Origin: an uncultured Acidobacteriota bacterium
Lineage (GTDB): Bacteria; Acidobacteriota; Vicinamibacteria; Vicinamibacterales; UBA2999
Direction: 5' to 3'
Assembly (NCBI GenBank): GCA_902826065.1
Contig: CADEDM010000025.1
Span: 1-39,413, forward strand
DNA length: 39,413 nucleotides
Under the pieces are notes generated by a model. It was not told where the DNA came from, did not search any database, and was given only the letters and a program-made list of their open reading frames with translations. Of this stretch, positions 1 to 39,413 are shown in pieces. The position numbers and the translations under genes are program-made. The first letter of the stretch is position 1; every line of letters starts with the position of its first letter.

Positions 1-189
1 CCGAACGGCAAGAACGAAGGCAACCATCTCGTCGCCGTCGACACCGTCGACGCCGGTGTCGGCGAGACGGTGATCATCGTGAGCGGCAGCTCGGCGCGCA
101 TGGCGTCGGGCATGAAGGACCTGCCCGTCGACGCGGTCGTCGTCGGCATCGTCGACCAGGTCGACGTGCCTCCGACGCCAACGTCTTGA
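1..189 (+). CDS. BMC vertex protein (EutN/CcmL family), 5'-truncated
   Basis: The last 62 residues of a BMC-P shell protein; the start lies upstream of the window. BMC-P proteins form pentamers that cap the vertices of the microcompartment shell. The visible part carries the family signature LVAVDTVDAGVGETV, then GSSAR and the C-terminal strand VVVGIVDQVDV, which match the two downstream paralogues (AVDSVGAGVGE and AVDGVGAGVSE). The GSSAR stretch is the classical EutN/CcmL form and is lost in the next two copies, so this is the most canonical of the three. A 141-nt gap follows, unlike the tight packing of the rest of the locus. Family assignment is firm. The compartment's chemistry cannot be read from this piece because the hexamer and enzyme genes must lie upstream. 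Confidence 0.9.
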   Translation, partial: PNGKNEGNHLVAVDTVDAGVGETVIIVSGSSARMASGMKDLPVDAVVVGIVDQVDVPPTPTS

Positions 190-330
190 AGGCTGCCACA
201 CCGCATGACGCCCGCCGCTTGCCCTTCGAGACGTCGCGTCCACGCGGAGCGTGGGCCAGGCAACACTGCGGCTGACGAGCCGCAGCCTCCGAATCTTCGG
301 ATGGTCGTCGAGGCGGAGGCTCGTTAGCCC
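190..330 (+). other. Structured gap between BMC-P genes
   Basis: A non-coding 141-nt gap inside the shell cluster. It holds several inverted repeats: a perfect 8-bp hairpin at 266-285 (CTGCGGCT, loop GACG, AGCCGCAG), a 7-bp pair GCCTCCG (285-291) with CGGAGGC (314-320), and a short GGCT/AGCC pair at 318-329 just before the ATG at 331. GGAGG at 315-319, the likely ribosome binding site of the next gene, lies inside the second pair, so folding could hide it. No T-run follows the 266-285 hairpin, so a processing or attenuation element is as plausible as a terminator. The function is inferred only. Confidence 0.45.
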
Positions 331-600
331 ATGCAGATCGGGCGCGTCATCGGCGACGTCGTCGCCACCCGCAAGGACCCGGCGTACCACGGCATCACGC
401 TGCTCGTCGTGCAGCCGCTCGGTGCGTCGCGCGAGCCGCAGGGCCGGCCGATCGTGGCCGTCGACAGCGTGGGCGCAGGCGTGGGCGAGCACGTGTTCTT
501 CGTCCGCGGCAAGGAAGCGTCGTTCCCGTTCCATCCCACCGAGGTGGCGGCCGACGCCGGCATCGTCGGCATCCTCGATCACTGGACGGTGGGGGAATGA
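331..600 (+). CDS. BMC vertex protein (EutN/CcmL family)
   Basis: A complete 89-residue BMC-P pentamer protein, the usual size for the family. It begins MQIGRVIGDVVATRKDP, the standard EutN/CcmL opening strand, has VQPLG, AVDSVGAGVGEHVFFV in the middle and GIVGILDHW at the end. It would close vertices of the icosahedral shell. The ATG at 331 is preceded by GGAGG at 315-319. The stop overlaps the next start (ATGA at 597-600), so the two paralogues are translationally coupled. Compared with the truncated copy upstream it has lost the GSSAR stretch (here RGKEASFPF), which may mean a distinct position or partner in the shell. It is one of three tandem, clearly diverged copies. Confidence 0.93.
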   Translation: MQIGRVIGDVVATRKDPAYHGITLLVVQPLGASREPQGRPIVAVDSVGAGVGEHVFFVRGKEASFPFHPTEVAADAGIVGILDHWTVGE

Positions 601-869
601 TCCTCGGACGGGTCGTCGGACAGGCCGTGGCCACCATCAAGCGCCCGCAGTTCGAGGGCGCGAAGTTGCTGCTGGTGCAGCCCGAGACGCCCGAGGGCAC
701 GCCCTTCGGCGCGACGCTGCTGGCCGTCGACGGTGTCGGCGCGGGCGTGAGCGAACGTGTGCTCGTGGTGGTCGAAGGCCGTGCCGCCGGCGAGATCGTC
801 GGCCGCAAGCTGACGCCCGTCGATGCCGCGATCGTCGGCATCGTGGACCAGGTCGACGTCGAGCCCTAG
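597..869 (+). CDS. BMC vertex protein (EutN/CcmL family), third copy
   Basis: A complete 90-residue BMC-P protein. Landmarks are MILGRVVGQAVATIKRP at the N-terminus, LLLVQPE, AVDGVGAGVSERVLVVVEG and AAIVGIVDQVDVEP at the C-terminus. It differs from its neighbour at many surface positions, for example EGTPFGATL in place of REPQGRPIV, so the copies are old duplications rather than recent ones. Its start overlaps the previous stop by 4 nt, and the next gene begins 2 nt after its own stop. Several BMC types carry three BMC-P paralogues, so the set is not unusual in number. The role is shell closure; specific interactions are unknown. Confidence 0.93.
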   Translation: MILGRVVGQAVATIKRPQFEGAKLLLVQPETPEGTPFGATLLAVDGVGAGVSERVLVVVEGRAAGEIVGRKLTPVDAAIVGIVDQVDVEP

Positions 870-871
870 CA

Positions 872-1138
872 ATGGACGAACAGCAGGTCCGACTGCTCGT
901 GCGCCAGGCGATTGCCCGCCACATGGGCGGCGCGCCAGCGGCAGCCCCGGCGGCGGGCGCCCCTCGCCCGGGCGTCTCGTCGCTCCCGCCCGAAGCGCTC
1001 ATGCCCGAGGCGGTGGCCGCCGGGCACCTGAGCGTCGCGAAGTTCCACCTCGTCCGGCCCGCCGGCGAGACCGAATGCCTGATCGAGCCGACGGTGACCT
1101 GCAACCACTGCGGCCACTGCCTTTGCTACGGTCACTGA
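872..1138 (+). CDS. Small Cys/His-rich protein with encapsulation-peptide-like N-terminus (putative BMC cargo)
   Basis: I do not recognise this 88-residue protein as a named family. It has three parts. Residues 1-18, MDEQQVRLLVRQAIARHM, form an amphipathic helix like the encapsulation peptides that target enzymes into BMC shells. Residues 19-34 are a Gly/Ala/Pro linker, as usually follows such peptides. Residues 35-88 form a small domain ending in CNHCGHCLCYGH, with Cys69, 77, 80, 83 and 85 and His79, 82 and 88; the CX2CX2CXC spacing suggests a metal or Fe-S site. It begins 2 nt after the third vertex gene and ends 10 nt before the dehydrogenase gene, so it is co-expressed with the shell. Targeting to the lumen and redox or metal function are inferences. 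A modified (RiPP-like) peptide is a less likely alternative, since no maturase is adjacent. Confidence 0.8.
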   Translation: MDEQQVRLLVRQAIARHMGGAPAAAPAAGAPRPGVSSLPPEALMPEAVAAGHLSVAKFHLVRPAGETECLIEPTVTCNHCGHCLCYGH

Positions 1139-1148
1139 CATCCCGAAC

Positions 1149-2102
1149 ATGCCCAGCACGCCGTCCGTTCTCGTCACCCGCCGTCTGCCGTCCGCCGTGC
1201 TCGCGCGCCTCGAGGCCGCGTGCGCGATGGATCTCCACACCGAGCCGATCGCGATCACGCGTGAGTCGTTGCTCACGCGCGTCGCCGGCAAGGACGCGCT
1301 CGTCTGCCTGCTCACCGAGCCGATCGACGCGGCAGTGCTCGACGCCGCCGGGCCGCAGCTGAAGATCGTGGCCAACGTCGCCGTCGGCTACAACAACATC
1401 GACCTGGCGGCGTGCCGCGCCCGCAACGTCGTCGTCACGAACACGCCCGACGTCCTCACCAACGCCTGCGCGGATTTCACGTGGGCGCTGATCCTCGGCC
1501 TCACGCGCCGGCTGGGCGAGGGCGAGCGCGAACTGCGGGCGGGGAAGTGGAAGGGCTGGGCCCTCGACCACATGCTGGGCATGGAGCTGCGCGGCAAGCA
1601 GCTCGGGCTCGTGGGCATGGGCCGCATCGCGCGCGCGGTGGCGGACAAGGCGGCGGCCTTCGGGATGAGCGTGGCCTACACCGATCAGGTCGTGAGCGAC
1701 GTCCCGGGCGCGACCTCGATGCCGCTCGATCGCCTGCTGGCGACCTCGGACGTCGTGTCGCTCCACGTGAATCTCACGCCCGCGACGACGCACCTCATCG
1801 ACCAGAAGGCGCTGACGAAGATGCGCCGCACCGCCTATCTCATCAACACGTCGCGCGGGCCGGTGGTGGACGAAGCCGCCCTGGCCTGGGGTCTGCGTGA
1901 ACGCCTGATTGCCGGCGCGGCGCTCGACGTCTACGAGAAGGAACCCGTGGTGCACGCGGACCTGCTGGGGCTCGAGAACGTCATGCTGATTCCCCACCTG
2001 GCGAGCGCCACCACCGAGACGCGCACGGCCATGGCCGATCTCGCGGTGTCGAACGTGCTCGCCGTGCTCGACGGCCGTCCGCCGCTCACGCCGGTCGCAT
2101 GA
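1149..2102 (+). CDS. D-2-hydroxyacid dehydrogenase (glyoxylate/hydroxypyruvate reductase-like)
   Basis: A 317-residue NAD(P)-dependent D-isomer-specific 2-hydroxyacid dehydrogenase of normal family length. The substrate domain comprises residues 1-105 and the C-terminal end; the nucleotide-binding domain has GMGRIA at 156-161. The catalytic triad is intact: Arg236 in NTSRG, Glu265 in DVYEKEP and His283 in IPHLASAT. YNNIDLAA and GLGRAI-like spacing resemble glyoxylate reductases (GyaR/GhrB type) more than formate or phosphoglycerate dehydrogenases, but the substrate is not certain. It lies 10 nt behind the Cys-rich BMC gene and overlaps endonuclease III by ATGA (2099-2102). No encapsulation peptide is visible at either end. 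It may reduce or oxidise a 2-hydroxyacid made in the compartment, which is an inference from position. Confidence 0.9.
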   Translation: MPSTPSVLVTRRLPSAVLARLEAACAMDLHTEPIAITRESLLTRVAGKDALVCLLTEPIDAAVLDAAGPQLKIVANVAVGYNNIDLAACRARNVVVTNTPDVLTNACADFTWALILGLTRRLGEGERELRAGKWKGWALDHMLGMELRGKQLGLVGMGRIARAVADKAAAFGMSVAYTDQVVSDVPGATSMPLDRLLATSDVVSLHVNLTPATTHLIDQKALTKMRRTAYLINTSRGPVVDEAALAWGLRERLIAGAALDVYEKEPVVHADLLGLENVMLIPHLASATTETRTAMADLAVSNVLAVLDGRPPLTPVA

Positions 2103-2860
2103 GCACGGCGGCGGTCATGGCTCGCCCGGCCGGCGCCGGCGCCGCCACGCCGCGGCCGCGCGTGAAGGTCGGACGTCCCGACGCCGCACTGGTCGAGCGC
2201 GTCTTCCGCGAGCTGGCGCGGCGCATCGACGGCATGGAGCTGCCGGCGATCGAGAAGATCTCGGAGTCGCAGCAGGAAGATCCGTTCCAGGTGCTGATCG
2301 CGACCCTGCTGTCGGCGCGCACGCAGGACGCGACGACGCTGGCGGCATCGACCCGTCTGTTCGCGCGCGCCCGCACGCCGCGGACGATGGCGGCGCTCCC
2401 CGTGAAGGAGATCGAGCGCCTGATTTACCCGGTGAGCTTCTACCGGAACAAGGCGCGGCACGTGAAGGCGGCCTGCCGGCGGCTGGTCGACGCCTACGGC
2501 GGACGCGTGCCGTCGTCGCTCGATGAGCTGGTGACGCTGCCCGGCGTGGGGCGGAAGACTGCCACGCTCGTCCTCATCGTCGCCTTTCGCAGCCCCGACC
2601 ACGTCTGCGTCGACACGCACGTGCACCGGATTGCGAACCGCCTCGGCTGGGTCACGACCACGACGCCCGAACAAACCGAACAGGCGCTCTACGCCGTGAC
2701 CGACGCCCGCTGGTGGCCGTACATCAACCTCTACCTGGTGACCTGGGGCCAAAACTGCTGCCGTCCGGTGTACCCTCGGTGTGACGATTGTGCGATCGTG
2801 GCCGACTGTCCGCGCCTCGGCGTGACGAAGGTGGGCCACTCGAGAAAAGGAGCATCCTGA
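2099..2860 (+). CDS. nth: Endonuclease III
   Basis: A DNA glycosylase/AP lyase that removes oxidised pyrimidines in base excision repair. The 253-residue protein has the core LLSARTQD, the helix-hairpin-helix LPGVGRKTA with the catalytic Lys, the catalytic Asp in VDTHVHRIANRLGW, and a C-terminal [4Fe-4S] motif CX6CX2CX5C in NCCRPVYPRCDDCAIVADC. It is about 40 residues longer than the E. coli enzyme because of an Ala/Pro-rich N-terminal extension. The ATG at 2099 overlaps the dehydrogenase stop; a second ATG at 2117 would remove six residues. Its own TGA (2858-2860) shares one base with the next ATG, so three genes form a coupled chain. Confidence 0.95.
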   Translation: MSTAAVMARPAGAGAATPRPRVKVGRPDAALVERVFRELARRIDGMELPAIEKISESQQEDPFQVLIATLLSARTQDATTLAASTRLFARARTPRTMAALPVKEIERLIYPVSFYRNKARHVKAACRRLVDAYGGRVPSSLDELVTLPGVGRKTATLVLIVAFRSPDHVCVDTHVHRIANRLGWVTTTTPEQTEQALYAVTDARWWPYINLYLVTWGQNCCRPVYPRCDDCAIVADCPRLGVTKVGHSRKGAS

Positions 2861-3408
2861 TGCTGTCCCGTGTCCACCGGTTCGTGCCGGCCGTCGCCCT
2901 CGCCGCCCTGATGCTGGCGGCTCCGGCCCTCGCGCAGGCGCCCGCCGCACCCGCCGGTCCCGTGATCGTCGTCGAGACCTCCCGCGGCGTCTTCGAGTTC
3001 GAGACCTACCCGGCCGACGCGCCGAAGACGGTGGCCCGCATCGTGGAGCTCGTCAAGCAACGCTTCTACAACGGCATGCGCATCCACCGCGTCGTGCCCG
3101 GTTTCGTCATCCAGTGGGGCGACCCGCAGACCCGCGACATGACGAAGAAGGACCGCTGGGGCACCGGCGGCAGCGGCAAGCCGGTGGGCGTGGCCGAGAT
3201 CACCAAGACGCGCACGCACGTCCTCGGCGCCGTGGCGATGGCGCACGCCGGCGACGCCTCGAAAGCCGACAGCCAGATGTACGTGACCCTCGCGGCAGTG
3301 CCGCGGCTCAACGGTCAGTACACCGTGTTCGGCAAGATCATCAGCGGCATGGACGTCGTGCAGAAGATCCAGGCCGAGGACGTCATCAAGCGGATGACCG
3401 TCAAGTAG
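2860..3408 (+). CDS. Exported cyclophilin-type peptidyl-prolyl cis-trans isomerase
   Basis: The 182-residue protein starts at the ATG overlapping the nth stop, behind a strong Shine-Dalgarno stretch (AAAAGGAG, 2845-2852). Residues 1-26 form a signal peptide ending in ALA-QA, so it acts in the periplasm. The cyclophilin fold follows: VIVVETSRGVFEFETYP, APKTVARIVEL, FYNGMRIHRVVPGFVIQWGDP with the catalytic-region Arg and Phe, AVAMAHAG and QMYVTLAAVPRLNGQYTVFGKI. It catalyses proline isomerisation during envelope protein folding. The last 8 nt overlap the 3' end of the convergent DUF72 gene (3401-3408), so no separate terminator fits between them. Confidence 0.94.
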   Translation: MLSRVHRFVPAVALAALMLAAPALAQAPAAPAGPVIVVETSRGVFEFETYPADAPKTVARIVELVKQRFYNGMRIHRVVPGFVIQWGDPQTRDMTKKDRWGTGGSGKPVGVAEITKTRTHVLGAVAMAHAGDASKADSQMYVTLAAVPRLNGQYTVFGKIISGMDVVQKIQAEDVIKRMTVK

Positions 3409-4363
3409 CCGGCTCGCCGAGCCACGGAAACTTCTCCACGAGCGCCGGCGGCAGGGGCGCGGGATCACCGCCGCCGAGCTGCCGGCGCAGCTGCACCGCG
3501 TTGGCGACGCCTTGCGCGGAGAAGTGGTTGTTGAAGAAGAGATAGGCCTTCTTCACGGTCGCCGCCAGCCCGCCCACCGCCTCGGCCATCGGCCGCAGTT
3601 CCTCCGGCGAATACAGGTAGTTGTAGCGGTCCTCGGCGGCCGCGTGCGTCCACCACTCCCTGGCATTGCGGCCATGGAAACGCACGTAGGCCAGCGCCGC
3701 CGTCGAGGGCGCGTCCGGCGCACGCCAGTTCTGGCGAATCGAGAAGCGGAACTTCGGCTCGTCGATCAACACCCAGGCGGCGCCATAGGCCTCGAGCAGC
3801 GCCGATGTCTCGGCGCCCTGGTCGCTCCACGTCTTGTGGCGCAACTCGACGGCCAGCCGGTAGTCGGCGAACGTGCGCAGCAGCCAGCCCAGATAGTCGA
3901 CGCCGTCGGGGCTCGCCGTGAAGCTGGGAGGGAACTGCACCAGCAACGGTCCGAGTTTGCCGGCGGCGGCCAGTGGCTCCACGCCGGCCTTGAACTCATC
4001 GACGTCGGCCTGACGGATGTCGCCGGCGGCGGCCAGCGCCTGGTCCGACGCGCCAGGCGCGCTCGACGCCACGGCCTCGATGAACATCGAGGGATGCGTG
4101 AACTTCTGATACAGCTTCACCGCGAACTCGAACTGCGGCGGCGTGCGCTCGGCCCACTTCGCCGTGACGGCCGCGCGCGGCTGCCCGTAGAACGTCGAGT
4201 TCACCTCCACGGTGTCGAACACGCGCGCATAGAACTCGAGCTCGTCGAAGCCGCGCGGGCGCGCCTCCTTCGCCGGGTAGAAGACCCCGTTCCACGTCCC
4301 GCGGCCTCCGGGGTAGCTCCAGCCCGAGGTACCGATGCGCAGGCCGTGCCCGTGAGTCGGCAT
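3401..4363 (-). CDS. DUF72 (YecE-like) family protein
   Basis: A 320-residue member of the DUF72 family, a TIM-barrel-like fold of unknown biochemical role. Characteristic stretches are LRIGTSGWSYPGG near the N-terminus, VEVNSTFYGQP, FAVKLYQKFTHP, LLVQFPPSF, AVELRHKTW and YLFFNNHF near the end. I chose the ATG at 4363 because the family motif begins seven residues later and because a -10-like TATTGT sits 6 nt upstream on this strand. The frame stays open a further 75 codons upstream, but that stretch lies over queE and has no family similarity. It diverges from queE, and its 3' end overlaps the cyclophilin gene by 8 nt. Confidence 0.9.
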   Translation of the reverse strand: MPTHGHGLRIGTSGWSYPGGRGTWNGVFYPAKEARPRGFDELEFYARVFDTVEVNSTFYGQPRAAVTAKWAERTPPQFEFAVKLYQKFTHPSMFIEAVASSAPGASDQALAAAGDIRQADVDEFKAGVEPLAAAGKLGPLLVQFPPSFTASPDGVDYLGWLLRTFADYRLAVELRHKTWSDQGAETSALLEAYGAAWVLIDEPKFRFSIRQNWRAPDAPSTAALAYVRFHGRNAREWWTHAAAEDRYNYLYSPEELRPMAEAVGGLAATVKKAYLFFNNHFSAQGVANAVQLRRQLGGGDPAPLPPALVEKFPWLGEPAT

Positions 4364-4368
4364 CCCGG

Positions 4369-4375
4369 TACAATA
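4369..4375. promoter_or_regulatory. Overlapping divergent -10 elements between DUF72 gene and queE
   Basis: TACAATA at 4369-4375 reads as TACAAT on the plus strand (towards queE, GTG at 4413) and as TATTGT on the minus strand (towards the DUF72 ATG at 4363). The minus-strand hexamer is only 6 nt from the ATG, so that message would be leaderless. Only one promoter of the pair could be open at a time. No convincing -35 is visible for either. This is inferred from the sequence alone. Confidence 0.45.
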
Positions 4376-4412
4376 GTCGCAGCGCGCCGGGCGACGGGCG
4401 CGAGTTGGATCT

Positions 4413-5054
4413 GTGCTGACCATCAACGAGATCTTCCACTCCGTCCAGGGCGAGTCGACGCACGCCGGACGTCCGTGCGTGTTCGTGCGGCTCACTGCCT
4501 GCGACCTGCGCTGCGTCTGGTGCGACAGCCCGTACGCCTTCCACGAGGGCCGGAAGATGTCGATCGACGAGATCGTCGACCACGTCACCGGCTACGGCTG
4601 TGACCTCGTCGAGATGACCGGCGGCGAGCCGCTGCTGCAGAAGGACGTCTACCCGCTCATGGAGCGCCTGCACGACGCCGGCCTCACCGTGCTCGTCGAG
4701 ACCGGTGGCCATCGCAGCATCGAGCAGGTGCCGTCGTGGGCGACCGTCGTCATGGACGTCAAGTGCCCGGGCAGCGGGGAAGCGGCGCAGCACGACGCCG
4801 CGAACTTCGGCCGCCTGCGTCCGCACGACGAGGTGAAGTTCGTGATCGCCGATCGCGCCGACTACGAGTATGCGCGCGACGTCGTGACGCGCGAGGACCT
4901 GCCGCAGAAGGCGGCCGCGGTGCTGTTCTCGCCGGTGCATGGCCGCCTCGACCCGAAGACACTGTCGGAATGGGTGCTCGGCGATCGCCTGCCGGTGCGC
5001 GTGCAGCTGCAGCTGCACAAGTACATCTGGGGGCCCGAGGTGCGCGGCGTGTGA
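4413..5054 (+). CDS. queE: 7-carboxy-7-deazaguanine synthase
   Basis: A radical SAM enzyme that contracts 6-carboxy-tetrahydropterin to 7-carboxy-7-deazaguanine in queuosine/7-deazapurine synthesis. It has 213 residues, the normal size. MLTINEIFHSVQGES is the QueE opening. The [4Fe-4S]/SAM site is C30-X3-C34-X2-C37 (CDLRCVWC), followed by MTGGEPLL and VETGGH. The start is GTG; no good ribosome binding site precedes it. queC lies 5.8 kb downstream in a separate unit, so the pathway genes are split. The gene converges with the diguanylate cyclase 24 nt downstream. Confidence 0.95.
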   Translation: MLTINEIFHSVQGESTHAGRPCVFVRLTACDLRCVWCDSPYAFHEGRKMSIDEIVDHVTGYGCDLVEMTGGEPLLQKDVYPLMERLHDAGLTVLVETGGHRSIEQVPSWATVVMDVKCPGSGEAAQHDAANFGRLRPHDEVKFVIADRADYEYARDVVTREDLPQKAAAVLFSPVHGRLDPKTLSEWVLGDRLPVRVQLQLHKYIWGPEVRGV

Positions 5055-5078
5055 CGCCGGGTTCCGGCGGGCCGGGCG

Positions 5079-6008
5079 TCAGTCGCTGACGCGATCGCGG
5101 CCGCCGTGCTTGGCGCGGAAGAGCGCGGCGTCGGCCCGGGCCACCAGCGACTCGAAGGGCTCGTGCGCGTTCACCACCGCGACGCCGACCGACAGCGTGC
5201 ACCGCGGCGCTCCCGCCGACGCGCTGTCGGCGACTCGGCGGCGCAGCCGATCGGCGACCTCGAGGGCGGCGCGTTCGTCGACGTCGGCGAGCAGCATGGC
5301 GAACTCCTCGCCGCCGTAACGCGCCAGCAGGTCCCCGGGCCGCAGGCCCACCAGGATGGCGCGGCCGATTCGGCGCAGCGTGGCGTCGCCGACGGTGTGG
5401 CCGAAGCGGTCGTTGATGTCCTTGAACCGGTCAGCATCGGCCATCAGCAGCGCGCCGTGGCGCCCTTCGCGGCCCAGCCGGACGACGCCGAGGGGGAACA
5501 TCTCGTCGAACCAGCGGCGGTTGTGCAGCGTCGTGAGGCCGTCGATCATCGACAGCCGCTCGAAGCGCCGCCGTTCGTCGCTCGATTCGGCCAGCACCGC
5601 ATGGTCGTGGCGCACGCGGCCGGCCAGGACGCGCAGCAGGTTGCGCGCGAACGTGGCGCTCGAGTCGATCAGCGACCAGACCTGGATGTGATCGAGCTGC
5701 AGCAGCGTCGTCGGCTCGACCGCCACCACGTTGGCCGAGACCGGCTGGCCGTCGAGAATCGACAGCTCGCCCACGCATTCGCCGCGGCCCAGCCGGACAT
5801 GCGGCGCATCGATGCCCGGCAGCACCACGTCCACCGCGCCGTCGAGGATGACGAAGAGGGTGGAGTTCAGCTCCCCCGTCACCAGCAGCCGCGCGCCGAC
5901 ATCGAGCCGCCGCATCGAGGCCGCCCCGAGCAGCGCTTCCTTGACGCGCGTCGTGAGCTTGTCGAAGAGCGGCGACACGGACAACTGCTCCAGCGGAGAA
6001 TCCGTCAT
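5079..6008 (-). CDS. CRP-like sensor domain / GGDEF diguanylate cyclase
   Basis: A 309-residue cytoplasmic protein. Residues about 10-130 form a cyclic-nucleotide-binding (CRP-like) domain; the phosphate-binding cassette region GECVGELSILDGQPVSANV (76-94) has Val90 where cAMP binders have Arg, so it may sense another ligand or act structurally. Residues about 150-309 form a GGDEF domain with GGEEF at 232-236, metal Asp in MADADRFKDIND and an intact inhibitory I-site RPGD at 223-226, five residues before GGEEF. It should make c-di-GMP from two GTP with product feedback. It is co-directional with the lipoprotein gene (gap 51 nt), and a REC-PilZ c-di-GMP receptor is encoded at 27415-28152. Confidence 0.92.
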   Translation of the reverse strand: MTDSPLEQLSVSPLFDKLTTRVKEALLGAASMRRLDVGARLLVTGELNSTLFVILDGAVDVVLPGIDAPHVRLGRGECVGELSILDGQPVSANVVAVEPTTLLQLDHIQVWSLIDSSATFARNLLRVLAGRVRHDHAVLAESSDERRRFERLSMIDGLTTLHNRRWFDEMFPLGVVRLGREGRHGALLMADADRFKDINDRFGHTVGDATLRRIGRAILVGLRPGDLLARYGGEEFAMLLADVDERAALEVADRLRRRVADSASAGAPRCTLSVGVAVVNAHEPFESLVARADAALFRAKHGGRDRVSD

Positions 6009-6059
6009 GACCGGTCAGGAGCAGTGTGGTCCCGGCGCCGCTGGCGACGCAAGCGCTCC

Positions 6060-6467
6060 CTACGGAGCGCTCACGCGGAACGCGTAGCGCGCGACGACGT
6101 CGGCATCGCCGACCCAGACGGTGAGCTTGTGCTCGCCCGGCTTCACCTCGTAGCTCGGCACGTCCACGGCCAGGCGGTCGCCCGCCGGCGCGCCGGCCAC
6201 CTCGGTGACGGCCCAGCGGCGTACCTGGTCGCCGCCGACGTGCTCGATCTCCGCCATGAGGTCGGTGACCGGGCGATCGAGGTTCGACAGGCGCAAGCGG
6301 ACGAGGGCGGCGGCGGGGGCAATCGTGACGGCCACCGGCGGGGCCTCGGCGGTGGCCGACGGCGTCAAGCGCACCTCGGCGTCGGGTGGCGGCGGCCCGG
6401 GAGGCGGCCCCGAACCGCAGCCCGCCAGCGCCAGCACCACCGCGACCATCCACACCACGCGTGACAT
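6060..6467 (-). CDS. Hypothetical lipoprotein
   Basis: A 135-residue protein of no family I recognise. It starts MSRVVWMVAVVLALAGC, a lipoprotein signal with lipobox LAGC, so it should be lipid-anchored outside the inner membrane. A Pro/Gly-rich linker (GSGPPPGPPPPD) leads to about 100 residues rich in alternating hydrophobic strands, ending YEVKPGEHKLTVWVGDADVVARYAFRVSAP, which looks like an Ig-like beta sandwich. I chose the ATG at 6467 because the signal peptide starts there and a -10-like TACAAA lies 7 nt upstream; 29 further in-frame codons upstream have no signal character. It precedes the diguanylate cyclase on the same strand. Confidence 0.8.
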   Translation of the reverse strand: MSRVVWMVAVVLALAGCGSGPPPGPPPPDAEVRLTPSATAEAPPVAVTIAPAAALVRLRLSNLDRPVTDLMAEIEHVGGDQVRRWAVTEVAGAPAGDRLAVDVPSYEVKPGEHKLTVWVGDADVVARYAFRVSAP

Positions 6468-6698
6468 CTGCGTCTTTGTACTCGAAAGCTGGCACAGGGC
6501 GCGAGGGGGCGGGCCGGCGGGCACCCGTCGCGACGTGTTGACGTCAGGCGTCACTCACGACCGATTCCGTGGCGGGCGCACGCCCGTCCACCCCGGCCGT
6601 GCGGCGCGCCGCCATGGGACATCACGGCAACTCGCGTGACGGGCCGGGAGACGCCGTACACGCTACGTGGCTGGCGTTCGAATTGCTACGAGCCCGGC
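6468..6698. other. Divergent intergenic region (largest gap)
   Basis: A 231-nt gap between the divergent lipoprotein and Fn3 genes, with no ORF that looks real. TACAAA on the minus strand (6475-6480, 7 nt before the lipoprotein ATG) and TACGAG on the plus strand (6687-6692, 6 nt before the Fn3 ATG) are candidate -10 elements. TTGACGTCA at about 6538-6546 contains the palindrome TGACGTCA, and GACGTCAGGCGTC is an imperfect direct repeat there. It may be an operator, but nothing proves this. Confidence 0.35.
6475..6480 (-). promoter_or_regulatory. -10-like hexamer of lipoprotein gene
   Basis: TACAAA on the minus strand ends 7 nt before the ATG at 6467. Transcription would begin at or next to the start codon, giving a leaderless message for the lipoprotein-diguanylate cyclase pair. 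There is no Shine-Dalgarno sequence. The -35 is not recognisable. Confidence 0.35.
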
Positions 6699-7370
6699 AT
6701 GCGCATCTCGCCCTGGCGGCGGTTCGCCGCCGTCCTCGGGCTGGCGCTGGGCATCACCCTGACGGTGGCCGCGCCGGCGCGAGCCGCCCAGATCGGGCTG
6801 GCCTGGACCGACAACGCAGCAGATGAAGACGGGTTCCTCGTGGAACGGCGGCTGTCCTCCGGCGGCGCGTTCCAGCCCCTGGCCACGCTCGGGCCCAACG
6901 TCGTCGGGTACCTGGACGCGTCGGCGGCGCCCGGCGCCAGCTACTGCTACCGCATCCGCGCCTTCAACGTCGCCGGCCTGTCGGTCTACACCAACGAGGC
7001 CTGCGGCACCGCGTCCGGCGTCGCGCCGGTGCCGCTGGCCGTGACCCTGAACGCCGCGTCGTTCCGTCCGAGCGACACGATGGTCGCCACGGTGCAGGCC
7101 ACCGGGGGACTGGTGCCCACCGCCGTCGACGCCTACGTCGTCGTGCAGGCCGGTGGCGCGCTGTTGTCCTTGCAGCTCGACGGCCGGCTCGTGGCCGGCC
7201 TCGTGCCGATCGCGCGCGGCGTGGTGCTGCCCACCATCGCCGCGCCGTTCGTCTTCCCGCTGGCCGGCGCGCCGCCGGGGGCCTACACCTGGCTGGCCGG
7301 CGTGACCGCGCCGGGTACGCTGACGCTCGTGTCGCCCATCGTGTCCACGCCGTTCACCATCACGCCGTGA
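6699..7370 (+). CDS. Exported fibronectin type III domain protein
   Basis: A 223-residue exported protein. MRISPWRRFAAVLGLALGITLTVAAPARA is a typical Sec signal (residues 1-29). Residues about 31-105 form one Fn3 domain: IGLAWTDNAADEDGFLVERR, then YCYRIRAFNVAGLSVYTNEA. Residues 110-223 are a second beta-rich region (NAASFRPSDTMVATVQATGG) common in acidobacterial extracellular proteins, without a name I can give. The ATG at 6699 fits the signal peptide; an in-frame ATG at 6636 would add 21 poorly fitting residues. It overlaps the lyase gene by GTGA at 7367-7370, so the two are coupled, and it may help anchor or present the lyase on a polysaccharide. Confidence 0.85.
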   Translation: MRISPWRRFAAVLGLALGITLTVAAPARAAQIGLAWTDNAADEDGFLVERRLSSGGAFQPLATLGPNVVGYLDASAAPGASYCYRIRAFNVAGLSVYTNEACGTASGVAPVPLAVTLNAASFRPSDTMVATVQATGGLVPTAVDAYVVVQAGGALLSLQLDGRLVAGLVPIARGVVLPTIAAPFVFPLAGAPPGAYTWLAGVTAPGTLTLVSPIVSTPFTITP

Positions 7371-9439
7371 TTGCCGCCATGACGTCCACGACCCATGCGT
7401 CCTGGTGCCGTGCGCTGGCCTGCGCCGCGGCGGTGTGGCTGCTCGTGCCGGGCACGCATCCCGTGCCGGCGGCGGGGCAGGGCGCCAACGCCTACGGCCT
7501 CACGATTCCTGCCGCGCATCCCCGCCTGTGGTGGACGCCGGCCCGCATCACGCAGGCCCGCGCCTGGCAGCAGGCGCATCCGTACAACCCGCCGTCGGGC
7601 GACCCGCTCGGCCAGGCCTATCGCTGCGTCGTCACCGGCGAGCCTGGCTACTGCCAGGCGGCCGTGAACTACGCCATGACGCAGTTGTGCAGCAACGCGG
7701 CCTGCAACTCGCCGGATCCGAACGTCGGCGTCGCGGCCGACGACGCCCGCTGGGAAGGCGAGAACGTCATCCTCGTGCTCGACTGGTGCTACCCGTACTT
7801 CACGCCGGCGCAGCGGGCGACGCTCATCGATCGCTGGAACACCTACTTCTACAACATCCGCCAGCACACCTGGGGCGGACCGGCGCAGCACCAGAGCAAC
7901 TACAACTGGGGCTACATGCGGAACGAGATCCTGTGGGGCGTCGCCACCTGGGGCGAGAATCCGCAGGCCGACGCCAACCTCCAGTACGGCCTGGTCACGC
8001 GCTGGCAGCAGAACAGCCTCGGCCACTTCCTGGGCACCGGCCGCGGCGGCGTCATGCAGGAGGGCAGCGCCTACGGCTCCGCCCTCGGCTACTACGGCGT
8101 GGTGCCGTTCGGTGCGGCGTCAGTGCTCGGCCGCGACGTGTATCGCGAGACCAACTTCTTCCGCGAGGCGGTGTTCTACCTGGTCTACGCGACCCTGCCG
8201 GGCGGCACCTACAACAAGAACAACGGCGGCGCGTTTCCGGAGATGTTCCCGTTCGCCGATGACGAGCGGTTCTTCGATGGCGGCATGCCGGCGCGCATCA
8301 ACTACGGCACGTTCATGCAGGCGATGGCCGACTACTGGCGCGATGTCCCGGTTGGCGCCTATGCACGGCAGTGGCTCGCCGACGTCGACCCGGTGCGCGC
8401 ACCGCACGTCGAGTCGGTCGATCGGGGCGGCAGCCCGTCGCCGTTCACCGCCTTGCCGCTCGACTACTACGCCCCGGGACCGCGCTTCCTCTTCGCCCGC
8501 AACCAATGGGGCACGCAGGCGACGGTGCTCGCGCTGCAGCTCGGCGTGACCGACGACGAAGGACATCAGCACAACGACGTCGGCTCGTGGCAGGTGTGGC
8601 GCGGCGGCCGCTGGGTGTCGCGCGAAACCACCGGCTACTCGCAGGACATCATCGGCGTCGGCGGCGCGGCGGTGGACGTCGGCACCGCGTCCGGCCACAA
8701 CTCGCTGTTCGTGAACGGCAAGGGCCCCGCGCCCGGCTACCGCGTCGGCCAGACGATCATGAAGCGGCTCGAGAGCCGGGCCGGTTACACCTACGCGGCC
8801 GTGGACCTCACGCCGGTGTACCGCGCGACGCACCCGGCGCTCGACAATCCGGCCGTGGTGCACGTCGAACGCGAGTTCGTGTTCGTGCGCGGACTCGAGA
8901 CGCTCGTTACCTTCGATCGTGTCGAGAGCACGAGCGCGTCGCATCCCAAGCTGTTCCTCGCCCATTTCGAGACGCCGCCCACGATCGACGTCGCGACCCG
9001 CACGATCACCGCCGTCAACGGTCCACAGGCGCTGCGGCTCACGTCGCTGGCGCCGGCCACGCCGACGCTGCGGCCGGTCGTCAACGAAGGGGGCGCGGTC
9101 GGCCAGTTCCGCCTCGAGATCGAGACCAGCGGCACGCCGCTGTCGTACTTCCTGCACGCGCTGCAGGCCCGCGGCGCCGCCGACGCCAACGTCACCGCGT
9201 CTGCGGTCGACACCGGCGCCGCGTTCGCCGTCACGCTGAGCCATCCGACGCGAGGCACGGTGCTGCTCACGCTGCCGAAAGGGCAGACCGCGGGCGCTGG
9301 CACCATCACGATCGGCGGCGCGACCACCGCGCTCACCTCCGGCGTGCAGGCGATCACCGTGACCGACCAGGGCGTGGTGTGGGGCGGCGCCGCACCGACG
9401 GCCCCGCCCGCGGCGCCGACCGGCCTGCGCGTGCCCTGA
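7367..9439 (+). CDS. Heparinase II/III-like polysaccharide lyase
   Basis: A 690-residue exported protein. The start is GTG at 7367, overlapping the previous stop; ATG at 7379 is an alternative that trims four residues. A signal peptide ends near PVPAAGQG. Residues about 45-370 form the helical (alpha/alpha toroid) domain with HQSNYNWGYMRNE and GGVMQEGSAYG, matching lyase active-site regions. Residues about 375-620 form the heparinase II/III beta-sandwich with H400-Q-H402-N-D404-VGSW and WVSRETTGYSQ. It should cleave an acidic polysaccharide by beta-elimination; the substrate is unknown. The C-terminus stops at APPAAPTGLRVP, the exact beginning of an Fn3 domain with nothing after it, which looks like a lost domain. 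Confidence 0.82.
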   Translation: MIAAMTSTTHASWCRALACAAAVWLLVPGTHPVPAAGQGANAYGLTIPAAHPRLWWTPARITQARAWQQAHPYNPPSGDPLGQAYRCVVTGEPGYCQAAVNYAMTQLCSNAACNSPDPNVGVAADDARWEGENVILVLDWCYPYFTPAQRATLIDRWNTYFYNIRQHTWGGPAQHQSNYNWGYMRNEILWGVATWGENPQADANLQYGLVTRWQQNSLGHFLGTGRGGVMQEGSAYGSALGYYGVVPFGAASVLGRDVYRETNFFREAVFYLVYATLPGGTYNKNNGGAFPEMFPFADDERFFDGGMPARINYGTFMQAMADYWRDVPVGAYARQWLADVDPVRAPHVESVDRGGSPSPFTALPLDYYAPGPRFLFARNQWGTQATVLALQLGVTDDEGHQHNDVGSWQVWRGGRWVSRETTGYSQDIIGVGGAAVDVGTASGHNSLFVNGKGPAPGYRVGQTIMKRLESRAGYTYAAVDLTPVYRATHPALDNPAVVHVEREFVFVRGLETLVTFDRVESTSASHPKLFLAHFETPPTIDVATRTITAVNGPQALRLTSLAPATPTLRPVVNEGGAVGQFRLEIETSGTPLSYFLHALQARGAADANVTASAVDTGAAFAVTLSHPTRGTVLLTLPKGQTAGAGTITIGGATTALTSGVQAITVTDQGVVWGGAAPTAPPAAPTGLRVP

Positions 9440-9487
9440 CCGTGGCCGTCGCGCCCGGCGTCGCGCCAGCCACGCCTCCGCTACCAT

Positions 9488-9504
9488 CGGGACGCGAGGT
9501 CCCG
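9488..9504 (+). promoter_or_regulatory. Inverted repeat and -10-like hexamer before phenylacetate-CoA ligase gene
   Basis: CGGGAC-GCGAG-GTCCCG (6-bp arms, 5-nt loop) ends 3 nt before the ATG at 9508. TACCAT at 9482-9487 directly abuts it on the upstream side, so a repressor bound here would cover the transcription start. As RNA it would fold against the start codon. Both readings are inference. Confidence 0.35.
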
Positions 9505-9507
9505 ACC

Positions 9508-10815
9508 ATGCCCGTCCGCGAACCCACCCCCGGTGATCTCGAGCCCATCGAGACCGCCAGCCGCGACGAGTTGCAGGCGCTGCAGCTGGCGCGTCTGCAG
9601 TGGACGCTGCGCCACGCCTACGACCACGTCCCACACTACCGGCGGGCCTTCGATGCGAGCGGCGTGCATCCGAGCGACCTGCACACGCTCGACGACCTGG
9701 CGCGCTTTCCCTTCACGTCCAAGCAGGACCTGCGCGATCACTACCCGTTCGGCCTGTTCGCCGTGCCGCGGACCGAAGTCGTCCGCGTGCACGCGTCCTC
9801 GGGGACGACGGGGAAGTCGACGGTGGTCGGCTACACCCGCCGCGACATCGACACCTGGGCGGATCTGGTGGCGCGGTCGATTCGCGCCGCCGGCGGCCGC
9901 GCCGGGGATGTCGTGCACGTCGCCTACGGCTACGGTCTCTTCACCGGTGGACTGGGCGCCCACTACGGCGCCGAACGCCTCGGCTGCACGGTCGTGCCGA
10001 TGGGGGGCGGGCAGACCGAGAAGCAGGTGCAGCTCATTCGCGACTTCGCGCCCGACATCATCATGGTCACCCCCAGCTACATGCAGGTGATCGTCGAGGA
10101 GTTCGAGCGGCAGGGCCTGGACCCGGCGTCGATGAGCCTCTCGGTCGGCATCTTCGGCGCGGAGCCGTGGACCGAGGCGATGCGCCGCGACATCGAAGCC
10201 CGCGCGGCGATCGACGCCGTGGACATCTACGGGCTCTCGGAGGTGCTCGGCCCGGGCGTGGCCAGTGAATGCGTGGAGACCAAGGACGGCCCGGTGGTCT
10301 GGGAGGACCACTTCTATCCCGAGATCATCGATCCGATCACCGGAGAGGTCCGTGCCGACGGCGAGGAGGGCGAGCTGGTCTTCACGACGCTCACGAAGGA
10401 AGCGCTGCCGGTGATCCGCTACCGGACGCGCGATCTCACGCGGCTCCTGCCACCGACGGCGCGCAGCATGCGGCGGATGGCGCGCATCACCGGGCGCACC
10501 GACGACATGCTCATCATCCGTGGTGTCAACGTCTTCCCGACACAGATCGAGGAGCTGATCCTGCAGCACGGCGCGCTGGCCGGTCAGTACCAGCTGATCG
10601 TGACGCGCGACGGCCTGCTGGACGACCTCGAGGTGCGCTGTGAGCTCGCGTCTGCGCACGCCGGCGCCGACCGCGCGCCGATCGCCGAGCAGTTGCAACA
10701 GCGCATCAAGGTGATGGTCGGCGTGAGCACCGTCGTCACGATCGACGCCCCTGGCTCGGTGGAGCGCACGCAGGTCGGCAAAGCCCGGCGCGTGATCGAT
10801 CGCCGTCCGCGCTGA
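9508..10815 (+). CDS. paaK: Phenylacetate-CoA ligase
   Basis: A 435-residue cytoplasmic adenylate-forming enzyme, the usual PaaK length. It activates phenylacetate or a related aryl acid to its CoA thioester with ATP. Motifs are the P-loop [27 protein letters not shown], the PaaK-typical [26 protein letters not shown] and the hinge [22 protein letters not shown]. The ATG at 9508 was chosen because the protein N-terminus fits the family there; the frame is open upstream only as a shadow of the lyase gene. No other phenylacetate catabolic gene is nearby, so it may serve aromatic-acid salvage or another aryl substrate. Confidence 0.92.
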
Positions 10816-10841
10816 CGTGCCTCACGCGCGCGGGACATAAT
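10812..10841 (+). promoter_or_regulatory. Promoter of queC-alaX-aac(2') unit
   Basis: CTGACG at 10812-10817 and CATAAT at 10836-10841 are separated by 18 nt. The -10 ends 6 nt before the queC ATG (10848), so the message is predicted to be leaderless. The -35 overlaps the end of the ligase gene. Confidence 0.5.
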
Positions 10842-10847
10842 CAGGCG

Positions 10848-11522
10848 ATGCCGGCTGCCGTCGTCCTCCTGAGTGGAGGTCTGGACTCGTATACCGCCGC
10901 GGCCGCGGTGAAGCAGGGCGGCTTCGACCTCTACGCCCTGACCGTGCGCTACGGCCAGCGCCACGTCGAGGAGCTCGTGGCGGCGCGCCGCGTCGCCGCT
11001 GCCCTCGGTGTCGTCCGCCACCTCGAGATCGACGTCGAGTTGTCGCGCATGGGTGGATCGGCGCTGACCGACGACATCGCCGTGCCGAAGGACCAGCCGA
11101 TCGACCCCGCCGTGATTCCAGTCACCTACGTGCCGGCGCGCAACACGGTGTTCCTGTCGCTGGCGCTCGGCTGGGCCGAGGTGGTGGGCGCCACCGACCT
11201 CGTGATCGGCGTGAACGCGCTCGACTACTCGGGCTATCCCGACTGCCGTCCGGAGTTCATCCGCGCCTTCGAGACGCTGGCCGCCCTGGCGACGAAGGCC
11301 GGCGTGGAAGGCGCCGCGTTCACCGTGCACACGCCGCTCATCGCCTTGTCCAAGGCCGAGATCATCCGCCTCGGCCTGTCGCTCGGCCTCGACTACGGCC
11401 TCACCCACAGCTGCTACGACCCGCCTCCCGGCGGCCGCGCCTGCGGCCACTGCGACAGTTGCCGCCTGCGCGCGATCGGCTTCGCCGATGCCGGCGTCAT
11501 CGACCCGATCCTCGCCTCCTGA
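10848..11522 (+). CDS. queC: 7-cyano-7-deazaguanine synthase
   Basis: QueC converts 7-carboxy-7-deazaguanine, the product of QueE, to preQ0 with ATP and ammonia. It has 224 residues. The PP-loop SGGLDS is at 9-14. The C-terminal zinc site uses Cys189, 199, 202 and 205 (SCYDPP and ACGHCDSC). The start is the ATG 6 nt after a -10-like hexamer, with no ribosome binding site. alaX follows 5 nt after its stop and aac(2') follows that with overlap, so queC heads a three-gene unit. Confidence 0.96.
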
Positions 11523-11527
11523 CCGTC

Positions 11528-12715
11528 ATGACCGACCGCCTCTACTACACCGACGCCTATCGCCGCGAGTTCGACGCGACGGTGACCGCCTGCGCACCCG
11601 ACGGGGACCGCTTTGCGGTGACCCTGTCGTCCACCGCCTTCTATCCGACGTCCGGCGGGCAACCGCACGATCTCGGCACGCTCGGTGGCCGTGCCATCGT
11701 CGACGTCGTGGATCACGACGACGGCGAGCTGGTCCACCTGGTCAACGGCGCGCTCGACCCGGGGGCCTTCGTGCACGGGGCCGTCGACTGGGGCCGCCGC
11801 TTCGATCACATGCAGCAGCACACGGGCCAGCACGTGCTGTCGGCGGCGTTCGAGGCCATCTGTCAGGCTCGCACCGACAGCTTCCATCTCGGGACATCGA
11901 GCGCCACCATCGACCTCCATCGCCTCGTGTCTCCCGCGGAGATCACCGCCGCGGAAGCCGATGCCAACCGCGTGGTGTGGGACGACCGCGAAGTGCGGGT
12001 GCGTTTCGTGACGTCGGAAGAGGCGGTGTCGCTGCCGCTGCGCAAGGAGTCCGTCCGCACCGGGACGCTCCGCCTCGTCGAGGTCGACGGCTACGATCTT
12101 TCGGCCTGTGGCGGCACGCACGTGGCGCGCGCCGGGGCGATCGGGATCATCAGCGTGACCGGCTGGGAGAAGTTCAAGGGCGGCACCCGCGTGGAGTTCC
12201 GCTGCGGCGGCCGCGCGCTGCACCAGCTGCGCGAGTGGCGCGACGCGTTCGGCGCCGCCAATCGCGTGCTCTCGGTCGGCGCCGTCGAACTCGCCCCGGC
12301 AATCGAGCGGCTGCAGTCCGACAACAAGTCGCTGGGCCGCACCGTGCGCACGCTGCAGGAGCAGCTCGCCGTGCACGTCGCCGCCGACCTCGTGGCGCGC
12401 GGCCACCGCGAGGGCGATCGGATCGTGGTGGCCGAGGCGCTCGACGGCTGGGACGCCGCCGGCCTGAAAGCGGTGGCCGCCGCCGTGGCGTCGACGCCGG
12501 GCGGATGCGCGGCGGTGTTTTCCACGTCGCAGCCGGCCCTGGTCGTGGTCGCGCGCGCGTCAGGCGTCGCCGTCGACGCGTCGGCGGCGCTCAAGGTGCT
12601 GGTGGCGCAGTTCGGCGGCAAGGGCGGCGGCAAGCCGGACATGGCGCAGGGCGGGGGCCTCACCGGGGACATCGCGGCACTCGTGGCCGCGGCTCGCACG
12701 GCGCTGCTGGCGTGA
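11528..12715 (+). CDS. Alanyl-tRNA editing protein, long AlaX type with DHHA1 domain
   Basis: A 395-residue free-standing editing enzyme that hydrolyses mischarged tRNA(Ala) (Ser- or Gly-tRNA(Ala)). The N-terminal part resembles the AlaRS beta-barrel (FYPTSGGQPHD). The editing site has H98-X3-H102 (HTGQH) and C194-X3-H198 (CGGTH), the four zinc ligands of the family. A coiled coil at about residues 245-285 leads to a DHHA1 domain ending GGKGGGKPDMAQGGG. The ATG at 11528 starts five bases after queC. The last base of its stop is the first of the aac(2') start, so the two are translationally coupled. Confidence 0.93.
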   Translation: MTDRLYYTDAYRREFDATVTACAPDGDRFAVTLSSTAFYPTSGGQPHDLGTLGGRAIVDVVDHDDGELVHLVNGALDPGAFVHGAVDWGRRFDHMQQHTGQHVLSAAFEAICQARTDSFHLGTSSATIDLHRLVSPAEITAAEADANRVVWDDREVRVRFVTSEEAVSLPLRKESVRTGTLRLVEVDGYDLSACGGTHVARAGAIGIISVTGWEKFKGGTRVEFRCGGRALHQLREWRDAFGAANRVLSVGAVELAPAIERLQSDNKSLGRTVRTLQEQLAVHVAADLVARGHREGDRIVVAEALDGWDAAGLKAVAAAVASTPGGCAAVFSTSQPALVVVARASGVAVDASAALKVLVAQFGGKGGGKPDMAQGGGLTGDIAALVAAARTALLA

Positions 12716-13254
12716 TGCCGCCGGCAGTGCAGCTCGTCACCACGGCCGATCTGCCGCTCGGGTGGCGCGAGTCCGCGCGGGCGTTGATGGATGCCGCCTT
12801 CGATGGCGACTTCAGCGCCGACGACTGGGCCCACGCCCTCGGCGGCTGGCACGCCCTCGTCGTCGACGACCAGACCGTGGTGGCCCACGCCGCCGTCGTG
12901 CCGCGGCGGCTCTGGCTCGGCGATCGGCTCGTGCGGAGCGGCTACGTCGAGGCCGTCGCCGTGGCGCCGGCGCGCCAGCGAACCGGGCTTGGGACGCTGG
13001 TGATGCAGTCCATCGGGGAAATCCTGCGGACGCAGTTCGAGGTGGGCGCGCTGTCGTCGGGCGAGTGGGCGTTCTACGAGCGCCTCGGCTGGACGCGCTG
13101 GCGCGGCCCGTCGTTCGTGTGCCAGGCCGACGGCCGCCGCGTCCGCACCGCCGACGAGGACGACGGCCTGATGACGCTGCACGGCTGGACCGCCGACGTG
13201 ATCGACCCCACCGTGGCGATCGCGTGCGACGATCGCGCCGGCGACCCGTGGTGA
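12715..13254 (+). CDS. aac(2'): Aminoglycoside 2'-N-acetyltransferase, AAC(2') family
   Basis: A 179-residue GNAT enzyme with clear end-to-end resemblance to mycobacterial AAC(2')-I. Shared stretches are FDGDFSADDWAHALGGWHAL, AHAAVVPRRL, GYVEAVAV, the acetyl-CoA loop RQRTGLGTL, GALSSGEWAFYERLGW and the C-terminus DDRAGDPW. From memory of the M. tuberculosis AAC(2')-Ic structure, aminoglycoside contacts are Asp35, Glu82, Asp152, Asp179 and the carboxylate of terminal Trp181; here Asp32, Glu79, Asp149 or Asp150, Asp177 and terminal Trp179 match. It should transfer acetyl from acetyl-CoA to the 2'-amine of aminoglycosides; a natural substrate other than antibiotics is possible. It overlaps alaX by one base, and base composition is like its neighbours, so it looks resident rather than freshly acquired. 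Confidence 0.9.
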   Translation: MPPAVQLVTTADLPLGWRESARALMDAAFDGDFSADDWAHALGGWHALVVDDQTVVAHAAVVPRRLWLGDRLVRSGYVEAVAVAPARQRTGLGTLVMQSIGEILRTQFEVGALSSGEWAFYERLGWTRWRGPSFVCQADGRRVRTADEDDGLMTLHGWTADVIDPTVAIACDDRAGDPW

Positions 13255-13273
13255 CCGGCGCAGCGCGCGCCGC

Positions 13274-14041
13274 CTACCGCGGCGCCATGCGCAGGGCGCC
13301 GTCGAGGCGGATCACTTCGCCGTTCAACATCACGTTCTCGATCACGTGACGCACGAGGGCGCCGTACTCGTCGGGGCGACCGAGGCGCGACGGGAACGGC
13401 ACCTGCTGGCCCAGCGAGATCCGCGCCGGCTCGGGCAGGGCCGCGAGCAGCGGCGTGTCGAAGATGCCCGGCGCGAGCGTGACGCAACGAATGCCCAGCG
13501 GCGCGAACTCGCGCGCCACCGGCAGGGTGAGCCCGACGACGCCGCCCTTCGACGCGGCGTAGGCGGCCTGGCCGATCTGGCCCTCGAACGCGGCAATCGA
13601 CGCCGTGTTCACGATCACGCCCCGTTCGCCGCCCTCGTCGGGCGTGTTGCCGGTCATGGCCGCCGCCGCCAGGCGGATCACGTTGAAGGTCCCGACGACG
13701 TTGACCCGCACCGTCTTCTCGAAGAGGTCGAGGGCGTGCGGGCCGTTCTTGCCGAGCACCTTGGCGGCGGGGCAGATCCCGGCGGCATTCACCACGCCGT
13801 GCAGCCCCCCGAAGCGCGTCGCCGCCAGCGTGACGGCGGCCTGCACGTCGGCCTCGCTCGTCACGTCGGCCTTCGCGAATGCGGCCTTCGCGCCCAGCGC
13901 GGCTTCGGCGGCGGCGCCGGTCTCGGCGTTGACGTCCACGAGCACGGCGTGCCCGCCGGCGGCCAGCACCGCTTCGGCAGCGGCGCGGCCCAGTCCCGAC
14001 GCCCCTCCGGTCACGAGGAACGTCTTCCCTTCGATGCGCAT
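13274..14041 (-). CDS. SDR-family 3-hydroxyacyl-CoA dehydrogenase (HSD17B10-like)
   Basis: A 255-residue short-chain dehydrogenase/reductase. NAD is bound by TGGASGLG (11-18) with an Asp at the end of strand 2 (VDVNAETG), favouring NAD over NADP. NAAG, Ser148 and Tyr161-X3-Lys165 form the catalytic centre. [35 protein letters not shown] closely matches type II 3-hydroxyacyl-CoA dehydrogenases (HSD17B10/FadB2-like), so fatty-acyl or branched-chain acyl-CoA beta-oxidation is the likely role. A good GGGAGAG sequence precedes the ATG at 14041. It converges with aac(2') and diverges from the YeiH-like gene. Confidence 0.9.
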
Positions 14042-14111
14042 CGATCGTCTCTCCCTGTGCGGCGCGGAGTGCGGTACGCCGACCCGTCAGGATACCAGTC
14101 CGCTGGAAGGA

Positions 14112-14117
14112 TAGAAT
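14112..14117 (+). promoter_or_regulatory. -10-like hexamer of YeiH-family gene
   Basis: TAGAAT ends 7 nt before the GTG start at 14125, predicting a leaderless message. There is no Shine-Dalgarno sequence, and the -35 region is poor. Confidence 0.4.
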
Positions 14118-14124
14118 CTCCACC

Positions 14125-15240
14125 GTGTCCGCATTGATTCCTCGGCTGCCGGGAGTGGCCGCTGCCATTCTCGTCATGGTGGCGGGCTTCGAACTCGCCG
14201 AGGTGCTCGGCCGCCTGCTCCTGGCGGCGCGCGGCCTCACCGGCGCCAGCCCGATTTCCGGCGTGCCGGTGGCGATCGTCCTCGGTCTGCTGCTGCGCAA
14301 CGTGGTGCCCCTGCCAGCGTCGCTGGGCCCCGGGCTGAAGTTCTGCACCACCACCGTGCTGCGCCTCGGCATCGTGCTGGTGGGCATCAAGCTGAGCGTC
14401 ATCGAGATGGCCCGCCTCGGTGTGGCCGGCGTGCCCGTGGTCGTGACCGCCATCGCCACCGGCCTGATCTTCGTCACGTGGTTCAACCGCCGGATGGGCC
14501 TGCCGCCGCGTCTCGGCACGCTGATCGCCGCCGGCACCAGCATCTGCGGCGTGACCGCCATCGTGTCGACGGCGCCGGCCATCGACGCCGACGAGCGCGA
14601 GGTCGCCTACGCGGTCGCGAACGTCGTGGCGTTCGGCCTGTTCGGCATGCTCGCCTACCCGTACCTCGCGCATGCGCTGCTGCCGGGCTCGGCGGCGATC
14701 GGCCTGTTCCTCGGCACGGCGGTGCACGACACCTCCCAGGTCGTCGGCGCGGCGCTGACCTATCGCCAGATCTACGCCGACGATGCCGTGTTGCGTGTGG
14801 CCACCGTGACCAAGCTCACGCGAAACCTGTTCCTGGCCGCAGTGATTCCGCTGCTGACCTGGATGCGGGCGCGGGACGGCGCCGCTGCCGGCAAGGCCAC
14901 GGCGACCAACTGGCGGACGCTCGTGCCGTCGTTCGTGCTCGGTTTCGTCGCCATGGCGATCGTGCGCTCGGTCGCCGACGCGATGCTCGACGGCGGCGGG
15001 CTGGCGCTCGGCGTCTGGGACCGACGGGCGTGGAACACGCTGACGTCGTACGTCGGCGACACCATCGGCGCGCGCTGGCTCCTCGGCACCGCCATGGCCG
15101 CGGTGGGCCTGAACACGAGCTTCTCGGTGTTCAAGGGCGTGGGCATGAAGCCCTTCGCCGTCGGCATGGCCGGCGCCCTCGTCGTGGGCACCGCCGGCTT
15201 CGTCATGGCCTACCTGCTCGGCGGCTACGTCACGCTGTAG
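14125..15240 (+). CDS. YeiH/UPF0324 family membrane transporter (putative sulfate/anion exporter)
   Basis: A 371-residue polytopic inner-membrane protein with about 10 hydrophobic segments, a little longer than E. coli YeiH. Family landmarks are PISGVPVAIVLGLLLRN, LRLGIVLVGIKLS, the conserved GTSICGVTAI, GTAVHDTSQVVGAAL and GLNTSFSVFKGVGMKPF. UPF0324 proteins are annotated as putative sulfate exporters, and some are linked to sulfonate or taurine metabolism; the substrate here is unproven. The start is GTG with a -10-like TAGAAT just upstream. It converges with dacB 18 nt away. Confidence 0.92.
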   Translation: MSALIPRLPGVAAAILVMVAGFELAEVLGRLLLAARGLTGASPISGVPVAIVLGLLLRNVVPLPASLGPGLKFCTTTVLRLGIVLVGIKLSVIEMARLGVAGVPVVVTAIATGLIFVTWFNRRMGLPPRLGTLIAAGTSICGVTAIVSTAPAIDADEREVAYAVANVVAFGLFGMLAYPYLAHALLPGSAAIGLFLGTAVHDTSQVVGAALTYRQIYADDAVLRVATVTKLTRNLFLAAVIPLLTWMRARDGAAAGKATATNWRTLVPSFVLGFVAMAIVRSVADAMLDGGGLALGVWDRRAWNTLTSYVGDTIGARWLLGTAMAAVGLNTSFSVFKGVGMKPFAVGMAGALVVGTAGFVMAYLLGGYVTL

Positions 15241-15258
15241 ACGCGGCCGCCGCGCCGC

Positions 15259-16809
15259 TCACTCCCGCGGCAGCGACACCAGCGTCAGCAGCAACGTATC
15301 GACCGCGGCGTCGACCTCGCTCGCGCGCGTGTCGAAGCCGTTGGTGAGCACGGCGAAGGCCAGCGTCTCGCCGGAAAGGGTGTCGACGTAGCCGGCCAGC
15401 GATCGCACGTTCGACATCGACCCGGTCTTGGCGCGGACCCGGCCCTCGCCTGGCGTGCCCTTCAGGCGCCGTCCCAGCGTGCCGGCGCCGCCGGCCACCG
15501 GCAGCGCGGCACGCAGTCCCTCGCGCAGTCGCGGTTGCCGCCACGCCGCCGCCAGTGTCGCCACGAGCGCGTCGGCCGACAGGTAGTCGTTGCGCGACAG
15601 CCCCGAGCCGTCACGCGTGTGATAGGTCTCGGGCGGCACGCCCAGGGCCTCCAGCGTGGCCCGCAGCGCGCGGACGCCGTCGGCGGCCGAGGCCGGCCCG
15701 AGGCCGTCGAGGTCCATCGCCACGAGCAGCGTCTCGGCGTAGCTGTTGAGGCTCCACTCGAGCATCTGCGTCACGATCTCCGACAGTGGCGCCGACTGAC
15801 CGACGAGCAGCACCGTGCCGTCGGAGGCGCGCGGGCGGTCGGATGCGTCGTCGATGTCGATGGCGGCGCCGTCCACGGTGATGCCGCGGCGCTGCAGCGT
15901 CGCGCGCAGCTCGCCGGCGTAGTAGAGCGTCGGGTTGGCGACGGCGGCCGGCAGCGTGACGGGCTCGTGGTCGAGCGGCGCCTGGCCGCGCACCTCGAGA
16001 AAGCGCGTGCCGAGCGGACGGGACAGCGACAGCGACACCGGCGTGCCTTCGGCCGACGTCACGGCCTGCACGTCGACGAGCAGGCCGTGGTTGGCGGGCG
16101 AGAGATACACCACCGGAGGCGCGCCGGGCGTGCGTCCCGGCCCCATCGTCACGTCGACGACACTGTCGCGATACTGCAGCGCGCCGTAGGCGGCGCCGTA
16201 GTCCTCGACCAGGTCGTCCCACGCCCAGCCGATGCCGAGGCCGGGCGGCGCGACGGCGCGGTCGTCGCCGACGATGTGCCCGTTGACCCGCCGCAGGCCC
16301 TGCGCGCGAAGCGCCTCGGCCCAGCGATCGAAGGTGTCCACGCGCGACGGGTGCCGCGGGGTGATGGTGGGGTCGCCCGAGCCGACGACCAGCAGATCGC
16401 CGTCGAGCACGCCGTTGCGGATCGGCCCGAGCGCGACGAGCCGGGTGTCGAAGCGGAAGCTCCAGCCCAGACGCTCCGCGGCTGCCACGGCGGTCAGCAC
16501 CTTCATCGTGGAGGCGGGCACCAGCCACGTCTGGCCGTTGCGCCGGTACAGCGTCTCGCCGCTGTCGAGCGCCTGCACGACCACGCCCACCGACGCTCGC
16601 GCCAACGCCGGCTCCGCGAGCACGGCGTCGAGGGCCTGCGCCAGCCGTTCGGCGCGACTGACCACCGGCGCCGGAGCGGCCGGGGCCGCCGCGCCGACGA
16701 TCGCTGCTGGTGAGGCGACGGGGGTTGCGACCGGGGACGCCCCGGGCGTCGTCGCGCACCCCGGCAGGCACGCGGCTCCGAGCACGAAGGCACGGAGCCG
16801 GCGCGTCAC
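15259..16809 (-). CDS. dacB: D-alanyl-D-alanine carboxypeptidase/endopeptidase (PBP4 type)
   Basis: A 516-residue class C penicillin-binding protein acting on peptidoglycan in the periplasm. Residues 1-18 form a lipoprotein signal ending LPGC, so it is membrane-anchored rather than soluble like E. coli PBP4. Active-site motifs are Ser100-X2-Lys103 (STMK), Ser353-Leu-Asn355 (SLN, usually SDN/SxN) and KTG at 461-463. A long insertion between the first two motifs holds the PBP4 domains II and III. It is the last gene of the minus-strand unit and overlaps the DUF4340 gene by ATGA (16806-16809), tying cell-wall trimming to the ABC system. Confidence 0.93.
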   Translation of the reverse strand: MTRRLRAFVLGAACLPGCATTPGASPVATPVASPAAIVGAAAPAAPAPVVSRAERLAQALDAVLAEPALARASVGVVVQALDSGETLYRRNGQTWLVPASTMKVLTAVAAAERLGWSFRFDTRLVALGPIRNGVLDGDLLVVGSGDPTITPRHPSRVDTFDRWAEALRAQGLRRVNGHIVGDDRAVAPPGLGIGWAWDDLVEDYGAAYGALQYRDSVVDVTMGPGRTPGAPPVVYLSPANHGLLVDVQAVTSAEGTPVSLSLSRPLGTRFLEVRGQAPLDHEPVTLPAAVANPTLYYAGELRATLQRRGITVDGAAIDIDDASDRPRASDGTVLLVGQSAPLSEIVTQMLEWSLNSYAETLLVAMDLDGLGPASAADGVRALRATLEALGVPPETYHTRDGSGLSRNDYLSADALVATLAAAWRQPRLREGLRAALPVAGGAGTLGRRLKGTPGEGRVRAKTGSMSNVRSLAGYVDTLSGETLAFAVLTNGFDTRASEVDAAVDTLLLTLVSLPRE

Positions 16810-18188
16810 TGTTTCTTCTCTGGCGGCGCGGCGGGCGTGGGGGTGGGTGGCGTGGGCGGCGCCGGTGGCGCGAGCACCGCGTCGATGGCCGCCAGCGCTT
16901 CGTCCACGGCCGTCGTGGTCAGCTTCATCGCGCCGGCCTCATCGGGACGGGTGCCGAAGGTGTCGGCGCCGGCGCGGCCGATCGCGCCGTCTTCCGTCTT
17001 CGACTCGTCGAAGGTGGCCTTCACCTTGAGCACGGGCGCCGCCGCCGCTGGCGGGGCTGCGGCCACGAAGCTCTCGGCGCGCAGGTTCGACACCTTCGCC
17101 ATGAGGTCGTCGACCTTGGCCTGCTCCGCGTCGCGCGTGGCGCCGCCGGCGGTGACCGTCCACGTGTCGGTGGCGTTCTCGCCGGTGCCCTTCACCTTCT
17201 TCAGCGTCACCACGTCGGCGCCGCGCGTGAGCACGAGCTCGGTCGCCGAGAACGCCTTGAACTCGAACAGCTCTTTCCGCCGATACTCTCCGGCGTCCTT
17301 CAGCAGCTCGGTCGCGAACGCCGGATCGACGGTGAACACCATGGGCCGCGCCAGATCACGGGCGTAGGCCTTGCCGTCGGCCGACGTGCCCACGGCCAGG
17401 GTCGCGCTCGCCGAGCCGGTCTTCACGACGATCGTCGCCGGCGGCGCGTCCAGGCCGTACTTCTTCAGGTCCGACATGTCCGTCGTCTCGATGGCGGTCA
17501 TGTTGGTCGACGAGAGCCGCGTCAGCAGCCCCTCGATCGCGCCGTAGTCTCCGCGCGCGTTCACCGGCGCGGTCACGCGCCAGTCGGAGCTGGTGCGCGA
17601 GAACGTGACCGGCACCCGGCCACCGGCCGAGATCTCGAGGGCGTCGGCCTTGTCGCGCTCGAAGCGCAGCACGCGCTTGTCGCGCAGGTCGAACGTCGAC
17701 CGCGAGAGATTGGTCTCGACGAAGGTCGCCACGAGCACGACGCGCGAGCCGTCGCCCTGGACGGCGTAGAGGTCGCCGCCGGTCGGCGTCGCATCGCCCA
17801 GCCGCAGGCGCCCGCTCACGCCGCCCTTCGCTTTGAAGCTGATGTCGGCCTTGGGCGTGGTCAGGCCGTACTCCGCGAGGTTCGACGCGTTGGGATCGAC
17901 CTCGCGGGTGATGTCGAGCGAGGTCAGGCTGCCGAGCAGCGTGGTGACGTCGTTCTGATCGGCGTCGGTCGCCAGCGGCTCGACCACCGACCAGGTGCCG
18001 TCGGTCTTCTTCAGCACCGTGGTGTCGCCCTTGGCGACGACGCGAAGCTCCTCGACGTCGTCCGCCGCCACGGAGAACACCTTCTCCTTGACCTCGGTCT
18101 CGGAGCGGTTCGCGTCCACGAAGTAGATGTACGCGCCGAGGCCAGCGGCCACGGCCACGAGCGCCAGCGTCGACCACGCACCTCTCAT
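16806..18188 (-). CDS. DUF4340 domain protein
   Basis: A 460-residue protein with one N-terminal membrane anchor (residues about 5-24, TLALVAVAAGLGAYIYF) and a large periplasmic part. DUF4340 repeats are seen as VEELRVVAKGDTTVLKKTDGTWSVVEPLATDADQ and again around VTFSRTSSDWRVTAPVNARGD. The end is Pro/Ala-rich (APPAPPTPPTPTPAAPPEKK). The biochemical role is unknown; the family is usually encoded right after GldG-type genes, as here (4-nt gap to the GldG-like gene). It may be a periplasmic partner of the ABC complex, which is an inference from context. Confidence 0.9.
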   Translation of the reverse strand: MRGAWSTLALVAVAAGLGAYIYFVDANRSETEVKEKVFSVAADDVEELRVVAKGDTTVLKKTDGTWSVVEPLATDADQNDVTTLLGSLTSLDITREVDPNASNLAEYGLTTPKADISFKAKGGVSGRLRLGDATPTGGDLYAVQGDGSRVVLVATFVETNLSRSTFDLRDKRVLRFERDKADALEISAGGRVPVTFSRTSSDWRVTAPVNARGDYGAIEGLLTRLSSTNMTAIETTDMSDLKKYGLDAPPATIVVKTGSASATLAVGTSADGKAYARDLARPMVFTVDPAFATELLKDAGEYRRKELFEFKAFSATELVLTRGADVVTLKKVKGTGENATDTWTVTAGGATRDAEQAKVDDLMAKVSNLRAESFVAAAPPAAAAPVLKVKATFDESKTEDGAIGRAGADTFGTRPDEAGAMKLTTTAVDEALAAIDAVLAPPAPPTPPTPTPAAPPEKKQ

Positions 18189-18192
18189 CGCT

Positions 18193-19794
18193 CTAACGCC
18201 TCCGCCACCAGGTGTAGACGCCCAGGCCGAAGATCGCCGCGGGAATCAGGACGATCGAGAGCAGGGCGATCCGATTCAGCTGATCTGCCGTGAGCGTGAG
18301 GCGTCGATCTTCGGGCGCTCGCGGGCGCACGGCGATCAGGCCCTCCTGGCGCGACAGCCAGCCGAGGGCGTTCAGGAACAGGTCGCGATTGCCCTGGATG
18401 CCCAGGCCGTAGTTGGCGGCGAAGTCGGAATCGCCCATCACGAACAGGCGGCTGTCGGGCTTGGGCGGCGCCTCGCCGCCGGCCGGTGCGGCCACCTCCG
18501 GGGCATTGGGCGCCGCGGCCGACACCGCGGCCCCGAGCGTGATCGGCCCCTGCCGGTCGCCCTTGGCGGCGTCGAGCGACACTTCCTGGCCGCCGACCAG
18601 GCCGCCGAGATCCTTCTCCGCCCAGCTCTGCGCGCTCGTCTCGATCACCGGCTGCGCCGTCTTGCCCTCGACCGTGGTCGTGGTGATCGACCGTGCCAGG
18701 GGGTAGGCCGTCATCAGGTTGAAGCGCTCGGTGATCGGGTGCGACGGGTAGCTCGCCGCCACCGGTACCGTCGGACCGGCGCCGAAGATCTGGCCCACGC
18801 CCGAGGCGTCGACCACGACGTCGTCGCCGACCTCGACGCCCCATTCCTTCAGGAAGCCGGTGAGGTTCGGCAGCGTGCCCTGACCCGGCTTCTCGCCCGG
18901 ATCGAGCATCGCGAAGACCGAGCCGCCCTTCGCCAGATAGGTCTTCAGCGCCTCGACCTCGCCCGGGAAGAAGTCGGTCTGCGGGCCGGCGATCACGACG
19001 GCGCTCGCGCCGTCCGGCACCGTCGGCGACTGCGCCAGGACGAGCTTCTCGAACGCGTAGTTGTCGCCCTTGAGCGCATCGGCGACGGAGCTGTAGCCGA
19101 GCCGATCGCTGGCCGCCGGATCCTTCTCGCCGTGGCCCTGGACGAAGTACACCTTGCGCTCCTGGCCGGTCGTGGCCTTGATGAACGCGTTGGCGATGTC
19201 CTGTTCTTCGAGGTTGGTGATGCGCTCGACGCGGCCCTTGTACTCGAGCACCATCGTGCCCGCCGTCTGCACGTTCGCGGCCTTGGCCCGCGCCGGGTTG
19301 CGATCGATGTCGACGTAGTCGATCGACAGCTGCGGGGCGCGGTAGGTGTATTCCTCGAGGCGATCGCGGAAGCGATCGAAGTTGGCGGCGACGTCGAACA
19401 CGGTGAGCTTGGCCGGGGCGTCGAGGCCCTGCAGCACCTTGAGCGTCTGCTCCGACAGGCTGAACACCTGGTTGGCGGTGAGGTCCCAGCGCTTGTTCTG
19501 CCGGACGCCGAGGTAGTTGATGGCGGCGAGGATGGCCAGCATGGCCAGCACGCTCACCACCGACATCGTCCCCATCTTCGTCTGCCGCGCGCTGGCGCCC
19601 GTGGCCGACTCGCGCCACTGCGCCGCCAGGTAGATCAGGATCAGTGCCAGGCCCGACCAGGCGATCGGGGTGCGGTACTGGTCCCACTCCGGGAAGATGA
19701 AGCGCACGCCGAGGGCGACGACCACGAGGGCCACGCCCACCCAGCCGAGGATGGCCCAGACTTTCGATACCTGCGTGTAGTTGGTGCCCGCCAT
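18193..19794 (-). CDS. GldG-like ABC-associated membrane protein
   Basis: A 533-residue inner-membrane protein of the Gld/GldG type (ABC-type uncharacterised transport). Three hydrophobic segments lie within the first 90 residues (WAILGWVGVALVVVALGVRFI and later ones), followed by a large soluble domain with VFSLSEQTLKVLQGL, LSIDYVDIDRNPARAKA, VYFVQGHGEKDP and VIAGPQTDFFPGEVEALKTYL, and one C-terminal helix before WWRRR. The extracellular part resembles IFT52/GldG sugar-isomerase-like folds. It lies 1 nt after the permease gene. In Bacteroidetes GldAFG supports gliding; in acidobacteria the cargo is unknown. Confidence 0.88.
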   Translation of the reverse strand: MAGTNYTQVSKVWAILGWVGVALVVVALGVRFIFPEWDQYRTPIAWSGLALILIYLAAQWRESATGASARQTKMGTMSVVSVLAMLAILAAINYLGVRQNKRWDLTANQVFSLSEQTLKVLQGLDAPAKLTVFDVAANFDRFRDRLEEYTYRAPQLSIDYVDIDRNPARAKAANVQTAGTMVLEYKGRVERITNLEEQDIANAFIKATTGQERKVYFVQGHGEKDPAASDRLGYSSVADALKGDNYAFEKLVLAQSPTVPDGASAVVIAGPQTDFFPGEVEALKTYLAKGGSVFAMLDPGEKPGQGTLPNLTGFLKEWGVEVGDDVVVDASGVGQIFGAGPTVPVAASYPSHPITERFNLMTAYPLARSITTTTVEGKTAQPVIETSAQSWAEKDLGGLVGGQEVSLDAAKGDRQGPITLGAAVSAAAPNAPEVAAPAGGEAPPKPDSRLFVMGDSDFAANYGLGIQGNRDLFLNALGWLSRQEGLIAVRPRAPEDRRLTLTADQLNRIALLSIVLIPAAIFGLGVYTWWRRR

Positions 19795-19795
19795 C

Positions 19796-20560
19796 TCAGC
19801 CTCGCCACCGTTCGCTGTCCACGGACTTGGCCGTGAGGAAGAGCCCGAACACGATGAAGCTCGCGTAGTAGACGAGATGCTTCGTGTCGATGATGCCGCG
19901 GGCGAAGTCGTCGAGATGGTCGGTGATCGAGAGGTGGGTGACGATCGCCTGGCCCGTGGGACCGAGCGACTGGCCGATCCAGTTGATGACCCAGAGCAGC
20001 AGGAACACCGCGAACGTCACCATGCCGGCGACGATCTGGTTCTTCGTGAGGCTCGAGATGAGCAGCCCGGCCGAGATGAAGCACCCGCCCATCAGCAGCA
20101 GGCCGAGATACCCGGTGGCCACCGGCTTCCACTCCGGGTCGCCGAAGTAGAAAAGCGTGCCGACGTGAATCAGCGTCACCGACAGCATCACCGTGTAGAG
20201 CAGCAGCGCGCCGAGGAACTTGCCGAGGATGATCTGCCAGTCGGTGAGCGGCGAGGTGAGCAGCAGCTCGATGGTGCCCGAGCGCTTCTCTTCCGCGTAG
20301 GTGCGCATCGTGATCATCGGCATGATGAACAGCACGATGACGCTGACGTTCATGAACACCGGGCCGATCAGCATCTGGTTGACGTTCATCGTCATGCCCG
20401 AGCCGGGCGCGACCTGCATGCTCTGGCGGTCGAAGTACCACAGCAGCGTGTAGAAGAAGTAGCCGTAGAGCAGGGCGAAGAAGCCCAGCACGACGTAGGC
20501 GATCGGCGACGCGAAGTAGCCCTGCAGCTCCTTGCGCGCGATGGTGACGATGTTACGCAT
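19796..20560 (-). CDS. ABC-2 type permease (GldF-like)
   Basis: A 254-residue permease with six likely membrane helices. MRNIVTIARKELQGYFASPIAYVVLGFF is the classical GldF/NosY-like N-terminus, and MRTYAEEKRSGTIELLLTSPLTDWQIILGKFLGAL is the conserved cytoplasmic coupling region that meets the ATPase. I chose the ATG at 20560, 16 codons inside the longest frame, because the family sequence begins there. It overlaps the ATPase gene by 8 nt. It forms the membrane channel of the exporter. Confidence 0.92.
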   Translation of the reverse strand: MRNIVTIARKELQGYFASPIAYVVLGFFALLYGYFFYTLLWYFDRQSMQVAPGSGMTMNVNQMLIGPVFMNVSVIVLFIMPMITMRTYAEEKRSGTIELLLTSPLTDWQIILGKFLGALLLYTVMLSVTLIHVGTLFYFGDPEWKPVATGYLGLLLMGGCFISAGLLISSLTKNQIVAGMVTFAVFLLLWVINWIGQSLGPTGQAIVTHLSITDHLDDFARGIIDTKHLVYYASFIVFGLFLTAKSVDSERWRG

Positions 20561-21542
20561 CGGCGGCCTCCGTCGCAGGGGCCGGCGCGGCCGGTTCCAC
20601 CGCGTCACCCGCGTCTTCCGTCGTCAGGCTGAGGAAGATGTCCTCGAGGCTCATGCGCATCGGCCGCAGCTCCAGCAGGCCCCAGCCCTGGTGCACGACC
20701 GCGGCGGCGAGCTCGCGGCGCACGTCGCGTCCCTGTTCGCTGTCGACTTCCACGGCGGCGAGGCCATTGTCGTGCAGGTCGGCTTTCACGCGCGTCACGC
20801 CGGCGACGTGCGAGAGCCCGGCGGCGACGTCCGCGCCGGGGGCGTGCACCTGCAGATAGAGCGTCTCGCTGCCGCGCAGGCGCGCGGTGAGGTTCGCCGG
20901 CGTGTCGACGGCGACCACCTTGCCCTTGTTGATGATGACCACCCGGTGGCAGGTCTGCGAGACCTCGGGCAGGATGTGCGTGCTCAGCACCACCGTGTGG
21001 CTGCCGCCCAGCTCGGTGATGAGCTGACGCGCCTCGATGATCTGCTTCGGGTCGAGGCCGGCGGTGGGCTCGTCGAGCACCAGCACGTCGGGGTTGTGGA
21101 TGAGCGCCTGCGCCAGGCCGACGCGCTGCTTGTAGCCCTTCGAGAGCTTGCCGCAATGACGCGAGGCCATGTCGGCCACGTGCGTCTTCCGCATCACGTC
21201 CTCGACCCGGCTCTTCACCTCGCGGGCCGGCACGCCCTTGATGCGCGCGACGAACGTGACGTAGTCGCGCACGGTCATGTCGGGATAGAGCGGCGGTGTC
21301 TCGGGCAGATAGCCGGTGCGCTTCTTCGCCTCGATCGGCTGCGAGAAGACGTCGTAGCCGGCCACGCTCACTGCGCCGTCGGTCGCCGGCATGTAGCCGG
21401 TGATGATGCGCATCGTGGTCGTCTTTCCGGCGCCATTCGGCCCGAGAAAGCCCAGGATTTCACCGGCCCCGACGTTGAAGCTCACGTCGTCGACGGCCGT
21501 GAACGGCCCATAGCGCTTGCTGAGGTGTTGCACCTCGATCAC
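20553..21542 (-). CDS. ABC transporter ATP-binding protein (GldA-like)
   Basis: A 329-residue ATPase. Walker A is GPNGAGKTTTM, the signature is LSKGYKQRVGLAQAL (a Gly-Tyr form of LSGGQ found in this ABC-2 class), Walker B is VLVLDEPTAGLDP and the switch His is in VVLSTH. The C-terminal about 100 residues form an accessory domain (VTRVKADLHDNGLAAVEV) typical of GldA/NatA-like proteins. The start is GTG at 21542 with GGAGAG before it. It is the first gene of the five-gene unit: ATPase, permease, GldG-like, DUF4340 and DacB. Confidence 0.94.
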   Translation of the reverse strand: MIEVQHLSKRYGPFTAVDDVSFNVGAGEILGFLGPNGAGKTTTMRIITGYMPATDGAVSVAGYDVFSQPIEAKKRTGYLPETPPLYPDMTVRDYVTFVARIKGVPAREVKSRVEDVMRKTHVADMASRHCGKLSKGYKQRVGLAQALIHNPDVLVLDEPTAGLDPKQIIEARQLITELGGSHTVVLSTHILPEVSQTCHRVVIINKGKVVAVDTPANLTARLRGSETLYLQVHAPGADVAAGLSHVAGVTRVKADLHDNGLAAVEVDSEQGRDVRRELAAAVVHQGWGLLELRPMRMSLEDIFLSLTTEDAGDAVEPAAPAPATEAADA

Positions 21543-21582
21543 GATGTCTCTCCTGCGCGTCGTGTGTTCTTTGAAGTCTGTC

Positions 21583-21604
21583 GTCTAACCTGTAATCTTT
21601 AGAC
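21583..21604 (-). promoter_or_regulatory. Inverted repeat in front of the ABC-dacB unit
   Basis: GTCTAA (21583-21588) and TTAGAC (21599-21604) are perfect 6-nt arms around 10 nt, in the divergent 148-nt gap before the ATPase and penicillin-acylase genes. This is the most AT-rich spot nearby. On the minus strand it lies 41 nt upstream of the GTG. An operator or promoter region is likely; the binding protein is unknown. Confidence 0.4.
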
Positions 21605-21690
21605 GGGTCATCCGAACGCGATGACAGCCCCCGATCCTATTCAAAAGCGGGCATGACGGGCAAGCGTGCCCGCCCCTGCCGAGGACCCCT

Positions 21691-24174
21691 GTGAAGCGTG
21701 CTTTCATCGGTGTAATCGTGCTGATCGTGCTCGCCGCGGCCGGGGCGTGGTGGTGGGCCCGCGCGTCGGTGCCTTCTTTGGACGGCGAGTGGCGGCTGGC
21801 TGGTCTGGGTGGTCCGGTCGAGGTGCTGGCGGATGGACACGGCGTGCCGCACGTCTATGCCCGCGACACCGCCGACGCCTGGTTCGTGGCCGGCGCGCTG
21901 CACGCACGCGATCGGCTGTGGCAGATGGAGCTCTACCGGCGGGCCGCCTACGGCCGTCTGTCGGAAGTGCTGGGCGCCGAGACCCTGCCGATCGATCGCC
22001 GCATGCTCACCCTGGGCATCCGCGCCGCCGCGGAGAAAGAGCTCGCCCGGCTCGGACCCGCGGCCCGCACCGCGCTCACGCGATATTCCGAAGGCGTGAA
22101 CGCCGCCGCCGCCGGCATCACCGGCCGCCGCCGCGCCCCTGAACTCCAACTGCTGGGGCTGACGCCCGCGCCGTGGACGCCGGCCGACTCGCTCGCCATC
22201 GGACGCCTGCTCGCATTCCGCCTGGCGGAGAACGCGTCGGCGGAACTGGTGCGGCACGCGTTGGCGCGCGCCCTGGGCGGGCCCGCCGCCGATGCGCTCG
22301 GCGGACGCTATCCCGACGATGCGCCGACGGTGCTGGGCGACCTGGCCGAGCTGGCGCCGCCCGCGCCGGCGCCCACGACCGCTCCAGCGGCCGCCGCGCC
22401 GGCCGCCCCGTCGCCCTCGGCGCAGCCGTCGCCGTCGATGGCGCGGGTCTCCTATCCGCCCGGCCTCGGCTGGCTCGATCCCGCGGCGCCTCGCGCCAAC
22501 AGCAACGCCTGGGTCGTCGGCCCCTCGAAGACCGCGACCGGGCGGCCCGTGCTGGCGAACGATCCGCACCTGCCGATCGAGCTGCCGTCGGTCTGGTACG
22601 AGATGCACCTCGTCGCCGCCGGACTCGACGTGCAGGGCGTGTCGGTGCCGGGCACGCCTTTCATCGCCATCGGCCACAACGCGCGCATCGCCTGGGGCTT
22701 CACCAACACCGGCGCCGACGTGCAGGACCTGGTGCTGCAGAACTTCGACCTCGCGCGCCGCCGCGTCGAGGGCCCTGGCGGCTGGGACACGGTGCAGATC
22801 GAGTCGGCGCCGATTCCCGTGAAGGGCCGCGCGACGCCCGAGCCGTTCGAGCTGTGGCGCACGCCATTCGGCGTCGTCTACGCCGACGAGTCGCTCGACT
22901 GGGAGGCGCCGCCGGCATGGTTGGCTCCCGACGCGCCCCGGGACGGCCAGCAACGCGCGTTCGTGTTGCGCTGGGAAGGCTTCGACGGTGGCTACGCCGA
23001 CGCCTTCGAGGCGCTCAACCGTGCCGGCACCTGGTCGGAGTTCCAGGCGGCGCTCGACCGGCTGTCGGCGCTGTCGCAGAACGCGGTCTACGCCGACGTC
23101 GACGGCAACATCGGCTACCTGATGACGGGGCAGCTGCCGGTGCGCGCGTCGGGCGACGGCGCCCGGCCGGTCACGGCCGCCACCGCCGCCTGGCCCGGAT
23201 CGATCGGCGGGGCCGGCGCGCTGCCGCGGCTGCTGAATCCCGCCCGCGGGTTCCTCGCGACCACGAACAACCCGATCCTGCGCACCGACTCGCCGCTCAT
23301 CACGCGCGACTGGCTCGGGACGCACCGGGCCCGCCGTGTCACCGACGTGCTCGCGGCCTCGGCGGGATTCGACGTCGCGAAGGCCTCGGCGCTGCAGAAC
23401 GACATCGAGAGCCTGGCGGCCCGCGAGGTCATCACCGGCATCGAGGGCGCGCTGGCGCGGGGCAAGCAGGCCGGTGGCGACCCGCGCGGCCTCGCGCTGC
23501 TCGAACGCCTGCGCGGCTGGCAGGGAGTGATCGACGGCGGCGAGCTGACGGCCGTCTACGAGGCGTTCGAGGACAAGCTCTGGCACCGCGCCTTCGCCGA
23601 CGAACTGCCGCCGGATCTGTTCCGCCGCTACTACGAGTGGGCCGGCGCCGAACGCCCGGCCGGGTTGTCCACGATCATCGGCGACCCGCAGGCGCGCTGG
23701 TGGGACGACATCGGCACTGTCGATCGCCGCGAGTCGCGCGACGAGGTCTACCTGCTCGCCGCCATCGACGCCGCCGCGGTGGTGGAGCAGTGGTCGTCGA
23801 GCGCGCGCGGCTGGGATCGTGTGCACGGCGTGCGTTTCGCGCACGCCCTCTCGGCCGGCGGCCGCGTGATGTCGTGGCTGTTCGACCGCGGCCCGGTCGC
23901 GACCGGGGGGGACGGCACGACGGTGATGCGCATCAGCTTCCGGCGCGACCAGGGCTTCGGCGCCTGGGAGCACCCGTCGTGGCGGCAGGTCTACGACGTG
24001 GGTGCGTGGGACAACTCACGCGTGGTGCTGCCGGCCGGCCAGTCGGGCCATCCCATGAGCCCGCACTACTTCGATCAGAACGACCTGTGGCGCCAGGGGC
24101 AGTACCGGACCGTCGCGTATTCGCGCGCCGCGGTCAACGGCTCGGCCGCGCATCGACAGTTGCTCACGCCGTAG
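21691..24174 (+). CDS. Penicillin acylase family N-terminal nucleophile hydrolase
   Basis: An 827-residue amidase of the penicillin G acylase/AHL acylase family. Residues 1-27 form a membrane anchor or signal (AFIGVIVLIVLAAAGAWWW), so it acts in the periplasm. Residues 38-220 are the alpha chain (GPVEVLADGHGVPHVYA, AGALHARDRLWQMELYRR). An Ala/Pro/Ser-rich spacer (about 221-250) is the peptide removed on maturation. The predicted nucleophile is Ser271 in RANSNAWVVGPSKTATGRP, the new N-terminus of the beta chain. Other landmarks are NDPHL and IAWGFTNTGADVQDL. GTG start with GAGG at 21681-21684. The substrate may be an acyl-homoserine lactone, a beta-lactam side chain or another amide; sequence cannot decide. 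Confidence 0.92.
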   Translation: MKRAFIGVIVLIVLAAAGAWWWARASVPSLDGEWRLAGLGGPVEVLADGHGVPHVYARDTADAWFVAGALHARDRLWQMELYRRAAYGRLSEVLGAETLPIDRRMLTLGIRAAAEKELARLGPAARTALTRYSEGVNAAAAGITGRRRAPELQLLGLTPAPWTPADSLAIGRLLAFRLAENASAELVRHALARALGGPAADALGGRYPDDAPTVLGDLAELAPPAPAPTTAPAAAAPAAPSPSAQPSPSMARVSYPPGLGWLDPAAPRANSNAWVVGPSKTATGRPVLANDPHLPIELPSVWYEMHLVAAGLDVQGVSVPGTPFIAIGHNARIAWGFTNTGADVQDLVLQNFDLARRRVEGPGGWDTVQIESAPIPVKGRATPEPFELWRTPFGVVYADESLDWEAPPAWLAPDAPRDGQQRAFVLRWEGFDGGYADAFEALNRAGTWSEFQAALDRLSALSQNAVYADVDGNIGYLMTGQLPVRASGDGARPVTAATAAWPGSIGGAGALPRLLNPARGFLATTNNPILRTDSPLITRDWLGTHRARRVTDVLAASAGFDVAKASALQNDIESLAAREVITGIEGALARGKQAGGDPRGLALLERLRGWQGVIDGGELTAVYEAFEDKLWHRAFADELPPDLFRRYYEWAGAERPAGLSTIIGDPQARWWDDIGTVDRRESRDEVYLLAAIDAAAVVEQWSSSARGWDRVHGVRFAHALSAGGRVMSWLFDRGPVATGGDGTTVMRISFRRDQGFGAWEHPSWRQVYDVGAWDNSRVVLPAGQSGHPMSPHYFDQNDLWRQGQYRTVAYSRAAVNGSAAHRQLLTP

Positions 24175-24177
24175 GGC

Positions 24178-24209
24178 GTGGCGGCTCGCGGCGCGGGGCT
24201 CGCGGCTGG
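24178..24209. repeat. Short GC-rich direct repeat
   Basis: GGCTCGCGGC occurs at 24183-24192 and again at 24197-24206, in the convergent gap between the acylase and Tat-protein genes. The 11-mer CTCGCGGCTGG at 24199-24209 recurs exactly at 35030-35040 in another intergenic gap, suggesting a dispersed intergenic repeat family. Confidence 0.4.
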
Positions 24210-24215
24210 ATCTCG

Positions 24216-24749
24216 TCAGACGGCGTCGTCGAGGCGCATCTCCACGAGGTAGTGCCGGACGATCGCGCCGTTGGTCACGGCGAACGCCGCATACGCCGGG
24301 TTGTCGGGCCCGGCCTTCACGCTCTTCATCAGTCCCTGCATCGCCGGCGCGTCCTCGAGCGACTTGATGCGCAGCCTCGTCGTGCGCATGTTCATGCGGT
24401 TGAGCGCGAAGGTCAGCCGGCGCCGTTCGGCGCGGCTGTCGTCGAAGGCGCGGCGGGTCGTGAACCAGACGGTCCCGACGTGCCACATCCCCAGGTTGCA
24501 GATCAGCATGGGCACGCGGTCGGCGACGGGAATCTCGTCCACCTTGCCGAAGGACATCGTCAGCAGTCCCGACGGGAGCATCGACGCGTAGGCCGCCAGC
24601 TCCATGAACTCCTCGCCGTCGTAGATGAGCAAGCCCTCGGGGTACGGCTGAGCCGCGCCCGCGAGTGCCGGAAGGGCGGCGCCGGCACCGCCGATGGCCG
24701 CCGCCGCGAACTGTCGGCGGCTCAGACGCGTCGACACGGGGCGGCACAT
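24216..24749 (-). CDS. Small Tat-exported protein of unknown function
   Basis: A 177-residue protein with a twin-arginine signal LSRRQFAAAAIGGAGAALPALAGAA near the N-terminus, so it is probably folded, perhaps with a cofactor, before export. The mature part (about 140 residues) has YPEGLLIYDGEEFMELAAYA, MLICNLGMWHVGTVWFTTRRAF and FALNRMNMRTTRLRIKSLEDA. I recognise no family. I chose the ATG at 24749 because the Tat motif begins ten residues later; an ATG at 24791 is possible but would run into the arsR promoter. It diverges from arsR. Confidence 0.75.
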   Translation of the reverse strand: MCRPVSTRLSRRQFAAAAIGGAGAALPALAGAAQPYPEGLLIYDGEEFMELAAYASMLPSGLLTMSFGKVDEIPVADRVPMLICNLGMWHVGTVWFTTRRAFDDSRAERRRLTFALNRMNMRTTRLRIKSLEDAPAMQGLMKSVKAGPDNPAYAAFAVTNGAIVRHYLVEMRLDDAV

Positions 24750-24815
24750 GCCGCGATTCTGCGCCAGCGGGTGGACCTGGGCAATCGTCATTTCCGCCCC
24801 GGCCTCCAGCCGGCG

Positions 24816-24842
24816 TATACTGAATATATGAGCAAACGCTCA
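24816..24842 (+). promoter_or_regulatory. arsR-zntA promoter and SmtB/CzrA-type operator
   Basis: A -10 TATACT (24816-24821) lies 6 nt before the arsR ATG (24828), predicting a leaderless message. A perfect inverted repeat TGAGC-N4-GCTCA (24829-24842) begins inside the start codon. With its flanks (ATATATGAGCAAACGCTCAG) it resembles the ATATGAnC-N4-GnTCAtat operators of zinc/cobalt-sensing ArsR proteins such as SmtB, CzrA and NmtR. The repressor bound here would block its own transcription, and the operator also encodes residues 1-5 of the repressor. Regulation is inferred from family knowledge. Confidence 0.7.
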
Positions 24843-25259
24843 GATGTCAGGACCGCGACGCCCACGGTCCCCGCGGCCTCGGCCGGCGAGGCCTGCGACG
24901 TCCTGCACGTCGACCCGGCGCGCCTGGCCCGGCTGCGTGCCGCGCTGATCGGGCCCGAGTCGGTCGAGGCGCTCGCCGAGACGTTCAAGGCGCTGGGCGA
25001 CCCCACGCGCGTCCGGCTGCTCGACGCCCTGTCGCATGGCGCACTGTGCGTCTGCGACCTGGCGCAGATCATCGGACTCAGCCAGTCGGCGACCTCGCAC
25101 CAGCTGCGTCTGCTGCGTCAATTGCGCATCGTGCGCAGCCGGCGCGCCGGCCGCATGGTGTTCTACTCGCTCGACGATCGGCACGTCGTGACGCTGGTCC
25201 GGCAGGGCCTGCGCCACGTGGAAGAAGAGGCCGCGAAGCCGCGGAGGCGGCTGGCGTGA
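24828..25259 (+). CDS. ArsR/SmtB family metal-responsive repressor
   Basis: A 143-residue winged-helix repressor. The N-terminal 35 residues are variable; the core begins ALAETFKALGDPTRVRLLDALSHGALCVCDLAQIIGLSQSATSHQLRLLRQLRIVRSRRAGRMVFYSLDDRHVVTL. ELCVCDLA-like CVCDL is the ArsR/CadC alpha-3N site region, and DDRHV...RQGLRHVEEE in the last helix has Asp and His residues in the alpha-5 position that bind zinc in SmtB/CzrA (DxH and HxxE). It should leave DNA when Zn or Cd rises. GTGA overlap with the ATPase gene (25256-25259) makes a repressor-efflux operon. The operator overlaps its start codon. Confidence 0.93.
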   Translation: MSKRSDVRTATPTVPAASAGEACDVLHVDPARLARLRAALIGPESVEALAETFKALGDPTRVRLLDALSHGALCVCDLAQIIGLSQSATSHQLRLLRQLRIVRSRRAGRMVFYSLDDRHVVTLVRQGLRHVEEEAAKPRRRLA

Positions 25260-27391
25260 GCACCGCCGCCGCGGTGGCGTGCACGAAGTGCGCGCTGCAC
25301 GCCGAGTCGGTGTTTCGTGTCGCGGGCATGGACTGTGCCGAGGAAGCGCGCATCCTCGAGCGCCGTCTCCTGCCGATGTCCGGCGTGGAGTCGCTGGCGG
25401 TCGACGTCCTCGGCCAGAAGATGCGCATCGCCTACGACGCGGCGGTCGTCACCACGAGCGCGATCAGCGACGCTGTGGCCGAGACCGGCATGAAGGCCTG
25501 GCTCGAACACGAGCGGCCGGTGGAGACGCCCTCAGCGGGTGCGTCGTGGCGGCCGCTGGCCGTGGCCGGCGCCGCCGTCGGCGCCGGACTCCTGGTGCAG
25601 GCCCTGGCCGACGACTCCCGTCTCGCCTGGCCCGCGTTCGGCCTGGCGGTGCTGCTGGCGGGCCGCGAGCCCGCGAAGAAGGCGCTCGCGTCGGCGCGGC
25701 GCCGCGTGCTCGACATCCACGTGCTGATGGTCGTGGCCGTGGCCGGGGCGCTGGCCCTCGGTGACTGGGCCGAAGCCGCGACCGTCGTGTGGCTGTTCGC
25801 CGTGTCGCAGTGGCTGGAGGTGCACACGATGGAGCGTGCCCGGCGCGCGATCCGCGGCGTGATGACGCTGGCGCCGTCGGAAGCCCGCGTGACGCATGGC
25901 GACCACGAGCACCTGACGCCGGTCGACCGGGTGCTCCCGGGCGCGACCATCCTCGTGGCGCCGGGCGAGAAGGTGCCGCTGGACGGCGTGATCCTGGCCG
26001 GCCGGTCGGACCTCAACCAGGCGCCGATCACCGGCGAGTCGCTGCCGGTCGAGCGCGGCCCGGGCGACGAGGTCTTCGCCGGCACGATCAACGGGCACGG
26101 CGCACTCGACGTGCGCGTCACCCACGGTGTGCGCGACACCACGCTCGCCCGCATCGTCCACCTGGTGGAATCGGCGCAGGCGCAGCGTGCCCCGGCGCAG
26201 CAGTTCATCGACCGCTTCGCGCGCTGGTACACGCCCGCCGTCGTCGCGCTGGCGCTGGCCGTGTTCGTCGTGCCGGTCGCGTTCGGCGGCGCGCCGTCGG
26301 AGTGGGCCTACCGCGCCCTGGTGCTGCTGGTCGTCGCCTGCCCGTGCGCGCTCGTCATCTCGACGCCGGTGTCGATGGTGGCAGCGCTGGCGACGGCGGC
26401 GAAGCGCGGCGTGCTGGTGAAAGGCGGGGCGCATCTCGAGCGGCTGGCCGCGGTCCGGGTGGTTGCCTTCGACAAGACCGGCACGATCACCGCCGGCACG
26501 CCCGGGGTCGTCAGCATCGCGGTCATGCCCGGCGCCGACGAGCGCGAGGCATTGCGCGCCGCGGCTGCCGTCGAGCAGCGGTCACATCACCCCGTGGCTC
26601 GCGCCGTCGTCGAGGCGGCTCGCGCCCGCGGCCTCGAGGTGCAGGCCGCCGACGACGTCCGCGCGTTGCCGGGGCTGGGCGCCGAGGGCACCTGGCAGGG
26701 ACGGCCGGTCCTCGTGGGCAGCGTGCGCCTGGCCGAGGTCCGCGTGCCGGTCGACGAGGCCATGCGACGCGCCGTCGAGGCCTGCCGTGCGGATGGCGCC
26801 GCGGCCATCGTCGTGGCCATCGGCGGCGTGGTGCGTCTCGTGCTCGGAGTTCGTGACACGGTCCGCCCGGTGGCCGCCGACGTCGTGCGGCTGCTGCGCG
26901 ACCAGGGCATCGCGCACGTCGCGATCCTGACCGGCGACGCACCCGAGGCAGCGGCGCCCGTGGCGCGGCAATCGGGTGTGAGCGACGTGCGCGCCTCGCT
27001 GCTGCCCGCCGACAAGCTCACCGCGGTGCAGGCGCTGCGCGACGCGTACGGCCCGATCGCGATGGTGGGCGACGGCGTCAACGATGCGCCGGCCCTCGCC
27101 GCCGCCGATGTCGGCGTGGCCATGGGCGCCATGGGGTCGGCCGCCGCCCTCGAGGCCGCGGACGTCGCGCTGATGTCCGACGAACTGCAGAAGCTGCCCT
27201 ACGCCGTGCGCCTCAGCCGTGCGGCGCTCGCCAACGTCCGCGTCAACGTGGCGCTGTCACTGGGCCTCAAACTGGCCGTGCTGGTGCTCGCGGTGTTCGG
27301 GATCTCGACGCTGTGGATGGCCGTGGTCGCCGACTCGGGCGCCTCGGTGCTGGTGGTCGCCAACGCGATGCGGCTACTGCGTCATCGCTGA
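25256..27391 (+). CDS. zntA: Zn/Cd/Pb-exporting P1B-type ATPase
   Basis: A 711-residue inner-membrane pump that drives divalent soft-metal export with ATP. Start GTG overlaps arsR. The N-terminus has CTKC (9-12), then a metal-binding domain with GMDCAEE (24-30), the Zn/Cd form with an acidic residue rather than the copper CXXC. Core motifs are TGES, CPC at 362-364, DKTGT with phosphorylated Asp406, HHP and GDGVNDAPAL. The last membrane helix has VVADSGASVLVVANAMRLLR, whose Asp matches the essential Asp714 of E. coli ZntA. All this fits P1B-2 (Zn/Cd/Pb), and the ArsR context agrees. Ends 23 nt from the convergent REC-PilZ gene. Confidence 0.95.
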   Translation: MSTAAAVACTKCALHAESVFRVAGMDCAEEARILERRLLPMSGVESLAVDVLGQKMRIAYDAAVVTTSAISDAVAETGMKAWLEHERPVETPSAGASWRPLAVAGAAVGAGLLVQALADDSRLAWPAFGLAVLLAGREPAKKALASARRRVLDIHVLMVVAVAGALALGDWAEAATVVWLFAVSQWLEVHTMERARRAIRGVMTLAPSEARVTHGDHEHLTPVDRVLPGATILVAPGEKVPLDGVILAGRSDLNQAPITGESLPVERGPGDEVFAGTINGHGALDVRVTHGVRDTTLARIVHLVESAQAQRAPAQQFIDRFARWYTPAVVALALAVFVVPVAFGGAPSEWAYRALVLLVVACPCALVISTPVSMVAALATAAKRGVLVKGGAHLERLAAVRVVAFDKTGTITAGTPGVVSIAVMPGADEREALRAAAAVEQRSHHPVARAVVEAARARGLEVQAADDVRALPGLGAEGTWQGRPVLVGSVRLAEVRVPVDEAMRRAVEACRADGAAAIVVAIGGVVRLVLGVRDTVRPVAADVVRLLRDQGIAHVAILTGDAPEAAAPVARQSGVSDVRASLLPADKLTAVQALRDAYGPIAMVGDGVNDAPALAAADVGVAMGAMGSAAALEAADVALMSDELQKLPYAVRLSRAALANVRVNVALSLGLKLAVLVLAVFGISTLWMAVVADSGASVLVVANAMRLLRHR

Positions 27392-27414
27392 CGCGCCCTG
27401 CAGCCGGCCGCGTC

Positions 27415-28152
27415 TCACTCCGCGGGTGGTTCGTCGCGTCTGCGCGGCTGGAAGAAGTGGCTGTCGACGAACTCGTCGATGGCGGCCTGATCCGGCGGGT
27501 CGACGCGATCGAACTGCAGGCCCATGCCGGCCCGCGGGTCGCTCCAGCGCACGTGCGCGTCGATGTCGAAGTCCTTCTTCGAGCCGGGCAGGCGGAAGCG
27601 CACGCGCACCTTCGTCATCGGCTCGAGCGGGCTGGTCGTGCGGATGGCGATGCCGCCGCGCGAGATGTTGAGCGACAGCGCCGCGGCGATCGTGGCGCCG
27701 ACGTGATACGCCGCCGGAATGCCGAGCACCACGCGCGGGCTGCCGCGGCGGTTGAAGTTGTCGGGGAAGAGGTGCGGCGCGAGCGACGGCAGGATGTGCT
27801 GCACCGCGCTGTACTCGTTCACGTACCCGGCGACGCCGAGCGCAGCCAGCTCACGCACCTCGTCGGCGCTCGACACCGTGCCGCTGAATGCCAGGATGGG
27901 CAGCCGGCCGTCGTCGAGTTTGCGCACGGTGCCGATGAGCTCCGCGCCGGAGCAGTGCGGCAGCCGCAGGTCGATGACGAGGAGATCGAGGCGATCGAGG
28001 TCGGCGCGCACCCGCGCGAACAACTCGGCCGCGCTCTTCACCGTGATGGCGCGATGGCCCGCGCTCTCGACGGCGGTCCGGAACCGATCGCGCACCGACG
28101 CACTGTCGTCGGCGATGACCACGCATTTCGCAGCCGTCGGGTTCGTGGACAT
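27415..28152 (-). CDS. Response-regulator receiver / PilZ c-di-GMP-binding protein
   Basis: A 245-residue cytoplasmic protein. Residues 9-125 form a receiver domain with acidic Asp15/Asp16, phospho-acceptor Asp61 (VIDLRLP) and Ser90/Thr92. The conserved Lys before Pro is missing: the stretch GYVNEY has Glu and Tyr where GYxxKP is expected, so phosphorylation signalling may be altered. Residues 134-235 form a PilZ domain with both c-di-GMP motifs: Arg136-X3-Arg140 and N162-I-S164-R-G-G167. It therefore should bind c-di-GMP, which the GGDEF enzyme at 5079-6008 could make. Output is unknown; acidobacterial REC-PilZ proteins are often linked to surface structures. It diverges from the LysW-like gene. 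Confidence 0.9.
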   Translation of the reverse strand: MSTNPTAAKCVVIADDSASVRDRFRTAVESAGHRAITVKSAAELFARVRADLDRLDLLVIDLRLPHCSGAELIGTVRKLDDGRLPILAFSGTVSSADEVRELAALGVAGYVNEYSAVQHILPSLAPHLFPDNFNRRGSPRVVLGIPAAYHVGATIAAALSLNISRGGIAIRTTSPLEPMTKVRVRFRLPGSKKDFDIDAHVRWSDPRAGMGLQFDRVDPPDQAAIDEFVDSHFFQPRRRDEPPAE

Positions 28153-28176
28153 AGTGGCGTTTCGGCCCTCGGTTCG

Positions 28177-28206
28177 TTGCAGAATAGCTCAGGTTCCCCA
28201 TATAAT
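28177..28206 (+). promoter_or_regulatory. Promoter of LysW-like/larE/GT unit
   Basis: TTGCAG (28177-28182) and a consensus TATAAT (28201-28206) are separated by 18 nt. A start site near 28213 gives an approximately 77-nt leader, with GAGGAG (28276-28281) as the Shine-Dalgarno for the ATG at 28290. On the opposite strand TATTCT (28181-28186) could serve the REC-PilZ gene, so the two promoters would be back to back. Confidence 0.6.
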
Positions 28207-28289
28207 TCGAACACTTCTTCGCGTGACTGCGCGTCGAGCCGTGCGGCCCGGCGCAATGGCGTGACGAGGCTCTTCGAGGAGTGGTCTTC

Positions 28290-28550
28290 ATGTCCGCGTA
28301 TTGTCCCGAGTGCGACGCTGAAATCGACATCGACAACGCCGACGCCGAAATCGGCGATGAACTGAGCTGCTCAGAGTGCGGACAGCTGCTGCGCGTGTCG
28401 AACGACTCACCGCTGGAGCTCGAGCTCGCCGACGACGACGATGTCGACGACGACGATGACGACGAAGAAGAGGAAGACGACAAGGAAGACGACGCCGACG
28501 ACGACGAGTTCGACGACGACGACGACGACGAACGCGACGACGACGAGTAA
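28290..28550 (+). CDS. LysW-like zinc ribbon protein with long polyacidic tail
   Basis: An 86-residue protein. Residues 1-46 resemble LysW/ArgW amino-group carrier proteins: CPEC (5-8), AEIDIDNADAEIGDELSCSEC (CSEC 27-30) and SNDSPLELEL. LysW normally ends about residue 54 with a conserved EDWGE whose terminal Glu carries the substrate. Here that ending is replaced by an acidic tail (48-86) with 34 Asp/Glu in 39 residues, still ending in Glu. The DNA of the tail is a GAC/GAT/GAA microsatellite-like tract. A GAGGAG Shine-Dalgarno supports the ATG at 28290. larE starts 10 nt downstream. No LysX ligase is near, so a carrier role is uncertain; a zinc-binding or RNA-mimicking acidic protein is possible. 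Confidence 0.85.
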   Translation: MSAYCPECDAEIDIDNADAEIGDELSCSECGQLLRVSNDSPLELELADDDDVDDDDDDEEEEDDKEDDADDDEFDDDDDDERDDDE

Positions 28551-28560
28551 CCAGCGCGAC

Positions 28561-29412
28561 ATGACCCGCACCGCCGGTCCGGCCGCGCCCGACACCGCCC
28601 GGGCGAAGCAGGCGCGGCTCGAAGCCCGCCTCGCCGACCTCGGCTCGGTGGTGGTCGCGTTCAGCGGCGGCGTCGACAGCGCGTATCTCGCCGTCGTGGC
28701 CGCGCGGGTGCTCGGGCCGCGGGCGCTGGCGGTCACCGGCGACAGCGCGTCGTATCCCGAGTTCCACCGCCGGCAGGCGCTGGGCGTCGCCCGCGACTTC
28801 CGGCTCGCGCACGAGATCGTGCCCACCCACGAACTCGATCGCCACGGCTACCGCGCCAATGCCGGCGATCGCTGCTTCCACTGCAAGACCGAGCTCTACG
28901 ACACGCTGACCGCGCTGGCCCGCGACCGCGGCTTCGCGGCGGTGGCCGACGGCGCCAACGCCGACGACCGCGGCGACTACCGGCCCGGCCGCCAGGCGGC
29001 CCGCGATCACGGGGTCGCGAGTCCGCTCGACGAGTGCGATCTCGCCAAGGACGAGATCCGCGCCCTGGCCCGCGCGCTGGGCATGGCGATCTGGGACGCC
29101 CCGGCCTCGGCGTGCCTGTCGTCGCGGATTCCCCACTTCACCGAGGTCACCGCCGCGGCGCTCCGGCAGATCGAGCGGGCCGAGGACGCCGTGCGGGCGC
29201 TCGGCTTCCACGTCTTCCGCGTCCGCCATCACGGCACGCTGGCCCGGCTCGAGTTCGCCCGCGACGAAATGGCCCGCGCGCTCGAGCCGTCGCTGGCCGG
29301 CCTGCTGCAGGACCGGCTGCGAGACGCCGGCTACCACGACGTCGAGATCGACCCGCGCGGCTACCGCCAGGGCAGCCTGAACGAGCCGCTGCTGCTCAGG
29401 CCGGTGACGTGA
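28561..29412 (+). CDS. larE: ATP-dependent sacrificial sulfur transferase LarE
   Basis: A 283-residue PP-loop ATPase of the LarE family. In lactate racemase cofactor synthesis LarE activates pyridinium dicarboxylate and donates sulfur from its own cysteine. Here SGGVDS is at 35-40, the conserved CFHCK pair is Cys105/Cys108, and Cys185 in PASACLSSR matches the sacrificial Cys176 of L. plantarum LarE. GANADDRGDYRPGRQAA is the typical substrate-pocket stretch. The ATG at 28561 fits; the open frame upstream lies over the acidic tail. Neither larB, larC nor larA is in the window, so cofactor partners lie elsewhere. It overlaps the GT gene by GTGA. Confidence 0.92.
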   Translation: MTRTAGPAAPDTARAKQARLEARLADLGSVVVAFSGGVDSAYLAVVAARVLGPRALAVTGDSASYPEFHRRQALGVARDFRLAHEIVPTHELDRHGYRANAGDRCFHCKTELYDTLTALARDRGFAAVADGANADDRGDYRPGRQAARDHGVASPLDECDLAKDEIRALARALGMAIWDAPASACLSSRIPHFTEVTAAALRQIERAEDAVRALGFHVFRVRHHGTLARLEFARDEMARALEPSLAGLLQDRLRDAGYHDVEIDPRGYRQGSLNEPLLLRPVT

Positions 29413-31814
29413 CCACGCCGCCGCGCGCGGCCGGGCGCCTCGCGCTCGCGGCCGTGCTGGTGCTGGCCGCCGGCGTGGCCGCCGGCCACCTCATCGCGCT
29501 GCCGAGCACGCTCGAAGACATCGACTCCGTGAACTTCGCGCTCGGCGTGCGCGATTTCGACCCGGCGCGCCACCGTCCGCACCCGCCCGGTTACCCCGCC
29601 TACATCGCCCTCGGCAAGGCGGCCACCGCGATCACGCGCCTGGCCTGGCCCGATGGCCGTGCCGATCGCGTCGAGGCTCGGGCCCTGGCGGGGCTGTCGC
29701 TCGCGGCCGGCGTGCTGCTCGTCTGGCTCGTCGCGCGCGCGTTCGCGACCCTCGCGCCCGGAGGCGCCGATCGCACGGGCCAGCCGCCGGCGTCGCGGCG
29801 GGCCGTGCTCGGCGCGCTGCTCTTCGTGGCGTGTCCGCTCACGTGGTACATGACCGCGCGGCCGATGAGCGACGTGCCGGGACTCGCCGCCGCCTGTGCG
29901 GCGCTGGTCTGTCTCGGTCTCGCGTGGTGGCGGCAGCATCCGGCCGCAGACGGCTCGCGCCGGCTCGAGCCCGCGGCGATGGCGGCGTCGGGCCGCATGA
30001 TCGTGGTTGGGGCGCTGCTGGCCGGTCTCGCCGTGGGGTTCCGCACCCAGACGTTGTGGGTGACGGCGCCATTCCTGCTGCTGGTGCTGGCCGATCGCAT
30101 CGGCCGGGGCGTGGCCGGCGCGCTGCTGGGATCGGCGATCGCGTTCACGATCGGCACACTCGCCTGGGGCATCCCGCTGCTCGTCGCCAGCGGCGGCCTG
30201 AACGCCTACCTCGCGGCGCTCGGCTCGCAGGCCGGTGAGGACTTCGCCGGCGTCGAGATGCTGTACCTGAACCCGACGCCGCGCGTGGCGGCGTTCGCGC
30301 TGCTGCGGACGTTCGTCTGGCCGTGGGACAGCGTGCCGCTGGCCGCGGTGGTCCTGGTGCTGGCCGCCATCGGCGCGATCGTCCTGCTCGTGCGTGAACG
30401 GCGGACCGCGCTGGCGCTGGCGGTCCTGACGGTGCCATCGCTGGTCTTCCATCTGGCCTTCCAGGACACCGTGTTCTCGCGCTATGCGCTGCCGATCGTG
30501 TTGCCCGTGGCGTTCCTCGCCGCTGCCGCGCTCGATGCCGCCGGTCGCCTTGGCGCGGTGGCCGCGGTGGCCGTGGCCGCGTGGAGCCTCAGTGTCGCCG
30601 GCCCTCAACTGATGGCCTACGCCGCCACCGGCAGCCCGACGGCGCGCCTCTTCGACACGGTGGCCGACGCCACGGCCGCCGGCGTCAATCCGACCATCGC
30701 GATGCACCAGTCGCTGCAGCGTCCGCTCGAAGCGGAGACGCGTTCGATGGGCGCCCGGCAGTTGCCGTCACCACCACGGCGGGAGTGGCTCGAGCTGGGC
30801 AAGTACTGGCGCGAGGGCGGCGCCGATCCGGTCTGGTTCCTCGCCGACCCCCGCCGCACCGACCTCGCGCTCGTCGACGCGCAGGCCCGGCACGACGCGC
30901 GGACGTTCGCGTGGGAGACGCCGAGCCTGTCGCTGTTCGGCGGCATGCGTCCGGCGGACGTCAGCCTCGTCCGCATGACTGCCCCCGGATGGTTCGCGGC
31001 CGAAGGCTGGAGCCTCACGCCGGAGACTTCCGGCATGGCGCGCCTCATGGGACGGGGTCCGCACCTCGGCCCGATCAGCGCGTTCGTGCGCCGGCGCGCC
31101 GACGCCGCGACGGTGCTGATCGGTGGCCGCAACCTCGGCGCCGCCGGCGATCCCGCGGTCACGTTCACGCTGGCCGTCGACGGGCGCGACATCACGACGT
31201 GGGAGGTCGCGCCCGATCCCGGGTTCTTCTTGCGCGCCTTCCCGCTACCGGCCGGCGCGCTCGACGGCGCCGGGACGTGGGCGGAGCTCACGGTGCGCTC
31301 GGCCGCGGCGTCGGGCACGGCTGTGGTGGCGTCGGCGATCGAGCAGTTCGACGTGCAATCGTCCGGCGTCACGATGTGGGGTTTCGGCGAAGGCTTCCAC
31401 GAGCCCGAGCTCGACAACGCACGGGCGCTGTCGTGGCGATGGATGAGCGAGCGCGCGGTGATCGAGGTGCCGCAGACCGCTGGCGACATCACGCTCGTGC
31501 TGCACGGCGAGTCACCGCTGGCGTACTTCGGTGAACCGTCGACGCTCACCGTGAGCAGCGGCGAGACCTCGCTGGGGCAGGTAGAGCTGCGTGGTGACTT
31601 CACGCTGCGCATCGGCGTGCGTGCCGCTCGTCTCGCGGGCAGCGGTGGCCGGCTCGTGCTTACGACGACGCAGACCTTCGCGCCTGCCGATCGTGGTCGC
31701 TCGGGCGACCAGCGACGGCTGGGCCTGCGGCTGTTCGCGGTGGACGTCGTTCCGGGTGTGCCATCGGGCAATTCCGCGCCGATTTCCGGCCAGAACACGC
31801 CTGATCTTCGTTGA
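29409..31814 (+). CDS. GT-C type membrane protein (DUF2723/GT39-like) with C-terminal extracytoplasmic domain
   Basis: An 801-residue protein. Residues about 10-440 hold 8-10 membrane helices with a GT-C signature after the first helix: EDIDSVNFALGVRDFDPARHRPHPPGYPAYIALGKA, including the Asp and the PHPPGYP motif of DUF2723/glycosyltransferase-39-like proteins that use lipid-linked sugars. The remaining about 350 residues are soluble and beta-rich (for example VTFTLAVDGRDITTWEVAPDPGFFLRAFPLP), probably outside the cell. GTG start overlaps the larE stop. The stop codon lies within the -35 of the pal promoter. Sugar and acceptor are unknown. Confidence 0.85.
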   Translation: MTTPPRAAGRLALAAVLVLAAGVAAGHLIALPSTLEDIDSVNFALGVRDFDPARHRPHPPGYPAYIALGKAATAITRLAWPDGRADRVEARALAGLSLAAGVLLVWLVARAFATLAPGGADRTGQPPASRRAVLGALLFVACPLTWYMTARPMSDVPGLAAACAALVCLGLAWWRQHPAADGSRRLEPAAMAASGRMIVVGALLAGLAVGFRTQTLWVTAPFLLLVLADRIGRGVAGALLGSAIAFTIGTLAWGIPLLVASGGLNAYLAALGSQAGEDFAGVEMLYLNPTPRVAAFALLRTFVWPWDSVPLAAVVLVLAAIGAIVLLVRERRTALALAVLTVPSLVFHLAFQDTVFSRYALPIVLPVAFLAAAALDAAGRLGAVAAVAVAAWSLSVAGPQLMAYAATGSPTARLFDTVADATAAGVNPTIAMHQSLQRPLEAETRSMGARQLPSPPRREWLELGKYWREGGADPVWFLADPRRTDLALVDAQARHDARTFAWETPSLSLFGGMRPADVSLVRMTAPGWFAAEGWSLTPETSGMARLMGRGPHLGPISAFVRRRADAATVLIGGRNLGAAGDPAVTFTLAVDGRDITTWEVAPDPGFFLRAFPLPAGALDGAGTWAELTVRSAAASGTAVVASAIEQFDVQSSGVTMWGFGEGFHEPELDNARALSWRWMSERAVIEVPQTAGDITLVLHGESPLAYFGEPSTLTVSSGETSLGQVELRGDFTLRIGVRAARLAGSGGRLVLTTTQTFAPADRGRSGDQRRLGLRLFAVDVVPGVPSGNSAPISGQNTPDLR

Positions 31815-31839
31815 CAGGCGTGCGTTCGGCGGCTACTCT
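31811..31839 (+). promoter_or_regulatory. pal: Promoter of pal
   Basis: A consensus -35 TTGACA (31811-31816), 17-nt spacer and -10 TACTCT (31834-31839). The -35 overlaps the stop codon of the GT gene. Transcription would start near 31846, giving a roughly 50-nt leader with GCAGGAGA before the ATG. This is the best sigma-70 type promoter in the window. Confidence 0.75.
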
Positions 31840-31897
31840 CCGAACGTCGAGCCTCCCAGGCGACGCACACGAGTTCTTAGATCCCCGCAGGAGACAC

Positions 31898-32482
31898 ATG
31901 ATGCGTTTGCTACGACGACACGCGAAGATCGTTTTGATCTTCTGCGCCTTGGTGGTCATTGTGGCCGCGTGCGGTCCGAAGCCCGCCCCGGCGCCGCCGC
32001 CTCCGCCGCCGCCCGTGGCGCCGCCGCCACCACCCCCGCCTCCTCCGCCGCCCCCGCCGCCGCCGCCGCCGCCGGCGCCCGCGCCGCGGCCGCCGACGGA
32101 AGACGAGATCTGGGCGAAGAAGTCGGTGGCCGACCTCATGCGTGAGGGCGTGCTGGCCGACGTCTACTTCGACCTCGACGCGTATGGCGTGCGCGACGAC
32201 GCGCGTCCGATGCTGCAGAAGAACGCCGACTACCTGAAGCGCTGGCCGTCACTGCGCGTCACGGTCGAAGGCCACTGCGACGAGCGTGGCACGGCCGAGT
32301 ACAACCTGTCGCTCGGCGAGCGCCGCTCGAGCGCAGTGAAGGGCTACCTGGTGAGCCTGGGCGTGCCGGCCGACAGCATCCAGGTGATCAGCAAGGGCAA
32401 GGAGACGCCCTTCTGCACCGACAGCAACGAGCAGTGCTGGCAGCAGAACCGCCGCGGGCACTTCGTGATCACCGGCAAGTAG
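31898..32482 (+). CDS. pal: Peptidoglycan-associated lipoprotein (OmpA family)
   Basis: A 194-residue lipoprotein of the outer membrane that binds peptidoglycan and works with the Tol system. The signal peptide ends with lipobox VAAC (Cys25). Residues 26-65 form a proline-rich spacer with 18 consecutive prolines. The OmpA/Pal domain (about 90-194) has VYFDLDAYGVRDDARPML, VTVEGHCDERGTAEYNLSLGERRSSAVKGYL and CWQQNRRGHF. A strong Shine-Dalgarno (AGGAGA, 31889-31894) precedes ATG ATG; the first is used here, the second at 31901 is equally good. tolB or other tol genes are not adjacent, unlike the common arrangement. Confidence 0.94.
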   Translation: MMRLLRRHAKIVLIFCALVVIVAACGPKPAPAPPPPPPPVAPPPPPPPPPPPPPPPPPPAPAPRPPTEDEIWAKKSVADLMREGVLADVYFDLDAYGVRDDARPMLQKNADYLKRWPSLRVTVEGHCDERGTAEYNLSLGERRSSAVKGYLVSLGVPADSIQVISKGKETPFCTDSNEQCWQQNRRGHFVITGK

Positions 32483-32519
32483 CCGGCCGCGGCGTCACGG
32501 CCGCAGCACACTGAATGCG

Positions 32520-32553
32520 CGGGCCGGCCCTCCGGGGTCGGCCCGTTGTCTGT
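32520..32553. terminator. Terminator between pal and pyrF
   Basis: An 11-bp stem (CGGGCCGGCCC / GGGTCGGCCCG, one G-U pair) with loop TCCG spans 32520-32545, followed by TTGTCTGT. It sits between convergent pal and pyrF, so it may stop transcription from both sides. Confidence 0.65.
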
Positions 32554-32565
32554 ACTGCCGTCGGA

Positions 32566-33270
32566 TCAGCCCAGGTCGCCGGCGATCTGCTCGGCGGCGG
32601 CGCGCGGACTGCCGGCGCCGGTGATCGGACGGCCGATCACGAGGTAGGTCGCGCCGGCGGTCACGGCCTGAGCGGCGGTGAGCGTGCGCGCCTGATCGTC
32701 CTTGCCGACATCGGCGGCGGCGCGAATGCCCGGCGTGACGATGGCGAATGCCGGTCCGCACGCGGCGCGGATGGCGGCCGTCTCGAGCGGCGATGCGACG
32801 ACGCCGTCGAGCCCGGCGGTCTGCGCCAGCTTCGCCAGATGCACCACCTGATCCATCACCGGCCGCGACGTGCCGATCTCGGCGAGCGCGTCGTCGTCGA
32901 GGCTGGTGAGGACCGTGACGCCGATGACCAGCGGACGTGGACGTCCGAGCCTGGCGGCGGCGTTCGTGGCCGCCTCGGCGGCTGCGCGCATCATCTTGCT
33001 GCCGCCCGAGCAGTGCACGTTCACCATCCACGCGCCCGTCGCGACGGCCGACGACACCGCCCCGGCCACCGTGTTCGGGATGTCGTGGAACTTGAGGTCG
33101 AGGAACACGCGCTCGCCGCGGTCGGCCAGCGCCTTCACGAGCGACGGCCCGACCGCAGTGAACAGCTGCTTACCGACCTTGAATCCGCCGACGGCGCCGC
33201 GCAGATCGTCGGCGAGGGCGATGGCGCGGGCGGCGGAGTCGACGTCGAGGGCGACGAGAATCGGGTTCAT
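32566..33270 (-). CDS. pyrF: Orotidine 5'-phosphate decarboxylase
   Basis: A 234-residue enzyme that makes UMP from OMP in the last step of pyrimidine synthesis. [18 protein letters not shown] is the N-terminal strand, and [11 protein letters not shown] holds the catalytic Lys-Asp pair. VVASPLE, GIRA and YLVIGRPIT (phosphate site) follow in order. The length is normal for the class I (bacterial) form. The start overlaps the pyrD stop (33267-33270), so pyrK-pyrD-pyrF is one translationally coupled unit on this strand. Confidence 0.96.
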
Positions 33271-34208
33271 GCGTGCGCCTTCGCCGGCGACGCCGTGTCG
33301 ACGGCGCCCACGATGTCGGCGAGCCGCGTGATCCCGTGACGCTGCATGTAGCTCTCGATGCCGTCGAGCAACTTGGGCCAGATGAACGGGTCGACGAAGT
33401 TGGCGGTGCCGACCTGCACCGCGTTGGCGCCGGCGAGCATGAACTCGATCACGTCACGCCAGTCCATGATGCCGCCCATGCCGATGATGGGAATCTTCAC
33501 TTCCTGCCGGCACTCCCAGACCATGCGGATCGCGATGGGCCGGATGGCCGGGCCGCTCAGCCCGCCCACCACGTTCGACAGCTTCGGCTTGCGCTGCTCG
33601 ACGTCGATGGCCATGGCCAGGAACGTGTTGACGAGCGAGATGGCGTCGGCCCCGGCGTCTTCCGCCGCGCGCGCGAACGAGGCCGGCGACGTCACGTTGG
33701 GCGTGAGCTTGGGGATGATGGGCAGCCGCGTCACCTTGCGGACCGCGCTCACCACGTTGAACGTGCCGTCGAGGCTGCACCCGAACTGGATGCCGCCCTC
33801 CTTGATGTTCGGGCACGAGATGTTGATCTCGATGGCGTCGACGCCCTCGGCGTCCGACAGCACCCGCGCCACCTCGACGTACTCGTCGAGGGTCGTGCCG
33901 CAGATGTTGACGATGTTGCGCGCCTTCCGCGCCCGCAGCTCCGGCAGCTTCTCGGCCACGAAGCGGTGCACGCCGATGCCTTGCAGGCCGATGGCGTTCA
34001 ACATGCCCGACGGCGTCTCGACGATCCGCTCCGGCTTGTGGCCCTGACGCTCGGCCAGGAACAGCCCCTTGCTGGCGACGCCGCCGAGCGTCGAGAGGTC
34101 GACGAGGTCCGCGTATTCGAGGCCGTAGCCGAAGCAGCCGCTCGCCGCGATGAGCGGATTCGGCATCTCCAGCGTGCCGATCTTCACGGAGAGATCCATC
34201 GTCGTCAT
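33267..34208 (-). CDS. pyrD: Dihydroorotate dehydrogenase, catalytic subunit (class 1B)
   Basis: A 313-residue FMN enzyme that oxidises dihydroorotate to orotate and passes electrons to Pyr[38 protein letters not shown] with the active-site Asn and Cys region (class 1B uses Cys as base), LTPNVT and [29 protein letters not shown] are typical. The start was taken at the ATG at 34208 because it overlaps the pyrK stop as ATGA (34205-34208); an internal ATG at 34199 is also possible. An open frame extends far upstream across pyrK but has no dehydrogenase similarity. Confidence 0.95.
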
Positions 34209-35017
34209 TCCCAGGCCACCACGGCGCCGTCGAACACCGGCCCGCCGATGCACGACCGCACATAGCGCGTCTGGCCGTCGGCGTGCGTCACCGGCACGAC
34301 GCAGCTGTAGCAGCCGCCCAGGCCGCAGCCCATCGTGCGTTCCATCGAGACCTCGCTCGGCTGGCCGTACTGCATGGCCAGCTTCGCCACGGCCGCGAGC
34401 ATCGGCTCGGGCCCGCAGGCGTAGATCGACACCTGGTTCGGGCCGCTCAACTCCTTCAACGACGTCTCGAGCGGCGCCGTGACCCGGCCCTTCTCGCCGA
34501 TGCTGCCGTCTTCGGTGGAGAGCACGAGCTTCACGCCGAGGCGGTCGAAGAACTCGAGGTAGTAGAGCTCCTCGCCGGTGCGGGCGCCGTAGAAGAGCGT
34601 GGTCGGCACGTTCACCGCCACGAGCGCCTCGGCCAGCGTGGCGAAGGGCGCGAGGCCGACGCCGCCAGCGACCATCCAGGCATCGCCGCTCTCGGGCGGA
34701 TTGAAGGGCAGCCCCAGCGGCCCCAGGCACCAGATGGGATCGCCGGCGCCGAGGCCGTAGAGCAGGTTGGTGGTGCGGCCGGCGCGCTTGTTCAGGATGC
34801 TGATGGCGCGCACGGTGCCGAGGTCGTCACGCAGCACCTCGAAGACCGAGAACGGACGCCGCAGCATCGGCTCGCTCGTGTCCGTGGTCTTGACCATCAC
34901 GAACTGGCCGGGTTCGGTCAGCGCGCCGACTTCGGGCGCCGAGAAGGTGAGGACGTTGTAGTCGTGCGACAACCGGACGTTCGAGATCACGGTGGCGCGG
35001 ACGTCGACGGGAGGCAC
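34205..35017 (-). CDS. pyrK: Dihydroorotate dehydrogenase electron-transfer subunit
   Basis: A 270-residue ferredoxin-reductase-type subunit that passes electrons from PyrD to NAD. FAD is bound around RRPFSVFEV, NAD around MVAGGVGLAPFATLAEAL, and the C-terminal [2Fe-2S] cluster by CGLGGCYSC plus a distal Cys in RSCIGGPVF, giving CX4CX2C...C. GTG start. It is first in the pyrK-pyrD-pyrF unit and diverges from the TonB-dependent receptor gene. The pair identifies PyrD as the heterotetrameric class 1B form. Confidence 0.95.
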   Translation of the reverse strand: MPPVDVRATVISNVRLSHDYNVLTFSAPEVGALTEPGQFVMVKTTDTSEPMLRRPFSVFEVLRDDLGTVRAISILNKRAGRTTNLLYGLGAGDPIWCLGPLGLPFNPPESGDAWMVAGGVGLAPFATLAEALVAVNVPTTLFYGARTGEELYYLEFFDRLGVKLVLSTEDGSIGEKGRVTAPLETSLKELSGPNQVSIYACGPEPMLAAVAKLAMQYGQPSEVSMERTMGCGLGGCYSCVVPVTHADGQTRYVRSCIGGPVFDGAVVAWE

Positions 35018-35029
35018 GTTCGGATCTTA

Positions 35030-35063
35030 CTCGCGGCTGGGGGCTGGGGACTAGGGGCTGGGG
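35030..35063 (+). repeat. G-rich intergenic element with G-quadruplex motif
   Basis: Four G runs at 35039-35043, 35046-35049, 35054-35057 and 35060-35063 are separated by CT, ACTA and CT, a textbook G4 pattern with short loops on the plus strand. CTCGCGGCTGG (35030-35040) is shared with the intergenic repeat near 24199. It lies between pyrK and the TonB receptor gene, upstream of the receptor start. Confidence 0.6.
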
Positions 35064-35133
35064 CGTGCGCAGAACCTGGACCGCGGCTCGCGCGTCATAC
35101 TGGAGTGCTCGCCCGCGTGGTCGCGAGATCCGA

Positions 35134-37629
35134 ATGACGCCGATGGCTCGACTCGTGGTGCTCGCCCTCTGCCTCGTGCCGCTAAGCGCCGGCACAGCCG
35201 TCGCGCAGGCACCCGCGGTCTCGGCGGCCGACCGCACCATCGCCGGCGTCGTCGTCGACGCCGAGTCGCAGGCGCCGATCGTGGGTGCGGACGTGACCGC
35301 CGGCAGCGCGCGAGCCACCACGGACGCGAGCGGACGCTTCAACCTCCGGGTCCCGGCGGGGATCGTCGAGGTCGTCGTCACTGCGCCGGGGCATTTCCCG
35401 CTGGCCACCACCCTCGACGTCGCCGCCCGCGACGTCACGTCGGCGGAGCTGGCGCTCGCGCGCGACGCCGGGTTCGCGACCAGCGTCGCGGTCGTGGCGT
35501 CGGCGCCCACGGCGGCGCCCGCGGCCGAGACCGTCGCGCCGGTGCAGGTACTGCGCACGCCCGGCGCCCTCGACAACGTCTACCGCACGCTGCAGACGCT
35601 GCCCGGCGTGCAGGCCACCGAGGAGTTCGGCAGCCGCATCTCGGTGCGCGGCGGCTCGCCCGATCAGAACCTCACCATGATGGACGGCGTCGAGATCCAC
35701 GACCCCTACCGTCTGTTCGGGCTCACGAGCGCGTTCAACCCCGAGACGATCCAGCGGTTCGAGCTGGCCACGGGCGGCTTCAGCGTCAAGTACGGCGACC
35801 GCCTGTCGTCGCTGCTGGTGGTCGAGAACCGCGACGGCCGCACCGGGCAGGGCCTGAACGGATCGGCCTCGCTCAGCATCACCGACGCCAACGTCGTGCT
35901 CGAGGGCGGCCTGCCGAAGAACGCGCGCGGGTCGTGGCTCGTGACCGGTCGCCGCACCTACTACGACCTGATCGCCGCACGCCTCACCGACAACGACTTC
36001 CCGGGCTTCCAGGACCTGCAGGCCCGTGGCACGTGGGCGCCGTCGTCCGGCACACGCGTCACGCTCTTCAGCCTCACCAGCCGCCAGTCGGCGGCGCTCG
36101 AGATCGACGAGGACGACGCCCGCGGCGAGTTCCAGGACGACACCGACAACGACCTCGTGTGGGCGCGGCTGGACGCGACGCTCGGCACTCGCGGGCAGTC
36201 GCACACGATCGCCGGCTTCTCCGACACGCGCTCGACGTTCGGCGTCGACGCCGCGTTCCAGAACACGAGCCAACGCTCGAACATCCCCGGCGACGACGGC
36301 CTCAGCACCGCCAACGTCGTCTTCGAACGCGCGCTGGGCGTGCGCGACTACTCGGTGCGGCAGGAGCTGGCCTGGTCGGCGGGCGCGCACGTGGTGGAGA
36401 TCGGCGGCGAAGCGCACCGGCTCACGACGACGCAGCGCTTCGAGATCCGCGGCGATCGCAACCCCGCGGCCGCGAACGGATCGAGCGTGCAGGGCGGCGC
36501 CGGCCTGCCCGATCTGCTGGTGTCGCGGGCCCGGGCGTCGCGGGGCGGTGCCTGGTTGCAGGACACGTGGCAGGTCGCCTCGCCCGTCTCGCTGCAGGGC
36601 GGACTTCGCCTCGACCACGCCGGCATCACCGGCCGGAGCACGCTCTCGCCGCGACTGTCGGTCACGCTGGCGCCCGACGCGCGCACACGGCTGATCGCGG
36701 CGGCGGGCCGCTACGCCCAGAGCCCCGGCTACGAGAAGCAGGCGCAGAGCGACTACGTGCTCGACCTGACGAGCGTCAACCCGACGACCTTGCGCAGCGA
36801 GCGTGCGTGGCAGGCGTCGATGGGGGTCGAGCGCGAGCTCGGCGCCGGCGTGACCCTCAAGCTCGAGGGCTACCACAAGCGGTTCACCGACGTGCTCATC
36901 GGCCGGCTGGAGCCTGAGGCGGAGCGGCAGGCCCGGCTCGCGCGCTACGACTTCCCGGCGTCCCTGCGATCGGAACTTCCGGTCGAGCCGTTGATCACGA
37001 CCGTGCCCACCAACGCCGGCCGCGGCCGTTCGTACGGCGTCGACGTGTTCCTCAACCGGCCAGGGGGCGGACGTCTCACCGGATGGACCAGCTACACCTG
37101 GGGCCGCGCTTCGCGTGAAGCCTACGGCCGCGACTTCGCCTTCGAGTACGACCGCCGCCACGCGTTCACGATGGTGGCCTCGTTCGCGATGACGCCGCGG
37201 TGGGAGGTGGCCGCCACCACTCGCGTGGCGTCGGGTTTCCCGCGCACCGCACCCCTGGGGGTCCGGGTGGCGGGTCGCGAAGACACGACCGACGCCGACG
37301 GCGACGGCGTGACCGACGAGATCCTGCCGGCGCGCGACAGCCGGGGGCTGCTGGAATACGTCGTCGACTTCGGCGGCGTCGCCAATCTCAACAACGCCCG
37401 CCTGCCGATGTTCGCGCGCACCGACGCGCGGGTCACGTGGCGTCCGCGCGGCGCCGCCGGTCGCTGGGAGCTGTACGCCGAGGTGATCAACCTGCTCAAC
37501 CGGAAGAACGCCGGCGCGCTCGACCCCGAGCTCGAGTACGACCCGGCGTCCGATCGCCCGCGCATCGTCGAGCAGCGCGATCAGGCCATTCCGCGGCTGC
37601 CGACGATCGGCGTGCGCTTCCGCTTCTAG
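35134..37629 (+). CDS. TonB-dependent outer-membrane receptor with carboxypeptidase-regulatory N-domain
   Basis: An 831-residue outer-membrane protein. A signal peptide ends AGTAVAQA. Residues about 33-110 form a carboxypeptidase-regulatory-like domain (TIAGVVVDAESQAPIVGADVTAGSAR), residues about 150-260 the plug (LPGVQATEEFGSRISVRGGSPDQNLTMMDGVEIHDPYRLFG), and the rest a beta-barrel ending in the BAM-recognised aromatic strand TIGVRFRF. A calcium-type loop DADGDGVTDE occurs at about residues 722-731. No canonical TonB box is obvious. The ATG at 35134 fits the signal peptide (35143 is an alternative). Likely substrates are large, for example oligosaccharides or peptides; the family does not tell which. 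Confidence 0.93.
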   Translation: MTPMARLVVLALCLVPLSAGTAVAQAPAVSAADRTIAGVVVDAESQAPIVGADVTAGSARATTDASGRFNLRVPAGIVEVVVTAPGHFPLATTLDVAARDVTSAELALARDAGFATSVAVVASAPTAAPAAETVAPVQVLRTPGALDNVYRTLQTLPGVQATEEFGSRISVRGGSPDQNLTMMDGVEIHDPYRLFGLTSAFNPETIQRFELATGGFSVKYGDRLSSLLVVENRDGRTGQGLNGSASLSITDANVVLEGGLPKNARGSWLVTGRRTYYDLIAARLTDNDFPGFQDLQARGTWAPSSGTRVTLFSLTSRQSAALEIDEDDARGEFQDDTDNDLVWARLDATLGTRGQSHTIAGFSDTRSTFGVDAAFQNTSQRSNIPGDDGLSTANVVFERALGVRDYSVRQELAWSAGAHVVEIGGEAHRLTTTQRFEIRGDRNPAAANGSSVQGGAGLPDLLVSRARASRGGAWLQDTWQVASPVSLQGGLRLDHAGITGRSTLSPRLSVTLAPDARTRLIAAAGRYAQSPGYEKQAQSDYVLDLTSVNPTTLRSERAWQASMGVERELGAGVTLKLEGYHKRFTDVLIGRLEPEAERQARLARYDFPASLRSELPVEPLITTVPTNAGRGRSYGVDVFLNRPGGGRLTGWTSYTWGRASREAYGRDFAFEYDRRHAFTMVASFAMTPRWEVAATTRVASGFPRTAPLGVRVAGREDTTDADGDGVTDEILPARDSRGLLEYVVDFGGVANLNNARLPMFARTDARVTWRPRGAAGRWELYAEVINLLNRKNAGALDPELEYDPASDRPRIVEQRDQAIPRLPTIGVRFRF

Positions 37630-37650
37630 CGGCGGCGCCGCAGCCGCCGC
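37629..37650 (+). terminator. GC hairpin after the TonB receptor gene
   Basis: A perfect 8-bp stem GCGGCGGC / GCCGCCGC with loop GCCGCA starts at the last base of the receptor's stop codon. No T-run follows, so intrinsic termination is uncertain; it could instead protect the 3' end. Confidence 0.4.
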
Positions 37651-37661
37651 GCGAGATCGGT

Positions 37662-37667
37662 TCTAAT
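37662..37667 (+). promoter_or_regulatory. -10-like hexamer of membrane phosphodiesterase gene
   Basis: TCTAAT ends 7 nt before the GTG at 37675, predicting a leaderless message. No Shine-Dalgarno is present, and the -35 region (GC-rich hairpin) is poor. Confidence 0.4.
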
Positions 37668-37674
37668 CGGGAAC

Positions 37675-39413
37675 GTGCGGTACCTGCGCGTCCTCACGAA
37701 CTCGGCGATCGCCAGCGCGCTGCTCTCCGCCTACCTGACGATCGCGGCGCTGCACCTCAACCCGACCTACCCGGTCGGTGCGGCGGCGCCGCTGGCCGCG
37801 GCGTTCTTCCTGGCCTACGGCGCCAACGCCGTCGTCGTGTTCTACGCGCTGGTGGTGCTGCGCCAGGTCGCCGCGGTGCAGATGCTGTCGCCGGGCTGGC
37901 TCAGCGTCCGCGTGCTTGGCTGGATGTCGACGATCGCCGCCACGGTCGGCGCCGGCGTGTTGTGGCTGAACGCCACGGATTTCGCGCCGTATCTCGATGC
38001 CGATGCCGCGCGCCGCATCTCGCTCGCGGCCGTGGCGGTGGCCCTGTGTGCCGGCGTGTGCCTGATCGTGGCGGTCGCGAACGTGGGCCGGCGTGGTACC
38101 TGGCCCAGCGGCCTGCTGCTCGTGACCACGATGGCGCTGTCAGTGGTGGTCCCGTTGATGCTGCGGGCCACGCCGCCGCCGGCTGCGACGCCCTCTGCCG
38201 TGGCCCCGCCGGCGTCGAGCGTGCCGGCCCCGGTGCTCAGCCCCGAGCCGTCGGGGCGCGTGGTGCTGCTCGGTCTCGATGGCGCGTCGCTCGACCACAT
38301 CCGCCTGGCGGTCGCGGAAGGCCGCCTGCCGAACTTCGCCCGCGCCATGGACGCCGGCGCCGCCACGCATCTCGCCACGCTGCGTCCGACACAGGCCGAG
38401 CCGATCTGGACGACCGTGGCCACGGGACGCATGCCGCAGACGAGTGGCGTCCGCTCGGCAGCGCGCTACCGGTCGTGGCTGGGTGGCCCGTCGCTCGAGG
38501 TGCTGCCCGACTACGTCTTCGCGCAGGCGCTGGTGCGCTACGGCTTCCTGCACGCCGTGCCGCACACGCCGTCGTCGATGGCGTCGCCGGCCCTCTGGCG
38601 GATCCTGAGCGATAGGGGCTGGCGGGTCGGCGTCGTCGGCTTCCCGCTGACGCATCCGGCGCCGGCGTTGCGTGGCTACGTCGTCAGCGACGTCCTGCAT
38701 CGCGTCGACGAGGCGCGCTTCGCCCTCGACGGCGCCGCGGCGGTGTCACCGGCGGCGCTGTGGACCGCCGTGGCGGCGGCGCGGTCGGGCCCGCTGTCAC
38801 CCGATCCGCACGACGTGCTGGGACGCGCCGGGCCGCTGCCGCAGGGCCCCGACGCCGACGGCCGCGGCGACCCGTCGCCGGTGCAGGCCGACAGCCTGCA
38901 CTTGCGGCTCCTCGACGCGCTCGAAGCCGACCGCCCGTCACGACTCGTCGCGGTCCGCCTGCCGGGCCTGGACGCCGTGGGCCACTACTTCCTGCGCTAC
39001 GCCACCCCCTCGGAGTTCGGCGACGTCAGTGACGCCGAGCGCGAGGCCTTCGGCTCGTTGATCGACGCCTACTACGGCGTCATCGACGCGGCCATCGGAC
39101 GCGTCCTGGCGACGCTGGGCCCGGACGACCTCGTGCTGGTCGTCTCGAGCCACGGCATGGAGCCGCTGAGCCCGCTGAAGCGCGTGATGGAACGCTTCGT
39201 CGGCGATCCGCAGCTGAGCGGCACCCACGAGCGGGCGCCCGATGGCTTCGTGCTCGCCTTCGGCGCCGCGGTGCAACCGGGCGAGCCGGAGCGCGGATCC
39301 GTCGCGGACATCGCGCCGACGGTGCTGTACTTCCTGGGCCTGCCGATTGGCCGCGACATGGACGGCCGGGCCAGGACGGACCTCTTCCGCCCCGAGTTCA
39401 CCGGCTCGCGGCC
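37675..39413 (+). CDS. Membrane-anchored alkaline-phosphatase-superfamily phosphodiesterase, 3'-truncated
   Basis: 579 residues are visible; the gene runs off the window. Residues 1-170 hold about five membrane helices, then a Pro/Ala linker and a type I phosphodiesterase/nucleotide-pyrophosphatase domain. Metal and catalytic landmarks are D202 in GLDGAS, the nucleophile Thr246 or Thr247 in EPIWTTVATG, D433 and H437 in LDAVGHYF, and H518 in GTHERAPDG. The usual SDHG motif reads SSHG (S491-S492-H493), so the second metal-binding Asp is replaced by Ser. DIAPTVLYFLGLPIGRDMDGR near the end is typical of the family. The GTG start was chosen from the -10 spacing and the hydrophobic N-terminus. Confidence 0.85.
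   Translation, partial: MRYLRVLTNSAIASALLSAYLTIAALHLNPTYPVGAAAPLAAAFFLAYGANAVVVFYALVVLRQVAAVQMLSPGWLSVRVLGWMSTIAATVGAGVLWLNATDFAPYLDADAARRISLAAVAVALCAGVCLIVAVANVGRRGTWPSGLLLVTTMALSVVVPLMLRATPPPAATPSAVAPPASSVPAPVLSPEPSGRVVLLGLDGASLDHIRLAVAEGRLPNFARAMDAGAATHLATLRPTQAEPIWTTVATGRMPQTSGVRSAARYRSWLGGPSLEVLPDYVFAQALVRYGFLHAVPHTPSSMASPALWRILSDRGWRVGVVGFPLTHPAPALRGYVVSDVLHRVDEARFALDGAAAVSPAALWTAVAAARSGPLSPDPHDVLGRAGPLPQGPDADGRGDPSPVQADSLHLRLLDALEADRPSRLVAVRLPGLDAVGHYFLRYATPSEFGDVSDAEREAFGSLIDAYYGVIDAAIGRVLATLGPDDLVLVVSSHGMEPLSPLKRVMERFVGDPQLSGTHERAPDGFVLAFGAAVQPGEPERGSVADIAPTVLYFLGLPIGRDMDGRARTDLFRPEFTGSR

Follow-up and report, generated by a model that had tools for sequence, protein, structure and literature searches.

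A cysteine-tailed mini-protein with an encapsulation-peptide-like helix in the ACI-type microcompartment locus of Acidobacteriota

Introduction

What part could an 88-residue, cysteine-rich protein play among the shell genes of a bacterial microcompartment? The question is raised by the first genes of the 39,413-nucleotide stretch of DNA analysed here (the window), which is one contig, C25, of an uncultured Acidobacteriota bacterium whose genome is in 416 contigs. According to Sutter et al. 2021 (PMC8217296), the ACI locus comprises an aldolase with a C-terminal encapsulation peptide, a hydroxyacid dehydrogenase, a BMC-P triplet and BMC-H, together with an AldDh on a satellite locus and several proteins of unknown function, for the clusters of which HMMs were built. 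All of these listed components are found here too, whereas the main text of that work has no description of the small Cys protein.

Genomic context

The window opens within a microcompartment locus of ACI type; the aldolase and BMC-H genes that belong to it are on another contig (Table 1). The end of that contig (C93, locus L026) encodes a TPR protein, a YHS-like small protein, a class II aldolase (PF00596, E=3e-48) and BMC-H, and it stops partway through a BMC-P gene; the window likewise starts inside one. In relatives, the same gene order as that of C93 plus the window runs uninterrupted. Further contigs carry BMC-H with an aldehyde dehydrogenase (C216) and a lone BMC-H (C14).

The open reading frame between the third BMC-P gene and the D-2-hydroxyacid dehydrogenase gene translates to MDEQQVRLLVRQAIARHMGGAPAAAPAAGAPRPGVSSLPPEALMPEAVAAGHLSVAKFHLVRPAGETECLIEPTVTCNHCGHCLCYGH, followed by a stop codon. 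Its coordinates, length and sequence agree with those of the first-pass annotation, as do the two gaps, one of 2 nt from the stop of the upstream BMC-P (vertex) gene and one of 10 nt to the dehydrogenase gene downstream. A promoter and terminator scan gave no useful signal, and a comparison of C-termini revealed no encapsulation peptide on the D-2-hydroxyacid dehydrogenase.

Table 1. Features at the start of the window and on the contig that continues the locus
Feature	Position	Strand	Basis
BMC-P/EutN vertex protein 1, 5′ piece	contig C93, L026:18074-18217		gene start there
BMC-P/EutN vertex protein 1, 3′ part	1..189	+	EutN-type match 42 bits, window 1-174
BMC-P vertex protein 2	331..600	+	PF03319 E=1.6e-27
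BMC-P vertex protein 3	597..869	+	PF03319 E=1.8e-25
Mini-protein, 88 aa + stop	872..1138	+	ORF; family alignments A1, A2
Mini-protein residues 1-18, encapsulation-peptide-like helix MDEQQVRLLVRQAIARHM	872..925	+	aldolase tail peptide match, AF2, dN/dS
Mini-protein residues 19-51, variable Ala/Pro-rich linker, predicted disordered	926..1024	+	dN/dS, pLDDT
Mini-protein residues 52-88, conserved Cys tail	1025..1135	+	invariant Cys/Glu/Gly (65 distinct tails), dN/dS
Mini-protein tail core C69-H88	1076-1135	+
D-2-hydroxyacid dehydrogenase, ACI locus member	1149..2102	+	PF02826/PF00389
Endonuclease III-like gene, flanking	2099..2860	+	PF00730; synteny conserved

The YHS-like small protein (L026:16570-16845) combines an N-terminal hydrophobic helix with the motif DPVCGTFV..WFCSETCRDTF; in most of the ACI loci read, its gene is conserved directly ahead of that for the aldolase. 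Outside the order to which the window belongs, ACI class II aldolases carry a Cys cluster just before the encapsulation peptide—for example RCQACGYL..C, CVDCPSCGHP or CEHCPV—as seen in L072, L077, L101, L103-L105, L067, L078 and L086-L090; within that order, the aldolase C-terminus mostly retains a single Cys. In one MAG, the BMC-P2 gene (L040:9811-10070) and pdxJ (12417-13289) are each split between two frames, most likely by assembly errors.

Selection on the mini-protein and its occurrence with shell genes

Comparison of four congeneric copies gave dN/dS values of 0.07 for residues 1-19, 0.50 for residues 20-51 and 0.09 for residues 52-88, which identifies the mini-protein as a selected protein and not a chance open reading frame. 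Positions 872-1138 thus encode a real protein, the two ends of which are under selection while the linker is little constrained. It is present in 44 of 59 relatives.

We then scanned a phylum sample of 396 Acidobacteriota genomes, 164 of which contain EutN shell genes. The full-length mini-protein profile matches 47 genomes, all of them EutN-positive (p=1e-20), and the tail profile matches 87, of which 85 are EutN-positive (p=2e-37), although both p-values assume independent genomes, which these are not. The two EutN-negative exceptions are G184, which is 67% complete and has the gene at the end of a contig, and G304, whose marginal tail match (E=0.0036) looks like chance. Among 50 inspected copies, 48 follow a BMC-P gene of the same strand at a distance of less than 1 kb; those of L076 and L097 adjoin pdxJ—an ACI locus neighbour in the window's order—about 28 kb from shell genes. 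The link to microcompartments made by the first-pass annotation is therefore strongly supported. Within Acidobacteriota, the mini-protein is a component of the ACI locus, occurring almost only beside such shell genes.

Absences were seen as well. The sampled relatives G035 and G315 have neither EutN nor the mini-protein. A BMC locus of another layout in a genome of the window's order (L074 of G050: BMC-H, BMC-P, AldDh, two BMC-P) is without it, and so is an otherwise complete ACI locus of that order (L075), in which 68 nt separate BMC-P3 from the dehydrogenase (L075:7586-7654) and no copy is found elsewhere in the genome. The gene is therefore not strictly essential. The profile scans covered Acidobacteriota, whereas the scan of all genome contigs across phyla used the single protein as query and returned two close relatives, both acidobacterial. 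Viral contigs gave no match, nor did plasmids queried with a long relative. A second match in G040 (L042) is a photolyase and was discarded as chance.

The N-terminal helix

At their C-terminus, the aldolases of ACI loci carry a peptide such as TYRELTALIEDAVRQL. The 18 residues of the helix are too information-poor for HMMER, so they were compared with this peptide by means of gapless profiles. The profile of the mini-protein helix gives aldolase tails far higher scores than the C-termini of other proteins (p=3e-17); reciprocally, mini-protein N-termini score far higher than other N-termini with the aldolase peptide profile (p=2e-13). The two peptides align in register, mostly at one offset.

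In 23 of 23 close members, positions 6, 9, 10 and 14 of the helix are hydrophobic, and position 13 is so in nearly all; the helix is also Arg-rich, with an invariant R7. The amphipathic helix of the first-pass annotation is thus borne out only in part: the hydrophobic positions are conserved, but the hydrophobic moment is not above that of shuffled sequences (median p about 0.4), whereas that of the aldolase peptide is (p about 0.04). An AF2 model built from a 3-sequence alignment, with a mean pLDDT of 53, places a helix at residues 3-17 (pLDDT about 83 in residues 1-10), a linker with pLDDT below 50 at residues 20-57, and a low-confidence hairpin (74-76/83-85) around the Cys residues of the tail.

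The PduP peptide, MNTSELETLIRTILSEQL, aligns with the mini-protein helix without gaps, matching the hydrophobic positions 6, 9, 10, 13 and 14 as well as R11. Packaging of PduP requires E7, I10 and L14 (PMC11157265); the equivalents in the mini-protein are R7, V10 and I14, so that the conserved hydrophobic positions are shared, whereas an Arg stands where PduP has its critical Glu7. More broadly, a terminal helix of about 18 residues followed by a disordered, poorly conserved linker (AF2; dN/dS 0.07 versus 0.50 for helix and linker) is common to the mini-protein and to the peptide-bearing cargo of other microcompartments (PduP, PduD and PduL; PMC11157265, PMC12339742). Here, the cargo would be a 37-residue tail and not an enzyme.

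The BMC-H protein of the window's locus contains AMVKAA at residues 22-27 and AATDAGAAAA at residues 55-64, identical to the groove sequences reported for peptide binding (PMC11157265). Together with the in-register match to the aldolase peptide, these groove sequences support well the earlier reading of the helix as a cargo tag. Because residues 1-18 match the aldolase encapsulation peptide in register, it is well supported at the level of sequence that they would target the mini-protein to the shell lumen. Contacts of hydrophobic and charged residues are reported to drive the assembly of encapsulation peptides (PMC12339742), and one may speculate that the Arg-rich mini-protein helix pairs with the acidic aldolase peptide. 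In L072, L076 and L081, the N-terminus instead resembles a coiled coil; on the evidence of L072 and L076, tagging is therefore not universal.

The cysteine tail

The 65 distinct tails follow the motif C-x2-E-x(4,5)-C-x2-[C/S]-x(2,3)-C-x3-G-x-stop, which in the window's protein reads C69-x2-E72-x4-C77-x2-C80-x2-C83-x3-G87-H88. C69, C77, C83 and G87 are invariant, position 72 is Glu in 64 tails and Asp in one, and every tail ends one residue past the Gly. Residue 88 is His in 41/65, and otherwise Phe, Tyr or Leu. Position 80 is Cys in 56 tails and Ser in nine; among these nine, H88 is present in five, an extra Cys at position 78 in three, and neither in L093, the tail of which has three Cys and no His. 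At least four Cys/His are kept at the site in 64 of the 65 tails although the fourth ligand varies, as one would expect of a tetrahedral metal site. Metal binding by the tail is plausible on this pattern, and a putative four-ligand site, with zinc as the first candidate and Fe-S as the second, fits best. Copper binding and metal scavenging, both raised by the first-pass annotation, have no specific support.

Two other features of that annotation changed. Its CX2CX2CXC pattern fits this genus and some relatives but is not family-wide, since position 85 is mostly Ser across the family (C85 is a lineage trait) and the invariant C69 had gone unlisted. The conserved domain is also shorter than the 54 residues first given: it spans approximately residues 52-88, and its core is 20 residues long.

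The same tail is found in proteins of about 125-240 residues from other acidobacterial families, likewise encoded beside BMC-P genes (L086-L092, L096, L102, L073). No domain was recognised by hmmscan in the middle part of these longer relatives; a flavoprotein (PF02441) origin is not supported, with no hmmscan match and an hhalign probability below 1% from shallow profiles. Since the tail occurs on differing N-termini and on longer proteins, it is the constant part of the family.

The window's mini-protein has no match among Pfam or NCBIfam models, and distant members give only sub-threshold noise. To call the family undescribed, as was first done, is uncertain, since HMMs were built for clusters of ACI proteins that have no assigned function (PMC8217296). 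The organelle type is known, and the mini-protein appears to be an unnamed component of it. Among solved structures (PDB), the profiles match only the structural zinc loops of two MDR alcohol/ketose dehydrogenases (5vm2, 1e3j), over 14-19 residues and at sub-threshold E values of 0.03-0.6, the best being 0.03-0.1. Both share the stretch EPxVxCxxCxxC, but the MDR loop has its fourth Cys downstream, whereas the mini-protein has an extra conserved Cys 8 residues upstream and no MDR domain. As the downstream Cys of the MDR lobe (C-x2-C-x2-C-x7-C) is absent in 65/65 tails, assignment to that lobe was rejected; the likeness is probably convergence. An assignment to [4Fe-4S] ferredoxins was rejected likewise: the tail shares CxxCGxC after I-E/D-P with the ferredoxin motif CxxCxxCxxxCP, but the C-terminus comes at once where the fourth Cys should follow, none of the 65 tails has the full motif, and no Pfam ferredoxin match is above threshold.

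Proposed role and alternatives

How could a shell-targeting helix and a cysteine tail work together? From these patterns, we infer a lumen location, a bound metal and an adaptor role. The reading that we favour, with a probability of about 0.5, is that the mini-protein is a lumenal accessory of the ACI organelle—peptide helix, linker and Zn2+ knuckle—likely serving as an adaptor for an untagged partner. Residues 1-18 would be an encapsulation-peptide helix that resembles, in type and register, the peptide at the C-terminus of the locus's class II aldolase; this helix would bind to the inner face of the shell, pack together with other cargo peptides, or do both. Held by the disordered linker, the C-terminus would fold into a compact knuckle around a single metal ion (most likely Zn2+), with C69, C77, C83 and a fourth residue (C80, H88 or the extra C78) as ligands. 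This knuckle would be the functional core, because it persists across families even where the N-terminus differs. The likeliest role of the mini-protein would be to anchor an untagged partner—a vertex protein, for example, or the hydroxyacid dehydrogenase—on the shell or the cargo core; a D-2-hydroxyacid dehydrogenase is found near only 22 of the 50 inspected copies, and is therefore weaker as the sole partner. CcmN, the adaptor of the beta-carboxysome, is also small and non-catalytic, and joins cargo and shell through an encapsulation peptide. It has a beta-helix domain and carries the peptide at its C-terminus; the likeness is that of a small, non-catalytic joiner, with no sequence relation to the mini-protein seen.

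The same tail could instead bind a [4Fe-4S] (or [3Fe-4S]) cluster and pass electrons between lumen enzymes and the shell; for PduS/PduT, Fe-S-based passage of electrons through shells is a published proposal (PMC4207490). The ferredoxin half-motif after IEP invites this idea, and three invariant Cys with a fourth ligand that varies, plus an acidic residue that almost never changes, are as compatible with Fe-S as with Zn. We nevertheless consider an Fe-S protein unlikely: every member lacks the fourth ferredoxin Cys, 9/65 tails replace C80 with Ser, and neither an Fe-S nor a flavin partner was recognised in the loci. Class II aldolases belong to a family of Zn enzymes, so a lumenal metal donor that enters by the same peptide type and supplies or buffers Zn2+ for the aldolase is a further candidate. 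The aldolase and the mini-protein co-occur in most loci read, and the YHS-like Cys protein is conserved there too, but three Cys plus a fourth ligand make a tight, structural-type site that would be unusual for a labile donor, and we rate this role as quite unlikely.

Less probable still is a non-metal redox or disulfide element, whose Cys pairs would sense or buffer redox or react with aldehydes in the shell. The invariant C69 and C77, 7-8 residues apart, might form such a pair; a ligand site accounts better for the fixed spacing, for the replacement of one Cys with a compensating Cys or His, and for the invariable C-terminal end. A RiPP-like precursor peptide or an unrelated passenger gene is very improbable, since the superficial likeness of a helical N-terminus and a Cys-rich C-terminus to leader and core is opposed by the conservation of both ends, the lack of an adjoining modifying enzyme and the shell synteny across many families.

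Beyond the zinc-knuckle adaptor, a broader interpretation is possible, and we offer it tentatively: the family may represent a new class of BMC component, in which a detachable, ACI-specific C-terminal metal-knuckle tag would act as a metal-dependent adaptor or electron relay, and in which the Arg-rich helix would nucleate cargo with the acidic aldolase peptide. "Detachable" here means that the tag is carried by otherwise unrelated or shortened proteins in the ACI organelles of Acidobacteriota.

Significance

ACI is a widespread, uncharacterised microcompartment of abundant soil bacteria, and the mini-protein is among the few parts—neither enzyme nor shell—that are conserved across many families with the ACI locus. 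It is small enough for study as a whole protein, and its 18-residue tag and 20-residue tail lend themselves to separate study. Should it prove to be a metal-dependent adaptor or an Fe-S carrier, the entry of untagged enzymes or of electrons into the lumen would be explained, and the building of synthetic compartments would gain a new part.
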